Below, piece by piece: positions 1-64,000 of a DNA stretch of 64,000 nucleotides (position 1 is its first letter; each line of letters opens with the position of its first letter). This stretch comes from Aureimonas mangrovi (GTDB lineage Bacteria > Pseudomonadota > Alphaproteobacteria > Rhizobiales > Rhizobiaceae). The notes below the pieces were generated by a model. It was given only the letters and a program-made list of their open reading frames with translations. It did no database searches and had not been told where the DNA came from. Position numbers and translations under genes: made by a program. Location: NCBI RefSeq assembly GCF_014058705.1, contig NZ_CP059692.1, positions 2,609,001-2,673,000 of the forward strand. The letters are read 5' to 3'.

Positions 1-917
1 AAATGCTCCGTCACGGCCTGCATCTCGATCGGGTTGCGCAGATCCGGCTTGTCGGAACCGTAGGTTCGGATGGCGTCGGCGTAGGGAATGCGCCGGAAGG
101 CCTGCGAGACGGGCTTGCCCTCGGCGAACTCCTCGAAGATGCCGCGGATCACCGGTTCCATCGTCTGGAACACGTCCTCCTGCTCGACGAAGCTCATCTC
201 GAGGTCGAGCTGGTAGAATTCACCGTAGAAGCGGTCGGCGCGCGGGTCCTCGTCGCGGAAGCAGGGCGCGATCTGGAAGTAGCGGTCGAAGCCCGACATC
301 ATCAGGAGCTGCTTGTACTGCTGCGGGGCCTGCGGCAGCGCGTAGAACATGCCCTGGTGAAGACGCGAGGGCACGAGGAAGTCGCGCGCGCCCTCCGGCG
401 AGGAGGCCGTCAGGATCGGCGTCTGGAATTCGTTGAAGCCGATCTCGTTCATGCGCCGGCGCATGGCCGCCACCACCTGGCTGCGGCGCATGATGTTCCG
501 GTGCAGCGTCTCGCGGCGCAGGTCGAGGAAGCGGTACTTGAGGCGCACGTCCTCGGGATACTCAGGCTCGCCGAAGACCGGCAGCGGCAGTTCCTTGGCC
601 GGTCCCAGCACCTCGATCTCGCTCGCGTAGAGTTCGATCTCGCCGGTCGGCATCTTGGCGTTAACTGTCTCGGGCGCACGCTGCTTCACCTGCCCGTCGA
701 CGCGGATCACCCACTCGCCGCGCACCGTCTCGGCCACCTTGAAGGCCGGCGAGTCGGGATCGACGACGATCTGCGTCAGGCCGTAATGGTCGCGCAGGTC
801 GATGAAGAGCAGGCCGCCGTGGTCGCGCACGCGGTGCACCCAGCCCGAGAGGCGCACGTTCGAGCCGACGTCTTCGCTGCGAAGATCCGCGCAGGTGTGG
901 CTGCGATAACGGTGCAT
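1..917 (-). CDS. aspS: Aspartyl-tRNA synthetase, N-terminal 305 residues (partial)
   Basis: Class II synthetase that charges tRNA-Asp in the cytoplasm; in alphaproteobacteria with GatCAB it is usually non-discriminating and also charges tRNA-Asn (family knowledge, not visible here). The gene runs off the left edge, so the C-terminal part of the catalytic core is missing. Visible are the N-terminal OB-fold anticodon-binding domain (about residues 1-105, with [11 protein letters not shown]) and the start of the catalytic core. The core includes motif 2 [10 protein letters not shown] near residue 219, followed by [12 protein letters not shown], a form typical of bacterial AspRS. The ATG at 917 puts the OB-fold at the usual distance from the N-terminus. 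It is divergent from rnd, with a 214-bp spacer that must hold both promoters. Confidence 0.97.
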
Positions 918-1131
918 GGTCAAATCGTCTTCCCGGGTCTCTTGATGGGCGCGCGAAAGGGCCGCCGGCGGGCCCCTTCGGATCGCGCGGGACAAGCGCA
1001 TGCCACCCCCGCGATGTCAAGATTCCGGCCGGGGCGCCACTGCCTTGCCTCGTGGCTTTGATCGCGCGGGCAAAGCGTTCTAAGACGGTTCATCACGCCG
1101 CCGGCCGCTCCAAAGGCCCCTCAGAAGACGG

Positions 1132-2292
1132 ATGCGCATGAACCTCATCACGACCACGGCCGCGCTCGCTGAAGCCTGCGAAACGCTCGCCCGCGCGGAC
1201 TTCGTGACCGTCGACACCGAGTTCATCCGCGAGACGACCTTCTGGCCGCAACTCTGCCTCGTCCAGATGGCGAGCGACGACCTCGCCGTTCTCGTCGATC
1301 CGCTGGTGGAGGGGCTCGACCTTGCGCCCTTCTTCGCGCTGATGGCCGACACGAGCGTCGTGAAGGTGTTCCACGCCGCTCGTCAGGACGTCGAGATCAT
1401 CTACAAGCTCGGCAACCTCATCCCCGAGCCGCTCTTCGACACGCAGGTCGCCGCGATGGTCTGCGGCTTCGGCGAATCGATCGCCTACGACCAGCTCGTC
1501 GCGCGCACGACGGACGGGCGCATCGACAAGACCAGCCGCTTCACCGACTGGCGCCGACGTCCGCTTTCGGACAGCCAGCTTGAATACGCGCTCGCCGACG
1601 TCACCCATCTGCGCGACGTCTATCGCGCGCTCATCGCACAGCTCGACAAGGACGGCCGCACGGAATGGGTGGAAAGCGAGATGGCGATCCTCACCGCGCC
1701 CGAGACCTACGATCTGCACCCGGACGATGCGTGGACCCGGCTGAAGCTGCGCGTGCGCAAGCCGATCGAGCTCGCCGTCCTGAAGGAGGTCGCGGCCTGG
1801 CGCGAGCGTGAGGCGCGCGAGCGCGACCAGCCGCGCGGTCGGATCCTCAAGGACGACGCGATCTTCGAGATCGCCCAGCAGCAGCCCAGGGACGAGGAGG
1901 CGCTGTCGCGCCTGCGCACCATCCCGCGCGGCTTCGAGCGCTCCGCCGCCGGCAAGGCGATTCTCGCCGCCACCGCCCGCGCCCTCGCCATTCCCAAGGC
2001 CGAGCTGCCTCGCATCCCGCGCCCGCCGCAACTGCCGGAGGGAACGGCCGCTGCAGTGGAGTTCCTGCGCGTCCTCCTCAAGATCGTGACGGAGGAGCGC
2101 GGCGTCGCCGCCCGCCTCATCGCCACCGGCGACGATCTGGAGAAGATCGCGACACACGGCGCCGAGGCCAAGGTGCCCGCGATGGAGGGCTGGCGCCGCG
2201 AACTCTTCGGCGAGCGGGCGCTGGAGCTTCTGGCCGGGCGCGCCGCCCTTGCCTTCCGCGACCGCAAGGTCGTTATCGTCCCGCTGGACTGA
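1132..2292 (+). CDS. rnd: Ribonuclease D
   Basis: 3'-5' exoribonuclease of the DEDD superfamily that trims tRNA and other stable RNA 3' ends. The 386 residues are the normal family length. The N-terminal exonuclease domain shows the first DEDD pair in VTVDTEFIRE (about residues 23-32), the second Asp region around KVFHAARQDVEI, and the last motif YALADVTHLRDVY (about residues 151-163). A C-terminal HRDC region follows, including LKEVAAWREREARERDQPRGRI split over about residues 215-240. A second ATG lies two codons downstream (1138) and could be the true start. The gene follows a divergent promoter region shared with aspS, an arrangement common in Hyphomicrobiales. Confidence 0.96.
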   Translation: MRMNLITTTAALAEACETLARADFVTVDTEFIRETTFWPQLCLVQMASDDLAVLVDPLVEGLDLAPFFALMADTSVVKVFHAARQDVEIIYKLGNLIPEPLFDTQVAAMVCGFGESIAYDQLVARTTDGRIDKTSRFTDWRRRPLSDSQLEYALADVTHLRDVYRALIAQLDKDGRTEWVESEMAILTAPETYDLHPDDAWTRLKLRVRKPIELAVLKEVAAWREREARERDQPRGRILKDDAIFEIAQQQPRDEEALSRLRTIPRGFERSAAGKAILAATARALAIPKAELPRIPRPPQLPEGTAAAVEFLRVLLKIVTEERGVAARLIATGDDLEKIATHGAEAKVPAMEGWRRELFGERALELLAGRAALAFRDRKVVIVPLD

Positions 2293-2315
2293 GGCGGCTC
2301 CGGCGCTCCTCTGCC

Positions 2316-2699
2316 TCAGAGCTGCGCCTCGATCGCCGCCTTGTCGATGACGGACCAGACAGCCGAAATCCGACCGTCCGCGAACTCGTAGAAGGCGTTC
2401 TCGCCGAAAGAGACCGTCCGCCCGTTGACGGGAAGGCCGAGGAACTCGCCCCTCGGTGTGCAGCGGAAGAGAAGGCGCGCGGCAACATGCGGCGGATCGC
2501 AGACAATCCGCTCGGCCTCGAAGCGCAGGTCCGGGATCGCCTCGAAATCGGCGAGGAGCATGTCGCGATAGCCATCGACGCCGAGCGGCTGACCATTGTG
2601 GTGAACATCGGTCGAGACATGACGATCGAGTTCGTCCCACGCCTGCCGGTTCAGGCAATCGAGATAGGCGCGGTATCGCCGTTTCAGCGTTTCGGCCAC
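2316..2699 (-). CDS. SnoaL-like / nuclear transport factor 2-fold protein
   Basis: A 127-residue protein with the NTF2/SnoaL-like cone fold pattern: an N-terminal helix (RRYRAYLDCLNRQAWDELD), a short turn HHNGQPLG, then paired strands and the C-terminal strands GRISAVWSVIDK. Members are hydrolases, cyclases, isomerases or binding proteins, so the substrate cannot be given. I chose the GTG at 2699 because it follows an AGGGAAAG-type ribosome binding site at good spacing and starts exactly where the conserved helix begins. The reading frame stays open upstream, but that stretch looks non-coding. The gene is convergent with rnd with 23 bp between them. Confidence 0.75.
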   Translation of the reverse strand: MAETLKRRYRAYLDCLNRQAWDELDRHVSTDVHHNGQPLGVDGYRDMLLADFEAIPDLRFEAERIVCDPPHVAARLLFRCTPRGEFLGLPVNGRTVSFGENAFYEFADGRISAVWSVIDKAAIEAQL

Positions 2700-3027
2700 G
2701 AATCTTTCCCTGCATGCGCCTCCGCCGGGGCAGGCCCGGCGTAGGCTGTGTGGCCTCAGGCGCCGAGTTCGACGAGGCGGCCGCCGATCTTCTCCAGCCG
2801 CGAAAGATAGGTCTCCGCCTCCAGAAGGTCGCGGGTCCTGCGCGAGGCGCTGGCACGGGCCACAGACGCTCACGGACGCCGCCACGCTGATCGCGCGGAC
2901 CTATATCCATTGCGGCGTCCACAACGGCGAGGAGTGGCACGCGGTCGGCGCGGCGCTGGCGGGCAGCGAGGAGGAGGCCGCTGCCGCCCTCGCGCCATCA
3001 TCGCGGGCGCTGTTTGCTAGCGCGTGA
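2700..3027. pseudogene. Gene-poor patch with coding relics on both strands
   Basis: No intact gene is recognisable between the SnoaL-like gene and ppx. On the + strand a frame running from about 2869 to a TGA at 3025-3027 reads as plausible protein (TLIARTYIHCGVHNGEEW, then an Ala/Glu-rich helix). It has no convincing start and overlaps the ppx end by 11 bp, so it looks like a C-terminal remnant. On the - strand 2756-2863 (GTG start, 35 codons) reads RDLLEAETYLSRLEKIGG and ends just upstream of the SnoaL-like gene. It could be the tail of a lost gene or a small helical protein. I do not recognise the parent family of either. Confidence 0.3.
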
Positions 3028-4543
3028 TCGCACGCAGTTCGCGCCCCGTCGCCTTGGCGAAATGGCCGAGGCGCACGAGCGGGCGTTCGCCCACGATGTC
3101 GGCGAGTTCAGGCGGGAAGACCAGCGCTAGCCCCTTCCCGTCCGGCTCCCATCGAAGCGCAGGGAGTATGCCCGGCATGCCGCCCGTCAGAAGATAGGCG
3201 ACGCGAAAGAGCGAGGCGAGGATACGCGCGCGCTCCAGAAGACGCGGCTCGATCAGCCGCTCGAGTGCCGGCATCTGGTCCTGGTCGAAGGTGCCCTCGT
3301 AGCGGAAGTAATTGGTGAGCCCGAGGAAGGTGCGACCGGGATGATCCACCGCCGGCAGGTTGGAATGAACGACGAGTTGCAGGCTCTGGCGTCCGCGATA
3401 GTCCGGATGGGCGCGCCAGGACACGTCGGCGATGAGGCAGGCAGCCTCGCGAAGGCGGCGCTCTTCGGTGCTCTCTTCGATGCCGAAGGCGGCGAAGGTG
3501 TGAGACGCCCAGTCCACCAGTTCGCGCTGGTGCAAAGGCGAGCGCGAACGCAGGAGCGAAAGCTCCTCGGCCGCCTCGATCAGCGGGTCTCGCTCTCGCT
3601 CGGCGTCCGGCAGCAGCGCGTGAAGATAGCCCTCGCGCACGCCCGTCGCCGAAAGGATGACGACGGACGGGTCGAGCCGGGCGATGACGCTCTGGAGCGC
3701 GACCGCGCCGTAGGCGAGGAGCGGCCGGCGGGAGCGCGCCACGGAGCGGATGCCCGCCAGCTTCTCCGGGTCGCCCGCCGCGACGTCCTTGAGGAAGCCC
3801 GCGATGTCGGCCGGGCGCATCGCATAGCCGTGCATGACGTGCAGCGGATAGCCGCTCTGCTCGATGTGCAGCTTGGCGAGATTTCGCCAGGTGCCGCCGA
3901 CCGCAAAGAAGGGCCGACCCTTGCCGGCTGCGGCAAACGGCAATGCAGCCAGATGCTTGTCCGCGATCGACCGGGCCTTCGACAGGTTGCCGCCGGCCAT
4001 ATCCTGCAGACGCAGCCCGCCGAGCGGCATCGTCACCCCCTCACCGATCGCCCCCTTGTCGATGGTGACGAGTTCCAGGCTGCCGCCGCCGAGGTCACCC
4101 GCGATCCCGTCCGGTTCATGAAAGCCCGCGATGACGCCCTCCGCCGCATACCGCGCCTCGTCCTGACCGGAGAGGATCACGATCTCGCAGCCGATGGCGG
4201 CCTCGGCGGCCTCGATGAACTCCGGCCCGTTCTCGGCCTCGCGCGCGGCGGCGGTGGCGATCGGATGGATCTTGCTGACGCCCATGTGCCGGCAGAGCGC
4301 CCGGAAGCGGCCGAGCGCGCCCACCGCGCTCGCCACCGCCTCGTCGTTCAGCCGCCCCGTCTGAGCGATGCCCTTGCCGAGCCCGGACAGCACCTTTTCG
4401 TTGAAGAGGACTGCGGGCGCGCGGCTGTTGCGCTCGTACACGACGAGGCGCACCGAGTTCGAGCCGATGTCGACCACCGCGACGGGCTGGTGGCCCGGCA
4501 GGCGACCGAGGCCGTAAGCCTTCGCGTCAGTCGAACTTGGCAT
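3017..4543 (-). CDS. ppx: Exopolyphosphatase / guanosine pentaphosphate phosphohydrolase (Ppx/GppA)
   Basis: Removes terminal phosphates from polyphosphate and/or converts pppGpp to ppGpp. It belongs to the ASKHA (sugar kinase/actin) fold. Phosphate-binding motifs are visible: [16 protein letters not shown] near the N-terminus and [12 protein letters not shown] about 130 residues later. The length is about 508 residues, and a C-terminal helical region resembles the HD-like extension of the long Ppx group. The start is ambiguous: ATG 4543 (used here) overlaps the ppk stop by 17 bp, whereas ATG 4579 would add 12 residues. Either way it is translationally close to the polyphosphate-making ppk, so synthesis and breakdown of the same polymer share one transcript. 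Confidence 0.93.
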
Positions 4544-7094
4544 GCTCTGCGCGTTGTCGTGCAATGAGTCTCGGAGCATTGGTCTTGAGGGCCTTTCCCC
4601 GGCCCGAAAGGCTCGGGTTGGTCATGAAGTAGCGCTGCGCATTGAACGAGGGCTCCGATCCCGAAGGCTCGATGCGGCGCGACGTGCCGTCGGCCAGAAC
4701 CGACCAGCTCTGCTGATTGTCGAGGATGTTGGCGAGCATGATCTGCGACAGCACCTGGCTGTGGACGGTGGGCGTGGTGATCGGGATCATCGTCTCCACG
4801 CGCCGGTCGAGATTGCGCGGCATCAGATCCGCCGAGCTCATGTAGACGATCGCGTTCTCGGAGGGGAGCCCCTGCCCCGCGCCGAAGCAGAAGATGCGGC
4901 TGTGCTCCAGGAAGCGGCCGACGATCGACTTGACGCGGATGTTCTCCGACAGGCTGGGCACGCGCGGGCGCAGGCAGCATATGCCGCGCACGATGAGGTC
5001 GATCTCCACCCCCGCCTGGCTTGCCCTGTAGAGCGCGTCGATGATCGTCGCGTCCACCAGCGAGTTCATCTTCATCCAGATCTGGCCGGGCCGGCCGGCG
5101 CGCACGTGCTCGATTTCCTCCTCGATGTTCTGAAGGATGCGCTTGCGCAGCGTCAGCGGCGAGATCGAGAGCTTGCGAAGGTCCGTCGGCTCGGCATAGC
5201 CGGTGATGTAGTTGAAGATCTGGCTGACGTCGTTGGCGATGTCCTTGTCGGCCGTGAAGTAGGAAAGGTCCGTGTAGATCTTCGCGGTGATCGGGTGGTA
5301 GTTGCCTGTGCCCACATGCACGAAGGAGACGATCTTGCCCTCCTCCCGGCGCACCACCAGGCTCAGCTTGGAGTGGGTCTTCTTCTCGATGAAGCCGAAG
5401 ACCACCTGCACGCCCGCGCGCTCCAGATCGCGCGCCCACTTGATGTTGGCCTCCTCGTCGAAGCGGGCCTTCAGTTCCACCAGTGCGGTGACGGACTTGC
5501 CCGATTCGGCCGCGTCCACCAGTGCTCGCACGATCGGCGAGTCGTTCGAGGTGCGGTAGAGCGTTTGCTTGATGGCCACGACGTCCGGGTCGCGCGCGGC
5601 CTGGCGCAGGAACTGCACCACCACGTCGAAGCTCTCATAGGGGTGGTGGACGACGATATCCTTCTCGCGGATCGCGGCGAAACAGTCACCGTTGTGCTCG
5701 CGGATGCGCTCGGGGAAGCGCGGGATATAGGGCTCGAACTTCAGATCGTCGCGCGGGGCCTTCACGATCTGCGAGACCGAATCGAGCGCCAGCATCCCGT
5801 CCATCACCGAGACGCGGCTCTCCGAGACGCCGAGTTCCGTCGAGACGAAGTTGCGGAGCGATTCCGGCATGACCGAATCGTATTCGATGCGGATCACCGA
5901 GCCGCGGCGGCGACGCTTGAGCGCCGTTTCGAAGAGGCGCACGAGATCCTCGGCCTCCTCCTCCACCTCGATGTCCGAATCGCGGATGATGCGGAAGGTG
6001 CCCTGCCCGCGCACGCGGTAGCCTGGGAAGAGCCGGCCGATGAACAGCGCCACGACGCTTTCCAGGGGCACGTAGCGATACTGGCCGTCGGCCGTCGGCG
6101 GAAGCTCCACAAAGCGCGAGAGCGCCACGGGCAGGCGCAGGAGCGCGTTCATCTTGTGGCTGTCGGCCTCGCGCACCAGCGCCAGCGCCATCGAGAAGCC
6201 GAGGTTCGGGATGAACGGGAACGGGTGCGCCGGATCGATCGAGAGCGGCGTGAGAACGGGGAAGATCGCCTCGTCGAAATGGCGCTGGAGCCACGCGCGG
6301 TCGTCCTTCTTCAGGTCCCCCGCCGCCACGATGACGATCTTCTCGGCCTTAAGTTCGCGCACGAGACCGGCGAGCGCGGCCTGCTGCTCCTCCTGGAGGA
6401 CGCCGACTTCCTTCAGGACGCGCTCGAGCTGTTCCTGCGGCATCAGCCCGTCGACCGAGCGCACCGGAATCTCCTCGCGCACCTGCCCGGCGAGGCCCGC
6501 GACGCGGACCATGAAGAACTCGTCGAGATTGCCTGCCGAGATCGACAGGAAGCGCAGACGCTCCAGGAGCGGATGGTTGCGGTTGCCCGCCTCCTCCAGA
6601 ACGCGCCGGTTAAACTGGAGCCAGGAGATTTCGCGGTTCACGAAGCGGTCGGCCGGCAGTTCCCCCGGGGCGGCCTGCGCGGCGGCCTCGCTCGCCGGAA
6701 CGGCGCCGACCGCCTGCATCGGCGAGCGGTCCGGAAGCTCGTCGGCGTCGCCCGCGGGACCGGCGATCGCCTCGGCAACGCTTTCCGGGCGACCGTCGTC
6801 TATGATCTCCGCGAGCTCGGGCCCAGCGGGAACGGGGGCGACGGGAGGCGGCTCGGTCTGTGCCTCGGCGGCGATCCTTGGCGAGGCGGGCTCGCGGCCC
6901 CGCTTCGCGGTTGCCGTCTTCGTTCCGGCAGTCCGCTTCGCCTTCGACTCAGGCGTCTCACCGTCCCCCGCCACCGTCGCGCCCGACTCCTGCATGGCGC
7001 TGGCGGCCACCGTCTTGGCGCGTGGGCGCCGCGGCGCCGCGGCGCGTGGCTTGCGAGCAGGCTGGCTGGGCGGGGTCTGCGAGGATTGGCTCAT
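4527..7094 (-). CDS. ppk: Polyphosphate kinase 1
   Basis: Reversibly transfers the gamma-phosphate of ATP to polyphosphate. The 855 residues exceed the usual 690-730 because of an N-terminal extension of about 135 residues rich in Ala, Pro, Arg, Lys and Glu. The conserved protein begins at [17 protein letters not shown]. Later come the PLD-like catalytic domains: KKTHSKLSL holds the His that is autophosphorylated in the family, HVGTGNYHP follows, and a second conserved His lies in EHSRIFCF. The gene overlaps ppx by a few bases and follows hdaA by 69 bp on the same strand. An internal ATG near residue 123 ([10 protein letters not shown]) would give a normal-length enzyme, so the true start is uncertain. 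Confidence 0.95.
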
Positions 7095-7163
7095 GGGCTG
7101 ACTGCTGCTCTCGAATGCTGGGCCTGATGCGAGGTCAGGCCATAGCCCGTTCCCTCGTCGGAT

Positions 7164-7847
7164 TCACGACAACGCGCCGGCATTGTCGTCCATGCGGGCG
7201 AGAAGGTCGAGGACGAGTTGGCGCGTGGGGCGGCGCTTCGTCGCCAGCGTTTCGCGGTCGAGCGCCTCGGCGAGCGCGCGCGCGGCATCCAGCGAGCGCT
7301 CCATGCGCCTGGTCATCAGTTCGAGGAGCTTCACGTCGAGCTCGATCTGGCGATCGGCGAAGAGCTTGGCGAGGACGCCGGACAAAAGCGCCTCGTCGGG
7401 CTGGCCGAGTGTGAAGGTGGTGGCGGCGCGTAGGCGCGAGGCGAGATCCGGCGTCGCAAGCTTGAGTTCGCCGGGCGCGCGGCGCGCGGTGACGAGGACC
7501 GTGCCGCCGCCGAGCCGCGCGGCGTTGAGAAGCGCGAAGATTTCCGCCTCCGAATGGCCGGCGCGGTCGAGATCGTCGAGGAGGACGGCAAAGGGGCGCT
7601 CGGCCGGCAACGCATCGCCGGGCGAAAAGCGCGCAGCGCCCGAGATCGCGCGCCACGCCGCGCCCAGATGCGACTTGCCCGAGCCCGCCGGGCCGTGGAC
7701 GTAGAGGACCGGGTGCGGCCAGTTCGGCCAGGCGTCGAGCGCCGCGACGGCCAGGCGGTTGGAATCGCCCACCACGATGTCCTCGCGCGCCATCGACGGG
7801 CGATGCGGCCAATCGAGCGGAAGCTGCCGGGTGCGGGCGGCGGTCAA
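7164..7847 (-). CDS. hdaA: DnaA-related replication regulator HdaA
   Basis: AAA+ protein that with the loaded sliding clamp stimulates ATP hydrolysis by DnaA and so limits re-initiation. The 227 residues consist of the DnaA domain III alone; the DNA-binding domain IV is absent, as expected for Hda. The N-terminus carries a clamp-binding motif QLPLDW (residues 8-13). The Walker A is GPAGSGKSHL (about 52-61) and the Walker B FAVLLDDLDRA. The start overlaps the stop of the upstream AI-2E permease by 4 bp (ATGA), giving translational coupling. This permease-hdaA-ppk-ppx order is common in the order. Confidence 0.93.
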   Translation of the reverse strand: MTAARTRQLPLDWPHRPSMAREDIVVGDSNRLAVAALDAWPNWPHPVLYVHGPAGSGKSHLGAAWRAISGAARFSPGDALPAERPFAVLLDDLDRAGHSEAEIFALLNAARLGGGTVLVTARRAPGELKLATPDLASRLRAATTFTLGQPDEALLSGVLAKLFADRQIELDVKLLELMTRRMERSLDAARALAEALDRETLATKRRPTRQLVLDLLARMDDNAGALS

Positions 7848-9016
7848 TCCGTGCCCTTCTCGCCCGGCTCGAAGGTGGCACGCAGCGCCGAGGAGAGCTC
7901 GACGCCCTCGATCTGCGCAGGCGCTGGCCCGGCCTCGACCGTGCGGCCGAAATACATCTCGCTCTCGAGGTACTTGTTGAGCGCGAAGCGGACGAGCACG
8001 CCGATAGCCGCCGCCGCCGGCACCGCGATCAGAAGGCCGACGAAGCCGAAGATCGCGCCGGCCGCGAAGAGCGCGAACATCAGCCAGACCGGGTGCAGGC
8101 CGACGGAGGCGCCGACAAGCTTGGGCTGGAGGATGTTGCCCTCGAAGAACTGGCCGGAGAAGAAGACGGCGAGCGTCGCGACGATCCAGATCCAGTCCGG
8201 CGAGAACTGCACCAGAGCGACGCCGAGCGCGATGATGAGGCCGACGGCCGAGCCGACATAGGGAATGAACGAGATCATTCCCGCGAAGAAGCCGATGAGA
8301 AGGCCGAAATTGAGCCCGACGAGCGACAGGCCGACGGCGTAGTAGGTGCCGAGGATCAGGCAGACCGTGCTCTGCCCGCGGATGAAGCCGGCGACGGAGC
8401 GGTCGACCTCTCGCGCCAGCCGGCGCACCGTTTGGACGTGCTGACGCGGGATCCAGCCGTCGATCTTCTCGATCATCCGGTCCCAGTCCAGAAGCAGATA
8501 GAAGGCGACGACGGGCGTGACGACGAACAGCGCCATGAAGTTCACGACCGCGAGGCTCGAGCTCCAGACCTGTGCGGCGAAGGTGGTGACGTAGCTCGAC
8601 GCCTCACGCGCGATGGCTGAGAAATCCTGCGTCAGCGACTGCTCCGAATCCTCGAACAGCCATGAGAGCGGCCCGGCGCGCGCCTCGATCGCCAGTTCCT
8701 GCAGGCGCTGGAGATATTGCGGCAGGCGCTCCACGAAGGCCGCGATCTGCGAGCCGATGACCGGCACGACCACGAGGATGACCGTGACGAAGAGGAAGAT
8801 GAACGAGACAAGGATCACGATGGAGGCCGCGAGCCGCGAGAAACCACGCCGCTCGAACCAGTCCGCGATGGGGTCGAGGAAGTAGGCCATCGCCATGCCC
8901 AGCACGAAGGGCAAGAGAATTCCGCGAAACACCCAGAGGAAGACGCACAGGACGAGCGCGCCCAGCCCCCAGAAGAGCGCCTGACGCCGCAAAAGCCGGC
9001 TTCGATCCATGACCAT
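7844..9016 (-). CDS. AI-2E family inner-membrane permease
   Basis: Polytopic membrane protein of the PerM/TqsA (AI-2E transporter) family, 390 residues. Hydrophobic segments pair up at about residues 14-50 (ALFWGLGALVLCVFLWV and LPFVLGMAMAYFLDP) and 60-85, with more in the C-terminal half, including the conserved ISFIPYVGSAVGLIIA region. Family members export small molecules or ions; the substrate cannot be inferred. Two in-frame ATGs lie at 9016 and 9010. The gene is divergent from purM (152-bp spacer) and overlaps hdaA by 4 bp. Gene order alone does not show a functional link to replication control. Confidence 0.9.
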   Translation of the reverse strand: MVMDRSRLLRRQALFWGLGALVLCVFLWVFRGILLPFVLGMAMAYFLDPIADWFERRGFSRLAASIVILVSFIFLFVTVILVVVPVIGSQIAAFVERLPQYLQRLQELAIEARAGPLSWLFEDSEQSLTQDFSAIAREASSYVTTFAAQVWSSSLAVVNFMALFVVTPVVAFYLLLDWDRMIEKIDGWIPRQHVQTVRRLAREVDRSVAGFIRGQSTVCLILGTYYAVGLSLVGLNFGLLIGFFAGMISFIPYVGSAVGLIIALGVALVQFSPDWIWIVATLAVFFSGQFFEGNILQPKLVGASVGLHPVWLMFALFAAGAIFGFVGLLIAVPAAAAIGVLVRFALNKYLESEMYFGRTVEAGPAPAQIEGVELSSALRATFEPGEKGTD

Positions 9017-9168
9017 GTCCCGCGCACTCCGCTCCGGTCCGCCACTGGAGATAGAGTCGTGTAAGGCAGCGGGTCAAGCGCGCCGGCCGCCTGCCCCCGC
9101 TATCCCCGCTCTTGCCTCCCGGCTGCTTCTGGTGCAACCGGGCGCAAGGCTTCAGGAGCGAGGCGAGA

Positions 9169-10242
9169 ATGACGGGCGAGACGAAGAACGGGCTGACCTA
9201 CGCGCAGGCGGGCGTCGACATCGACGCCGGCAACGAGCTGGTGCAGCGGATCAAGCCGCTGGTGCGCTCGACGCGCCGCGCGGGCGCGGACGGCGAAATC
9301 GGCGGTTTCGGCGGGCTGTTCGACCTGAAGGCCGCCGGCTTCACCGATCCGGTGCTGGTGGCCGCGAACGACGGTGTCGGCACCAAGCTGAAGATCGCGA
9401 TCGACGCAGGCCGGCATGAGACGATCGGCATCGACTTGGTCGCCATGTGCGTCAACGACCTCGTCGTGCAGGGCGCCGAGCCGCTGTTCTTCCTGGACTA
9501 TTTCGCCACCGGCAAGCTCGACGTCGCGCAAGGCACGGCCATCGTCTCCGGCATCGCGGAAGGCTGTCTTCTGGCGGGCTGCGCGCTCATCGGCGGCGAG
9601 ACGGCCGAAATGCCGGGCCTCTACGCCGAGAAGGACTACGATCTCGCGGGCTTCGCGGTGGGCGCGGCCGAGCGCGGCCGGCTTCTGCCCTCCGCCGAAC
9701 TCGCCTCGGGCGACGTCATCCTCGGCCTCGCCTCCTCCGGCTGTCATTCCAACGGCTATTCGCTGGTGCGGCGCATCGTCGAGGCGAGCGGCACTGCCTA
9801 CGACGCACCCGCGCCCTTCGACGCTTCGAAGACGCTCGCCGAGGCGCTGCTCGAGCCGACACGCATCTATGTGAAGCCGCTTCTGGAGGCGATCCGCGCC
9901 GGCGAGGGCGTCAAGGCGCTGGCGCATATCACCGGCGGCGGCTTCCCGGAGAACATCCCGCGCGTCCTGCCCGAGCATCTGCGCGCGGAGATCGACCTCT
10001 CGGCGATCCCCGTGCCGCCCGTCTTCGGATGGCTGGCGCGCGAGGGCGGCGTCGCGACGAACGAAATGCTGCGAACCTTCAACTGCGGCGTCGGCATGAT
10101 CGTCGTCGTCGGCGAAGCCGAGGCGGCGGAAATCTCCGCGATCCTGCAGGGCGCGGGCGAGAGCGTCGTGCCGCTCGGCCGCATCCTGCCACGCGAGGGC
10201 GGGGATGCCGTGACCTACGACGGCGAGCTTCGCCTCGCATGA
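9169..10242 (+). CDS. purM: Phosphoribosylformylglycinamidine cyclo-ligase (AIR synthetase)
   Basis: Fifth step of de novo purine synthesis: ATP-dependent closure of FGAM to AIR. The 357 residues match the family. The N-terminus has the typical [15 protein letters not shown], followed by GGFGGLFDL and the ATP/substrate-binding [21 protein letters not shown] lies in the C-terminal domain. I start at ATG 9169, which has GGAG upstream; a longer frame to 9112 has no matching family sequence. Its stop overlaps the start of purN, so the two purine enzymes are coupled. No riboswitch-like structure is obvious in the leader. Confidence 0.97.
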
Positions 10243-10901
10243 GCCGCCCTGCCAAGCGCGTCGCGGTGATGATCTCCGGGCGCGGCTCCAACATGGGTGC
10301 GCTGGTGGAAGCGGCGAAGGCTCCGGGCTTTCCGGGAACGATCGCCCTCGTCCTCTCCAACAAGCCGGATGCCGGCGGGCTGGAGGCGGCACGCGAGGAG
10401 GGCATCGAGGCCGTCGCGATCGACCAGAAGGCCTACGCCTCGCGCGCCGAGCACGAGGAGGCCGTGGCCGAGGCGATCGAGGCGGCGGGCTGCGAGATCG
10501 TGTGCCTTGCCGGCTACATGCGGCTTCTGACGCCCGCCTTCGTGCAGCGCTTCAAGGGCCGGATGATCAACATCCACCCCTCGCTGCTACCGCTCTTTCC
10601 AGGTCTCGACACGCACCAGCGCGCGCTCGACGCCGGGATGCGCGTCCACGGCTGCACGGTGCACTTCGTGACCGAGGAAATGGACGAGGGGCCGATCATC
10701 GCGCAGGCCGTGATCCCCGTACGCCCCGGCGACAACGCGCAGAACCTCGCGACGCGCCTGCTCGGCGCCGAACACCACCTCTATCCGCATGCGCTGCGGC
10801 TCGTCCTCGACGGACGCGCGCGCATGGAGGGCGAGCGCGCAGTGATCGACATGGAAGAGGCCGACGGCGCCGCGATGCTCGTTTCACCGCAAGCCTCCTG
10901 A
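10239..10901 (+). CDS. purN: Phosphoribosylglycinamide formyltransferase
   Basis: Third step of purine synthesis: transfers formyl from 10-formyl-THF to GAR. 220 residues. It begins with [18 protein letters not shown], the GAR phosphate-binding GRGSN motif. The catalytic region follows with [18 protein letters not shown] (Asn and His) and the Asp of [13 protein letters not shown]. The ATG sits inside the purM stop region (ATGA). Weakly conserved residues run to an Ala/Ser end at 10901, and acetamidase follows after 29 bp. Confidence 0.97.
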
Positions 10902-10930
10902 GGGCCGAGAACCGATCGAAGGGACGCCGC

Positions 10931-11866
10931 ATGACCGCCCATCACCTGCCCGCCTCCGTCGCCAATTGCGCCTGGGGCTTCTTCGACCCGGCGCGTGAGC
11001 CGGTCCTGACGATCGACAGCGGCGAAACGGTCGTCATCGACACCGTGTCCGGAAGCCCCGAAGTCGTCCCTGAGGGCGATTTCATCGTTCCCGAGGCGCT
11101 GCGTGCGATCCATCGCGACGGGCGCATGGAGATGCCGGGCCACATCCTGACGGGTCCCGTCGCGGTGCGCGGCGCGCGTGCGGGCAGCGTTCTGGAAGTC
11201 CGCATCCGCGCGGTCGAGCTCGCGCAGGACTGGGGCTTCAACGCGATCCGGCCGCTCTCCGGCACCCTGCCCTACGACTTCACCGAAAAGCGCATCCTCA
11301 ACATCCCGCTCGACCGCGAGGCGATGACGGCGCAGATGCCCTGGGGCCTGAAGCTGCCGCTCTCGCCCTTCTTCGGGGTGATGGGCGTCGCCCCGCCTCC
11401 GCACTGGGGGAGCATCTCCTCGATCCAGCCGCGCGCCCATGCCGGCAACATCGACAACAAGGAGCTCGTCGCCGGCACGACGCTCTATCTCCCCGTCTTC
11501 AACGAAGGCGCCCTTTTCTCCTGCGGCGACGGCCACGGCGCGCAGGGCGACGGCGAAGTCTGCGTGACGGCGATCGAGACGGCCCTTCGCGGCACGTTCG
11601 AGCTGGTGGTGCGCGACGATCTCGCCTTCACTTATCCGCGCGCCGAGACGCCGACGCACTTCATCACGATGGGCATGGATCCGAGCCTCGACGTCTGCGC
11701 CGAGATGGCGCTGCGCGACATGCTGGACCTCATCGTCGAAACGCGCGGCCTGTCGCGCCACGATGCCTACACGCTCTGCTCACTCGCCGGCGACCTGCGC
11801 GTCACGCAGACCGTCAACGGCTGCAAGGGCATCCACATGATGCTGGCGAAGTCGCTTCTCGCGTAG
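10931..11866 (+). CDS. Acetamidase/formamidase family protein
   Basis: 311-residue member of the FmdA/AmdA family, which hydrolyses short amides (formamide, acetamide) to ammonia and the acid in the cytoplasm. Supporting sequence includes GPVAVRGARAGSVLEVRI, PHWGSISSIQPRAHAGNIDN and the DGHGAQGDGEVCVTAIET segment typical of the family. The start at ATG 10931 follows GAAGGGA. It lies 29 bp after purN on the same strand and is followed by a 10-bp GC hairpin, so it may be the last gene of the purM transcript. The substrate is not certain; a metal- or formate-related role for purN is only speculation. Confidence 0.88.
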   Translation: MTAHHLPASVANCAWGFFDPAREPVLTIDSGETVVIDTVSGSPEVVPEGDFIVPEALRAIHRDGRMEMPGHILTGPVAVRGARAGSVLEVRIRAVELAQDWGFNAIRPLSGTLPYDFTEKRILNIPLDREAMTAQMPWGLKLPLSPFFGVMGVAPPPHWGSISSIQPRAHAGNIDNKELVAGTTLYLPVFNEGALFSCGDGHGAQGDGEVCVTAIETALRGTFELVVRDDLAFTYPRAETPTHFITMGMDPSLDVCAEMALRDMLDLIVETRGLSRHDAYTLCSLAGDLRVTQTVNGCKGIHMMLAKSLLA

Positions 11867-11867
11867 A

Positions 11868-11892
11868 GGCCGGAGGGGCAGACCCTCCGGCC
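11868..11892 (+). terminator. GC-rich hairpin after the acetamidase gene
   Basis: A perfect 10-bp inverted repeat (GGCCGGAGGG / CCCTCCGGCC) with a 5-nt loop starts 1-2 bases after the stop codon. There is no T-run, so it may act as an RNA-stabilising end or a weak terminator; it also lies just beyond the relic encoded on the other strand. Confidence 0.5.
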
Positions 11893-11905
11893 ACGCCGAC
11901 CCGCG

Positions 11906-12118
11906 CTATTCGGCACGCGTCACCCCGCGAAGGCTGATCAGCCCGGTCGGGATCGGCTCGAAGCCCTAGATGCCGGCCGCCAGCACGTAGGGGAACGGCT
12001 GGTGGTAGACGTAGACGATCGGCAGCTTGTCCTGCATCCTGATCCGCATCTCCTGCGCCGACGCGGCCGATACGACGGCCAATAGCGACACCGCCGCGGC
12101 GATCAACGCGAGTTTCAT
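11906..12118 (-). pseudogene. Relic of a family 5 ABC substrate-binding protein: signal peptide joined to the C-terminus
   Basis: The frame begins with a good signal peptide (MKLALIAAAVSLLAVVSAASA) and then goes straight into sequence matching the extreme C-terminus of peptide/nickel-type (SBP family 5) binding proteins: LPIVYVYHQ, then an in-frame TAG at 11966-11968, then GFEPIPTGLISLRGVTRAE and a TAG at 11906-11908. Intact members are about 500 residues, so roughly 450 residues have been lost. The internal TAG stands where the family usually has Lys (VKGF-like). No permease or ATPase genes flank it, so the rest of the transporter is gone or elsewhere. Confidence 0.8.
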
Positions 12119-12229
12119 AGCGAAAGCCTTCCCCGGATCAGGCGGCACGACGATGCGCCTACGACGAAGGCATATCAGTCCAGCGCCTTCCCAAGAGGCA
12201 ATAGACCGATCGCGGCAGCGAGGAGGCCG

Positions 12230-14335
12230 TCAGGCGGGCCTTACCCACACCGCCGTATCGTGGAAGCCGACACCCCCGAAGGGCGCGACCGAATCGGCGC
12301 CGACGAGCGTGTTGATCCCCTCGCCGCGCACGAACGCCGCGTTCGGCCACAGCCCTTCATGGATGACGACACCCGGCTTGGCCGCAGGCGTGACCTTCGC
12401 CGGCATCTCGACCTCGCCGCGGCGATTGCCGACGAGGACAGTCTGGCCGTCCTCTAGGCCCAGCCGATCCGCGTCGTCCGGATGGACCATCAGTTCCGGC
12501 CGCCCCTCGCGGCTCGCCGATCCCTTCGTCTCCGAGAAGCTGGAGTTGAGGAACTGGCGCGCCGGCGAGGTCGCCAGCTTGAAGGGATGCGCCTCGTCCA
12601 CCGGCTCGATCAGCTCGACATGGTCGGGAAAGCGCGGCAACCCATCCACAGGGCCCTGCAGGCCCATCGAGGCGGGCGGGCGGTTCGGCCCGTTCATGCC
12701 GATCCAGTCGGGCGCGAGGCGGAAGCGGCCGCTCTCGTTGTGGAAGCCGCCAAGGAAATGCGCCTCTTCGAAGGATGGCTGCACGTCGATCCAGCGCTCC
12801 GTCTCGAGCCGCTCGAGATCGCCATGTCCACTGATCGTCAACAGCGTGTCCACATGCTCGCGCTCGCTCATGCCGAAGCCCGACCGGTCCGCGACGCCGA
12901 GGCGCCTTGCCAGTTCCTCGACGACGAAATGGTTGGAACGCACGGTCTCGGGCCCATCGACGAGCTTGGGGCCGAACAGGATGTGGCTCTGCCCGCCGGC
13001 GCGGTAGATGTCATCGTGTTCCAGGAACATCGTCGCCGGCAGAACCAGATCGGCCATCTTCGCCGTGTCCGTCATGAACTGCTCGTGGACGGCGACGAAC
13101 AGATCCTCGCGCGCGAAACCCTGCCGCACCAGCCGCTGCTCGGGCGCGACGTTCATCGGATTGGTGTTCTGCACGAGCATCGCCGTCACGGGCGGGCCAC
13201 CGTAGAGCGCTTCCGCGTCGCCCGTCAGCACGCGGCCGATCTTCGACTGGTCGAGATGGCGCACGGCGGGATCGGCGAATTCGTGACCCTCGATCACGCG
13301 CTTGTCCAGCTTCCAGATCGCGCCGTTGTTGTGGAAGGCGCCGCCGCCCTCGCGCTGCCAATGGCCGAAGACCGTGGGCACGCAGAGCGCCGCATGCATG
13401 GCGACCGAGCCGTTTCGCTGGCGGGTGAAGCCGTAGCCGAGGCGGAAGAAGGTGCGCGGCGTCGCGCCCACAAGTGCCGCGAACGCCTCGATCTCCTCGA
13501 CCGAAAGACCGGTGATGGCCGCAGCCCATTGCGGCGTGCGCGAGGCCAGATGCGCCTCCAGCCCGGCCGGATCGTCGGTGTATTTCGCCAGATAGGCGCG
13601 GTCCGCCGTCCCGTCGCGGAAGGCGACGTGCATGACGGCACAGGCGAGCGCGGCGTCCGTGCCGGGCCGCAGCTTCAGCGCCATGTCTGCCTGCTTCATC
13701 GTGGCGTTGTCGTAGATGTCGACCACGACGATCTTCGCGCCGCGCTCCTTGCGGGCGCGGATGGCGTGGGTCATCACGTTGACCTGCGTCGCCACCGCGT
13801 TGGTGCCCCAGATGACGACGCAGTCGGCCAGCGCCATCTCGCGCGGATCGACGCCCATCAGCTTGCCGGTGCCCGCCACGAACCCCGTCCACGCCGTGTT
13901 GGTGCAGATTGAATCGAACGTGTTGGAATAACGCTTGGCGTGGCGCAGGCGGTTGATGCCGTCTCGCTGAACGAGGCCCATCGTGCCGGCGTAGTAGTAG
14001 GGCCAGACGGCTTGCGAGCCGTGCGCGGCCTCGGCCTTGACGAAGGCTTCCGCGATCATGTCGAGCGCGTCGTCCCAGCCGATCTCGCCCCACGAGCCCG
14101 AGCCCTTGGCGCCGGTGCGCCGCATCGGCGTCATCAGACGATCGGGGCTGTGGATGCGCTCGGCGTAGCGTGCGACCTTGGCGCAGATGACGCCGGCCGT
14201 GTAGCTGTTGTCGCCTGCCCCGCGCACCCTGCCGATCGTGCGCGCGTCGAGGATGTCGACCTCCAGCGCGCAGGTGGAGGGGCAGTCGTGCGGGCAGGCC
14301 GTGAAGCCCGTCCTGTGATCGAGCGGCTTGTTCAT
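12230..14335 (-). CDS. Molybdopterin oxidoreductase (DMSO reductase superfamily) with a 4Fe-4S site
   Basis: About 701 residues. The N-terminus has an iron-sulfur motif, Cys14-Cys18-Cys22 (ACPHDCPSTCALEV) plus Cys51 (GVICAK). The Mo-bisMGD domains follow (VVIWGTNAVATQVNVM, QNTNPMNVAPEQ) and a C-terminal molydopterin dinucleotide-binding domain (LMVHPDDADRLGLEDGQTV). A Cys in DSICTNTAWTG is a candidate Mo ligand. No Tat signal or partner subunit is seen, so a cytoplasmic single-subunit enzyme is likely; the substrate is unknown. Starts at 14386 (ATG) and 14398 (TTG) are also open and none has a clear ribosome binding site. The moaD-moaE genes of cofactor synthesis lie 7 kb away. Confidence 0.88.
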   Translation of the reverse strand: MNKPLDHRTGFTACPHDCPSTCALEVDILDARTIGRVRGAGDNSYTAGVICAKVARYAERIHSPDRLMTPMRRTGAKGSGSWGEIGWDDALDMIAEAFVKAEAAHGSQAVWPYYYAGTMGLVQRDGINRLRHAKRYSNTFDSICTNTAWTGFVAGTGKLMGVDPREMALADCVVIWGTNAVATQVNVMTHAIRARKERGAKIVVVDIYDNATMKQADMALKLRPGTDAALACAVMHVAFRDGTADRAYLAKYTDDPAGLEAHLASRTPQWAAAITGLSVEEIEAFAALVGATPRTFFRLGYGFTRQRNGSVAMHAALCVPTVFGHWQREGGGAFHNNGAIWKLDKRVIEGHEFADPAVRHLDQSKIGRVLTGDAEALYGGPPVTAMLVQNTNPMNVAPEQRLVRQGFAREDLFVAVHEQFMTDTAKMADLVLPATMFLEHDDIYRAGGQSHILFGPKLVDGPETVRSNHFVVEELARRLGVADRSGFGMSEREHVDTLLTISGHGDLERLETERWIDVQPSFEEAHFLGGFHNESGRFRLAPDWIGMNGPNRPPASMGLQGPVDGLPRFPDHVELIEPVDEAHPFKLATSPARQFLNSSFSETKGSASREGRPELMVHPDDADRLGLEDGQTVLVGNRRGEVEMPAKVTPAAKPGVVIHEGLWPNAAFVRGEGINTLVGADSVAPFGGVGFHDTAVWVRPA

Positions 14336-14445
14336 TCCGGCACTTATAGCTGCCTTCGCCGCCCGGCCGAAATTCATTTCGCTCATGTCAGCGATCAACG
14401 GCCCGCCGCCCCGCCAAGAGCAGGCTCGCGGGCCGTCATCGAACG

Positions 14446-15558
14446 TCAGGCAGCTTCCGCGTAGCGCGCCAGATCTTCCGGCGTGAGCGCCGGATAATCG
14501 ACATAGCCCTCTGCCCCGCCGGCATAGAACGTGTCCTTGTCGCCCTCGTTCAACGGCGCGCCGACCTTCAGGCGCGTGACGAGATCGGGATTGGCGATGA
14601 AGGGACGGCCGATGCAGACGAGATCGAGCTTCCCGGCCTCCAGTCGTTCGCCGGCTAGATCGGCGTCGTAGCCGTTGTTGCCCATGTAGACGCCGTCGAA
14701 GCGGGCCCGCAGGGCGTCGTAGTCGAAGGCGATGTTGTCGCGTGGGCCGCCCGTCTGACCTTCGATCACGTGCAGATAGGCAAGGCGCCGCTGCGACAGG
14801 GCCTCGACGTAACGCTCGAAGAGCGGCTGCGGATCGGTGTCGGCGAGGTCGTTGGCGGCCGTCACCGGGGAAATCCGGATGCCGACATGCTCGGCATCCC
14901 AGGCATCGACGACCGCATCGACGACCTGGAGCGGGAAGCGCATGCGGTTCTCGATCGAACCGCCATATTCGTCGTCGCGCTTGTTGGCGCCGTCGCGCAG
15001 GAACTGGTCGAGCAGGTAGCCGTTCGCGGAGTGAACCTCGACGCCGTCGAAGCCTGCCGCCCGCGCGTTGCGTGTCGCCCTGACGTAATCGGCGATCAGG
15101 CGGGGCAGTTCGCTCGCCTCCAGCGCGCGCGGCGTGACGTGAGGCTTGAAGCCATCCTCGGTGAACGCCTGCCCTTCGGGCTTGACGGCGGATGGCGCGA
15201 CGGGGAGTTGTCCGCCCTCCTGCAGATCGGGATGGGAGATGCGCCCGACATGCCAGAGCTGCAGGAAGATCTTGCCGCCCTCCGCGTGGACCGCGTCCGT
15301 CACGCGCTTCCAGCCGGCGACGTGCTCGTCGGTGTAGATGCCAGGAGTGAAGGCATATCCCCGCCCTTCGACGGTGATGTTCGTGGCCTCGCTGACGATG
15401 AGCCCCGCGCCCGCGCGTTGACGGTAATACTCGACCTGCAGGTCGCCGACGTCACCCTCGCTCGTCGCGCGCGATCGCGTCAGCGGCGCCATCACGAAGC
15501 GGTTGGAGAGGCGGATCGGTCCGAGATCGAAGGGCTCGAACAGCTTGTGGTCGACCAT
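14446..15558 (-). CDS. Old Yellow Enzyme family alkene reductase
   Basis: FMN-dependent NAD(P)H oxidoreductase of the NemA/OYE group, 370 residues in a TIM barrel. Family marks are LFEPFDLGPIRLSNRFVMAP at the N-terminus, QLWHVGRISHP, GVEVHSANGYLLDQFL with the active-site region, and DDEYGGSIENRMRFPL. Such enzymes reduce activated C=C bonds, nitrate esters or maleimides. The ATG at 15558 follows an AAAGGAT-type ribosome binding site. It is divergent from rlmJ with a 140-bp spacer holding a perfect palindrome at 15666-15680, which suggests a dedicated repressor, although no regulator gene is adjacent. Confidence 0.93.
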   Translation of the reverse strand: MVDHKLFEPFDLGPIRLSNRFVMAPLTRSRATSEGDVGDLQVEYYRQRAGAGLIVSEATNITVEGRGYAFTPGIYTDEHVAGWKRVTDAVHAEGGKIFLQLWHVGRISHPDLQEGGQLPVAPSAVKPEGQAFTEDGFKPHVTPRALEASELPRLIADYVRATRNARAAGFDGVEVHSANGYLLDQFLRDGANKRDDEYGGSIENRMRFPLQVVDAVVDAWDAEHVGIRISPVTAANDLADTDPQPLFERYVEALSQRRLAYLHVIEGQTGGPRDNIAFDYDALRARFDGVYMGNNGYDADLAGERLEAGKLDLVCIGRPFIANPDLVTRLKVGAPLNEGDKDTFYAGGAEGYVDYPALTPEDLARYAEAA

Positions 15559-15665
15559 TCCATATCCTTTCGCTGCAATCTGCCGTCGGTGCCACTGCGG
15601 CTTTGCGTCGGCGGCAACGCCGTCGCATATGGAGGCCGCAAGGGCGCCCGAAGGTGCCGTTCTGG

Positions 15666-15680
15666 TGAACGATCCGTTCA
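15666..15680. promoter_or_regulatory. Palindromic putative operator between OYE and rlmJ
   Basis: Perfect inverted repeat TGAACG-ATC-CGTTCA in the divergent spacer. On the OYE strand it overlaps a TTGAAC hexamer that could serve as a -35 element, and it ends 18 bp before the rlmJ start. OYE genes are often controlled by TetR-type repressors that bind short palindromes, so this is a candidate operator. I could not find a good -10 element. Confidence 0.45.
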
Positions 15681-15698
15681 ATACACAGCAGGCCCGCG

Positions 15699-16547
15699 TT
15701 GAATTACCGCCACGCCTTCCATGCCGGCAATTTCGCCGACGTCCACAAGCATGCGCTCCTGGCGCGGCTCGTCGATTATCTGAAGCGCAAGGAGAAGCCC
15801 TTCCGCGTCTTCGACACCCACGCCGGGCGCGGGCGCTACGACCTTCTGGCCGACGAGGCGCGCCGCACCGGCGAGCACGAAGCCGGCATCTCCGCGCTCC
15901 TCGCTTCGCCCGCCGCAGGCCATCCGCTTCTGGCCGACTACTGCGAGATCGTGCGCGCGCTGCGCGAGGAGACCGGCACGCTCGCCTATCCCGGCTCGCC
16001 GCTTCTCGCACGCCGCCTGATGCGCCGGCAGGACCGGCTTTCGGCCTATGAGCTGCATCCGGAGGATGCTCAGGCCCTGGCGGCGGAGTTTGCCGGCGAC
16101 GTTCAGGTGAAGGCGATCCACCTCGACGGGTGGCTGGCGATGGGCGCGCATCTGCCGCCGAAGGAGCGGCGCGGGCTGGTGCTCGTCGATCCGCCCTTCG
16201 AACAGGCGGGCGAGACCGAGCGGATCGTCGAGGGGGTGGCCAAGGCCCATGCGCGCTGGGGGGGCGGCATCTACGCGCTGTGGTACCCGATCAAGCGCGC
16301 GAGCGAGCGCGAGAAGCTGCATCGGCTGCTTGCCCAAAGCGGCATTCCCGACATCGTCACGGCCGAGTTCTTCCGCGAGCCCTTCGGCCCGGACGAGAAG
16401 CTCGTCGGATCGGGGCTGGCCGTCGTCAACCCGCCCTATATCTTCGCCGAGGAAGCGCGGGCGATCATGGACGCGCTCACGCCGGTTCTCGCCGTGCGCC
16501 CCGGTGCCCATTGTGGCATCATTGCGCTGGCGGCGGAGCGGCGGTGA
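15699..16547 (+). CDS. rlmJ: 23S rRNA (adenine-2030-N6)-methyltransferase
   Basis: SAM-dependent methyltransferase that modifies A2030 of 23S rRNA, 282 residues. The N-terminus NYRHAFHAGNFADVHKHALL is diagnostic for RlmJ. It is followed by the SAM-binding segment FDTHAGRGRYDL and the catalytic N6-methylase motif LVDPPFE (about residues 166-172). The start is a TTG at 15699; no ATG gives the conserved N-terminus. It is divergent from the OYE gene and precedes a small secreted protein gene by 44 bp. Confidence 0.94.
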   Translation: MNYRHAFHAGNFADVHKHALLARLVDYLKRKEKPFRVFDTHAGRGRYDLLADEARRTGEHEAGISALLASPAAGHPLLADYCEIVRALREETGTLAYPGSPLLARRLMRRQDRLSAYELHPEDAQALAAEFAGDVQVKAIHLDGWLAMGAHLPPKERRGLVLVDPPFEQAGETERIVEGVAKAHARWGGGIYALWYPIKRASEREKLHRLLAQSGIPDIVTAEFFREPFGPDEKLVGSGLAVVNPPYIFAEEARAIMDALTPVLAVRPGAHCGIIALAAERR

Positions 16548-16591
16548 TGCGATACAGTGCGGGTCGCCGAATGCGCCCGACAGGAGGGGTC

Positions 16592-17071
16592 ATGCCGAAG
16601 AACCGGATCGCCGCGCTCGCCGCGCTTTGTCTTGCCGTCGCCGCGCCGCTTTCGGCCGGCGCCGCCGATTATCGGACCGTCGTCGTCGAGACGGAGCCGA
16701 TGGTGATGCAGGAAGCGCCGGTGCCGGCCTGCGAGGACCCGCGCGTTCTCGCCCAGATCGAGGACCAGTTCGAATATGGCGCGCCGCGCGTCATCCCTGC
16801 GCCGCTCGAAGTCGCGCAATTCTCCAATCTCTTCGAGCGCGCCTATTTCCCGGTCGGCGGAGACCGCCAGATCGAGCGCCGCTACTGCCAGGGCGAGGCC
16901 GCTATCGCCGGCGTCGACATCAAGGACGGGAACCCGCTGACCACCGTCTACTACGTGATCGAATACCCGATGGGCTACGCCTCCATGGGCTGGCGGGCGG
17001 AAGGCTGCTTCCTCGGCTTCGACAAGTGGAAGGTCTACGGCGCCAACTGCGAATCGCTGCGCCGCTTCTGA
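16592..17071 (+). CDS. Small secreted protein of unknown function
   Basis: 159 residues with a clear signal peptide (IAALAALCLAVAAPLSAGAA, cleavage near residue 27). The mature part is short and acidic, with Cys residues in PACEDPRVL, RRYCQGEA, EGCFLGF and GANCESL, so one or two periplasmic disulfides are likely. The region from LAQIEDQFEYGAP to the C-terminus resembles conserved hypothetical proteins of rhizobia; I do not know a function. The ATG follows a strong AGGAGGGG ribosome binding site. A rho-independent terminator begins 17 bp after the stop. Confidence 0.8.
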   Translation: MPKNRIAALAALCLAVAAPLSAGAADYRTVVVETEPMVMQEAPVPACEDPRVLAQIEDQFEYGAPRVIPAPLEVAQFSNLFERAYFPVGGDRQIERRYCQGEAAIAGVDIKDGNPLTTVYYVIEYPMGYASMGWRAEGCFLGFDKWKVYGANCESLRRF

Positions 17072-17087
17072 TCTTCGAACACCTCCA

Positions 17088-17114
17088 ACGGCCGGGCCCC
17101 TACCCGGCCGTTTT
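17088..17114 (+). terminator. Rho-independent terminator after the small secreted protein
   Basis: Perfect 9-bp stem ACGGCCGGG / CCCGGCCGT (17088-17096 with 17103-17111), 6-nt loop, then TTTT. It separates the rlmJ/secreted-protein transcript from the GST gene. Confidence 0.85.
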
Positions 17115-17129
17115 CATGAAGGGACACCG

Positions 17130-17726
17130 ATGCGCCTCCTCTGTTCGCCTGCCTCCCCCTATTCCGCCAAGGTCCGGCTCGCGGCCGCTCATTGCGACAT
17201 CGCCGTCGAGGACGTGGCGACGGACACGGGAGAGCCGGCGGCGGATTTCCTTTCGGCCAACCCGCTCGGCAAAATCCCGACGCTGGTGCTTGAGGACGGC
17301 ACCGGCATCTACGACAGCCGTGTCATCTGCGAATATCTCGACCGGATGAGCGGCAATCTCCTGATCCCGCAGGGCGACGCCGAATGGCTGCGCGCCAAGC
17401 GCGTCGAGGCGCTGGCGGACGGCATTGTCGATGCGGCCATCCTCGTCGTCTACGAGGCGCGCTTCCGCCCGGAGGAGAAGCGCTTTTCCGGCTGGACCGA
17501 CCGGCAGTGGGCGAAAGCCGAGCGCGGCCTCGATGCGCTGGAGGCCGAGGTGGCCAGGCTGCCGGAAGCGCTCGACATCGGCCATTTCGCGATCGCGGGC
17601 CTGCTCGGCTGGATGGACCTGCGCTTCAAGGGCCAGTGGGACGAGGGGCGCCCCGCGCTCAAGGCGTGGTTCGCCGAGTTCCCGACGCGCTTCCCGGCCT
17701 ACGCTCAGATCGGCCCGCGCGGCTGA
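17130..17726 (+). CDS. Glutathione S-transferase family protein
   Basis: 198 residues. The N-terminal thioredoxin-like domain begins RLLCSPASPYSAKVRLAA, the SPYSAKVR form seen in YibF/GstB-like proteins, and NPLGKIPTL carries the cis-Pro. DSRVICEYLD carries the glutathione gamma-Glu binding Ser region, and an all-helical C-terminal domain follows (HFAIAGLLGWMDLRF). It is probably a cytosolic detoxification or thiol-transfer enzyme; the substrate is unknown. Its transcription start must lie in or just after the preceding terminator. It converges on the porin gene. Confidence 0.9.
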   Translation: MRLLCSPASPYSAKVRLAAAHCDIAVEDVATDTGEPAADFLSANPLGKIPTLVLEDGTGIYDSRVICEYLDRMSGNLLIPQGDAEWLRAKRVEALADGIVDAAILVVYEARFRPEEKRFSGWTDRQWAKAERGLDALEAEVARLPEALDIGHFAIAGLLGWMDLRFKGQWDEGRPALKAWFAEFPTRFPAYAQIGPRG

Positions 17727-17802
17727 GCGACCGCGAAGGGCGAAGCGGCGCGCACCCTCGCGGGCGCGGCCGCGACCCGAGACGATCGGGGCTCTCGGGA
17801 AA

Positions 17803-18459
17803 TCAGAACTTGAGCGCGAGGCCCGCGCGGATCGAGTGCTCGTCGTAGCCCGACGAGATCGTGACGTTGCCGAGATTGTAGTCTTCGGACTCGAAGTCCG
17901 AGTACCTGTACTCGACGCGCGAGGTGATGTTGTCCGTCACCGCCGCCTCGACGCCCGCACCCACCGTGTAGCCGAAATGGGTGTTGGAATCCTGCGCCCC
18001 ACCGAGCGAAAGCTCGTTGCCGGCCACCGCAAGGCCGCCCGTGGCGAAGAGGAGGATCGGATCGTAGGCGATGCCGACTCGTGCGCGCAGCGAACCGAAG
18101 GCCGTCGAATCGGCGCCGATCGGCGTGCCCGTCGCGACGTTGAAGCCGCCGGCTGAAAGATCCGAGGCGCCGATGTCGCCTTCGATGCCGTAGACGAACT
18201 GCTCGGTCTGGAGATTGTAGCCGGCGTAAACGCCGCCAACGAGCCCCTCACCGTCGAAGCTCGCGCCGCCCGCCTGATCGAAATCGGCGAAGTTGTAGCC
18301 CACGAAGCCGCCCGCATACGGGCCGGACCAAGTGTAGACCGAAGGGAATTCGGCCGAAGCCAAAGGAGGTGTGTCCACGATCACAACGTCCGCCGCAGAC
18401 GCGCCGACCGTCATCGCCGCAAGGGCGCCTGCCACACTGAATGCGCGCACGATACGCAT
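17803..18459 (-). CDS. Outer-membrane beta-barrel protein (Omp25/Omp31-like)
   Basis: 218 residues. The signal peptide RAFSVAGALAAMTVGASA ends at AADVV. The mature sequence has YTWSGPYAGGFVGYNFADF, the WSG-Y-GG opening of rhizobial Omp25/31 and RopB proteins. Alternating strands follow, with VYAGYNLQ, YGIEGDIGAS, LRARVGIAYD, VEYRYSDF, and a last strand ending in Phe (AGLALKF), as expected for BAM recognition. Members are major surface proteins, mostly structural. The ATG at 18459 starts the signal peptide; a frame further upstream is not signal-like. It is divergent from uvrC. Confidence 0.9.
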   Translation of the reverse strand: MRIVRAFSVAGALAAMTVGASAADVVIVDTPPLASAEFPSVYTWSGPYAGGFVGYNFADFDQAGGASFDGEGLVGGVYAGYNLQTEQFVYGIEGDIGASDLSAGGFNVATGTPIGADSTAFGSLRARVGIAYDPILLFATGGLAVAGNELSLGGAQDSNTHFGYTVGAGVEAAVTDNITSRVEYRYSDFESEDYNLGNVTISSGYDEHSIRAGLALKF

Positions 18460-18792
18460 CACCCGCAACCACTCCGACCAGACCGCACTGAACGCCGCGG
18501 TCCCTGACAACATCCGCAAGGCGGATGAACGGCCGGATCAAGCCGGACGTTCCGCCTGCCCCTCAGGGGTACGGCTCCGTGACCGGGGCCGTCTTCCCCG
18601 ATATAAGCGCGAGCGCGCGACGCTGCCAATGGCAGGGAAGTGACACTGGTCGGGAATCGAACTTGGCCGGAGCCTCGCGCAAGGAACACGCCTCGCAAGG
18701 GTGAAATCGCGCCCGCGAACCGACATATAGGAGCGGCAGGATTGACCGCGCCGCACGCGCCCCTGCCCGCAATGCCCCATGCATGGACCAAG
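18460..18792. other. Divergent spacer between the porin gene and uvrC
   Basis: 333 bp that must hold both promoters. The uvrC frame stays open back to a GTG at 18640 but that stretch does not look conserved. I see no recognisable gene, tRNA or clear consensus promoter here. Confidence 0.5.
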
Positions 18793-20820
18793 ATGAGCAA
18801 GATCGACGAGGATTTCGGGGCGGAGGAAGCCTTCGACGAGGACGAGACGGCCGAGGAGACGCCCGCCCCGCTCGATCCGCGCATCGCGGCGATCGACTGG
18901 AACGACGGCGGCCATCTGCCCGAGGGCGCATCGTCGGGCGCCGAACTCATCGCCTCGCTCGTCAAGCGCTTGCCGAACGGGCCAGGCGTCTACCGCATGT
19001 TCGACGAGGCCGGCGACGTTCTCTATGTCGGCAAGGCGCGCTCGCTGAAGAAGCGCGTCTCCTCCTATGCGCGCCACGGCGGCCACACCAACCGCATCGC
19101 GCGCATGATCCGCGCGACGCGGCACATGGAGTTCGTCTCGACACGCACCGAGACCGAGGCGCTGCTGCTCGAGGCGAACCTCATCAAGCGCCTGCGGCCG
19201 CGCTTCAACGTGCTGCTGCGCGACGACAAATCCTTCCCCTACATCCTCGTCGCCGAGGATCACAAAGCACCGGCGATCATGAAGCACCGCGGCGCGCGCT
19301 CGCGGAAAGGCGCCTATTTCGGCCCATTCGCCTCGGCGGGGTCGGTGGGGCGGACGGTCAATGCCCTGCAACGCGCCTTCCTCATCCGCACGTGTACGGA
19401 CAGCGTCTACGCCACGCGCACCCGACCTTGCCTCCTCTACCAGATCAAGCGCTGCTCGGCGCCCTGCACACGCGAAATCTCGCTGGAGGATTACGGCGCG
19501 CTCGTCGGCGAGGCGAAGGCCTTCCTCTCCGGGCGCTCGCGCGAGGTGACGAAGGGCCTTTCGACCGCGATGCAGGAGGCCTCGGCCGACCTCGATTTCG
19601 AGCGCGCCGCCATCTATCGCGACCGCCTATCGGCCCTGTCGCACATCCAGAGCCATCAGGGCATCAACCCGCAGAGCGTGGAGGAGGCCGATGTCTTCGC
19701 CATCCATCAGGAGGGCGGGCTGACCTGCATCCAGGTCTTCTTCTTCCGCACCGGCCAGAACTGGGGCAACCGCGCCTACTTTCCGAAGGCCGATCCGTCG
19801 ATCGAGCCACAGGAGGTGCTGGCCGCCTTCATCGCCCAGTTCTACGACGACAAGCCGCCCGCCCGCCTCCTCCTCCTGCCGATCGCGATGGAGGATGAGG
19901 AACTCCTCGCCGAGGCGCTGTCCGTGAAGGCGGGGCGCAAGGTGCGCCTTCAGGTGCCGGCGCGCGGCGAGAAGAAGGACCTCGTCGACCATGCCGGCGC
20001 CAACGCGCGCGAGGCGCTCGGCCGGCGGCTGGCCGAATCCTCCTCGCAGGCGCGGCTACTGGACGGGCTTCGCGAAACATTCGGGCTCGCCCATCCGCCA
20101 CGACGTATCGAGGTCTACGACAACTCCCACATCATGGGCACGAACGCGGTGGGCGCGATGATCGTCGCCGGCCCCGAAGGCTTCGCCAAGGGGCAGTATC
20201 GCAAGTTCAACATCCGCGACACGACCATCACGCCCGGCGACGATTTCGGCATGATGCGCGAGGTGATGACGCGCCGGTTCTCGCGTCTTCTGAAGGAGCA
20301 CGAGGACGGCCCCACCCCTGCGTCGGCCGCACTTGAGAGCGAGGACGAGGCCGGCGAGATGCCGGCCTGGCCCGACCTCGTGCTGATCGACGGCGGCAAG
20401 GGCCAGATCTCGGCGGTGCGCGAAATCCTCGACCAACTCGGCATCGCCGACAAGGTGACGACGATCGGCGTCGCCAAGGGCGTCGACCGCGACGCGGGAC
20501 GCGAGCGCTTCATCGTCGACGGGCGGGAGCCCTTCTCGCTGCCGCCGCGCGACCCGGTGCTCTACTTCGTTCAGCGTCTTCGCGACGAGGCGCACCGCTT
20601 CGCCATCGGCTCCCATCGCGCGCGCCGCAAGAAGGAACTCGTCAAGAATCCGCTCGATGAGATCGCCGGTATCGGCCCCTCGCGCAAGCGCGCGCTCCTG
20701 CACCATTTCGGCACGGCGAAATCCGTCTCGCGCGCCGCGCTCGGTGATCTTCTAAAGGTCGACGGCATCTCGGAGGCGATGGCGAAGTCCATCTACGACC
20801 ATTTCCACGAGCGCGGATGA
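18793..20820 (+). CDS. uvrC: Excinuclease ABC subunit C
   Basis: Endonuclease of nucleotide excision repair that makes both incisions on DNA pre-marked by UvrAB. About 675 residues. An acidic N-terminal extension of about 50 residues precedes the GIY-YIG domain ([20 protein letters not shown]). Then come the UvrB-interacting UVR segment (about 190 residues on), the EndoV-like RNase H domain ([27 protein letters not shown]) and the C-terminal helix-hairpin-helix ([17 protein letters not shown]). An ATG at 18772 or GTG at 18640 are alternative starts. pgsA follows in the same direction after 94 bp, as in other rhizobia. Confidence 0.97.
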
Positions 20821-20914
20821 AACTTGATCGAAGCCGCATGGCAGCCTGTTGACGCAGCAGGATGTCGCGGGGAAAAGAGGCGGGCCCGGCCCGACACAAG
20901 CGGACGCGAATTTC

Positions 20915-21496
20915 ATGGCATCCAAGGCGCTGAGCCTCCCCAACATCCTCACCTACGCGCGGATCGTCGCCGTGCCGCTGGTGGTCCTGTGCTTCTTCAT
21001 CGAAGGACGGCTCCATGGCTCGGACACGGCGCGGTGGTGGGCGCTCGGCCTTTTCGTGGCCGCCAGCCTCACGGACTGGCTTGACGGCTATCTTGCCCGT
21101 ATCTGGCAGCAGACGTCGACGATCGGCCGGATGCTAGACCCGATCGCCGACAAACTCCTGGTCGCGGCCGCACTTCTCCTCCTGGCAGCCGACGGGACCA
21201 TCGCCGGATGGACGATCTGGGCCGCCATCGTGATCCTGTGCCGGGAGATCCTCGTCTCGGGCCTGCGCGAATATCTGGCCGAGCTCAAGGTCTCCGTCCC
21301 CGTCACACGGCTCGCCAAGTGGAAAACCGGCACGCAGATGGTGGCGATCGCCTTTCTCCTTGCCGGCCCGGCGGGGGACAGGCTCGTGCCCTACATCTCG
21401 GAGACGGGCATCTTCCTGCTCTGGGTCTCGGCGATCATCACGCTCTACACGGGCTACGATTACTTCCGCGCGGGTCTGCGCCATATCGACGTCTGA
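20915..21496 (+). CDS. pgsA: CDP-diacylglycerol-glycerol-3-phosphate 3-phosphatidyltransferase
   Basis: Membrane enzyme making phosphatidylglycerophosphate, precursor of phosphatidylglycerol and cardiolipin. 193 residues with several membrane helices. The CDP-alcohol phosphatidyltransferase signature is complete: DGYLAR followed by G and two spaced Asp residues in GRMLDPIADK. The start ATG 20915 begins MASKALSLPNILTYARI, typical for PgsA; a TTG at 20849 is possible but adds unconserved residues. It lies in the uvrC-pgsA-moaD-moaE run. Confidence 0.95.
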   Translation: MASKALSLPNILTYARIVAVPLVVLCFFIEGRLHGSDTARWWALGLFVAASLTDWLDGYLARIWQQTSTIGRMLDPIADKLLVAAALLLLAADGTIAGWTIWAAIVILCREILVSGLREYLAELKVSVPVTRLAKWKTGTQMVAIAFLLAGPAGDRLVPYISETGIFLLWVSAIITLYTGYDYFRAGLRHIDV

Positions 21497-21544
21497 CGCC
21501 GCGATGCCCATCTGGAAAAGATGGGCGAAAGGAGCCCATCTGCG

Positions 21545-21796
21545 ATGAAACTCGTCTATTTCGCCTGGATCCGCGAGCGGATCGGCATGAACGAAGAGGA
21601 GGTCGTGCTGCCCGCGGGGATTGTCACCGTGGCCGATCTCCTGCACTGGCTGAAGGGTCGCGGACCGGGCTACGATGCCGCCCTGCAGGCGCCCGAGATC
21701 GTGCGCGTGGCGCTCGATCAGGAGCATTGCGACCATTCCGACCCGATCGGCCATGCGCGAGAGATCGCGATCTTCCCGCCGATGACGGGGGGCTGA
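21545..21796 (+). CDS. moaD: Molybdopterin synthase small subunit
   Basis: Ubiquitin-like sulfur carrier of 83 residues. The C-terminus FPPMTGG ends in the Gly-Gly that is adenylated by MoeB and thiocarboxylated. Together with MoaE it adds the dithiolene sulfurs to cPMP. A GGAG lies upstream of the ATG. The gap to moaE is 4 bp, so the two subunits are co-translated. Confidence 0.95.
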   Translation: MKLVYFAWIRERIGMNEEEVVLPAGIVTVADLLHWLKGRGPGYDAALQAPEIVRVALDQEHCDHSDPIGHAREIAIFPPMTGG

Positions 21797-21800
21797 GGCG

Positions 21801-22256
21801 TTGATCGAGGTCGGAGTTCAGGCCGAGCGCATCGCCGTCGGCGCCGAGACCGAGGCTATGGGCGCCGACGGCAAGGCCGGGGCGGTCGTGGCCTTCGCGG
21901 GCCATTGCCGCGACGAGGACGGACGGCTCTCGGCGCTCGAGATCGAGCACTATCCAGGAATGGCGGAGCGCGAGATCGAGGCAGTGTGCCAACAGGCTGC
22001 CGAGCGCTGGGAGCTGATGCGCGTGCGCGCCGTCCATCGCTTCGGCATGATCGCCCCGGGCGAGGAGATCGTCTTCGTCGCCTGCGCCTCGCGCCACCGC
22101 CAGGCCGCCTTCGATGGCGCCAGCTTCATCATGGATTTCATGAAGACGCGTGCGCCCTTCTGGAAGCGCGAACATCTCGAGGACGGCACGACCGGTTCAT
22201 GGGTCTCGGCCAGGGACACGGACGAAGCGGCCGCCGACCGCTGGCACCGGCTCTGA
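21801..22256 (+). CDS. moaE: Molybdopterin synthase catalytic subunit
   Basis: 151 residues. Family marks are GAVVAFAGHCRDEDGR, LEIEHYPGMAE, RVRAVHRFGMIAPGE and MKTRAPFWKRE, which carries the conserved Lys near the active site. It works as a heterotetramer with MoaD to make molybdopterin, needed for enzymes such as the oxidoreductase at 12230-14335. The start is a TTG at 21801 directly after moaD; no ATG gives the conserved N-terminus. Confidence 0.94.
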   Translation: MIEVGVQAERIAVGAETEAMGADGKAGAVVAFAGHCRDEDGRLSALEIEHYPGMAEREIEAVCQQAAERWELMRVRAVHRFGMIAPGEEIVFVACASRHRQAAFDGASFIMDFMKTRAPFWKREHLEDGTTGSWVSARDTDEAAADRWHRL

Positions 22257-22261
22257 AAACG

Positions 22262-22286
22262 AAAACGCCGGCCACGAGGGCCGGCG
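22262..22286 (-). terminator. Terminator between convergent moaE and ndk
   Basis: Perfect 8-bp stem CGCCGGCC / GGCCGGCG with a 5-nt loop (22266-22286). On the minus strand it is followed by TTTTCGTTTTC, so it is a good rho-independent terminator for ndk. The plus-strand side lacks a T-run but may still help end moaE. Confidence 0.85.
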
Positions 22287-22311
22287 CTTCCATGTCGCCG
22301 AAGGGGCTTCT

Positions 22312-22734
22312 TCAGCCGACGATTTCGGTCTCGGAGAACCAGTAGGCGATCTCGATCTTGGCCGTCTCGGGCGCGTCCGAGCCGTGCACCGAGTTCTCGC
22401 CGATCGACAGCGCGTGCGTCTTGCGGATCGTGCCCTCGTCGGCGTTCGCCGGGTTGGTCGCACCCATGATCTCGCGGTTCTTCAGGATGGCGTTCTCGCC
22501 CTCCAGAACCTGCACGACGGTCGGGCCGGAGGTCATCGTCTCGACGAGTTCGCCGAAGAACGGGCGCTCCTTGTGGACCGCGTAGAAGCCCTCGGCCTCG
22601 CGCGCGCTCATGAAGACGCGCTTGGATGCCACGACGCGCAGGCCCGCATCCTCCAGCATCTTGGTGATCGCGCCGGTCAGGTTGCGATTGGTCGCGTCGG
22701 GCTTGATCATCGAGAAGGTGCGTTCGATCGCCAT
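22312..22734 (-). CDS. ndk: Nucleoside diphosphate kinase
   Basis: Balances NTP/dNTP pools by ping-pong phosphate transfer. 140 residues, exactly the family length, starting [18 protein letters not shown]. The phosphorylated His is in the signature NSVHGSD near the C-terminus; the nucleotide-binding Lys and Arg lie in MIKPDA and further on. An AAGGA lies upstream of the ATG at 22734, and a sigma70-type promoter lies 41 bp upstream. A terminator follows the stop. Confidence 0.97.
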
Positions 22735-22774
22735 GCGGTGTCTGTCCTTGTTCAAGGGCTTGGAAAGTGGCGGC

Positions 22775-22803
22775 TCTATAGCCGCGACCTCCCCTCACGG
22801 CAA
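22775..22803 (-). promoter_or_regulatory. Putative sigma70 promoter of ndk
   Basis: Reading leftward: -35 TTGCCG (22798-22803), 17 bp, -10 TATAGA (22775-22780). The -10 also lies in the loop of a small inverted repeat GCGGCT-CTAT-AGCCGC. It sits in the 71-bp gap between the GST stop and the ndk start, so ndk can be transcribed independently. Confidence 0.6.
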
Positions 22804-22805
22804 GG

Positions 22806-23507
22806 TCAGGCCGCTTTTGCCGGCTCGACCTTTCGCCCGGCGCCCTCGTGGAGGTCGAGGCAGCGGGTGAACCAGTCGGTCACAAGATCGTCAGGCGCCA
22901 GCACGTTCGCGGGAGAGGAGACGCGCAACCATTGAAGCGCGCCGAAGACGATGTAGTCGGCAAAGAGCGGCGAGGAGCCGCCGATGAAGGGCTGGTGGCC
23001 GAGCATGGTGCGCAGCGGCTCCAGCGCGGCGTTCAAGGCAGCGATGCGCTCGGGCGCAGCGCCGCAGGGCACCTCCTCCAGCCTGCGGCCGAAGCGCTGC
23101 TCGCGCGTGCGCCGGAAGTGGGCACGATCGGGCTCGTCGAGCATGTCGAAGATGTCCATCAGCGCGATCTGCGTCACCAGCGGATGCAGCGTCTTGAACG
23201 ACCAGGCCTCGACGAAACGGGCCGCCGCGCGGCCACCCTCCCCGGCGAAAAGCGTCGGCCGGTCGGGATAGGTCGCCTCCAGATATTCGGCAATGGCGAA
23301 GCTGTCCTGCACCACGGTGTCGCCGTCGCGGATCACCGGGATCGTCCGGTCCGTTCCGCCCTCCATCGTCTTCACGCCTGTGAAGGGCGTCGGCACGCTC
23401 TCGAACGGCAGGCCCTTGTGGGCGAGCGCCATGCGCGTCTTCCAGCAATGCGGCGAGAAGGGCCGGCCCGCGTCAGAGCCCACGAGATCGTAGAACAGAA
23501 TGGTCAT
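22806..23507 (-). CDS. Glutathione S-transferase family protein (LigE-like)
   Basis: 233 residues. The N-terminal domain reads ILFYDLVGSDAGRPFSPHCWKTRMALAHKG (split motif: SPHCWKTRMAL is typical of the beta-etherase/LigE-like GST group). TIPVIRDGDTVVQDSFAIAEYLE carries the cis-Pro and glutathione-binding Ser. The helical C-terminal domain is longer than in the GST at 17130. Ether-cleaving activity is not implied; many relatives have unknown substrates. It precedes ndk in the same direction but ndk has its own promoter. Confidence 0.88.
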   Translation of the reverse strand: MTILFYDLVGSDAGRPFSPHCWKTRMALAHKGLPFESVPTPFTGVKTMEGGTDRTIPVIRDGDTVVQDSFAIAEYLEATYPDRPTLFAGEGGRAAARFVEAWSFKTLHPLVTQIALMDIFDMLDEPDRAHFRRTREQRFGRRLEEVPCGAAPERIAALNAALEPLRTMLGHQPFIGGSSPLFADYIVFGALQWLRVSSPANVLAPDDLVTDWFTRCLDLHEGAGRKVEPAKAA

Positions 23508-23564
23508 TCGCGCGTCTCCTGCTTCCGGTCCCCTGTACCACGACTTAAGACGACCTCGCGACGC

Positions 23565-23954
23565 TCAGGCGTAGGCGACGAGACCGAGATGCTCCTCCAT
23601 CGCCGCCATGTCGCGGTCGTTGTGGAGGATCGGCACGCCGTTCTCGATGCACCAGGTGGCGATGATCACGTCGATCGTACCGCGGACGGTGATGCCGCGC
23701 TGGCGCATGAGGCGGTAGTTGGCTGCGGCCTTGACGGCGATCTCACGTCCTCCCAGTGGCTCGAAGTTGAACCCGGACATGACGTCCGTCACCAGTTCCA
23801 CTTCGGACGGGCGCAGGCCCTGTAGCACCTCGGCCAGAACGAGATCGCCGACGATTGCGACAGAGCGATCGAGGACGCGATCGACGGCGCGCCCGAGCGG
23901 TGTATCGACCGGGCGCCAGAAGGCGATCCAGGCCGAGCTGTCGATCAGGACCAT
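23565..23954 (-). CDS. vapC: VapC-type PIN-domain ribonuclease toxin
   Basis: 129 residues. PIN-domain acidic residues are all in place: Asp5 in MVLIDSSAWI, Glu near 42 in LVLAEVLQG, Asp near 94 in GTIDVIIATW, and Asp in LHNDRDM. These enzymes cleave tRNA or rRNA at one site, but the target here is unknown. Its ATG directly follows the vapB stop, so the two are coupled. The intact catalytic set suggests an active toxin. Confidence 0.92.
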   Translation of the reverse strand: MVLIDSSAWIAFWRPVDTPLGRAVDRVLDRSVAIVGDLVLAEVLQGLRPSEVELVTDVMSGFNFEPLGGREIAVKAAANYRLMRQRGITVRGTIDVIIATWCIENGVPILHNDRDMAAMEEHLGLVAYA

Positions 23955-24161
23955 CTACTCTTCAGGCTTGTCGCGCCGCATGGCGTCGAGATCGTCGTTC
24001 CATTCGATCTTGCCACGGAGTGCCCGCATGCGCTGCTGACTCTGCTTCCAACTGACGAGCGCCCGCAGCCCTTCCTCTACCGTCTCGCGCTTGGTCTTGA
24101 GGCCCGTCGCCTCCATCGCGGAACGCATCAGTTCGTCGTCGATCTCGATATTGGTGCGCAT
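23955..24161 (-). CDS. vapB: VapB-type antitoxin
   Basis: 68 residues. The N-terminal half MRTNIEIDDELMRSAM then TGLKTKRETVEEGLRAL is the pattern of type II VapB antitoxins of the DUF2191 group (ribbon-helix-helix DNA binding). The C-terminal half (RALRGKIEWNDDLDAM) is the likely toxin-wrapping segment. The ATG at 24161 starts the ribbon; a longer frame to 24188 overlaps the operator and is unlikely. Autorepression through the palindrome just upstream is expected. Confidence 0.9.
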   Translation of the reverse strand: MRTNIEIDDELMRSAMEATGLKTKRETVEEGLRALVSWKQSQQRMRALRGKIEWNDDLDAMRRDKPEE

Positions 24162-24170
24162 GGCGGCCTC

Positions 24171-24202
24171 GATGTGTATGTTCCGCACCGAATATACACA
24201 TC
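24171..24202 (-). promoter_or_regulatory. Palindromic operator of vapBC
   Basis: Perfect 9-bp inverted repeat GATGTGTAT (24171-24179) and ATACACATC (24194-24202) with a 14-bp spacer, starting 10 bp upstream of the vapB ATG. The half-sites sit about two helical turns apart, as expected for two VapB dimers bridged in a VapBC octamer. The AT-rich half-sites also look like -10 material. Confidence 0.75.
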
Positions 24203-24260
24203 GCGAGAGCCGCGTTCAACGACCCTTCCCCACGCTCGCGCGCCGTGCGAAAAGCCGCCC

Positions 24261-26159
24261 ATGCTTCAGATCACCGATCTCTCGGCGCGCGTCGCCGGCC
24301 GTCTTCTCATCGACCATGCGAGCCTGTCGATTCCCGCGGGCACGAAGGCCGGGCTCGTGGGCCGCAACGGCGCCGGCAAGTCGACGCTGTTCCGCGCGAT
24401 CACCGGCGAGCTCGCGACAGAAAGCGGCTCGGTCTCCTACCCGAAGAACACGCGCGTCGGCCAGGTGGCGCAGGAGGCGCCGGGCACCGACCAGTCTCTT
24501 CTCGAGGTCGTCCTGGCCGCCGACGAGGAGCGCGTGCGCCTTCTCGCCGAGGCCGAGACGGCGAGCGATCCCGCGCGCATCGCCGACATTCACATGCGCC
24601 TTGCCGATATCGAGAGCCATTCGGCCGAGGCGCGCGCCGCCTCGATCCTCGACGGCCTCGGTTTCGACGCGCAGGCGCAGGCGCGGCCCGTCGGCTCGTT
24701 CTCGGGCGGCTGGCGCATGCGCGTCGCGCTCGCCGCCGTCCTCTTCTCCCGGCCCGATCTCCTGCTGCTCGACGAGCCGACCAACTATCTCGACCTCGAG
24801 GGCACGCTCTGGCTCGAGAACTTCGTCCAGCGCTACCCGTACACCGTGCTCCTGATCAGCCACGACCGCGACGTGTTGAACAACGCGGTCAACGCCATCG
24901 TCCATCTCGACCAGAAGAAGCTCGTCTTCTATCGCGGCGACTACGACAGCTTCGAGCGCCAGCGCGCCGAGAAGATGGAACTGCTGCAGAAGGCCATCGT
25001 CAAGCAGGACGCGGCCCGCAAGCACATGGAGGCCTTCGTCGAGCGCTTCCGCGCCAAGGCCTCCAAGGCCCGGCAGGCGCAGTCGCGCCTCAAGGCGCTG
25101 GAGAAGATGAAGCCGCTGACGGCCGTCATCGAGGAGACGGTGATCCCGTTCACCTTCCCCGAGCCGGACAAGATCCTCGCCTCGCCGATCATCCGCATGG
25201 AGAACGTCGCCGTCGGCTACGAGGCCGGACGATCGATCCTGCGCGGCCTCGACCTTCGCATCGACGCCGACGACCGCATCGCGTTGCTCGGCGCCAACGG
25301 CAACGGCAAGTCCACCTTCGCAAAGCTCCTTGCCGAACGGCTGAAGGAGCAGGCCGGCTCGATCACCCGCGCGCCGGGGCTGAAGATCGCGATGTTCGCC
25401 CAGCACCAGATCGACGATCTGCGCCCCGACGAGACCGCCGTCCAGCACGTACGCCGCTTCATGCCCGACGCGCCGGAGGCCAAGGTGCGCGCCAAGGTCG
25501 CGCGCATGGGCCTCGCCACCGCCAAGATGGACACCAAGGCCGACGACCTTTCCGGTGGTGAGAAGGCGCGGCTGCTGATGGGCCTCGCCACGATCGAGGC
25601 GCCGAACCTCCTGATCCTCGACGAGCCGACCAACCACCTCGACATCGAGGCGCGCGAAAGCCTCGTCCACGCGCTGAACGACTATCCCGGCGCCGTCATC
25701 CTCATCAGCCACGACCGGCACATGGTCGAGGCGACGATGGACCGTCTCTGGATCGTCGGCGACGGCACGGTCTCCCGCTATGACGGCGATCTCGACGACT
25801 ACAAGAAGCTGATCCTCTCGGGGGCGCGCGCCGGTGCCGGCAACCAGGGCACGACCTACGAACTGCCTGTGCAGCAGGTCTCCAAGGTGGACCAGCGGCG
25901 GCAGGCGGCCGAGCGCCGCGAGGCGTTGAAGCCCCTGAAGAAGAAGATCTCGACTCTGGAAATCCAGATCTCGCGGCTCCAGAAGACGATCGGCGACCTC
26001 GACGCGCAGCTCGCCGACCCGGCGCTCTATACAAGGGAGCCGGCCAGAGCCGCGCAGCTCGCCAAGCAGAAGGCCGACGCCGACAAGACCCTGACGAAGG
26101 CCGAGGGTGAATGGCTGGAGCTCACCGAGGAGCACGACGCCGCGATGGCGGCCGAATAG
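24261..26159 (+). CDS. ABC-F family ATP-binding protein (YheS-like)
   Basis: 632-residue ABC-F protein: two ATP-binding cassettes in one chain with no membrane domain; such proteins act on ribosomes. The first cassette has GRNGAGKSTLF and GSFSGGWRMRVALA, the second GANGNGKSTF and DDLSGGEKARLLMGL. The interdomain linker (FYRGDYDSFERQRAEKMELL onward) is the segment that reaches the P-site tRNA in the family. A C-terminal coiled coil (LKKKISTLEIQISRLQKTIG) is clear. Length and tail resemble E. coli YheS more than EttA or Uup. The ATG at 24261 starts MLQITDLSARVAG. pabB follows after 14 bp. Confidence 0.92.
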   Translation: MLQITDLSARVAGRLLIDHASLSIPAGTKAGLVGRNGAGKSTLFRAITGELATESGSVSYPKNTRVGQVAQEAPGTDQSLLEVVLAADEERVRLLAEAETASDPARIADIHMRLADIESHSAEARAASILDGLGFDAQAQARPVGSFSGGWRMRVALAAVLFSRPDLLLLDEPTNYLDLEGTLWLENFVQRYPYTVLLISHDRDVLNNAVNAIVHLDQKKLVFYRGDYDSFERQRAEKMELLQKAIVKQDAARKHMEAFVERFRAKASKARQAQSRLKALEKMKPLTAVIEETVIPFTFPEPDKILASPIIRMENVAVGYEAGRSILRGLDLRIDADDRIALLGANGNGKSTFAKLLAERLKEQAGSITRAPGLKIAMFAQHQIDDLRPDETAVQHVRRFMPDAPEAKVRAKVARMGLATAKMDTKADDLSGGEKARLLMGLATIEAPNLLILDEPTNHLDIEARESLVHALNDYPGAVILISHDRHMVEATMDRLWIVGDGTVSRYDGDLDDYKKLILSGARAGAGNQGTTYELPVQQVSKVDQRRQAAERREALKPLKKKISTLEIQISRLQKTIGDLDAQLADPALYTREPARAAQLAKQKADADKTLTKAEGEWLELTEEHDAAMAAE

Positions 26160-26173
26160 GCGGCAGAGGCGCG

Positions 26174-27331
26174 ATGACGCAGGATCATCGCGGCTTCGCC
26201 CTCTTTCGCGACGACTTCTCCGGCGAGGAGCTTCTGTTCCGCGAGCCCTCCGCGCTCATCGTCGCGCAAGAGGCGGGCGAGTTCGCTTCGGCGCTCGACG
26301 CAGTCGAGGAGGCGCGTGGCGCCGGGCGGTGGCTGGCCGGCTACGTCTCCTACGAGGCCGGCTATCTCCTGGAGCCCAAACTTGCCCCGCTCCTGCCGGC
26401 CGGGCGCCGCGCGCCGCTTCTTTGCTTCGGCGTCTTCGACGGGCCGGATGATCCACGCGCCCGCCGGCCATTCCGCCCCTCCTCCAACGAAGAGCCACGG
26501 ATCGAAGCGTCCCGGCCGCGCTGGTCGCGCACGGACTACGCGCGGCGCTTCGAGCGGCTGCACGCGCATCTGCGCGCGGGCGACTGCTATCAGGCGAACC
26601 TCACCTTCCCGATCGACGCCCGCTGGCAGGGCGACCCGCTGGCGCTCTTCGACGATCTGGCGCGTCGCCAGAGCGTGCGGCACTCCGCGCTGATCGAACT
26701 CACCGGACCGGTGGTGCTCTCGCGCTCGCCGGAGCTGTTCTTCGAGGTCTCCCGCGAGGGGATGATCGAGGCGCGCCCGATGAAGGGGACGGTGCCGCGC
26801 GGGCGCACGCGCGAGGAAGACGACGCGGCCCGGCATTTTTTGGCGAACGACGCCAAGAACCGCGCCGAGAATCTGATGATCGTCGATCTCCTGCGCAACG
26901 ACATCTCGCGCGTCACCGAGACGGGCTCGCTCGACGTTCCCGAGCTCTTCCGCGTCGAGAGCTTCTCGACGGTGCACCAACTCGTCAGCCATGTGCGGGC
27001 GAAGCTCGCGCCGGGTGTCGATTTCAGCGAAATCCTCGCCGCGCTCTTTCCGTGCGGCTCGATCACCGGGGCGCCGAAGATCCGGGCGATGGAGATCCTG
27101 CGCGAACTCGAAGGAGCCCCGCGCGACGTCTATTGCGGGGCCGTCGGCTGGATGGCGCCGGGTCACCGGATGGCCTTCAACGTCGCGATCCGCACGCTAT
27201 CGCTCTTCGGCAACGGCGAGGCGCGCTTCGATGTCGGCGGCGGCGTGGTGTTCGATTCCACCGCCGACGGCGAGTATGACGAATGTCTCCTGAAGGCCCG
27301 TTTCGCCACGGGAGCTTCGTTGCAGGGTTGA
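26174..27331 (+). CDS. pabB: Aminodeoxychorismate synthase component I
   Basis: Converts chorismate and ammonia to 4-amino-4-deoxychorismate for folate synthesis. 385 residues. Chorismate-binding signatures are PMKGTVPRG (the PIKGT-type motif with catalytic Lys), NRAENLMIVDLLRNDI and CGSITGAPKIRAMEIL, with GGGVVFDSTADGEYDE near the C-terminus. It is shorter than E. coli PabB and lacks a fused lyase or amidotransferase. The start ATG 26174 is close behind the ABC-F stop. No pabA or pabC is visible in the window. Confidence 0.93.
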   Translation: MTQDHRGFALFRDDFSGEELLFREPSALIVAQEAGEFASALDAVEEARGAGRWLAGYVSYEAGYLLEPKLAPLLPAGRRAPLLCFGVFDGPDDPRARRPFRPSSNEEPRIEASRPRWSRTDYARRFERLHAHLRAGDCYQANLTFPIDARWQGDPLALFDDLARRQSVRHSALIELTGPVVLSRSPELFFEVSREGMIEARPMKGTVPRGRTREEDDAARHFLANDAKNRAENLMIVDLLRNDISRVTETGSLDVPELFRVESFSTVHQLVSHVRAKLAPGVDFSEILAALFPCGSITGAPKIRAMEILRELEGAPRDVYCGAVGWMAPGHRMAFNVAIRTLSLFGNGEARFDVGGGVVFDSTADGEYDECLLKARFATGASLQG

Positions 27332-27440
27332 TCCTCGCATCGCACCGCCCCAAAATCAGAGACATCATGGAGTGACGGAGCGCATGCCGGAAGCGGTCTG
27401 CGCGATCCGAGAGCCGCGCATAGCGTGACCGGACGGCGCG

Positions 27441-27893
27441 TCAGGCCTTCTTGATCCAGCGCCGGTCCTCGCTCTGCTGCCAGTAGGTGATCGCGTGGCC
27501 GGCGGCCTTCTCGGCCTTCCAGCGCTCGCGCGCCGAGGCAAGCTGGTCCGGGTCGTGCCCGTCGAAGAGGTAGACGCCGCGCTCGTAGCCTTCAAGCGTC
27601 GCGGGCACGGCGCCCTCCACCATGAAGCGCACGGCCGGGTCGTTCGCCCGTGCTTCCGGTTCGACGGTCAGGAGAATGGGCTGGAGCGCCCCGCTGCCGC
27701 CGACATCGGTGCCGTGCGGCAGGAAGCTGTCGTCCTTGTAGGACCACAGATGAGCATCGAGCGCGTCGCGGCGCTCCTCCGTCGCGGTCTGCACCACGAC
27801 GCGCCAGCCACGCGCGATCGAGCGCTCCAGAAGATCTGGAAGCGCCTCTTCCATCCGGCTCTCGGTGAGGTGGTAGAAGAGGACTTCCGTCAT
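27441..27893 (-). CDS. holC: DNA polymerase III chi subunit
   Basis: 150 residues, the normal size of HolC: EVLFYHLTESRMEEALPDLL at the N-terminus, GWRVVVQTATEERRDALD in the middle, and AITYWQQSEDRRWIKKA at the C-terminus. In E. coli chi links the clamp loader to SSB. It lies 8 bp after pepA on the same strand, a conserved pairing in proteobacteria. It converges on pabB across a 109-bp spacer in which I see no clear terminator. Confidence 0.95.
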   Translation of the reverse strand: MTEVLFYHLTESRMEEALPDLLERSIARGWRVVVQTATEERRDALDAHLWSYKDDSFLPHGTDVGGSGALQPILLTVEPEARANDPAVRFMVEGAVPATLEGYERGVYLFDGHDPDQLASARERWKAEKAAGHAITYWQQSEDRRWIKKA

Positions 27894-27901
27894 TGGCCCG
27901 G

Positions 27902-29407
27902 CTACTTCGCCTCGTAATGGTCGGCGATCAGGCGGTCGAGCAGGCGCACGCCGAAGCCCGAGGCCCAGGACTGGTTGTACTCGCTCGCGGGCGAGCCCAT
28001 CGCCGTACCGGCAACGTCGAGATGGGCCCAGGGCACGTCGTTGACGAACCGCTGCAGGAACTGCGCGGCGGTGATGGAGCCCGCCGCGCGCCCGCCGCCG
28101 ATGTTGCGGATGTCGGCGAACTTGCCCTCGATCATCTTGTCGTATTCCTTGCCCAGCGGCATCCGCCAGACCTTCTCGCCTGTCGCGAGGCCCGCCGCCG
28201 TCAGGCGCTGCGACAGTTCATCGTCGTTGGAGAACAGGCCCGCATGATGGTTGCCGAGCGCGACGATGATCGCGCCCGTCAGCGTGGCGAGGTTCACCAT
28301 GAACTTCGGCTTGAAACGGTCCTGCGTGTACCAGAGCGCATCGGCGAGGACGAGGCGGCCTTCCGCGTCGGTGTTCAGGACCTCGATCGTGGTGCCGGAC
28401 ATCGCCGTCACGATGTCGCCCGGCCGCTGGGCGTTGCCGTCCACCGCGTTCTCCACGAGCCCGACGACGCCGATGGCGTTGACCTTCGCCTTGCGTCCGG
28501 CGAGCGCGCGCATCAGGCCGACGACGGCGGCCGAGCCGCCCATGTCGCCCTTCATGTCTTCCATTCCGGCGGCCGGCTTGATCGAGATGCCGCCGGTATC
28601 GAAGATGACGCCCTTGCCGACGAAGGCGACGGGCGCCTCGCCCTTCGTGCCGCCGTTCCAGCGCATGATGCAAAGGCGCGGCGGCATCGGCGAGCCCTGA
28701 GCGACGCCGAGGAGCGCGTGCATCTTCAGGTCGCGCATCGCGGCCTCGTCTAGAATCTCGACCTCGAGCCCGTGCTCCGCGAGAGCCTCGATGCGGCTCG
28801 CATATTCGGTGGTGGTCAGGATGTTCGCCGGCTCGTTGACGAGATCGCGCGCCAGCACCACCCCCTCGCCGACAGCTGCCGCGATCTCGTAGGCGGCGGT
28901 CGCGGCCTGCGGGTCGGACACGGCGAGCACGATCGAGGACGGCGCCTCCTCCTTCTCCTTCTCCTCGGCGGCCTTTTCGCCCTTGCCACTCTTGTAGCGA
29001 TCGAACTTGTACGCACGCAGCACCGCGCCGAGCGCGACCTGGGCGGCATCCTGCGCCGACAGCGGGCCGTCCGGCGTCTCGCAGCGGATCGTCACGGCCT
29101 TGGAGCCTGACGTCTTGCCGGCCGCGACGCCGCCGATCTTCAGCCAATCTTCGCCCGTGGGAGCGGCGTCGCCCTTGGTGCCGATCACGAGCACACGGTC
29201 GTTCGTCTCGCCCTCCGGCGTGGTGGCCTCCACCGTGGAGAGGCTCTTGCCCTTGAACTTGCCGACGGACGCGGCGCGGCGCGCGAGCGACGCGGTCGCC
29301 TCGTTCAGGCCGCCGGGCAAGGCTCCTTCGGCGCCCGCCAGGAGGACGAGCGTCCCCTCGCCGGCTTCATCGAGCGGCGAGAAGGTGACGGAGGGTTTGG
29401 CGGCCAT
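27902..29407 (-). CDS. pepA: Leucyl aminopeptidase (M17)
   Basis: Cytosolic two-metal aminopeptidase, 501 residues. The C-terminal catalytic domain shows [17 protein letters not shown] (metal ligand Asp and Lys), [11 protein letters not shown] and the diagnostic [14 protein letters not shown]. The N-terminal domain is less conserved and includes a Lys/Glu-rich stretch near residue 150 ([12 protein letters not shown]). An EPAN motif region ([10 protein letters not shown]) is present. A GGAG lies 8 bp before the ATG. It is divergent from lptF and probably co-transcribed with holC. Confidence 0.97.
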
Positions 29408-29654
29408 GACTGCTCCGGATGTGGATTGAAGGCATTTGCGGGAAGGCCGGCGGCTGGCACCGGCGCGATCACCGCCTATCTTGTCCCCGTCGGCGGGCTT
29501 TGCAAGGCAGTGTCGACCGCAACCCCGCGTTAACCCTGTTTCTTCGCCCTTCTTTAGCCAAGCTCACTCACTCTATGTTCGCCACCCAGCCGTCGCGGGT
29601 GATCGGCCCCGATCAGGCCGTCGTCGCGGCCCCCGCGGATCCTTCGGACGGTCG

Positions 29655-30848
29655 ATGACGCTTCTGGAACGTTACATCTTCGGCCGTGCCCTCCTGTTCA
29701 GCCTGGCCTCGCTCGCCTCGCTGGTGACGGTGGTCTGGATCGTGCAGGTCCTGCAACGCATCGACATCGTGCGCACGACCGCCTCGGCGGCGGGCGATTT
29801 TCTCTGGATCGCGCTGATGCTGATGCCGGACCTTGCGGCCGGCGTCGTGCCCTTCGCCATCCTGATCGGCTGCGTTCAGGCGCTGAACGCGCTCAACGCG
29901 GATTCGGAGCGCGCGGTCATCGACGCTTCGGGCGCCGGGCGGCTGACAGTTTCCAACCCGATCATGCTTCTTGGCATGCTCGCGGGGCTGGTCGTGCTCT
30001 TCAACTCGCACGTCGTCGGCCCGGCGGCCTCCACCGCCTTCCAGAACGGGCTGCGCACGATCAACGCGGACGCCATCACCCTCTTCCTGCGCCCCGGCCG
30101 CTTCGCGCAGATCCAGGACGGGCTCGTCATCAGCATCGACGAGGCTCGTGGCTCGCGCCTGACAGGGCTGTTCCTCGCTGATTCCCGCGACGAGACGGTG
30201 GATCTCAACTATTTCGCCCGCGAAGCGCAGATCCTCGAGCGCGGAGCGGAATCCTACCTCATCCTCCAGAACGGCCAGCTCCACCGCCGCACGCGCTCCA
30301 ACGGCGCGGTCTCGGTGATCGAGTTCCAGGCCTACGCCTTCGACCTGTCCAGCCTGCGCCCGACCACGAGCGGCGACTGGACGCGCATGGCCGAACGCTC
30401 GACGGCCAGCCTCCTGAACCCCGATCCGAGCGACCCCGTCTGGCAGCGCAACCCGGCCGGCTTCACGGAAGAGCTGACGGCGCGGCGCACCGACTGGCTC
30501 TATCCCATCGCCTTCGCCTTCTGGGCCGTCGTCGTGGCGGGCCACGCGCGCACCAACCGCCAGCAGTCGAGCCCGGCGATGCTCATCGCGCTCGGTGGCG
30601 CGCTCGTTCTGAAGGCGCTCGGCTTCGTCGCGCTGTCGCTTATCGAGGCGGACATGCGCCTCGCCATCGTCGCCTATCTGGTGCCAGCCGCCTCGATCGC
30701 GCTGAGCGCCGCGCTCTACGCCTTCAATATCGACGTGCTTCAGACACGCCTCGTGCGGGCGCTCGGGCGCTTCTTCTCGGCCATCGGCGCCGCCCTGCGC
30801 CGGCTCGTACCAGGACAGGGAGCGCGCCTTCGCGCGGAGCGCTCATGA
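29655..30848 (+). CDS. lptF: LPS export permease LptF
   Basis: 397-residue inner-membrane component of the LptB2FG extractor. The N-terminus ERYIFGRALLFSLASLASLV begins the first membrane helix; further helices lie at about residues 55-75 and 95-120, and three more in the last 130 residues. A periplasmic beta-jellyroll lies between. It is the first gene of the lptF-lptG-lptD run and overlaps lptG by 4 bp (ATGA). A 247-bp spacer separates it from the divergent pepA; a GTTAACC at 29529-29535 in it resembles half a CtrA site. Confidence 0.95.
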   Translation: MTLLERYIFGRALLFSLASLASLVTVVWIVQVLQRIDIVRTTASAAGDFLWIALMLMPDLAAGVVPFAILIGCVQALNALNADSERAVIDASGAGRLTVSNPIMLLGMLAGLVVLFNSHVVGPAASTAFQNGLRTINADAITLFLRPGRFAQIQDGLVISIDEARGSRLTGLFLADSRDETVDLNYFAREAQILERGAESYLILQNGQLHRRTRSNGAVSVIEFQAYAFDLSSLRPTTSGDWTRMAERSTASLLNPDPSDPVWQRNPAGFTEELTARRTDWLYPIAFAFWAVVVAGHARTNRQQSSPAMLIALGGALVLKALGFVALSLIEADMRLAIVAYLVPAASIALSAALYAFNIDVLQTRLVRALGRFFSAIGAALRRLVPGQGARLRAERS

Positions 30849-31924
30849 GACGCACGCTCCAGTTCTATTTCCTGCGCCGCTTCATCGCGAGCTTCCTGTC
30901 GACGCTCGCGATGGTGTTCGCGCTCGCCTACCTCATTGACCTCATCGAGCTCAGCCGGCGCGGGCGCTTCGAGGACATCCCCTTCTCCACCCTCGCGATG
31001 ATCTCGGCCCTGCGGGTGCCCTCCTTCGTCGAGCAGGCGTTTCCCTTCATCGTCCTCTTCGCCTCCATCTTCACCCTCCTCACGCTCAACCGGCGCATGG
31101 AGCTGACCGTGGCGCGCGCCTCGGGCGTCTCGATCTGGCAGATACTCGCCCCCTTCCTGTTCGGGGCGACGATGCTGGGCCTTCTCGCCGTCACCGCCTA
31201 CAACCCGCTCGCCTCTCTGGCACAGGCCAATTCGGCTCGGATCGAGACGCTCGTGGGCGGGGGTGAACTGAGCGTCAGCGACGACCGTCCGCCCTGGCTG
31301 CGGCAGGATGCGGAAGGCGTGCGCTCAATCATCGGCGCTCGCGCCGTCGCGGATGGCGGCCGGGCGCTGGGCGGCGTCGCCGCCTTCATCTTCGATGCGG
31401 ACGGCAATGTCTCCGAGCGCATCGACGCACGCGGCGCTCGGCTCGTCGATGGCGCGTGGGAGATCGACGACGCGACCGTCACGCGCATCGGCTATCCGCC
31501 CGAGCCGCGAGAAGAAATCCGCCTGCCGACCGAGCTCCTGCCCGAATATGTCGAGGAGCGCATCGCCGATCCGCAGACGATCTCCATCTGGCAGCTCGGG
31601 GAAAAGATTCGCGCCGCGCGCAGCCTCGGATACGACGCGGACGCCTTCGCAATGAGATTTCACACATTGATCGCCATGCCGGCGCTTTTCGCGGCGATGG
31701 TGCTCGTGGCTGCAACAGTGGCCGTGCGTTATGCACGCATCGGTCAGTCCGGCCCCACGATCGTCCTTGGCATCGCGGCCGGCTTCGTGCTTTACGTGGT
31801 CAACTTCCTGGCGCAGGCGCTGGGATCGAATGCACTGGCACCGGCTGTCTTGGCGGCCTGGTTCCCGGTCGTGGCGGCAGGATTGTTGGGGACGACGATC
31901 CTGCTCCATCAAGAGGACGGATAG
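30845..31924 (+). CDS. lptG: LPS export permease LptG
   Basis: 359 residues, partner of LptF. The N-terminus LQFYFLRRFIASFLSTLAMV and the segment LLTLNRRMELTVARASGVSI, the coupling helix that meets LptB, are typical. Six membrane helices flank a periplasmic jellyroll. The start overlaps lptF (ATGA). lptD starts 1 bp after the stop, so inner and outer ends of the bridge are made from one mRNA. lptA, lptB and lptC are not in the window. Confidence 0.95.
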   Translation: MRRTLQFYFLRRFIASFLSTLAMVFALAYLIDLIELSRRGRFEDIPFSTLAMISALRVPSFVEQAFPFIVLFASIFTLLTLNRRMELTVARASGVSIWQILAPFLFGATMLGLLAVTAYNPLASLAQANSARIETLVGGGELSVSDDRPPWLRQDAEGVRSIIGARAVADGGRALGGVAAFIFDADGNVSERIDARGARLVDGAWEIDDATVTRIGYPPEPREEIRLPTELLPEYVEERIADPQTISIWQLGEKIRAARSLGYDADAFAMRFHTLIAMPALFAAMVLVAATVAVRYARIGQSGPTIVLGIAAGFVLYVVNFLAQALGSNALAPAVLAAWFPVVAAGLLGTTILLHQEDG

Positions 31925-31925
31925 T

Positions 31926-34385
31926 ATGGGGCCGAGGGGGATCTCGAGCCGCGCGATGGTCGCCCAGCGGCCTTTCGCAAGGCTGGCTCTTCTCACCGGC
32001 GTGGCGCTTTTTGCGCTCGCGGCCGGAGGGAACGCCTTGGCGCAGCCGTCCGTCGGCGGCCTGGGGTCGAACGTCTCGGTTCCGGAGGGCACGCAGCTCT
32101 TCCTCGAGGCAGACACCGTCACCTATGACAGCGAGCGCTCGGTCGTCACCGCCGCCGGCGGCGTGCAGATCGACTATGGCGACTACCAGCTCGTCGCGCG
32201 CGAGGTGGTCTACGACCAGAACACACGCCGTCTCCTCGCACGCGGCGACGTCGAGCTGATCGAGCCCGGCGGCAACCGCATCTACTCCGACGCCGTCGAC
32301 ATCACCGACGACTTCGCCGACGGGTTCATCACCGCCCTTCGGATCGAGACGCCCGAGAACACCCGCTTCGCGGCCTCGCAGGCCGTGCGCCGCGAAGGCG
32401 AGGTCACCACCTTCGAACGCGGCGTCTACACCGCGTGCGAGGCTTGCGCGGAACGGCCGGACCGCCCGCCTTTGTGGCAGGTGAAAGCCAAGCGCATCGT
32501 CTGGGACCAGGGAGACGAGGTCGTGCGCTATTACGGCGCGCGCTTCGAGCTCTTCGGCCTGCCGTTGGCCTACCTGCCCTATTTCGCCACGCCCGATTCC
32601 CAGGCGCAGCGCCAGAGCGGCTTCCTGATGCCCGAGATCCGCCAGTCAGACGAGACGGGCACGGGCGTGCGGGTGCCGTATTTCTGGGCGATCTCGGAAG
32701 ACAAGGACCTGACGGTCGCCGGGACCTACTATTCCAATCAGGGTTTCCTCGGCGAGGCCGAGTACCGGCAGGCCTTCCAGAGCGGCTACTTCACGCTGCA
32801 GGTCGCCGGCATCTCGCAGGACAATCCCGGCGATTTCAACGACTTCCGCGCCGACGGCGTCAACCCGCCCGAGTTCGACGTGACGCCGGGCGACCGCGGC
32901 ATGATCGGCACCACCGGCCGCTTCGCGCTGAACGAGCGCTGGACCTTCGGCTGGGACATCCTCGCCCAGAGCGACCCGAACTTCTCCAACGTCTACGAGA
33001 TCGCCAATTTCGACGATGTCTACCGCACCTCAGAAATCTATCTGACGGGCCTCGGCGACAAGAGCTTCTTCGACCTGCGCGCCCAGAAGTTCGACGTGCA
33101 GTCGATCAACACCTTCACCGAGGAACTGCAGCCCTGGGCGCTGCCCTCGCTCGACTACGAGTACATCTCCGAGAGCCCGGTTATGGGCGGCGAGGTCGAA
33201 TTCGACGTCAACGTCGCCAGCCTGCGCCGCGACGAGACCTCTCCCTCAGGCATCCTCGTCTGCCGGGAAGGCTTCATCATCGACGGAGCCTGCAACGGGA
33301 GCCTCGGCTTTCCGTTCCGCGACGATGTCTTCCGTTACCGCGGGATGGAGGGCGACTACACGCGTGCCACCGCCGAGGCGAGCTGGCGGACGTCTTTCAC
33401 CACGGAACAGGGCCTCGTGCTGACGCCTTCGCTCTCGACGCGCGGCGACCTCTACACCGCCGACATGAGCACGGATCCCTATCTGGCGGGCACGCCCAAT
33501 GCCCTTGGTGGCGTAGACATCAGCGAGACGGGTGCGCGCGGCATGGCGACGGCCGCCATCGAGGCGCGCTATCCGTGGCTGATCGAGACGGCGAATTCCT
33601 CCCACGTCATCGAGCCGATCGCCCAGCTTCTCGTGCGCCCCGACGAGATGGACGCCGGCATGCTGCCCAACGAGGATGCCCAGAGCCTCGTCTTCAACAC
33701 GACCAACCTTTTCGCGCACGACAGGTTCTCCGGCTACGACCGGATCGAGGGTGGCACGCGCGCCAATGTCGGCGTCCAGTATTCGGGCGTGATGGGCACG
33801 GGCTACCAGATCGACGCGGCTGTCGGTCAGTCCTTCCACCTGTTCGGCGAAAACCCGTTCGAGCAGCAGGACCTCGCCCTCGTCGGCTATGATTCGGGCC
33901 TGGAGAGCGACCGCTCCGACTATGTCGCCTCGGTCGGCCTGACCCTGCCGGTCGGCGTCTCGCTTGCCGTCCAGAGCCGCTTCGACGAGGAGAGCCTCGA
34001 CATGGAGCGCGCTGACGTCTCCGCGTCCGCCAATTTCGGCCGCCTCGCCTCATCGCTCACCTACTCGCAGATCGCCGATCAGCCGACCTACGGCTTCGCA
34101 GAGGATCGCCAGCAGGTTTCGGCCAACGCCTCGTTCCGCGTGACCGACGAGATCGTGACCTTCGGCTCGATCGGCTACGACATCGAGAATTCGTCGGTGA
34201 TCTCCAGATCCTTCGGCGTCGGCTATGCGGACGAATGCTTCTCGCTGCTCGCCGAATATCGCATGACGAACGATCGCTATCAGCTCGAGTCCGCTGAATC
34301 GCAGGTGCTTTTCCGCCTTTCGCTGCGCACCCTGGCCGAGGCCGAATACTCCTTCGACGTCGACGGCGACGAAGACCGGTTCTGA
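31926..34385 (+). CDS. lptD: LPS-assembly outer-membrane protein LptD
   Basis: 819 residues. A signal peptide ends near residue 40 (GGNALAQ). The N-terminal jellyroll (OstA type) repeats strands such as LEADTVTYDSERSVVTAAGG and REVVYDQNTRRLLARG. The barrel follows, with strands through to the acidic end. A Cys-X2-Cys pair (TACEACAE) and later Cys residues (CREGF, ACNGSL, DECFSL) could form the family's disulfides. LptD with LptE inserts LPS into the outer leaflet. The ATG at 31926 is directly behind lptG. A SurA-like chaperone gene follows, and LptD is a known SurA client. Confidence 0.95.
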   Translation: MGPRGISSRAMVAQRPFARLALLTGVALFALAAGGNALAQPSVGGLGSNVSVPEGTQLFLEADTVTYDSERSVVTAAGGVQIDYGDYQLVAREVVYDQNTRRLLARGDVELIEPGGNRIYSDAVDITDDFADGFITALRIETPENTRFAASQAVRREGEVTTFERGVYTACEACAERPDRPPLWQVKAKRIVWDQGDEVVRYYGARFELFGLPLAYLPYFATPDSQAQRQSGFLMPEIRQSDETGTGVRVPYFWAISEDKDLTVAGTYYSNQGFLGEAEYRQAFQSGYFTLQVAGISQDNPGDFNDFRADGVNPPEFDVTPGDRGMIGTTGRFALNERWTFGWDILAQSDPNFSNVYEIANFDDVYRTSEIYLTGLGDKSFFDLRAQKFDVQSINTFTEELQPWALPSLDYEYISESPVMGGEVEFDVNVASLRRDETSPSGILVCREGFIIDGACNGSLGFPFRDDVFRYRGMEGDYTRATAEASWRTSFTTEQGLVLTPSLSTRGDLYTADMSTDPYLAGTPNALGGVDISETGARGMATAAIEARYPWLIETANSSHVIEPIAQLLVRPDEMDAGMLPNEDAQSLVFNTTNLFAHDRFSGYDRIEGGTRANVGVQYSGVMGTGYQIDAAVGQSFHLFGENPFEQQDLALVGYDSGLESDRSDYVASVGLTLPVGVSLAVQSRFDEESLDMERADVSASANFGRLASSLTYSQIADQPTYGFAEDRQQVSANASFRVTDEIVTFGSIGYDIENSSVISRSFGVGYADECFSLLAEYRMTNDRYQLESAESQVLFRLSLRTLAEAEYSFDVDGDEDRF

Positions 34386-34552
34386 GGCTGCGTTTCTCGG
34401 CCATTGGGATAGCTCGCGAAAGGATGAGCGCACGCGGGGGTTTCCTCGCGGCGGCAGGCGATCTACAAGCCATCATTGTTTCGCCAAAGGCGCGCGCTAT
34501 CCGTGCGCATGCCGCCGCGCCTGCGGTGCTTTCGATGGGAGATTGCCAGACG

Positions 34553-35497
34553 ATGTTCGCAGGACGCCCCCTCGCCCGATCGGCTCTCGCCGTGATGCTC
34601 ATGGCCGGTGCCGCCGCCGCTGCCGTGGCGGCGACCAGCGTGCCGGCCGTCGCCCAGCAGTCCGAGATCCGCGCGGTCGTGAACCGCGAGGCGATCACCA
34701 GCTATCAGATCCAGCAGCGCGCCGCTTTCCTGCGGCTGCGCCGGGCCCCTGCCTCGAACGAGGCGGCGTTGAACGAGCTGATCGACGAGACGGTGAAGAA
34801 GCAGGAAATCCGGCGGCGCGGGATCAACATTCCGGATTCGGCGGTGGATGATGCCTTCGCCAATTTCGCCCAGCAGAACCGGATGCAGCCGGCCCAGCTC
34901 AACCAGCTCCTTTCGCAGGCCGGTTTCTCGCAGGACGGCTTCAAGGACTACATCCGCACGCAGATGGGGTGGGGCCAGGCCGTGCAGGCCAATGTCCGCC
35001 AGACGGAGCGCCTGAGCGAGCAGGACGCCGTTCAGAGGATGCTTCAGCAGGGCGGCGACAAGCCGAGCACCACGGAATACACGCTGCAGCAGGTGATCCT
35101 TGTGGTACCGGCCGCCGAGCGCTCGCGCGCGCTCGACCGCCGGATGCAGGAGGCCAACGCCCTGCGCCAACGCTTCACCACCTGCCCGGCGACCTATCAG
35201 TACGCACAAGGGCTGCGGGACGTGACGGTGCGTGATCTCGGCCGCGTCACCGAGCCCGAACTGCCACCCAACTGGAAGGACGACATCGTCTCGCTCCAGC
35301 CCGGGCGCACCACCCGCGCGCAGGCGACCGAGCGCGGCGTCGAGTTCATCGGCATCTGCGATGCTCGCACCGTTTCGGACGACCGCTCGGCGACGCTCGT
35401 CCTTGAGGCGCGCGACCTCGAGGCCCTGAACAACAGCGAGCCTGACATCGCCTTCCTGAACCAGCTCAAGGAGCGGGCGACGATCATCCGTCGATGA
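34553..35497 (+). CDS. SurA-like periplasmic chaperone / peptidyl-prolyl isomerase-like protein
   Basis: 314 residues. The signal peptide ([17 protein letters not shown]) cleaves near AVAQQ. A SurA N-terminal chaperone domain follows: [39 protein letters not shown] and the long helices up to about residue 165. The C-terminal part ([18 protein letters not shown] onward) has the position of a parvulin domain but keeps few rotamase residues. It has two Cys (TTCPATYQ and GICDART) that could pair. It sits between lptD and pdxA as surA does in E. coli. Starts at 34535 and 34424 are also possible. The stop overlaps pdxA by 4 bp. Confidence 0.82.
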
Positions 35498-36525
35498 GCG
35501 CCGCCGCCGAAAAGCCGCTCGCCGTCACGGTCGGCGAGCCATCCGGCGTCGGGCCGGACATTATCCTGTCGAGTTTCAACGACCGCGCTGCACTCGCGCT
35601 GCCGCCCTTCGTCGTGCTCGCCGATCCGGCGATGCTGGCCGCGCGTGCCGACCGTCTCGGTTTGTCCGTCGAATTCCGCACCGTCGGCATGGCGTCCGAA
35701 GCGACCGCCCTCTTCGCCGAAGTCCTTCCGGTGCTGCCGCTCGTCAACGGCCATTCCGAGGAACCCGGCCGCATCGACCCGGCCAACGCCTTCGGCACGA
35801 TCGAGGCGATCGACCGCGCCGTGCGCCTTGCGCGTGACGGCGAAGCATCGGCCGTCGTCACCTGCCCGATCGACAAGAAGGCGCTCTACGACGCGGGCTT
35901 CGCCCATCCCGGCCACACCGAGTATCTCGCGGACCTGTGCGCGAAGGCCGAAGGCCGAACCTTCACCCCCGTGATGCTCCTGACCGGGCCGGACCTCTCC
36001 TGCGTGCCGGTGACGATCCACGTTCCGCTCGCCGAGGTGCCGGCGCTTCTGACGCGCGAACTGATCGAGGAAACCGCGCGCATCGTCGCTACCGATCTCA
36101 AGCGCCGCTTCGGCCTCAAGAGCCCTCGCATCGCCGTTTCCGGTCTCAACCCGCACGCCGGCGAGCGCGGAGCGCTCGGGCGCGAGGACGAGGCGGTGAT
36201 CGCGCCGGCCGTCGCCGCGCTGAAGGCCGAGGGCCTCGACATCGTCGGCCCCCTGCCCGCCGACACGATGTTCCACCCGCAGGCCCGCGCGCGCTACGAC
36301 GTGGCGCTGTGCATGTATCACGACCAGGCGCTGATCCCGGCCAAGACGCTCGCCTTCGACGAGACGGTGAACGTGACGCTGGGCCTGCCGCTGATCCGAA
36401 CCTCACCCGATCACGGCACGGCGGCAGACATCGCCGGCACGGGCAAGGCGCGCCCGCAGAGCTTCATCGCCGCGCTCGCGCTCGCCGCGCGCATGGCCGG
36501 TATCGAACGCGGGCCCGCCGCCTGA
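35494..36525 (+). CDS. pdxA: 4-hydroxythreonine-4-phosphate dehydrogenase
   Basis: NAD-dependent enzyme of pyridoxal phosphate synthesis, 343 residues. Family motifs are [13 protein letters not shown] at the N-terminus, [20 protein letters not shown] (metal-binding His), [11 protein letters not shown] and [20 protein letters not shown], with further His ligands. A slightly longer N-terminal than E. coli is normal for rhizobia. The ATG overlaps the surA-like stop (ATGA). The rsmA start follows 2 bp after the stop. Confidence 0.96.
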
Positions 36526-36527
36526 CG

Positions 36528-37346
36528 ATGGACGATCTGCCGCCGCTGCGCGCCGTCCTCGCCGAGCACGGGCTCGACCCGAAAAAGGCGCTCGGTCAGA
36601 ATTTCCTGCTCGACCTCAACCTCACCGGCCGCATCGCCCGGCAGGCCTCGCTTGCGACCATCGAGACCGTCGTCGAGATCGGCCCCGGCCCCGGCGGACT
36701 GACGCGCGCGCTGCTGGCACACGGCGCCCAGCGCGTCGTGGCGGTGGAGAAGGATCCGCGCTGCCTGCCGGCGCTTCACGCCATCGCCGCGCGATATCCG
36801 GGCCGGCTCGAGGTCGTCGAGGGCGACGCGTTGAAGGTCGATTTCGCCGCAATCGCGGCCGGGCCGTTCGCGGTGGTCGCCAATCTTCCCTACAATGTCG
36901 GCACACAGATCCTTCTCGATCTCGTCGCGGTGCCCGAATGGCCGCCGCGCTGGAGCGAACTGGTGCTGATGTTCCAGAAGGAGGTCGCGCAGCGCATCGT
37001 CGCCGGCCCCGGCGACAATCACTATGGCCGGCTCGGCGTCCTGTGCGGTTGGCGCACGCACGCCGAGATCCTGTTCGACGTCTCGCGCGAGGCCTTCACG
37101 CCGCCGCCGAAGGTCACGTCCGCCATCGTGCGCCTGACGCCGCGCGAAGAGCCTCTCCCGGCTTCGCTTCACGCCATGGAGAAGGTGACGGCCGCAGCCT
37201 TCGGCCAGCGGCGCAAGATGCTCCGCCAGAGCCTCAAGGCCATTGGCGGTGAGGCGCTGCTCGCGCGCGCGGAGATCGATCCGCAGCGTCGCGCCGAGAC
37301 GCTGTCGGTCGCCGAGTTCGCCGCGCTCGCCAACGCGCTGGAATAG
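36528..37346 (+). CDS. rsmA: 16S rRNA dimethyladenosine transferase
   Basis: Dimethylates A1518 and A1519 of 16S rRNA (KsgA). 272 residues: [14 protein letters not shown] at the N-terminus, SAM-binding [14 protein letters not shown], catalytic [12 protein letters not shown], and the C-terminal [14 protein letters not shown]. It is the last gene of the envelope run and converges on gmk with a 31-bp spacer. No clear terminator is seen. Confidence 0.96.
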
Positions 37347-37377
37347 CGCACCGTCGGGAAAACAGCGAATAGGGCCC

Positions 37378-38046
37378 TCAGCCCTTCTCGGCTTCCTCCA
37401 GAAGCTTGGTGGTGAAATCGAAGAGGCCGGGGCGTCGGTCGCGGCGCAGCCGTTCGGCATTGACGATCGACAGGACCGCCGAGAAGGCGCGGTCGAGATC
37501 GTCGTTCACCACGACATACTCGTAGTCGCGCCAACGCTCGATCTCGATGCTGGCGTTCTTCAGGCGCGTTGCGATCGTCTCGCCCGAATCCTCGGCGCGG
37601 CGCAGAAGGCGCGCCTTCAGTTCCGCCATGGAAGGCGGCAGGATGAAGATGGACACGACGTCGCTCTTGGCTTGCTCGACGAGCTGGCGCGCACCCTGCC
37701 AGTCGATGTCAAAGAGCATGTCGCGGCCTTCGCGCATGGCCCTTTCGGCCGCCTCGCGCGGTGTACCGTAGAGATTGCCGTGTACCTCGGCCCATTCCAG
37801 CAGCGCATCGCCCGCGCGAAGGCGTTCGAACTCCTCGCGGCTGATGAAGTGGTAGTGCACTCCGTCGATCTCGCTCGCGCGCCGCTTGCGCGTCGTCACG
37901 CTGACGGACAGCGAGAAGCGCGAGTCTAGCTCGAGGAGATTGCGCGCGATCGTCGACTTCCCCGCGCCGGATGGCGAGGAAATGACCAGCATGAGGCCGC
38001 GGCGAGCGATCGGCAGCGGCGATTCGGTATCGATGATCGGCCTCAT
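37378..38046 (-). CDS. gmk: Guanylate kinase
   Basis: Phosphorylates GMP/dGMP to GDP. 222 residues. The P-loop [16 protein letters not shown] sits at about residues 23-38; GMP-binding residues lie in [21 protein letters not shown]; the lid and [16 protein letters not shown] are typical. The start overlaps the YicC stop by 4 bp (ATGA), the classic yicC-gmk coupling. Confidence 0.97.
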
Positions 38047-38927
38047 TCGACGTTTTGAACCTGTTCCCGGAACTGGTCGACGACCAGCTTGAGCTCCAGC
38101 CCGACGACAGTCAGGGAAGCTGCGTTCGATTTAGAACAAATCGTGTTCGATTCGCGATGGAATTCCTGCGACAGGAAATCGAGCCGTCGCCCCACCGGCC
38201 CACCCGCCGCCAGCAGCGCGCGTGCCGCCTCCACATGGGCACGCAGGCGGTCGATCTCCTCCCGGATATCGGCGCGCGTGGCGATGAGCGCCGCCTCCTG
38301 CGCCAGACGCGCCGGGTCGAGTTCCGCATCGGCCGACAGAAGCATCTCGACCTGACCCCGCAGTCTGGCCGCGATCGCGCCGGGCGTTCGGGATGGATCA
38401 GCCTCGGCCCGTTCGATCAGCGCGTCGATCTCGCCGAGGCGCGAGAGGAGCACCGCGCCGATCGCCGCGCCCTCCTCTTGCCGCGCTTCGAGAAGCCTTT
38501 CGGCCGCCACCTCGAAACCGGAAATGATCGCCTCGGACGGATGCTGGCGCCAGTCGGCCGCAGCGGTGGCACCGCGCGGCTCGATCACGCCGCGCAGCGC
38601 GAGAAGTCCGTCCGCCGTCGGCGGTGTCGCATGGCCCCTGCTGACGAGGTCGCCCGCGATCGCGACGATCCGCGCCAGAAGCGCCTCGTTGACGACGAGT
38701 TCGGGCGCCTCGTTTTCGGTCGTTATCTGGAGCGCACCCTGCACGTTCCCGCGCGTGAAGCCTGAGACGCGCCGCTTCAGCTCCGGTTCCAGCGCCTCGA
38801 AGCCGGGCGGCAGACGCAGCCGCAGGTCGAAGCCCTCGCCGTTGACCGATCGCAGTTCCCAGACGACGCGCGTCGCGCCCGTCACGCCTTCCCATCGGGC
38901 AAAGCCCGTCATGCTCGTGACGGGCAT
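38043..38927 (-). CDS. yicC: YicC/YloC family endoribonuclease
   Basis: 294 residues. The N-terminal [12 protein letters not shown] and [19 protein letters not shown], and the C-terminal [20 protein letters not shown] (split motif), are diagnostic of the YicC family. E. coli YicC has been shown to act in RNA cleavage with sRNA effects. A strong AAGGGAGGGG precedes the ATG at 38927. It overlaps gmk and follows mltG by 22 bp, so mltG-yicC-gmk are one transcript. Confidence 0.94.
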
Positions 38928-38949
38928 CGCCCCTCCCTTGGGCCGCGTC

Positions 38950-40080
38950 CTACTCGACGAGGGTCGCGTCCTCTTCGGCCTCGGCGGCGACATCCGGCGG
39001 GGCTGCGGCGCGCTCGGCCATCAGCGCGCGATAGGCGCGGACATTGGCGTTGTGCTCCTCCAGCGTGCGGGCGAAGGCATGACCGCCGGTGCCGTCCGCG
39101 ACGAAGTAGAGATCGTCGGTCTCGAGCGGATGGGCCACCGCCTCCAGCGCCGCGCGGCCGGGATTGGCGATCGGGCCCGGCGGCAGGCCGTTGATGCGAT
39201 AGGTGTTGTAGGGTGTGTCGGATTCGATGTGCGAGCGACGCAGAGGCTCCTCCGGCGGCTTACCCGCTCCACCCCAGATTCCGTAGATGAAGGTCGGGTC
39301 CGACTGAAGACGCATGCCCTGGCGCAGCCGGTTGATGAAGACCGAGGCAACGTGCGGGCGTTCGGCGGCAACGCCCGTCTCGCGCTCCACGATCGAGGCG
39401 AGTGTGACGAATTCCTCGATCGTGTCGATCGGCAGCCCCTCGTCGCGACCGTCCCAGATTTCCTGCACGAGCGCCCTCTGCGCCTCGACCATGCGCGCGA
39501 CGATGCTGGCGCGCGTCTCACCCCGCGTGAAGGTGTAGGTGTCCGGCAGGAGCGCACCCTCGGCAACCTTTTCCGGCATCTCGCCCGTGAGCGCCTCGTT
39601 GCCTTCGATGCGTTCCCAGACGCGGTCCACCGTCCAGCCTTCCGGCATGGCCACGGCGTGCTGCACCGAGCGGCCATCGCGGATCGCCTCCATCACGGAG
39701 CGCATGGAAGCACCCGGCTCGAACTCGTATTCGCCGGCCTTCAGGTCTCCGGCAGCGCCCGAGACGCGCGCGGCCGCCTGGAACAGTTCGGCGCTGGAAA
39801 TGATGCCCTCGGCCTCGAGGCCCGTCGAGATGTTCTGCAGCCCGCTTCCGCGCGGCACAAGGAACACGGCTTCCGCCTGCAGCGGTCCGGCGCGCTCGTA
39901 CTCGCCCTTGCCCCAATAGAGCGCGACGCCGCCGACCACGACGGCGATCAGCGCCATCGTGAAGCAGAAGGAGAGGAAGATGACGAGGCTGTTGCGCGCA
40001 CCGTTCGAGCGGCGGCGCTGCTTCGGGCGGCGGGAAAAGAAGCCTCGCCGCGTTTCCGCCGGATGATAACTGTCGGCCAC
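38950..40080 (-). CDS. mltG: Endolytic murein transglycosylase MltG
   Basis: Inner-membrane-anchored lytic transglycosylase that cuts new glycan strands. 376 residues: basic cytoplasmic tail, one membrane helix at about residues 31-55 (LVIFLSFCFTMALIAVVV), a LysM-like part, and the YceG catalytic domain with the Glu in LASIVERETG. PGPIANPGRAAL and GGHAFARTLEEHN are conserved. The start is GTG 40080 after GGGACAAG. The acidic tail ends EEDATLVE. It follows fabF by 129 bp in the same direction, the usual fabF-mltG order. Confidence 0.96.
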   Translation of the reverse strand: MADSYHPAETRRGFFSRRPKQRRRSNGARNSLVIFLSFCFTMALIAVVVGGVALYWGKGEYERAGPLQAEAVFLVPRGSGLQNISTGLEAEGIISSAELFQAAARVSGAAGDLKAGEYEFEPGASMRSVMEAIRDGRSVQHAVAMPEGWTVDRVWERIEGNEALTGEMPEKVAEGALLPDTYTFTRGETRASIVARMVEAQRALVQEIWDGRDEGLPIDTIEEFVTLASIVERETGVAAERPHVASVFINRLRQGMRLQSDPTFIYGIWGGAGKPPEEPLRRSHIESDTPYNTYRINGLPPGPIANPGRAALEAVAHPLETDDLYFVADGTGGHAFARTLEEHNANVRAYRALMAERAAAPPDVAAEAEEDATLVE

Positions 40081-40209
40081 GCTTGTCCCTCACGTCGATG
40101 AACGGGCAGCACGCCCGCCGGCGCGCCGCGATACCCCGGACGCCGAAGCATCACTGCTTTGTGGCGAAAGGCGGGAAGCCGGCGCAATCACGCCTGCCTC
40201 CCGAAAGGT

Positions 40210-41469
40210 TCAGACGCGCCGCAAGACCAGCGAGGCGTTGGTGCCGCCGAAGCCGAAGGAGTTCGACAGGGCGACATCGATCTGCTTCTCGCGCTTCTTG
40301 TGTGGCACGAGGTCGATCTTCGTCTCGACGGACGGATCGTCGAGATTGAGCGTGGGCGGCGCGACGTTGTCGCGGATCGCGAGGGCGGAGAAGATCGCCT
40401 CCACCGCGCCGGCGGCGCCGAGCAGGTGGCCGATGGCCGACTTGGTGGACGACATCGAGACGCCGGGGGCCGCATCGCCGAGAAGGCGCTCGATGGCGCG
40501 CAGCTCGATCTCGTCGCCGAGCGGCGTCGAGGTACCGTGGGCGTTGACGTAGTCGATCTGCGAGGCGTCGATGCCGGCGCGTTTGAGAGCCGCGCTCATG
40601 CAGCGATAGGCACCGTCGCCATCCTCTGCCGGTGCCGTGATGTGGTACGCGTCGCCCGAGAGGCCGTAGCCGATGATCTCGGCGTAGATGCGCGCGCCGC
40701 GCGCCACGGCGTGCTCGTATTCCTCGAGAACGACGATGCCGGCGCCCTCGCCCATGACGAAGCCGTCGCGGCCCTTGTCATAAGGGCGCGAAGCGGCGGT
40801 TGGGTCGTCGTTGTAACCGGTGGAAAGCGCGCGGCAGGCGGCAAAGCCCGCGAGCGCCAGGCGGCAGACCGGCGATTCGGCACCGCCCGCGACCATGACG
40901 TCCGCATCGCCGAGCGCGATCAGGCGCATGGCGTCACCGATGGCGTGCGCGCCTGTGGAACAGGCGGTCACGACCGAATGGTTCGGACCCTTCAGCCCGT
41001 TGCGGATCGAGACGTGGCCCGAGGCCAGGTTGATCAGCGATCCGGGAATGAAGAAGGGGCTGATGCGGCGCGGCCCCTTTTCGGCAAGGATCAGGGACGT
41101 TCTCTCGATACCCTGCAGGCCGCCGATGCCCGAGCCGATCAGAACGCCCGTGGCGGTCTGATCCTCGTAGGTCTCGGGATGCCAGTCGGCATCGTCGAGC
41201 GCCTCGGCGGCAGCGGCGACGGCGTAGGTGATGAAGTCATCGACCTTGCGCTGCTCCTTGGGCTCCATCCACTGGTCGGGATTGAAGGTGCCGTCGGAGC
41301 CGTCGCCGCGCGGAATCTGCCCGCCGATACGACAAGGGAGATCGGAGACCTCGAAGCCATCGATGCCGGAAATGCCGCTCTTTCCTTCAAGCAGACGCTT
41401 CCAGTTGATGTCGGCCGTGGCGCCCAAGGGGCTGACCATGCCGATTCCCGTAATGACGACTCGTCTCAT
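40210..41469 (-). CDS. fabF: 3-oxoacyl-ACP synthase II
   Basis: Elongating condensing enzyme of fatty-acid synthesis, 419 residues. The active-site Cys lies in VVTACSTGAHAIGDA; the two catalytic His lie in NAHGTSTPLGDEIE and SAIGHLLGAAGAVEA. The first line RRVVITGIGMVSPLGATADI is typical. AAGGGAG precedes the ATG. It lies 43 bp after acpP, so carrier and enzyme are co-expressed. Confidence 0.98.
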   Translation of the reverse strand: MRRVVITGIGMVSPLGATADINWKRLLEGKSGISGIDGFEVSDLPCRIGGQIPRGDGSDGTFNPDQWMEPKEQRKVDDFITYAVAAAAEALDDADWHPETYEDQTATGVLIGSGIGGLQGIERTSLILAEKGPRRISPFFIPGSLINLASGHVSIRNGLKGPNHSVVTACSTGAHAIGDAMRLIALGDADVMVAGGAESPVCRLALAGFAACRALSTGYNDDPTAASRPYDKGRDGFVMGEGAGIVVLEEYEHAVARGARIYAEIIGYGLSGDAYHITAPAEDGDGAYRCMSAALKRAGIDASQIDYVNAHGTSTPLGDEIELRAIERLLGDAAPGVSMSSTKSAIGHLLGAAGAVEAIFSALAIRDNVAPPTLNLDDPSVETKIDLVPHKKREKQIDVALSNSFGFGGTNASLVLRRV

Positions 41470-41512
41470 TCAACTCCCTTCCGCTTCAGCGGACAGATCC
41501 GCACTCGAAGCG

Positions 41513-41749
41513 TCAGGCCTGGTTCTTCTCGATGAACTTCACCGCGTCGCCGACCGTGAGGATGGTCTCGGCAGCATCGTCGGGGATCTCGACGCCGAAC
41601 TCTTCCTCGAAGGCCATCACGAGTTCGACGGTATCGAGACTGTCGGCGCCAAGGTCGTCGATGAAGCTGGCGTTCTCCGTCACCTTCTCCTGCTCGACGC
41701 CCAGATGTTCGACGACGATCTTCTTCACCCGTTCGGCGATGTCGCTCAT
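41513..41749 (-). CDS. acpP: Acyl carrier protein
   Basis: 78 residues, highly acidic. The phosphopantetheine Ser is in [16 protein letters not shown]. The start ATG 41749 follows AGAGGA. It carries the growing acyl chain in the FAS II system encoded around it (fabD, fabG, fabF). It has its own upstream promoter, as expected for a very abundant protein. Confidence 0.98.
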
Positions 41750-41783
41750 GTTCAGTCCTCTATTGAGATGGCTTTCGCCGCTT

Positions 41784-41812
41784 TCGTTAGACGCCGGGCG
41801 CTCGTTAATCAA
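41784..41812 (-). promoter_or_regulatory. Putative acpP promoter
   Basis: Reading leftward: -35 TTGATT (41807-41812), 17 bp, -10 TAACGA (41784-41789), about 34 bp before the acpP ATG. A terminator for fabG lies just upstream, which supports an independent start here. Confidence 0.5.
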
Positions 41813-41858
41813 GCGTTAGACCCGCGCCGCGAGGGCGCCCGCCGGGCACCCCACACCT

Positions 41859-41886
41859 AAAAGACGGCCGGACGAGGCCCGGCCGT
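41859..41886 (-). terminator. Terminator between fabG and acpP
   Basis: Stem ACGGCCGG / CCGGCCGT (41864-41871 with 41879-41886), 7-nt loop, followed on the minus strand by CTTTTAGG. It starts about 20 bp after the fabG stop and separates fabD-fabG from acpP-fabF. Confidence 0.8.
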
Positions 41887-41906
41887 ATCGTGATCGGCCA
41901 AGCCGA

Positions 41907-42644
41907 TCAGATCATCGCCATGCCGCCGTTGACGTGGATCGTCTGCCCCGTGACGTAGGCGGCCTCCTGCGAGGCAAGGAACAGGGCGGCGGCCGCGATC
42001 TCGTCCGATTCGCCCATGCGCTTCATGGGGATCTGGCCCATGATCGCGTCCTGCTGCTTCTCGTTCAGCTTGTCGGTCATGGCCGAGCGGATGAAGCCGG
42101 GTGCGATGCAGTTCACCGTCACGCCGCGCGAGGCGATCTCCTGCGCGAGCGACTTCGACATGCCGATCATGCCGGCCTTGGCCGCGCAATAGTTCGCCTG
42201 CCCCGGATTGCCGGTGACGCCGACGATGGAGGTGATGTTCACGATGCGCCCGTAGCGGCGCCGCATCATCGGGTGCGTGAGCTGGCGGGTCAGGCGGAAG
42301 GCGGCCGTGAGGTTCACCTCCAGCACCGCGTCCCAGTCCTCGTCCGACATGCGCACGAACAGCCCGTCACGGGTGATGCCGGCGTTGTTGACGAGGATGT
42401 CGACGCCCTCGAGCGCGGCTTCGGCCGCCTCGCCGAGGCCCTTCTGGCCGTCGCGGTCCGAAAGGTCGGCGGGCAGCACGACAGCGCGCTCGCCGAGGGA
42501 GGCGGCGAGCTCCTCCAGTTTCTCGCGGCGCGTGCCGTGGAGGCCGACGGTCGCTCCCACACCGTGGAGCGTGCGGGCGATCGCCTCGCCGATGCCGCCG
42601 GAGGCGCCGGTGACGAGGGCCTTGCGGCCGGAAAGGTCGAACAT
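41907..42644 (-). CDS. fabG: 3-oxoacyl-ACP reductase
   Basis: NADPH-dependent SDR of fatty-acid elongation, 245 residues. The cofactor motif is ALVTGASGGIGEAIA at the N-terminus, NNAGITRDGLFVRM follows, and the catalytic Ser-Tyr-Lys set is in ITSIVGVTGNPGQANYCAAKAG. The C-terminus INVNGGMAMI-type (IHVNGGMAMI) is typical for FabG. It lies 30 bp after fabD. Confidence 0.97.
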   Translation of the reverse strand: MFDLSGRKALVTGASGGIGEAIARTLHGVGATVGLHGTRREKLEELAASLGERAVVLPADLSDRDGQKGLGEAAEAALEGVDILVNNAGITRDGLFVRMSDEDWDAVLEVNLTAAFRLTRQLTHPMMRRRYGRIVNITSIVGVTGNPGQANYCAAKAGMIGMSKSLAQEIASRGVTVNCIAPGFIRSAMTDKLNEKQQDAIMGQIPMKRMGESDEIAAAALFLASQEAAYVTGQTIHVNGGMAMI

Positions 42645-42674
42645 GGTGTCTTTATCCTGTGTTCGGGAAAGGGT

Positions 42675-43613
42675 TCAGACTGCTGCTTCGAGCGCGGCGT
42701 CGATGTCTGCGGGCGCGCCGACGCTATGGGCCGCAAGGCGCTTGTCGATGCGCTTCGCCAGACCCGTCAGCACCTTGCCGCTGCCGATCTCGAGAAGCGT
42801 CGTGATGCCCTCCTCGGCGAGCCAGCCCATCGATTCGCGCCAGCGCACCTGCCCCGTCACCTGCTCGACGAGGCGCGTGCGGATCTCGTGCGGATCGGTG
42901 ATCGGGCGCGCCAGGACGTTGGCGACGAGTGGCACGACGGGCGCCGCGATCTTCGCCTCGGCCAGCGCCTCCGCCATGCGCGCCGCCGCCGGCTGCATCA
43001 GGGCGCAGTGGAAGGGCGCGGAGACCGGCAGCGCGATGGCGCGCCTGGCACCTGCCTCGCTTGCCAGCGCCATCGCGCGCTCCACCGCCGCCTTGTCACC
43101 GGAGATCACGAGCTGGCCGCCGCCGTTGTCGTTGGCGATCTGGCAGACCTCGCCTTCGCGGGCCTTCTCGCAGATGGCGGCCAGCGGCTCGGCCTCGAGG
43201 CCGATGATCGCGGCCATCGCGCCGCGCCCGGCCGGGACCGCCGCCTGCATCGCCTCGCCGCGGATGCGCAGGAGACGCGCCGTCTCCGTGATCGTCAACG
43301 CACGGGCGGCGGCGAGCGCGGAATATTCGCCGAGCGAGTGGCCCGCGACATACTGCGCCTTCGCGACGTCGAAGCCGCGCGCTTCCATTGCGCGCAGGGC
43401 GGCGAGCGAGACGGCCATCAGCGCCGGCTGGGCGTTGGCCGTAAGGGTCAGCGTCTCCTCGGGGCCGTCGAACATCGTCGCCGACAGCTTCTCGCCCAGC
43501 GCCTCGTCGACCTCGTCGAAGACGGCTTTCGCCTCGGGAAAGGCTTCGGCCAGCGCGCGGCCCATGCCGACGGACTGGCTACCCTGGCCCGGAAAGATCA
43601 AAGCGAACGACAT
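42675..43613 (-). CDS. fabD: Malonyl-CoA-ACP transacylase
   Basis: Loads malonate on ACP. 312 residues. FALIFPGQGSQSVGMGRAL at the N-terminus; the nucleophile Ser is in AGHSLGEYSALAAA; the catalytic His lies in SAPFHCALMQPA. The ATG at 43613 follows GGGAG. It is the first gene of the leftward fab block, divergent from rpsF across 345 bp. Confidence 0.97.
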   Translation of the reverse strand: MSFALIFPGQGSQSVGMGRALAEAFPEAKAVFDEVDEALGEKLSATMFDGPEETLTLTANAQPALMAVSLAALRAMEARGFDVAKAQYVAGHSLGEYSALAAARALTITETARLLRIRGEAMQAAVPAGRGAMAAIIGLEAEPLAAICEKAREGEVCQIANDNGGGQLVISGDKAAVERAMALASEAGARRAIALPVSAPFHCALMQPAAARMAEALAEAKIAAPVVPLVANVLARPITDPHEIRTRLVEQVTGQVRWRESMGWLAEEGITTLLEIGSGKVLTGLAKRIDKRLAAHSVGAPADIDAALEAAV

Positions 43614-43958
43614 TGCGGCTCCCGTTCCTATCGTTGGCGGGGTGAATGGGTGCATGGCCGGGCAGTGTCAAGTTTACCGGCCCATGGAAGCCGCTATGGT
43701 TGCGCCGCCGCAGCGGATGGGATATGGCACCGCCCGTCAATGCCGTTGTCCCGGCCGGGGGCTGAACGGAAGGCGTGCCGGCTTGCCGGTGCGCGCGGAG
43801 GGGTTCTCCTCTCCTGCTTCCCGTGTTCCCGCTCTCGACCGTCTCTATGACGCGCCTTTCCCGTTCGCCTTCGGGCTTTATTCGGAGAGTCGCAGAGGCT
43901 TAGCCGCCGGGGCCCTGGCATCGCGAACCGAAACGCAAACGGAAAGGCCAGAACGCTC
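43614..43958. promoter_or_regulatory. Divergent promoter region of fabD and rpsF
   Basis: 345 bp without a gene. For fabD a perfect -35 TTGACA (43666-43671, minus strand) is followed after 17 bp by a weak -10 CATTCA. For rpsF I see no consensus promoter. The last 100 bp form the likely rpsF leader, where S6:S18 autoregulation acts in many bacteria, but I cannot identify the motif with confidence. Confidence 0.4.
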
Positions 43959-44396
43959 ATGGCGCTCTACGAACACGTCTTTCTTGCACGACAGGACATC
44001 AGCGGCCAGCAGGTCGAGCAGCTCGTGGAGAGTCTCCGCGGCATTCTCGAGGCCAATGGCGGCACCGTCGGCAAGGTCGAGAACTGGGGTCTGAAGACCC
44101 TCACCTACCGGATCAAGAAGAACCGGAAGGCCCACTACACCCTCATGAACATCGACGCTCCGGCGGCGGCTGTCCAGGAGATGGAGCGCCAGATGCGCTT
44201 CAACGAGGACATCCTGCGCTACATGACCATCAAGGTCGAGGAGCACGACGAGGGCCAGTCGGCCATGATGCAGAAGCGCGACGACCGTCCGCGCCGTGGC
44301 CGCGACGACGAGCGTCCGCGCCGCGACCGCGAGGACCGTCCGCGCCGCGATGACGACGACCGTCCGCGCCGTCCCCGCACCGAGGAGGCCGCGTAA
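43959..44396 (+). CDS. rpsF: 30S ribosomal protein S6 with a charged repeat tail
   Basis: 145 residues. The S6 core (about residues 1-98) begins [20 protein letters not shown] and includes [20 protein letters not shown]. After MQKRDD come about 40 residues of alternating Arg, Asp and Pro ([16 protein letters not shown] and so on) encoded by imperfect tandem repeats of GACCGTCCGCGCCG type. E. coli S6 also has a tail (poly-Glu added by RimK), but this mixed-charge form is different. rpsR starts directly at the next base. Confidence 0.97.
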
Positions 44397-44645
44397 ATGG
44401 TCGATATCGCACAGCTCCCGACCCGCCGTCCGTTCCATCGCCGGCGCAAGTCCGATCCGTTCGCGTCCGGTGAGTCGCCGAAGATCGACTACAAGGACGT
44501 CCGTCTCCTGCAGCGCTACATTTCCGAGCGCGGCAAGATCGTGCCGTCGCGCATCACGGCCGTCAGCCAGAAGAACCAGCGCGCCCTCGCCCAGGCGATC
44601 AAGCGCGCCCGCTTCCTCGGTCTGCTGCCCTACGTCCTCAAGTAG
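44397..44645 (+). CDS. rpsR: 30S ribosomal protein S18
   Basis: 82 residues. It binds S6 on the 30S platform. [20 protein letters not shown] and the C-terminal [20 protein letters not shown] (20 residues) are diagnostic. It starts one base after the rpsF stop, so the partners are made together. A 12-bp hairpin follows the stop. Confidence 0.98.
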
Positions 44646-44657
44646 GACCTGCCTTCA

Positions 44658-44686
44658 GCGGGCGGCGTCGCGGAGACGCCGCCCGC
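44658..44686 (+). terminator. Strong hairpin after rpsR
   Basis: Perfect 12-bp inverted repeat (GCGGGCGGCGTC / GACGCCGCCCGC) with a 5-nt loop, 12 bp after the rpsR stop and not followed by a T-run. It probably lowers read-through into the membrane protein gene, or protects the rpsF-rpsR mRNA end. Confidence 0.6.
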
Positions 44687-44777
44687 TTCCCGGCGTCGTT
44701 CGGCGCCCGCCGGGAACTTCCATCAGCCGAGTTGGGGCACGCGCCCCTAACTGCGATCCGCAGGACAGCGACATAAG

Positions 44778-45743
44778 ATGAACGCCCGAGCCCTCCTCGT
44801 CGGCCTTGCTGCCGGCCTTGCCAGCGCCCTTCTGTTCGCCGGACTGGTGACGCAGTCGGTGTCCGCGCTCGGCCTTTCGCTCGCGGCACCCATTCCGATC
44901 CTGATCGCCAGCCTCGGCTGGGGCAGCGCCGCCGGCATCGCCGCCGCGCTCGTCTCGGCCGGCGTCATCGCGGGCATCACCGGCACCCCCGCCGGCGGCC
45001 TGATGATCCTCGCCACCATCGGCGCCCCGGCCGCATTCATCGGCCATCTGTGCGGTCTCGCGCGCCCGAGCGATGACCCGCAGCGTCAGGCGACCCCACC
45101 CCTCACCGGCCCGGCGCCCGTCCCGCTGGACTGGTATCCGCTCGACCGCGTGCTCTTCGCCGCGGCGCTCTCGGCCAGCGCGGGCTGCCTCGTGATGGGC
45201 TGGCTCATCGGCTACGACGCCGAGAGCGCCGTGCCGATGCTGCAGGAAGCGCTCTCGGCGCAGGCGGGCGCGGGCCTCGACATCGACGATGCGCAGATCG
45301 AGGACCTGTCGCGCATGGTGGTCTCCATCGTGCCCTTCGTGCAGCCGGCTGTCCTGACGCTCACTCTGTGCGGATCGCTGTATCTGGCGGCCGCGATCAC
45401 CCGGCTCAGCGGCCGGCTCCAGCGCCCGAAGGACGACATTCCCTCTCAGGCCGGTCTGCCGCGTCTCGCCCTGCCGATCTTTGCGGTCGCGCTCGCCATC
45501 TCCTTCCTCGAGGGTGCGCTCGGAAACGTCGCGGCGGTCTTTGCCGGCGCGCTGGGCGCGGCCTTCACCCTCGTCGGCCTCGCCGCCTTCCATCACCGCA
45601 CCCGCGGGCGAAGCGGACGGGGCCTCCTCCTCTTCACTGTCTATTTCGCGATCGTCGTCCTGACGTTCCCGATCTTCGCCTTCCTCGTCTACGGCGTCTT
45701 CAAGGCCGCCCGGCCGGGCGTCGGCACCCAATCCTCGAATTGA
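44778..45743 (+). CDS. DUF2232 membrane protein
   Basis: 321 residues, mostly hydrophobic, with about eight membrane segments (for example [20 protein letters not shown] at the N-terminus and [20 protein letters not shown] at the C-terminus). Alphaproteobacteria carry this DUF2232 (YybS-like) protein between rpsR and rplI, as do firmicutes near rplI; its function is unknown. rplI starts 26 bp after the stop. Confidence 0.87.
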
Positions 45744-45769
45744 CACTCCAGAACGCAAGGAAAACCATC

Positions 45770-46384
45770 ATGGACGTCATCCTCCTCGAACGCATCGCCC
45801 GCCTCGGCGGTCTCGGCGACACCGTGCGCGTGCGCGACGGCTACGCCCGCAACTACCTCCTGCCGACCGGCCGCGCGCTTCGCGCCAACGAGGCCAACCA
45901 GGCCAAGTTCGAAGCCCAGAAGGCGCAGCTCGTCGCGCGCAACGAGGAGCGCAAGGGCGAAGCCAGCCAGATCGGCGAGACGCTCGACGGCAAGACCTTC
46001 GTTATCGTGCGCTCGGCCGGCGAGACCGGCCAGCTCTACGGCTCGGTCTCGGCCCGCGACATCTCCGATCTTCTGAAGGCCGAGGGCTATTCGGTCTCGC
46101 GCAACGCGGTCGAGCTCAACCAGCCGATCAAGTCCATCGGCCTGCACAAGGTCACGATCGCGCTGCACGCCGAGGTCTCGATCGAGATCACGGCCAACGT
46201 CGCCCGTTCGCAGGACGAGGCCGAGCGGCAGGCGCAGGGCGAGACGCTGACCTCGGCCGACGCGATCTACGGCTACGACGAGGACGCGCTGCGCGCCGAG
46301 GACCTCGGCGGCGCGATGTTCGACGAGGACGAGGGTGAAGAGCCCCGCCGCGAAGAGGCCCCGCAGATCGGCGAAGAAGAGTAA
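45770..46384 (+). CDS. rplI: 50S ribosomal protein L9 with an acidic C-terminal extension
   Basis: 204 residues against about 150 in E. coli. The N-terminal domain [19 protein letters not shown] with [19 protein letters not shown], the long helix and the C-terminal rRNA-binding domain (up to about residue 150) are normal. The last 50 residues are Asp/Glu rich ([19 protein letters not shown] then EDEGEE). Rhizobial L9 proteins often have such a tail. AAGGA precedes the ATG. A terminator follows. Confidence 0.96.
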
Positions 46385-46421
46385 GCGCCGTTCCGCACAG
46401 CTCTTCCAGAGCTTATCAACA

Positions 46422-46453
46422 GGGGAGCCGGCACGGCTGCGCGCCGGCTCCCC
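46422..46453 (+). terminator. Terminator after rplI
   Basis: Perfect 11-bp stem GGGGAGCCGGC / GCCGGCTCCCC (46422-46432 with 46443-46453), 10-nt loop, then TTT. It ends the ribosomal operon; dnaB lies 170 bp further on. Confidence 0.8.
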
Positions 46454-46623
46454 TTTGCATTCGAGACCGCAAGCACCGCTCGTCCACAAAGCCGGCGAGA
46501 TCAGGTGCGACATCGGCGCCGCGACGCGCCAAAGCGCGAGCGTTGGCGGCGCGAAGGCATTAGATAGGGTCGCAACGGTGCCACGCGCGTACCGGGAACG
46601 ACCGACGACAGGAGTGCCAGCCG

Positions 46624-48135
46624 ATGGCCGAAGCGGCACGCAAGTTCGAGGGAGACGATGCCCGGCATCAGGGTGACCAGGGTGCCCCACTCCATCGCGA
46701 GGCGCCCGGCAACATCGAGGCCGAGCAGGCGCTGCTCGGCGCCATCCTCGTCAACAACGACGCCTATTACATCGTCCACGACTTCCTGAAGCCGGACCAT
46801 TTCTACGAGCCCCTGCACCGGGACATCTTCGACAAGACGTCGCAGATGATCCGCATGGGCAAGATCGCCAATCCGGTCACGATCAAGACCTTCCTGGCCG
46901 CCAACGACCGCGTCGGCGACATCACCGTCGCGCAGTATCTCGCGCGCCTCGCGGCCGAGGCCACGACGATCATCAACGCCGCCGACTACGGCCGGGCCAT
47001 CTACGACCTCGCGCTGCGCCGCTCGCTGATCCGCATCGGCGAGGACATGGTCAACGTCGCCTTCGACGCACCGCTCGACATGGAGCCGAAGGCCCAGATC
47101 GAGGATGCCGAGCGGCGCCTGTTCGAACTGGCCGAGACCGGCCGCTACGACGGCGGCTTCCAGTCCTTCACCGACGCGATGGCGCTGGCGATCGAGATGG
47201 CGGGCGCGGCCAAGGACCGCGACGGTGGCCTTTCGGGCATCTCGTCCGGCATCCGCGAGCTCGACCGGCGCATGGGCGGCCTGCAGCCCTCCGATCTCAT
47301 CATCCTCGCCGGACGCCCGGCGATGGGCAAGACGTCGCTCGCCACCAACATCGCCTTCAACATCGCCGGCGCCTACGAGCCGGCCGAACAGGCCGACGGC
47401 ACCTTCAAGGCCAAGAACGGCGGCGTCGTCGGCTTCTTCTCGCTGGAAATGAGTGCCGAACAGCTCGCCACGCGCATCATCTCCGAGCAGAGCGAGGTCT
47501 CCTCGTCGAAGATCCGGCGCGGCAACATCACCGACGCCGAATACTCCAAGCTCGTCGCCTGCACCGAGATGATGCAGCGCGCCCCGCTCTACATCGACCA
47601 GACGGGCGGCATCTCCATCGCCCAGCTCTCGGCGCGCGCGCGCCGCCTTAAGCGCCAGCGCGGGCTCGACGTGATGGTGATCGACTACGTGCAGCTCATG
47701 CAGGGCTCGTCCAAGAACTCGACCAACCGCGTGCAGGAGATCACCGAGATCACCACCGGCCTGAAGGCGCTGGCCAAGGAGCTGTCCGTGCCGATCATCG
47801 CGCTGTCGCAGCTCTCTCGTCAGGTCGAGAACCGCGATGACAAGCGACCGCAGCTCTCCGACCTTCGCGAATCGGGCTCGATCGAGCAGGACGCCGACGT
47901 CGTCATGTTCGTGTACCGCGAGGAGTACTATCTCCAGAGCAAGGAGCCGAAGGCCGGCACCGACGAGCATCTCAAATGGCAGCAGGAGATGAACGACGCG
48001 CGCGGCAAGGCCGAGGTCATCATCGCAAAGCAGCGCCACGGCCCCACCGGCACCGTTCCTCTCGCCTTCCAGGCCGAGTTCACGCGCTTCACCGACCTGG
48101 CCGAAGACACCCACCTTCCCGAGCGCTTCGAGTAG
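46624..48135 (+). CDS. dnaB: Replicative DNA helicase
   Basis: Hexameric 5'-3' helicase, 503 residues. The N-terminal domain reads NIEAEQALLGAILVNNDAYY; the RecA-like motor has Walker A AGRPAMGKTSLA, motif H1a-type GFFSLEMSAEQL, Walker B DVMVIDYVQLM, and the Arg-finger region LRESGSIEQDADVVMFVYRE (20 residues). AGGAG precedes the ATG. alr starts 14 bp after the stop, and the order dnaB-alr-radA is conserved in rhizobia. Confidence 0.98.
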   Translation: MAEAARKFEGDDARHQGDQGAPLHREAPGNIEAEQALLGAILVNNDAYYIVHDFLKPDHFYEPLHRDIFDKTSQMIRMGKIANPVTIKTFLAANDRVGDITVAQYLARLAAEATTIINAADYGRAIYDLALRRSLIRIGEDMVNVAFDAPLDMEPKAQIEDAERRLFELAETGRYDGGFQSFTDAMALAIEMAGAAKDRDGGLSGISSGIRELDRRMGGLQPSDLIILAGRPAMGKTSLATNIAFNIAGAYEPAEQADGTFKAKNGGVVGFFSLEMSAEQLATRIISEQSEVSSSKIRRGNITDAEYSKLVACTEMMQRAPLYIDQTGGISIAQLSARARRLKRQRGLDVMVIDYVQLMQGSSKNSTNRVQEITEITTGLKALAKELSVPIIALSQLSRQVENRDDKRPQLSDLRESGSIEQDADVVMFVYREEYYLQSKEPKAGTDEHLKWQQEMNDARGKAEVIIAKQRHGPTGTVPLAFQAEFTRFTDLAEDTHLPERFE

Positions 48136-48149
48136 CAGACGAGAAGACG

Positions 48150-49298
48150 ATGAGTACCCAGTCCGCAGTGGCCTCTTCCGGCCTTCATGCAGCCCCGGCC
48201 CTGGGCCGGCGCCCCGTCGCGCGGATCGACGGCTGGGCGCTGAAGTCGAACTGGCGCTCGGTCGCCATCCGCAGCGGGCAGGCGCGAACGGGCGCGGCGG
48301 TAAAGGCCGACGCCTACGGGCTGGGCGCGGAAATGGCGGCAAAGGCCTTGTTCGGCGCAGGCTGCCGCGACTTCTTCGTCGCCTGGGCCGAGGAAGGCGT
48401 GCGCATTCGCGAGGCGATGCCGGGCAAGAACTTCCGCGTTTTCGTGCTGCAGGGGCTCGACGCGCAGGCGGCCGCCCTCTGCCGGCTGCACCGGCTGATC
48501 CCGGTCCTTTCGACGCCGGACGATGTTGCGCTGTGGCGCGAGGCCGCGCTCGGCAGCTTTCCAGGTGTCTGCGCCGTCCAGCTCGAGACCGGAATGAACC
48601 GCCTCGGCCTCGACGAGGAGGACGCCAGGGCCGCCGCGAAGCTGGCGCGCGAGGGCGCGATCGACCTCGCCCTCGTGATGAGCCATCTGGCGAGCGGAGA
48701 CGATCCTGCGTCCGGGCAGAGCGTCGTCCAGCTCGAGCGTTTCCGCGCACTATCGGCTCTGTTTCCCCATGTCGGGCGCTCGCTCGCCAATTCGGCCGGC
48801 GTCTTCCTCGGGCCCGACTACCACTTCGACCTGACGCGGCCGGGCATCGCGCTCTATGGCGGCGAGACGGCCCTCGACGGCGACGGCACGCTGCGCCCGG
48901 TCGTGACGCTTCAGGCGCACGTCCTCCAGATCCGCTGGGCGGCGAAAGGCGAGGCGATCGGATATGGCGCGACGGCGAAGCTGAAGGCGCGCCGCCGTAT
49001 CGCGACGCTCGGCATCGGGTATGCCGACGGCTACCTGCGCAGCGCCTCGGCACCGGACGGCGCCACCGGCCCGCAGATGTTCGCAGCCGGGCGCCGTGTA
49101 CCGGTGATCGGCCGCGTCTCGATGGACCTCACCACGATCGACGTCACCGACGTGCCGGAGGACGCGCTTGCGCCCGGCGACGCTGTCGAGGTGTTCGGCC
49201 CGAATGTCAGCGTGGACGAGACGGCCCGGCACGCCGGCACGATCGCCTATGAGATGCTGACCTCGATGGGCTCGCGCGTCCAGCGCCAGTGGGTCTGA
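48150..49298 (+). CDS. alr: Alanine racemase
   Basis: PLP enzyme making D-Ala for peptidoglycan, 382 residues. The PLP Lys is in AVKADAYGLGAEMAA; SNSAGVFLG-type NSAGVFLGPDYHFDLTRPG and the catalytic Tyr region GYADGYLRSAS follow. The C-terminal domain has PVIGRVSMDLTTIDVTDVP. AGAAG precedes the ATG. The stop overlaps the radA start by 1 bp. Confidence 0.96.
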   Translation: MSTQSAVASSGLHAAPALGRRPVARIDGWALKSNWRSVAIRSGQARTGAAVKADAYGLGAEMAAKALFGAGCRDFFVAWAEEGVRIREAMPGKNFRVFVLQGLDAQAAALCRLHRLIPVLSTPDDVALWREAALGSFPGVCAVQLETGMNRLGLDEEDARAAAKLAREGAIDLALVMSHLASGDDPASGQSVVQLERFRALSALFPHVGRSLANSAGVFLGPDYHFDLTRPGIALYGGETALDGDGTLRPVVTLQAHVLQIRWAAKGEAIGYGATAKLKARRRIATLGIGYADGYLRSASAPDGATGPQMFAAGRRVPVIGRVSMDLTTIDVTDVPEDALAPGDAVEVFGPNVSVDETARHAGTIAYEMLTSMGSRVQRQWV

Positions 49299-50695
49299 TG
49301 GCGAAGGCCAAGGCGACCTTCATCTGCCAGAACTGCGGCGCTGTCACCGCGCGCTGGCAGGGCCGCTGCGACGCGTGCGGCGAGTGGAACACCATCGTCG
49401 AGGAGAACGAGACGGGCGGCATCGGCGGCGGCCCGGCCGGCATGACGCGCGGACGCCGCAAGGGACGCGTGGCCGCGCTCGTCGGGCTGTCCGGCGAAGC
49501 CGAGGAAGCGCCACGCGTCGTCTCCGGCATCGCCGAACTCGACCGCGTCACCGGCGGCGGCTTCGTGCGCGGCTCGGCACTCCTCGTCGGCGGCGATCCC
49601 GGCATCGGCAAATCAACGCTGCTGATGCAGGCGGCCGCGGCGCTCGCGCGCGGCGGGCACAAGGTCGTCTACGTCTCGGGCGAGGAAGCGGTGGCGCAGG
49701 TGCGCCTACGCGCCCAGAGGCTCAAGGCGGCCGACACCTCCGTCGAGCTGATGGCCGAAACCAATGTCGAGGACATCCTCGCGACCCTGACGGCATCGCG
49801 GCGACCGGATCTCGTCATCATCGATTCCATCCAGACCGTGTGGACGGACATCGCCGAATCGGCCCCCGGCACCGTCACTCAGGTGCGCGCGGGCGCGCAG
49901 GCCCTCATCCGCTACGCCAAGTCCTCCGGCGCGGCCGTAATCCTCGTCGGCCACGTCACCAAGGAAGGCCAGATCGCCGGCCCGCGCGTCGTCGAGCACA
50001 TGGTCGACGCGGTGCTCTACTTCGAGGGCGAAGGCGGACACCACTACCGCATCCTGCGCACGGTGAAGAACCGCTTCGGCGCGACCGACGAGATCGGCGT
50101 CTTCGAGATGGGCGATTCGGGCCTGCGCGAGGTGTCGAACCCGTCCGAGCTCTTCCTCGGCGAGCGCAACGACAAGGCGCCGGGGGCGGCCGTTTTCGGC
50201 GGCATGGAAGGCACGCGGCCGATCCTCGTCGAGATACAGGCGCTCGTCGCGCCCTCCGCGCTCGGCACCCCGCGTCGCTCGGTGCTGGGATGGGACCAGC
50301 CGCGCCTCGCCATGGTGCTGGCGGTGCTGGAGGCGCATTGCGGCGTGCGGCTCGGCCAGCACGACGTCTATCTCAACGTCGCCGGCGGCTACCGGATCAA
50401 TGAGCCGGCGGCCGATCTGGCAGTCGCGGCGGCGCTGGTCTCGTCCCTGTCGGGCAAGGCTTTGCCGGCGGACTGCGTGTATTTCGGCGAGATTTCGCTG
50501 TCGGGCGCCGTGCGCCCCGTCGCGCATGGCGGCCAGCGGCTGAAGGAAGCGCAGAAGCTCGGCTTCGCGCGCGCCGTCCTGCCCTCGGCCGGGGCGGAAG
50601 CCGCGGCCACGAGGGGCCTCGGCGTGCAGGAGATCGAGACCCTCGCCCACCTCGTCGCCCACATCGCATCCGCGCCCGCGCAAACGGACGCTTGA
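49298..50695 (+). CDS. radA: DNA repair protein RadA (Sms)
   Basis: Helicase that drives branch migration with RecA. 465 residues: a four-Cys zinc finger (CQNCGAVTARWQGRCDACG), a RecA-like ATPase with GGDPGIGKSTLLMQ, the RadA-only KNRFG motif (VKNRFGATDEIGVF) and a C-terminal Lon-protease-like domain (DVYLNVAGGYRINEPAADLA). The ATG shares a base with the alr stop. cvpA follows after 81 bp. Confidence 0.97.
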   Translation: MAKAKATFICQNCGAVTARWQGRCDACGEWNTIVEENETGGIGGGPAGMTRGRRKGRVAALVGLSGEAEEAPRVVSGIAELDRVTGGGFVRGSALLVGGDPGIGKSTLLMQAAAALARGGHKVVYVSGEEAVAQVRLRAQRLKAADTSVELMAETNVEDILATLTASRRPDLVIIDSIQTVWTDIAESAPGTVTQVRAGAQALIRYAKSSGAAVILVGHVTKEGQIAGPRVVEHMVDAVLYFEGEGGHHYRILRTVKNRFGATDEIGVFEMGDSGLREVSNPSELFLGERNDKAPGAAVFGGMEGTRPILVEIQALVAPSALGTPRRSVLGWDQPRLAMVLAVLEAHCGVRLGQHDVYLNVAGGYRINEPAADLAVAAALVSSLSGKALPADCVYFGEISLSGAVRPVAHGGQRLKEAQKLGFARAVLPSAGAEAAATRGLGVQEIETLAHLVAHIASAPAQTDA

Positions 50696-50776
50696 TTTTC
50701 GCCGCATCCGCGAGTGTAAGACTGATCGTCACGAGCCGCCGTGCTTGCGGGCGATGAAGAGAGACCAAGGACCGGA

Positions 50777-51382
50777 ATGACCGTCACGCTTCTCGACGCG
50801 ATCCTGATCGCCATCATGCTGATCTCGGCGATCCTGGCCATGGTGCGCGGCTTCTCGCGCGAGATCCTGTCGATCGTCGCCTGGATCGCGGCCGCTGCCG
50901 CCGCCTTCTTCTTCTATCCGACGCTGACGCCCTTCGCACGCGAGTACATCAACTCCGACACGGCCGCGATGGCGGCCTCCGCGCTCGGCATCTTCCTCGT
51001 GGCGCTGATCATCGTGTCCTTCATCACGCTGCGCATCGCCGATTTCATCATCGACAGCCGCATCGGCCCGCTCGACCGCACGCTCGGCTTTCTGTTCGGC
51101 GCCGCACGCGGCCTGCTCCTTGTCGTCGTTGCGATGGTGTTCTTCAACTGGCTGACGCCGGAGAACCAGCCCGAATGGGTGGCGAACGCCTACTCCAAGC
51201 CGACGCTCGACGATCTCGGCAACCGCCTGATCGCGGCCCTGCCGGAAAATCCCGAGGAGACGATCCGCGAGCGCTTCGGCGCGCCGGAGCCGGCGCCCGC
51301 GACCGACGGCTCGCCCGTCACGATCGAGGACGCGATCGAAGGCGCCGGACAGCCCGCCGCCGAAGAGCCGCCGGCCAACTGA
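50777..51382 (+). CDS. cvpA: CvpA family membrane protein
   Basis: 201 residues. Four membrane helices occupy about residues 1-115 (LLDAILIAIMLISAILAMV, IVAWIAAAAAAFFF and two more), with the family's VRGFSREILS between the first two. The soluble C-terminus is Pro/Glu/Ala rich and not conserved. CvpA is needed for colicin V production in E. coli and for envelope integrity; the mechanism is unclear. It lies just before purF, as in E. coli. A terminator separates the two. Confidence 0.93.
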   Translation: MTVTLLDAILIAIMLISAILAMVRGFSREILSIVAWIAAAAAAFFFYPTLTPFAREYINSDTAAMAASALGIFLVALIIVSFITLRIADFIIDSRIGPLDRTLGFLFGAARGLLLVVVAMVFFNWLTPENQPEWVANAYSKPTLDDLGNRLIAALPENPEETIRERFGAPEPAPATDGSPVTIEDAIEGAGQPAAEEPPAN

Positions 51383-51415
51383 CCGCCAGGCTTCGGGGGG
51401 AAGTCAGGAAACGAT

Positions 51416-51451
51416 CTGCCGCGGGGGCGCCTCGCGGCAGGTTCTTTTGTT
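51416..51451 (+). terminator. Terminator between cvpA and purF
   Basis: Stem CTGCCGCG / CGCGGCAG (51416-51423 with 51433-51440), 9-nt loop, then GTTCTTTTGTTT. It lies 33 bp after the cvpA stop, so purF needs a promoter within the following 70 bp unless the hairpin is leaky or regulated. Confidence 0.8.
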
Positions 51452-51521
51452 TACCGCATGAACGCTCCCATATGAGCGGCGAACCCTCAACGAGCCCCAG
51501 CCGGCGAAGCGAGTGATCCCC

Positions 51522-53003
51522 ATGGAAGAGACGCCTTTCGGTCTCGACGACGACACCCTCCACGAGGAGTGCGGCGTCTTCGGAATTCTCGGCCATCCCG
51601 ACGCCGCGACGCTGACGGCGCTCGGCCTCCACGCGCTCCAGCATCGCGGGCAGGAAGCGGCCGGCATGGTCTCCTTCGACGGCTCGCAGTTCCATTCGGA
51701 ACGCCGCATGGGGCTGGTGGGCGACCATTACACGGACCCCGCCACCCTCGCCCGTCTGCCCGGCCACATGTCGATCGGCCATGTGCGCTACTCGACGACC
51801 GGCGAGACGATCCTGCGCAACGTCCAGCCGCTTTTCGCCGAGCTGCACGACGGCGGCATCGCCATCGCCCACAACGGCAACTTCACCAACGGCCTGACGC
51901 TGCGCCGCAACCTGATCGCGTCCGGCGCGATCTGCCAGTCGACCTCCGACACCGAAGTCGTCCTTCACCTCATCGCCCGCTCCAAGCTCGCCTCCTCCGG
52001 CGAGCGCTTCGCCGACGCCATCGCGCAGGTCGAGGGCGGCTACGCGATGCTGGCGCTGACGCGCACCAAGCTGATCGCCGCGCGCGATCCGAACGGCGTG
52101 CGCCCGCTCGTCATGGGCGAACTCGACGGCAAGCCGATCTTCGCCTCCGAGACCTGCGCGCTCGACATCATCGGCGCCAAGTTCGTGCGCGACGTGGAGA
52201 ACGGCGAGGTCGTGATCTGCGAGATCCAGCCCGACGGCTCGATCACGATCGATGCGCGCAAGGCGCAGGTGAAGCGTCCCGAACGCATCTGCCTGTTCGA
52301 GTACGTCTATTTCGCCCGGCCGGATTCGGTCGTCGGCGGGCGAAGCGTCTATGTCGCGCGCAAGAAGATGGGCGAGAACCTCGCAGCGGAGGCACCGGTC
52401 GAGGCCGACGTCGTCGTGCCCGTACCAGACGGCGGCACGCCGGCCGCGCTGGGTTTCGCGCAGGCGAGCGGCATTCCGTTCGAATACGGCATCATCCGCA
52501 ACCATTATGTCGGGCGTACCTTCATCGAGCCGACGCAGCAGATCCGCGCTTTCGGCGTGAAGCTGAAGCATTCGGCCAACCGCGCGATGATCGAGGGCAA
52601 GCGGGTCGTCCTCATCGACGATTCCATCGTGCGCGGCACGACTTCGGTGAAGATCGTGCAGATGATGCGCGACGCGGGCGCCAGCGAAGTGCATATCCGC
52701 GTCGCGAGCCCGATGATCTTCCACCCGGACTTCTACGGCATCGACACGCCGGACGCGGAGAACCTCCTCGCCAACCAGCATCCGGACCTCGAATCCATGT
52801 GCCGGTTCATCGGGGCCGACTCCCTGCAGTTCCTCTCGATCGACGGGCTCTACCGCGCCGTCGGCGGGCGCCCGCGCGATCCGGCGAAGCCGCAGTTCAC
52901 CGACCATTACTTCACCGGTGACTATCCCACGCGCCTCGTGGACCGCGACGCGACGACCCACAACAATGTGCGCCGGCTCGCGCTGATGGCCGGCAACGGC
53001 TGA
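51522..53003 (+). CDS. purF: Amidophosphoribosyltransferase
   Basis: First step of purine synthesis, making phosphoribosylamine from PRPP and glutamine. About 493 residues. A short propeptide ends before the N-terminal nucleophile Cys in HEECGVFGILGH; the class II amidotransferase domain follows. The PRTase domain has the PRPP loop VVLIDDSIVRGTTSVKIV. A GTG three codons upstream (51513) is an alternative start. The gene is followed by the SDR gene after 22 bp. Confidence 0.97.
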   Translation: MEETPFGLDDDTLHEECGVFGILGHPDAATLTALGLHALQHRGQEAAGMVSFDGSQFHSERRMGLVGDHYTDPATLARLPGHMSIGHVRYSTTGETILRNVQPLFAELHDGGIAIAHNGNFTNGLTLRRNLIASGAICQSTSDTEVVLHLIARSKLASSGERFADAIAQVEGGYAMLALTRTKLIAARDPNGVRPLVMGELDGKPIFASETCALDIIGAKFVRDVENGEVVICEIQPDGSITIDARKAQVKRPERICLFEYVYFARPDSVVGGRSVYVARKKMGENLAAEAPVEADVVVPVPDGGTPAALGFAQASGIPFEYGIIRNHYVGRTFIEPTQQIRAFGVKLKHSANRAMIEGKRVVLIDDSIVRGTTSVKIVQMMRDAGASEVHIRVASPMIFHPDFYGIDTPDAENLLANQHPDLESMCRFIGADSLQFLSIDGLYRAVGGRPRDPAKPQFTDHYFTGDYPTRLVDRDATTHNNVRRLALMAGNG

Positions 53004-53025
53004 CGACGCTTTTCAAGGACCATTC

Positions 53026-53766
53026 ATGACCGGAAGACTGCAGGGGCGCGTCGCGCTGGTAACGGGCGCATCGCGCGGGATCGGCTACCAGCTCGCCAAG
53101 CTTCTGGCTGCCGAAGGGGCACATGTCGTCGCCGTCGCACGCACGGTGGGCGGCCTCGAGGACCTCGACGACGAGATCCGCGCGGCGGGCGGCGCCACCA
53201 CGCTCGTGCCGCTCGACCTAACCGACATGGCCGGGATCGACCGGCTCGGCGGCGCGATCCACGAGCGTTGGGGCAAGCTCGACGCGCTCGTCGTCAATGC
53301 CGGCGCGCTCGGTGTCCTCGCGCCCATCGGGCATATCCAGGCGAAGGTGTTCGACAAGACGATGCGCCTGAACGTCGACGCGACATGGCGCCTGATCCGC
53401 ACGGCCGATCCTCTTCTGCGCGCGGCTCCCGCCGGGCGCGCCGTCGTGATGTCGTCGGGCGCGGCGCATTCTGCCAAGGCCTATTGGGGGCTCTACGCCG
53501 CCACCAAGGCCGCGGGAGAGGCGATGGTGAAGAGCTGGGCGAACGAGACGCGCTCGCTGCCCTTGCGCGTCAACTCCGTCAATCCGGGCGCCACGCGCAC
53601 GGCGATGCGTGCGCTGGCAATGCCCGGCGAGGATCCGCAGACTCTGCCCTCGCCTGCCGAGGTCGCCGCGAGCGTGTTGCCGCTTCTGACCGATGAGACC
53701 ACCGAGACGGGCCGCCTCTTCGACGTGCGCCAGAACCGCTTCCTGACCTACCGCGACCCGGACTGA
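53026..53766 (+). CDS. SDR family NAD(P)-dependent oxidoreductase
   Basis: 246 residues. Cofactor motif ALVTGASRGIGYQLAKL, NAG in VVNAGALGVL, and catalytic Ser-Tyr-Lys in MSSGAAHSAKAYWGLYAAT then K. The pattern resembles YciK-type SDRs found beside purF in alphaproteobacteria; the substrate is not known. AAGGA precedes the ATG, and the gene is probably co-transcribed with purF. It converges on pssA with only 10 bp between stops. Confidence 0.91.
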   Translation: MTGRLQGRVALVTGASRGIGYQLAKLLAAEGAHVVAVARTVGGLEDLDDEIRAAGGATTLVPLDLTDMAGIDRLGGAIHERWGKLDALVVNAGALGVLAPIGHIQAKVFDKTMRLNVDATWRLIRTADPLLRAAPAGRAVVMSSGAAHSAKAYWGLYAATKAAGEAMVKSWANETRSLPLRVNSVNPGATRTAMRALAMPGEDPQTLPSPAEVAASVLPLLTDETTETGRLFDVRQNRFLTYRDPD

Positions 53767-53776
53767 GGCCCCGCCT

Positions 53777-54580
53777 CTACCCCTCCGCGTGGCGACGCTG
53801 TGCGCGGCGATAGGAACGGATCGAGAAGGGGATCGAGACGAAGTAGGCCAGCGTCGACAGCGACAGCGTCTGCCACGGATAGGCCAGCAGCATCGCGATG
53901 TAGAACACGACCAGAAGCATGAAGGGCACGACCCATTCGCGTTTCAAAGGCAAGCCGATGGTCTTGCCCGAATAGGTCGGGATGCGGCTCGCCATCAGAA
54001 GGCCGATGCCGACGAGATAGATCGAGGCGACGGCCGCCGTCAGCTCCGGGAAGCCCGTCTTCTGCGACAGAAGGCCGAGATAGATCGGAAAGAGCGCGAG
54101 CGCCGCGCCCGCCGGGGCCGGCACGCCGACGAAATAGGCGCTCTTCCAGGCAGGACGGTTCGGCTCGTCCAGCATCGTGTTGAAGCGCGCGAGGCGAAGC
54201 GCCGAGCCTGCGGCATAGAGAAGCGCCGCCGTCCAGCCGATCGCACCGGCGTCGTGCAGGGTGAAGGCGTAGAGCAGCATGGCCGGCGCCACGCCGAAAT
54301 TGACGATATCCGCCAGCGAATCCATTTCCGCCCCGAAGCGGCTCTGGCCGTTGACGAGGCGCGCGATGCGCCCGTCGATCCCGTCGAGGAACGCCGCGCC
54401 GAGGACAAGCGCGACCGCCATCTCGATTCGTCCCTCGAAGGCGAAGCGCATACCCGTCATACCGGCGCAGATGGACAGGATGGTGACGAGGTTCGGCACG
54501 ATCTGGCGCACGGGGATGCGCGCTCGCATCGCCATCGGGCCGAAGCGGCTCTCCTCCTCGCTCTCGTCTTTCGGCTCCAT
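53777..54580 (-). CDS. pssA: CDP-diacylglycerol-serine O-phosphatidyltransferase
   Basis: Makes phosphatidylserine. 267 residues, type II membrane form. The CDP-alcohol transferase signature DGIDGRIAR ... G ... D ... D is complete in the stretch ending GAEMDSLAD (about residues 65-90). Further helices include VVPFMLLVVFYIAMLLAYP. The ATG at 54580 lies 5 bp after the psd stop, so its product and the next enzyme are co-translated. Confidence 0.95.
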   Translation of the reverse strand: MEPKDESEEESRFGPMAMRARIPVRQIVPNLVTILSICAGMTGMRFAFEGRIEMAVALVLGAAFLDGIDGRIARLVNGQSRFGAEMDSLADIVNFGVAPAMLLYAFTLHDAGAIGWTAALLYAAGSALRLARFNTMLDEPNRPAWKSAYFVGVPAPAGAALALFPIYLGLLSQKTGFPELTAAVASIYLVGIGLLMASRIPTYSGKTIGLPLKREWVVPFMLLVVFYIAMLLAYPWQTLSLSTLAYFVSIPFSIRSYRRAQRRHAEG

Positions 54581-54585
54581 CGCGC

Positions 54586-55284
54586 TCAGTCCTTGCGGAA
54601 GGACCAGTTCGCCAGGCCCTCCCCGAACGAGGCGATCACGGTCTCGCCAGCCACCGCCTTCTGCCCCTCGCCGACACGCGCTACGGTCCCGGCCGGGAAA
54701 TAGATGTCGAGCCGCGAGCCGAAGCGAATAAGGCCGAAGCGCTGGCCGGCCTCGAGCGCGTCGCCGGCCGCGCAGAACGGCACGATCCGTCGTGCGACGG
54801 CACCGGCGATCTGCACGACGCCGATCTGGCCATGCGGTCCCTCGATCACCATCGAGGAGCGTTCGTTGACCTCGCTGGCCTTGTCGAGCTCGGCGTTCCT
54901 GAACTCGCCCTCGCGATAGACCATGCGTGCGACGCGCCCGCGCACCGGGGCGCGATTGATGTGGCAGTCGAAGACGTTCATGAAGATCGAGACGCGCAGC
55001 ATGGGCTCGGCAGGCAGGCCGAGCTCGACCGGCGGCACGACGGGTCCGACGAAGGAGACCTTGCCGTCCGCGGGGCTGACCGCGATGTCGCCAGCCTGCG
55101 GCGTCACGCGCTCGGGGTCGCGGAAGAAATAGGCGCACCAAAGCGTCAGGATCAGGCCGAGCCAGAAGAGCGGCTCCCACAGCAGGCCGAGCAGCACAGC
55201 GGCGACGAGGAAGGTCGCGATGAACGGGTAGCCCTGCCGGTGGACCGGCACGAGGACGTTGCGGATCGACTGGATCATGTCCAT
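54586..55284 (-). CDS. psd: Phosphatidylserine decarboxylase (short PSD-A form)
   Basis: Converts phosphatidylserine to phosphatidylethanolamine. 232 residues. A membrane segment near residues 20-50 ([19 protein letters not shown]) is followed by [25 protein letters not shown] and the self-cleavage site [13 protein letters not shown], where the Ser becomes the pyruvoyl group. A second ATG lies two codons in. With pssA it forms the complete PE branch. Confidence 0.96.
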
Positions 55285-55315
55285 CGGAGAGGCGGTATCC
55301 TTGTCTGGCGGCCGT

Positions 55316-55345
55316 CGGGGTTGGTGGCGTGTGGCACCAACCCCG
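55316..55345. terminator. Hairpin between psd and the Atm1-type exporter
   Basis: Perfect 11-bp inverted repeat CGGGGTTGGTG / CACCAACCCCG with an 8-nt loop, in the 88-bp gap between the exporter stop and the psd start. There is no T-run. It may end the exporter transcript. Confidence 0.5.
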
Positions 55346-55372
55346 AGCGGATAGAAAACAACGTTGCTCTGT

Positions 55373-57298
55373 TCAAGGCGTCTCGTCGCCGGTGGTTCCG
55401 GCCTGCGCGGCCGGATCGTTCAAGCGGCGGCGCTCGAGAATGCCCGCCTCGTCGGCCTCGCGGGCGCGGCGAAGCGTCTCCTCCGCCTCGCTCGCCTCGC
55501 GCTGCATGGCCCACATCTCGGCATAGAGCCCGCCAGCGGCCATCAGTTCGGGATGCGCGCCGCGCTCGACGATCTCGCCGGCGCGCAGCACCAGGATCTC
55601 GTCGGCCGCGACGATCGTCGACAGGCGATGCGCGATAGTCAGCGTCGTGCGGTTGCGCGAGACGAGATCGAGCGCCGACTGGATCTCCTGCTCGGTGTGT
55701 GTGTCGAGTGCGGAGGTCGCCTCGTCCAGGATCAGGATCGGTGGAGCTTTCAGGAGCGTGCGGGCGATCGCGACCCGCTGCTTCTCGCCGCCCGAGAGCT
55801 TGAGACCGCGCTCGCCCACCATCGTCTCGAAGCCCTGCGGCAGCGCCTCGATGAAGCTTTGGATCTGCGCGCGCTCGGCGGCCTGGCGGACCTCGTCCTC
55901 GGCCGCGTCCACCCGCCCGTAGCGAATATTGTAGGCGATGGTGTCGTTGAAGAGCACCGTATCCTGCGGCACGATGCCGATCGCCGCGCGCAGCGAGTTC
56001 TGCGCGACGCCCGCGATGTCCTGCCCGTCGATCGAGATGCGCCCGCTCGTCACGTCGTAGAAGCGGAAGAGAAGCCGCGAGATCGTGGACTTGCCGGCGC
56101 CGGACGGGCCGACGATGGCCACCGACTTGCCCGGCGGCACCTCGAAGGAGATGCCCTTCAGGATCTCGCGGTCAGGGTCGTAGGAAAAGCGCACGTCCTC
56201 GAAGCGGATCGCGCCATGGCTCACCTGCAGCGGTGGCGCAGCCGGCGCGTCCACCACCTCGCGGCGCACCTGCAGGAGATCGAACATGTTCTCCATGTCG
56301 GTCAGCCCCTGCCGGATTTCGCGGTAGACGAAACCGATGAAGTTGAGCGGCACGGAAAGCTGCATGAGCAGCGCGTTCACGAAGACGAAGTCGCCGAGCG
56401 TCTGTGTGCCCGCCCGCACCTCGAGCGCGCTCATCACCATCACGATGCCCATGCCGATCGAGAAGATGACGCCCTGGCCGAAGTTCAGCCAGCCGAGCGA
56501 GGTCCAGGTCTGCGTCGCGGCGCGCTCGTAGCGCGCCATGGAGCGGTCGAACCGCTCTGCCTCCATCGCCTCGTTGCCGAAATACTTCACGGTCTCGAAG
56601 TTCAGGAGCGAATCGATCGCCTTGGTGTTCGCCTCGGTGTCGGAGTCATTCATCTCGCGCCGAATCGCGATGCGCCAGTCGCTCGCTCGGATGGTGAACC
56701 AGCCGTAGAGGAAGATCGTCGCGGCGATGACGACGACGTAGGACAGGCCGTAGGCGAAGCCGAAGATGACCGCCGTCAGCGCGAATTCGAGGACCGTGGG
56801 CACCGAGTTGAGGATCGTGAAGCGCACGATCGTCTCGATGCCCTTGGTGCCGCGCTCGATGATGCGCGAGAGACCGCCCGTCCGACGCTCCAGATGGAAA
56901 CGCAGCGAAAGCTCGTGCATGTGGACGAAGGTGCGGAAGGCGAGCCGGCGCACCGCATACTGCCCGACGGACGCGAACAGGGCGTCGCGCAACTGGTTGA
57001 AGCCGACCGATACGACGCGCACCACGTTGTAGGCGACGACGAGTGTGATCGCACCCGTCAGGAACAGCGGCAGCCAGTCGGACGGCGCGACGTCGTTCAG
57101 AGAATCGGTCGCCCATTTGTAGAAATACGGGATCGCGACCGTCAGGAGCTTGGCGAGGACGAGATAGAAGCTCGCCCAGGCCACGCGCGCGCGAAGATCC
57201 GGCCTGTCGTGCGGCCACATGTAGGGCCACAGGTTATTCAGGGTGCGGAAGATCGCGCCGGAATCACCGGAAACGGCGCGCGGATCGTCGGATGCCAT
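55373..57298 (-). CDS. Atm1/HMT1-type ABC exporter
   Basis: 641-residue half-transporter: six membrane helices (about residues 40-330), then an ATPase with Walker [15 protein letters not shown], signature [16 protein letters not shown], Walker [13 protein letters not shown]. The segment [20 protein letters not shown] (20 residues) followed by TVKYF is the hallmark of the Atm1 group, which exports glutathione persulfides or metal-glutathione complexes. Bacterial relatives such as the Novosphingobium protein protect against heavy metals. The Arg/Glu-rich tail is not conserved. No partner gene is adjacent. Confidence 0.93.
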
Positions 57299-57390
57299 GG
57301 GGAAAAGTCTCGTGCCTCAGGCGCCGGTCAGCCGGTGCTCGGAGCCCTTCTAAAGCGCAGGCGCGCGAACGGCCACCCTCGGCGTGGACA

Positions 57391-58662
57391 TCAGCCGCCG
57401 GCAGCCGCCGTCTCGTCCTGCGGCATGCGGAAGATCTGGCCGGGATAGATCAGGTCCGGGTCGCGGATCTGGTCCCCATTGGCAAGATAGATCACGGTGT
57501 AGCGCGCGCCGCGCCCGTAGGTGTCGCGCGAGATGCGCCAGAGCGTGTCGCCGCGCCGGATGATGACGCGCCCCTCCACCGGCTCAAGCGCGGCCTGCAC
57601 CGGCGCGTCCTCGCCGTCAACGGCCGGGACCGCGAGCGCCGAGACGTCCCGGCCTTCCGGCCGCTCGAACGGCACCTCGACGCGCGAGACGACGTCGCCC
57701 GCCGCGTCGATCTCGTCGGCGCGCACGATTCGCGAACCGGTTGGCACCTCGGCCTGCGCGGAGGCCAGGAACTCGGCGCTCTCGCCGCGCTCCGCCTCTG
57801 CGACGAAAGCGTCATCAACATAGATGCGAACCGTCGATCCCGGCTTGCGTGTGCCGGCGACGTAGATGCGTTCGTCCTCGATCTCCACCGCAGCGATGGC
57901 GAGGTCCAACGGCCTGGCGGAAGCGATGGGTGCGGCGACGCTCTCCACGGGCGCCGCTGCCATGGGTGCGGGGGCCTGCGAGATGTCGCCCTGGGGCGCC
58001 GAGGCGACCACGGTCTGTTCGGATACGGGTAATGCCTCCGGCGCGGCCCGCGCAACCTGCGGCGTTGGCGTGACGAGAAGCTGCGAAGGCGCGTCCGTCG
58101 TCTCGATCATCACCATCAGTTCGCTCTCGCGGCCGCGTGGCGGCACGCTGACGATGGCGGTCTGCGCGGACAGCGTCGTCTCGCCGCCCTCCCCTTGCGA
58201 TTCGAGCTGGAGCGTGTGATCGCCGACCGGCAGCGCCTCGTCGAGCATCATGGCAAAATCGCCGCCCGCCCCGGCCGTGTCCTGCGCGATCACCTGCCCG
58301 GCGCGGCGCAGGAGAACCTGCGAACCGGGCAGTGCGACACCCGCGACGACGGCCTGCCCGTCCGGATCGACGCGCAGGAGCTCGAAGCTCGGGCCATCGG
58401 ACGTCGCGGCGGCTTCTTCAGGGCCGGCGTCCGACGTCGGCGCGCCAGCGTCTGCCGTGTCGGATTCGGTTCCCGCCGACCCTTCACGCGCTTCGGCCAC
58501 CGCGGGCAAAGCCCCGCTCTCCGCCGGTGTGGAGGCGGGCGCGATCTCGCGGGCCTCCTCGCCCGTGCGCGGCAGGATGCCGCCGAAATGCCAGTAGCCG
58601 AGCGAGACGCCGAGGATGAGGACAAGCGCCAGCGCGGCGGATCCGATCATGAACCTCTTCAT
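57391..58662 (-). CDS. LysM domain membrane-anchored protein
   Basis: 423 residues. One membrane helix at residues 5-28 (IGSAALALVLILGVSLGYWH) anchors a long Ala/Pro/Glu-rich periplasmic region with two or more beta-sandwich-like parts (LLRVDPDGQAVVAGVALPGS; RIYVDDAFVAEAERGESAEF). A C-terminal LysM (VIIRRGDTLWRISRDTYG ... IYLANGDQIRDPDLIYPGQ) binds peptidoglycan. Rhizobial proteins of this plan are annotated LysM peptidoglycan-binding and have no known role. GGAGGCG precedes the ATG. It lies 188 bp after the tRNA gene. Confidence 0.87.
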   Translation of the reverse strand: MKRFMIGSAALALVLILGVSLGYWHFGGILPRTGEEAREIAPASTPAESGALPAVAEAREGSAGTESDTADAGAPTSDAGPEEAAATSDGPSFELLRVDPDGQAVVAGVALPGSQVLLRRAGQVIAQDTAGAGGDFAMMLDEALPVGDHTLQLESQGEGGETTLSAQTAIVSVPPRGRESELMVMIETTDAPSQLLVTPTPQVARAAPEALPVSEQTVVASAPQGDISQAPAPMAAAPVESVAAPIASARPLDLAIAAVEIEDERIYVAGTRKPGSTVRIYVDDAFVAEAERGESAEFLASAQAEVPTGSRIVRADEIDAAGDVVSRVEVPFERPEGRDVSALAVPAVDGEDAPVQAALEPVEGRVIIRRGDTLWRISRDTYGRGARYTVIYLANGDQIRDPDLIYPGQIFRMPQDETAAAGG

Positions 58663-58850
58663 CTCGTCGCGCCTCCGATTCCCTGCCCGGCAGGACCACC
58701 TGCCCCTGCGCCATTCTTAACGCATGCTCCGAACACCCTCCACGGCGAGGCGCTATCGCGTGCAAGGCCGGCAAGGGGTACGCGGCGGAATTTATCACGC
58801 CTGTGTCATTCGCACGACAATGCGACAGGTCAAGATGACGGATGGAGAGG

Positions 58851-58927
58851 TGGTAGCAGCGGGCAGACTTGAACTGCCGACCCCCGGGTTATGAGTCCGG
58901 TGCTCTAACCAACTGAGCTACGCTGCC
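58851..58927 (-). tRNA. tRNA-Met (anticodon CAU), elongator type
   Basis: Full cloverleaf of 77 nt on the minus strand: acceptor GGCAGCG/CGCTGCT with a G1-U72 wobble, D arm with AGTTGGTTA, anticodon loop CTCATAA (anticodon CAT at 58891-58893), variable GGGTC, T arm GGCAG/CTGCC with TTCAAGT. Discriminator A and CCA are encoded. It lacks the mismatch and start sequence of initiator tRNA. Sequence alone cannot fully exclude tRNA-Ile2 (lysidine), but the elongator Met form fits better. Confidence 0.9.
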
Positions 58928-58994
58928 ATGCGGAATGCGGCCGAGGCCAAGTGTCCGCTCGGCGCTCCCCCAGGGGCGCGCCGCGATGAGCGCC

Positions 58995-59024
58995 CGTATA
59001 GGGACAGCGGCGCCCGCCTGTCAA
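58995..59024 (-). promoter_or_regulatory. Promoter of the tRNA-Met gene
   Basis: Reading leftward: consensus -35 TTGACA (59019-59024), 18 bp, -10 TATACG (58995-59000; or CTATAC with 17 bp). The GC-rich stretch GGGCGC after the -10 is a stringent-type discriminator, common at tRNA and rRNA promoters. The start point would be about 60 nt upstream of the mature 5' end. Confidence 0.8.
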
Positions 59025-59103
59025 GAATTCAAGCGAGCCCTTCGCCTTGCCTCGCGCGGCCGCGAGGGCTAGGCCCTGCCTCGTTCGTTTCAGACGAGGC
59101 ATC

Positions 59104-60054
59104 ATGTCCGATCATTCCATCGCTGTCATCGGCTGCGGCCAATGGGGCCAGAACCACGTCCGCACGCTGAAGGAACTCGGCGCGCTCGCAGCCATCGCAG
59201 ACGGCAACGCGGAGCGCGCGGCCGAAATCTCGAGCCGCGCCGGCGTGCCCGCGCGATCCGCCGAGGACATCCTCGCCGATCCCGCCATCGACGCCGTGGT
59301 CCTTGCGCTGCCCCCTCGCCTGCACGGGCCGATGGGGCGCAAGGCGATCGAGGCCGGCAAGGACGTTCTGATCGAGAAGCCGATCGCGCTCGACGTCGCA
59401 GACGCGCAGGCGACCGCCGATCTCGCGCATGCGCGCGGCCGCATCCTGATGGTGGGCCATGTCCTGCGCTTTCACCCGGTGTTCGAGGCGCTGTGCGAGG
59501 CGGTCGAGGCGGGGCGCATCGGCAAGGGCCGGCACGTCATCTCGACGCGCCTCGGCCTCGGACGTTTCCTTGGCATGGATGCGGTGTGGGACCTCGCCCC
59601 GCATGACCTCTCGCTCGTCCTGAAGATCGCCGGCGAGGCGCCATCATCGATCGAGGCCTTGCGCCGCACGGTCCTGAGCGACGAGACGGACGTCGCCGAC
59701 ATCCGCCTCGACTTCCCGTCGGGGCTTTCGGCCGAGGTCCATGTCTCGCGCGTGTCGCCGTTCCGAGACCGTCGCTTCACCGTGGTCGGCGACGCGGGAA
59801 TGATCACCTTCGACGATCTGGCGCCCGAGGGACAGAAGCTCGCGCTCCATGCCCACCGCGTCTGGCGCGAGGGCGCGGCCTTCGCCATGCACAACGCCGA
59901 TCCGGAGTATCTGGAGACCGTGCCGGGCCTGCCGCTCGACCGCGAGCTGCGCCATTTCCTGTCGTGCATCACCTCGCGCGCGCAGCCCGAGACGGGAGCG
60001 GCGGAAGCCGTGGAGACCGTCCGCATCCTCGCGGCCGCCTCGCCCCTCTCCTGA
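59104..60054 (+). CDS. Gfo/Idh/MocA family oxidoreductase
   Basis: 316 residues. Rossmann motif AVIGCGQWGQNHVRTLKELG at the N-terminus, EKPIALDVADA with the conserved Lys-Pro, and a C-terminal alpha/beta domain. The HD-type motif DLAPHDLSLVLKI resembles sugar-nucleotide dehydrogenases (WlbA-like), so a role in surface sugar synthesis is possible but unproven. The ATG at 59104 starts the Rossmann fold. It converges on mnmA with 4 bp between stops. Confidence 0.9.
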   Translation: MSDHSIAVIGCGQWGQNHVRTLKELGALAAIADGNAERAAEISSRAGVPARSAEDILADPAIDAVVLALPPRLHGPMGRKAIEAGKDVLIEKPIALDVADAQATADLAHARGRILMVGHVLRFHPVFEALCEAVEAGRIGKGRHVISTRLGLGRFLGMDAVWDLAPHDLSLVLKIAGEAPSSIEALRRTVLSDETDVADIRLDFPSGLSAEVHVSRVSPFRDRRFTVVGDAGMITFDDLAPEGQKLALHAHRVWREGAAFAMHNADPEYLETVPGLPLDRELRHFLSCITSRAQPETGAAEAVETVRILAAASPLS

Positions 60055-60058
60055 AACG

Positions 60059-61231
60059 TCAGGCGGCCTTCAGCGCCGCTTCGCGCACGGTGCGGGCGAT
60101 GACGCCGCCGCCCAGAACGCGCGCGCCGGCGCCTTCGCCCGAGTAGAACACGCAGGCCTGGCCCGGCGACACTCCGTCCTCGCCGCCGGCGAGTTCGACC
60201 AGCGGCGCCCCGTCCTCCACCACAAGGCGCGCGGGCGCCGGCGGGCGGGTGGAGCGAACTTTCACGAAGAGATCCTTGCCAAGCGAGGCGGCCTCAGCGA
60301 AACCGCCCTCGCCCAGCCAGTTGACGTCGCGCAGCGACAGACGCCCCACCCGCAGCGCCTCGCGCGGGCCGACGGTAACGGTGCGCGTCGCCGGATCGAT
60401 CGCCACCACGTAGAGCGGCTCGCCCGCGGAGACACCGAGCCCCTTTCGCTGGCCGACGGTGAAATGGACGATGCCCTCGTGGCGGCCGAGCGTGCGCCCG
60501 TCGACGTGGACGATGTCTCCCGGCTCGCCTGCGCTCGGGCGAAGCTTGGCGATGACGTCAGCGTAGCTGCCCTTGGAAACGAAGCAGATGTCCTGACTGT
60601 CGGGCTTGGCGGCGACGCCGAGGCCGTGGCGCTCGGCGATCTCACGGACCTGCGGCTTCGTCAGCGCGCCGAGCGGAAAACGCAGGAAGTCCACCTGGGC
60701 CTGCGTCGTCGCATACAGGAAATAACTCTGGTCGCGGTCCAGGTCGGCGGGGCGGAAGAGCGCCCGGTGCCCCCCGGACTGGCGCGAGTCGATGTAGTGG
60801 CCCGTCGCCATGCAATCGGCGCCCAGATCCATCGCGGTGTTCAGGAGATCCTTGAACTTGACGGTCTGGTTGCAGGCGACGCACGGGATCGGCGTCTCGC
60901 CCGCCAGATAGCTTTCCGCAAAGGGATCAATCACCTGCTCGCGGAACTTCTGCTCGTAATCGAGGACATAGTGAGGGATCTTCAGGATCTCTGCCGTGCG
61001 GCGCGCGTCATGGATGTCCTGCCCCGCGCAGCAGGCGCCGGCGCGGCGCGGCGTCGCGCCACCGTCGTACAGTTGAAGGGTGATGCCGACGACGTCGTAG
61101 CCCTCGGCCTTCAGGATCGCCGCCGTCACGGAGGAATCGACGCCGCCCGACATGGCGACGACGACGCGCGTCTGCGCGGGCGGCTTGCCGAAATCGAGGC
61201 TGTTGGTCACGGCGGTCATCTCATCGGGCAT
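60059..61231 (-). CDS. mnmA: tRNA-specific 2-thiouridylase
   Basis: Makes 2-thiouridine at the wobble position of Lys, Glu and Gln tRNAs. 390 residues. PP-loop [19 protein letters not shown] (about residues 22-40). The two catalytic Cys lie in [10 protein letters not shown] (disulfide partner region) and in [18 protein letters not shown] is the family's tRNA/ATP motif. A second ATG four codons in (61219) is possible. It is divergent from sciP across 218 bp. Confidence 0.97.
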
Positions 61232-61449
61232 GGGGTTCGAGTGGGCGCGGCGCCTTTTTGCGCCTCGAACTCATCTAATGCAAAGGGCGAGCGAATGCGA
61301 CAACCGCATGGCAGGACAGTGCCTTACGCGCGCCGTTCAGGGGCTGCCTCAAGTTGTTATCGAATCCTTGCCGGCCGTTTAGCGAATTCTTCAGCCGACG
61401 ACGCCTAAGGTCTTTTGGCGATTAGGTCTTGCGTTGTGTAGAGAGTTCA

Positions 61450-61743
61450 ATGACCGATCAGGTTAGACCCAGAGTGAAGTACGTCATCGGGCCCGATGGG
61501 AGCCCGCTGACGATCGCCGATCTTCCCCCGTCCAACACCCGTCGCTGGGTGATCCGCCGCAAGGCGGAAGTGGTGGCGGCTGTGCGCGGCGGCCTTCTGA
61601 GCCTCGACGAGGCCTGCTCCCGTTATACGCTGACGGTGGAGGAGTTCCTGTCCTGGCAGGTGTCCATCGACCAGCACGGCCTTGCGGGCCTGCGCACGAC
61701 GCAGCTTCAGGAGTACCGCAAGAAGATCGACCTTCACCACTGA
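61450..61743 (+). CDS. sciP: CtrA inhibitor protein SciP (DUF1153)
   Basis: 97-residue small helix-turn-helix protein, DUF1153. In Caulobacter SciP binds CtrA and blocks its transcription activation, especially of flagellar genes, in G1 cells. KYVIGPDGSPLTIADLPP, TRRWVIRRKAEVVAAVRGG and LDEACSRYTLTVEEFLSWQ match the family. The ATG at 61450 gives the normal length. A good terminator follows, so it is monocistronic. A GANTC site (GAATC at 61362-61366) lies about 85 bp upstream. Confidence 0.95.
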   Translation: MTDQVRPRVKYVIGPDGSPLTIADLPPSNTRRWVIRRKAEVVAAVRGGLLSLDEACSRYTLTVEEFLSWQVSIDQHGLAGLRTTQLQEYRKKIDLHH

Positions 61744-61769
61744 AGGTCCGGCCCACGAGGCTGATGGGG

Positions 61770-61795
61770 AAGCCGGCGCCTGCGCCGGCTTTTTT
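61770..61795 (+). terminator. Terminator after sciP
   Basis: Stem AAGCCGGC / GCCGGCTT around a GCCTGC loop (61770-61791), then TTTTTT. It lies 26 bp after the sciP stop. Confidence 0.9.
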
Positions 61796-62120
61796 CTTTC
61801 AGGTTTTACTCGGGAAGCAAGACCCTCGGGACGCGCGGCAAAGCGGCTGGCCTGGAGACAGGAACGGCGCGATCAGCGCGCAAGTTGTCGAGATGGCATA
61901 CGGGATCGCGAGGCGAATGGTGCCGGAACCGTCCGGCGCGCCCCTCCGGCGGATCACGCCGGGACGCTGACAGGTGGCCGGCGCTGCGAGGAGCGACGCG
62001 CGTCCTTTGAGACACTCGAAAGTCGCTCCGTCATTCTGTCCGACGCGTCAGCTTTCGGAAGACAGGACACGACTCTCGGGCCGGTGCCGCAGGCACCGGC
62101 CGGGATCGTTCCGCAAAGCC
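61796..62120. other. Intergenic stretch between sciP and the fliJ-like gene
   Basis: 325 bp without a recognisable gene. It holds a perfect 10-bp hairpin GGCCGGTGCC / GGCACCGGCC (62079-62101) with a 3-nt loop just after the fliJ-like stop, which may end that transcript, and a GANTC methylation site (GACTC at 62071-62075). Confidence 0.5.
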
Positions 62121-62480
62121 TCAGGCGGAAGCGGAGCGGCGCTCGTCCATCTGGTCGCGCTGCTCGAGCTTCTCGGCGTGGGCGAGTTCCGCCTCGGCCT
62201 CCTCAAGCGCGATGTTCGCCGCGCTCATCTGGCCGCGAAGGTCCTTCACGGAATCCATGAGGTTGTCGCGGCGCGTGCGGGCAGCCTTGGCGAAGGTCGG
62301 ATAGGCGAAGTGGTTCACGTCGCTGATGCCGGCCTTCTTCTCTTCGCTCGAGATCTGGGCGTCGAGTTCGCTCGCCATGCGCTCGAACTCGCCCATCATC
62401 ATCTGGAGTTGGTCGACCTGGCGGCGCTTCTCGCCCGTCTTGAACTTCATCAGCCTGACAAGACTGTCTCGCTTGCTCAT
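62121..62480 (-). CDS. fliJ: FliJ-like flagellar export chaperone
   Basis: 119 residues, almost entirely coiled coil: SLVRLMKFKTGEKRRQVDQL, QMMMGEFERMASELDAQI and LEEAEAELAHAEKLEQRDQM. This is the fold of FliJ, which joins the FliI ATPase to the export gate. The segment HFAYPTFAKAARTRRDNLMD is typical for rhizobial FliJ encoded beside ctrA. No fliI is in the window. AGAAGGGG precedes the ATG at 62480; a longer frame to 62549 exists. The name rests on helical pattern and context, so some doubt remains. Confidence 0.7.
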   Translation of the reverse strand: MSKRDSLVRLMKFKTGEKRRQVDQLQMMMGEFERMASELDAQISSEEKKAGISDVNHFAYPTFAKAARTRRDNLMDSVKDLRGQMSAANIALEEAEAELAHAEKLEQRDQMDERRSASA

Positions 62481-62864
62481 CGAAGAAGCCCCTTCTGCGG
62501 CCTTGGCTTTGCGCACGAGGTTCGCCTCCAGCGCTGCGGCTTCGGGCAAGGCTCGGCGGCTAAACGCTTAACCGTCTGTTTACGTGCAACGTTAATCCTA
62601 GGGTCGACGACTTAAGGCCGGGTAAATCGCTTCGGGACAAAGCGCGCCATCTCCTTCGCAGAAGGGGTTTGCGTGCCCGAAGGATCGGTCGGGTGGCCGG
62701 AGATGCCGGGGATTTCGCAGCCGTGACACGCTGCCCGTCCCGCTGACGGAATGGTTACGGAAGGCTTCGTTAACCATTCAATGTCACGATCATCGACGGC
62801 TGAGAGACGAACTGTGATCGGCGGCGCGCGAGGGCGCGGGCGGATCGACGGAGAGGGAAACTGG
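62481..62864. promoter_or_regulatory. Divergent fliJ-ctrA promoter region with CtrA-type motifs
   Basis: 384 bp. A TTAA-N7-TTTA (62568-62582) lies 88 bp before the fliJ-like start. A GTTAACCAT (62769-62777), matching the alphaproteobacterial CtrA half-site TTAACCAT, lies 88 bp before the ctrA start. CtrA autoregulation is known in Caulobacter and Brucella, so these are candidate binding sites. I found no GANTC site in this region. Confidence 0.6.
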
Positions 62865-63560
<696 letters not shown>

Positions 63561-63584
63561 CGCGAGGCGCATCCAGAAGATCCG

Positions 63585-63612
63585 AAGGGCCCGCCTCGCG
63601 CGGGCCTTTCTC
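63585..63612 (+). terminator. Terminator after ctrA
   Basis: Stem AAGGGCCCGC / GCGGGCCTTT (63585-63594 with 63600-63609; one G-T pair), 5-nt loop, then CTCG. It lies between the convergent ctrA and receiver-like gene and may serve both. Confidence 0.7.
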
Positions 63613-63615
63613 GTT

Positions 63616-64000
63616 TCAGGCCAGCTCGCGGGTCTTGGCTTCTTCGGCGGGCGCGTAGGCGCGCAGCCAGCCCGTCAGGCTCTCGCGGTCGAAGGGACGG
63701 TAGATGAAGCCGAGCGCGCCCGCGCGCTTGGCGCGCGTCATAAGCCCGAGATTGGCTTCCACCAGGGATGCCAGAACGATCGCGCGCGACGCGCCGGGCT
63801 CCTGGCGCACGCGCCGCACCGCATCGTCCACCGACGCATCCGGAAGCGTTGCCGACACGACGACGATATCCACTGTGCCGGCTTCGGCGATCATGCCGAT
63901 CGCCTGCTCCAGCGTGTCGGCGACCAGCGCGTTGTAGCCCGACAGGGTCAGGATGCGGCTCGCGACCTTGCGCACCACCGCGAACTCGTCGATGACGAGG
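63616..64000 (-). CDS. Receiver-like protein lacking the phosphoacceptor Asp (partial)
   Basis: The C-terminal 128 residues of a gene that starts beyond the right edge. The fold reads as a single response-regulator receiver: LVIDEFAVVRKVASRILTL, then IVVVSATLPDAS where the phosphoacceptor Asp would be (Ser instead), AIVLASLVEA, and GALGFIYRPFDRESL, where the conserved Lys is Arg. Only the first acidic pair (Asp-Glu) is kept. Such pseudo-receivers bind partners without phosphorylation. It converges on ctrA with 55 bp between stops and may belong to the ctrA/chpT neighbourhood. A link to the CtrA pathway is inference. Confidence 0.8.
   Translation of the reverse strand, partial: LVIDEFAVVRKVASRILTLSGYNALVADTLEQAIGMIAEAGTVDIVVVSATLPDASVDDAVRRVRQEPGASRAIVLASLVEANLGLMTRAKRAGALGFIYRPFDRESLTGWLRAYAPAEEAKTRELA

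Follow-up and report, generated by a model that had tools for sequence, protein, structure and literature searches.

A CheY-like receiver lacking its phosphoacceptor aspartate lies between chpT and ctrA in Aureimonas mangrovi

Results

A receiver gene convergent with ctrA

The window, that is, the whole stretch of 64,000 nucleotides of the A. mangrovi contig NZ_CP059692.1 that was analyzed, ends within a small gene that converges with ctrA. The following genes and features lie at this end of the window or directly beyond it.

61450-61743, plus strand: DUF1153 gene (PF06627, 139.6 bits)
62121-62549, minus strand: FliJ-like gene upstream of ctrA (PF02050, 23.7 bits, short of the 28.4 cut-off)
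62865-63560, plus strand: ctrA, the convergent neighbor (NF045991 CtrA, 427 bits, cut-off 350)
63584-63610, no strand: GC-rich hairpin in the gap between the convergent stop codons, a weak candidate for a shared terminator (11-pair stem in the fold)
63616-64011, minus strand: gene for an Asp-less CheY-like pseudo-receiver (open frame, 63616-63999 within the window; Response_reg match)
beyond the window, minus strand: chpT, adjoining the receiver gene (NF046018, 287.9 bits, cut-off 240)

The receiver gene overruns the window edge by 11 bases. Completed from its own genome (L003:6617-7012, minus strand), it starts with ATG and encodes 131 amino acids, and the Pfam Response_reg match (PF00072) spans the whole protein (43.3 bits, cut-off 30.2). 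Among its neighbors, the DUF1153 gene belongs to the SciP family, and no fliI was found among the listed frames around the FliJ-like gene. In all 80 loci scored, chpT was the next neighbor and shared the strand of the receiver gene, and the two genes were still paired in seven of the nine loci where the receiver lies away from ctrA or its contig.

The hairpin between the convergent stops reached a whole-stretch z of only -1.5 and was missing from the list of the terminator scan, and promoter and terminator signals at the locus were no more frequent than in shuffled sequences. Two CtrA sites with one mismatch each were found upstream of ctrA, and no CtrA-type site was found near chpT or the receiver gene in L003. 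A further hairpin, followed by a short run of T, separates chpT from the receiver gene (L003:7124-7147), so that the latter may have its own promoter.

Three active-site residues are replaced within an intact predicted fold

Active-site positions were numbered on Escherichia coli CheY. The original prediction had placed a serine at the phosphoacceptor position and an arginine at that of the conserved lysine, and the alignment bears out both: opposite CheY D12/D13, D57, T87 and K109, the window protein has D/E, S, L and R. The acidic pair (D8/E9) is thus retained, and a third active-site residue is gone besides the aspartate and the lysine, the conserved threonine being replaced by leucine. A misplaced phosphoacceptor can be rejected, since the serine aligns at D57, in the same column as the aspartate of those orthologues that have one. 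By its sequence, the window protein is therefore a pseudo-receiver, or aspartate-less receiver: it belongs to PF00072, and one or more of its five active-site residues are missing.

The remainder of the receiver fold had been expected to be intact, and structure prediction agrees, giving a full receiver with a mean pLDDT of 91.8 and a pTM of 0.85. The closest solved structure to this predicted fold is CheY (5chy, TM 0.81). Two other identities were considered and rejected: the curated model for DivK-type proteins gave only 20.8 bits where 160 are required, and the CpdR model was absent from the 24 model matches.

The substitutions are maintained in Aureimonas

ctrA was present in all 21 Aureimonas genomes; 16 of these have the receiver, each time between ctrA and chpT. 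All 16 orthologues carry both the serine and the arginine, and no relative in the genus has the aspartate together with the lysine. The substitutions are thus conserved in the orthologues next to ctrA, a point on which the original prediction had been staked. At the same time, their codons vary synonymously (TCG or TCC for serine; CGC, CGT, CGG or CGA for arginine). In the 12 closest Aureimonas pairs the dN/dS of the receiver was 0.07 to 0.41, and it reached 0.72 in more distant pairs, where dS is higher. Residues that stay constant while their codons change, together with low dN/dS, point neither to chance nor to decay, and we rejected a pseudogene on these two grounds. The receiver is under selection, weaker than that on chpT, whose dN/dS it exceeds in 11 of the 12 closest pairs, and far weaker than that on ctrA. 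Together with the missing active-site residues, these patterns support the earlier suggestion that selection may have kept the protein as a phosphorylation-independent module. Nine residues are invariant across 17 Asp-less sequences, namely, V84, N87, L88, G89, T92, R93, R96, A97 and G98.

In the five Aureimonas genomes without the gene, chpT stands directly beside ctrA, and whole-genome searches with two alignments returned only matches of at most 57 bits, inside longer frames. These five genomes form one clade (support, 99) and consequently count as one event.

The receiver is a CheY left behind by a chemotaxis cluster

Outside the Rhizobiaceae, the homologue closest to the receiver is the CheY of a chemotaxis cluster that other Alphaproteobacteria have beside ctrA. 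At locus L141, Pfam assigns the gene order chpT, cheA, cheW, cheY, cheB, cheR, ctrA, and the cheA product combines two CheW stretches with a receiver. The same domain make-up is reported for the CheA of chemotaxis class F5 (excerpt of PMC10542144). In 11 of the 20 order-level loci, and in most of the named loci, the homologue has cheA, cheW, cheB and cheR all in its vicinity. None of the four was found beside the receiver in any of the 101 Rhizobiaceae loci scanned, a set that leaves out L273-L326 (54 loci); the only CheB matches there (28 to 39 bits) all fell on receivers. The order-level loci that have the receiver and lack the four che genes are L137, L138, L142 and L144.

The CheY of L141 had as its best match the ctrA/chpT receiver in six of six Asp-bearing Rhizobiaceae genomes, with E values of 1e-25 to 1e-38. 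The diverged receiver of the window genome (G000) was not among the matches of this CheY at 1e-10, and the window copy is tied to the group by its position and by the tree. Among the outgroup CheYs, 15 of 17 have the full DD-D-T-K set and the other two have alanine for threonine. To judge from gene order and homology, the receiver is the orthologue of the CheY of the chpT/ctrA-linked chemotaxis cluster. In an ancestor, ctrA had the cluster chpT-cheA-cheW-cheY-cheB-cheR at its side; the remaining che genes were lost toward the Rhizobiaceae, leaving cheY where it stands now, stranded between chpT and ctrA.

This bears on the idea that the receiver regulates the CtrA/ChpT network, which had been drawn from its place beside ctrA. 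Since the gene owes that place to an old chemotaxis cluster, where it was cheY, the neighborhood alone does not indicate such a regulator; what speaks for the idea is the tie to chpT described above.

At L138 and L142, we also observed homologues beside chpT, with no che genes and with alanine for the switch threonine; this is perhaps a second, independent stranding.

The phospho-switch was lost stepwise

For the family sample, we took ctrA neighborhoods and, where the receiver was missing there, sought it elsewhere in the genome. The counts cover 156 of 160 distinct genomes, with G068, G087, G153 and G174 outside them; G081 has two copies, one of which was omitted from the counts and from the receiver tree. 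These copies lie on two contigs (L054 and L055), each with ctrA, chpT and a receiver with the same active-site residues, which reflects a duplication or an assembly artefact.

Among the 110 carriers outside Aureimonas, the phosphoacceptor residue is aspartate in 92, alanine in nine, serine in four, glutamate in four and threonine in one, and the lysine is kept in all 110. Only 13 of the 110 have all five active-site residues, since 79 of the 92 Asp-bearing receivers no longer have the threonine. The sister genera, including Jiella, Aurantimonas, Mangrovicella and Antarcticirhabdus, all lack the aspartate. With the trait columns excluded, the receiver tree still joins all 37 Asp-less rows in a single clade (support, 98), which indicates one origin, and the loss of the aspartate predates the genus Aureimonas. 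The change from lysine to arginine requires two steps on the receiver tree, as the window species and its closest relative are set apart from the remaining Aureimonas, at weak forks. The gene itself was lost repeatedly, with 13 presence changes on the tree of CtrA plus ChpT.

The switch was thus given up in steps. Without its kinase CheA, it eroded at the threonine first, then at the aspartate, through a single loss in the common ancestor of the Aurantimonadaceae-type genera, then at the lysine in Aureimonas, until the gene itself was lost.

The four glutamate forms were found at L100 (G142), L112 (G080), L335 (G160) and L336 (G034). An aspartate-to-glutamate change often acts as a mimic of the phosphorylated state. 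FlgI is missing from G080.

The receiver tends to occur in flagellated genomes

FlgI served as the flagellar marker, as FliM was too divergent for this use (found in 13 of 21 Aureimonas genomes). The receiver was present in 117 of 126 FlgI-positive genomes (nine without) and in nine of 30 FlgI-negative ones (21 without), an association over 156 genomes with a Fisher P of 2e-12, or 8e-9 when the other Aureimonas members are left out. Within Aureimonas, all 16 carriers and none of the five non-carriers have FlgI, and FlgI was found in 29 of 29 Asp-less carriers. With phylogenetic control on the CtrA plus ChpT tree, the link was not significant: among seven supported independent pairs, 3.2 agree and 0.4 disagree (median P, 0.25). 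The direction of the trend is preserved on the tree, and we treat it as a lead. For 25 of the 29 receiver-less genomes that have ctrA, the ctrA region retrieved still contains chpT. This retention of chpT, set beside the absence of FlgI from 21 of the 30 receiver-less genomes, points to motility rather than to the core phosphorelay.

CheA was found in 15 of the 21 Aureimonas genomes, corresponding to 15 of the 16 carriers and none of the five non-carriers. The exception among the carriers is the window genome, which gave no match to the CheA dimerisation domain even though flgI is present, and the window species may swim without classical chemotaxis. In the single Aureimonas FliM examined (L271), which has a weak Pfam score, the usual CheY-binding peptide, LSQxEIDxLL (motif from an excerpt of PMC5677366), was not visible at the N terminus; we therefore do not claim the motor itself as the target.

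Constraint shifts toward the output face

We compared site entropies between 29 Asp-less and 92 Asp-bearing orthologues. In the Asp-less group, the beta4-alpha4 loop and alpha4 were more conserved (mean change, -0.87 bits) and alpha1 was less conserved (+0.24 bits), and the entropy changes of alpha4 and alpha1 differed (Mann-Whitney P = 0.005). The observed contrast was -1.11, and none of 500 random Asp-bearing subsets fell below -0.33, a rough test, since such subsets do not imitate a single clade. In CheY, alpha4-beta5-alpha5 is the surface for FliM binding, and alpha1 is the helix by which receivers dock kinases and histidine phosphotransfer proteins.

Discussion

A binder that may work without phosphorylation

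The gene is kept by selection, and mostly in flagellates, which suggests that its product would be useful without phosphorylation. We give an even chance to the reading that it is a phosphorylation-independent pseudo-receiver derived from CheY, binding a putative motility partner through its alpha4-beta5-alpha5 face. Such a protein would act as a constitutive binder of a flagellar motility partner, at a dose probably set by its expression next to chpT. A bolder form of this reading, which we consider doubtful, is that the stranded CheY became a permanently "on" binder linking the locus of the CtrA phosphorelay to the flagellar motor or to motor assembly. It would be a phosphorylation-independent CheY of a new kind, in the Aurantimonadaceae, whose output face came under tighter constraint after the aspartate was lost.

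The alternative that survives best, although we think it rather unlikely, is a phosphorelay regulator resembling Osp: the pseudo-receiver would bind CckA, or ChpT, in its unphosphorylated state and block or tune the flow of phosphate to CtrA. Osp of Rhodobacter sphaeroides, which inhibits CckA while unphosphorylated, is a precedent (excerpt of PMC9430884). The pairing with chpT, kept in most loci away from ctrA too, speaks for this alternative. A motility link would fit it too, since CtrA controls flagellar genes in R. sphaeroides. However, most receiver-less genomes with ctrA retain chpT in its region, no CtrA-type site accompanies chpT or the receiver in L003, and upon loss of the aspartate it is alpha1 that became less conserved and alpha4 that became more so.

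We regard it as improbable that constraint on the protein has relaxed and that the stranded CheY is a relic, its role small or fading, that is heading for loss. Such a course would account for the stepwise loss of active-site residues, for the repeated loss of the gene and for a dN/dS that is mostly above that of chpT, but not for values well below 1 in close pairs, for a serine and an arginine that persist through synonymous codon change, or for the nine invariant residues in the V84-G98 region. Finally, despite the retained acidic pair, an ordinary response regulator phosphorylated elsewhere, or a mere misalignment, is scarcely credible given a serine that shares the D57 column with the aspartate of its orthologues.

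Whatever the partner of the proposed constitutive binder, one locus holds a graded series that runs from a canonical CheY with its che genes through an orphan lacking only the switch threonine, an Asp-less form and a Lys-less form to clean gene loss. With the series in one place, the sequence of steps by which a phospho-switch is abandoned becomes open to experiment. The locus also marks an unstudied small protein beside one of the best-known regulators of the Alphaproteobacteria.

Comparison with known systems

In Sinorhizobium meliloti, ctrA is SMc00654, so that SMc00653 is probably the orthologue of the window gene. SMc00653 is annotated as a putative receiver protein (PMC12542648) and its promoter is bound and activated by Clr (PMC10127613); the excerpts of these two papers give no function for it. 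A literature search, whose coverage excluded most subscription journals, returned no paper on the function of the receiver gene, on the chpT-che-ctrA arrangement or on its breakup.

The nearest known relative is the chpT-linked CheY, which has the same fold and the same conserved alpha4-beta5 stretch as the window protein and is orthologous by gene order and best matches. It differs in having cheA, cheW, cheB and cheR at its side and the aspartate, threonine and lysine in its active site, all of which the window receiver lacks. Osp is likewise a single-domain receiver-like protein that works unphosphorylated and is tied to CckA, ChpT, CtrA and motility, but it keeps its aspartate (D51) and lacks the acidic pair, whereas the window protein keeps the D/E pair and lacks the aspartate. 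Moreover, the osp gene stands alone with a CtrA site and is reported from the Rhodobacterales only (excerpt of PMC9430884). The Cle proteins of Caulobacter are CheY-like, independent of the phospho-switch and act on the flagellar motor through FliM (excerpt of PMC5677366). The window protein is not a Cle protein, as it has no arginine-rich c-di-GMP tail with the motif [Y/F]xGP[D/E][R/K]R given in the same source.

More generally, the window protein resembles aspartate-less or pseudo-receivers (PMC12632262), including the rhizobial flagellar regulator Rem (PMC9812332), in having a receiver fold without the phosphorylation chemistry, as these are described in excerpts of the two papers. According to the excerpt of PMC12632262, pseudo-receivers make up about 6% of the bacterial receivers in its set, and the on/off control of the bacterial ones is called a mystery. 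Unlike pseudo-receivers in general, the one described here has its canonical ancestor, its intermediates and its loss all surviving at one locus.
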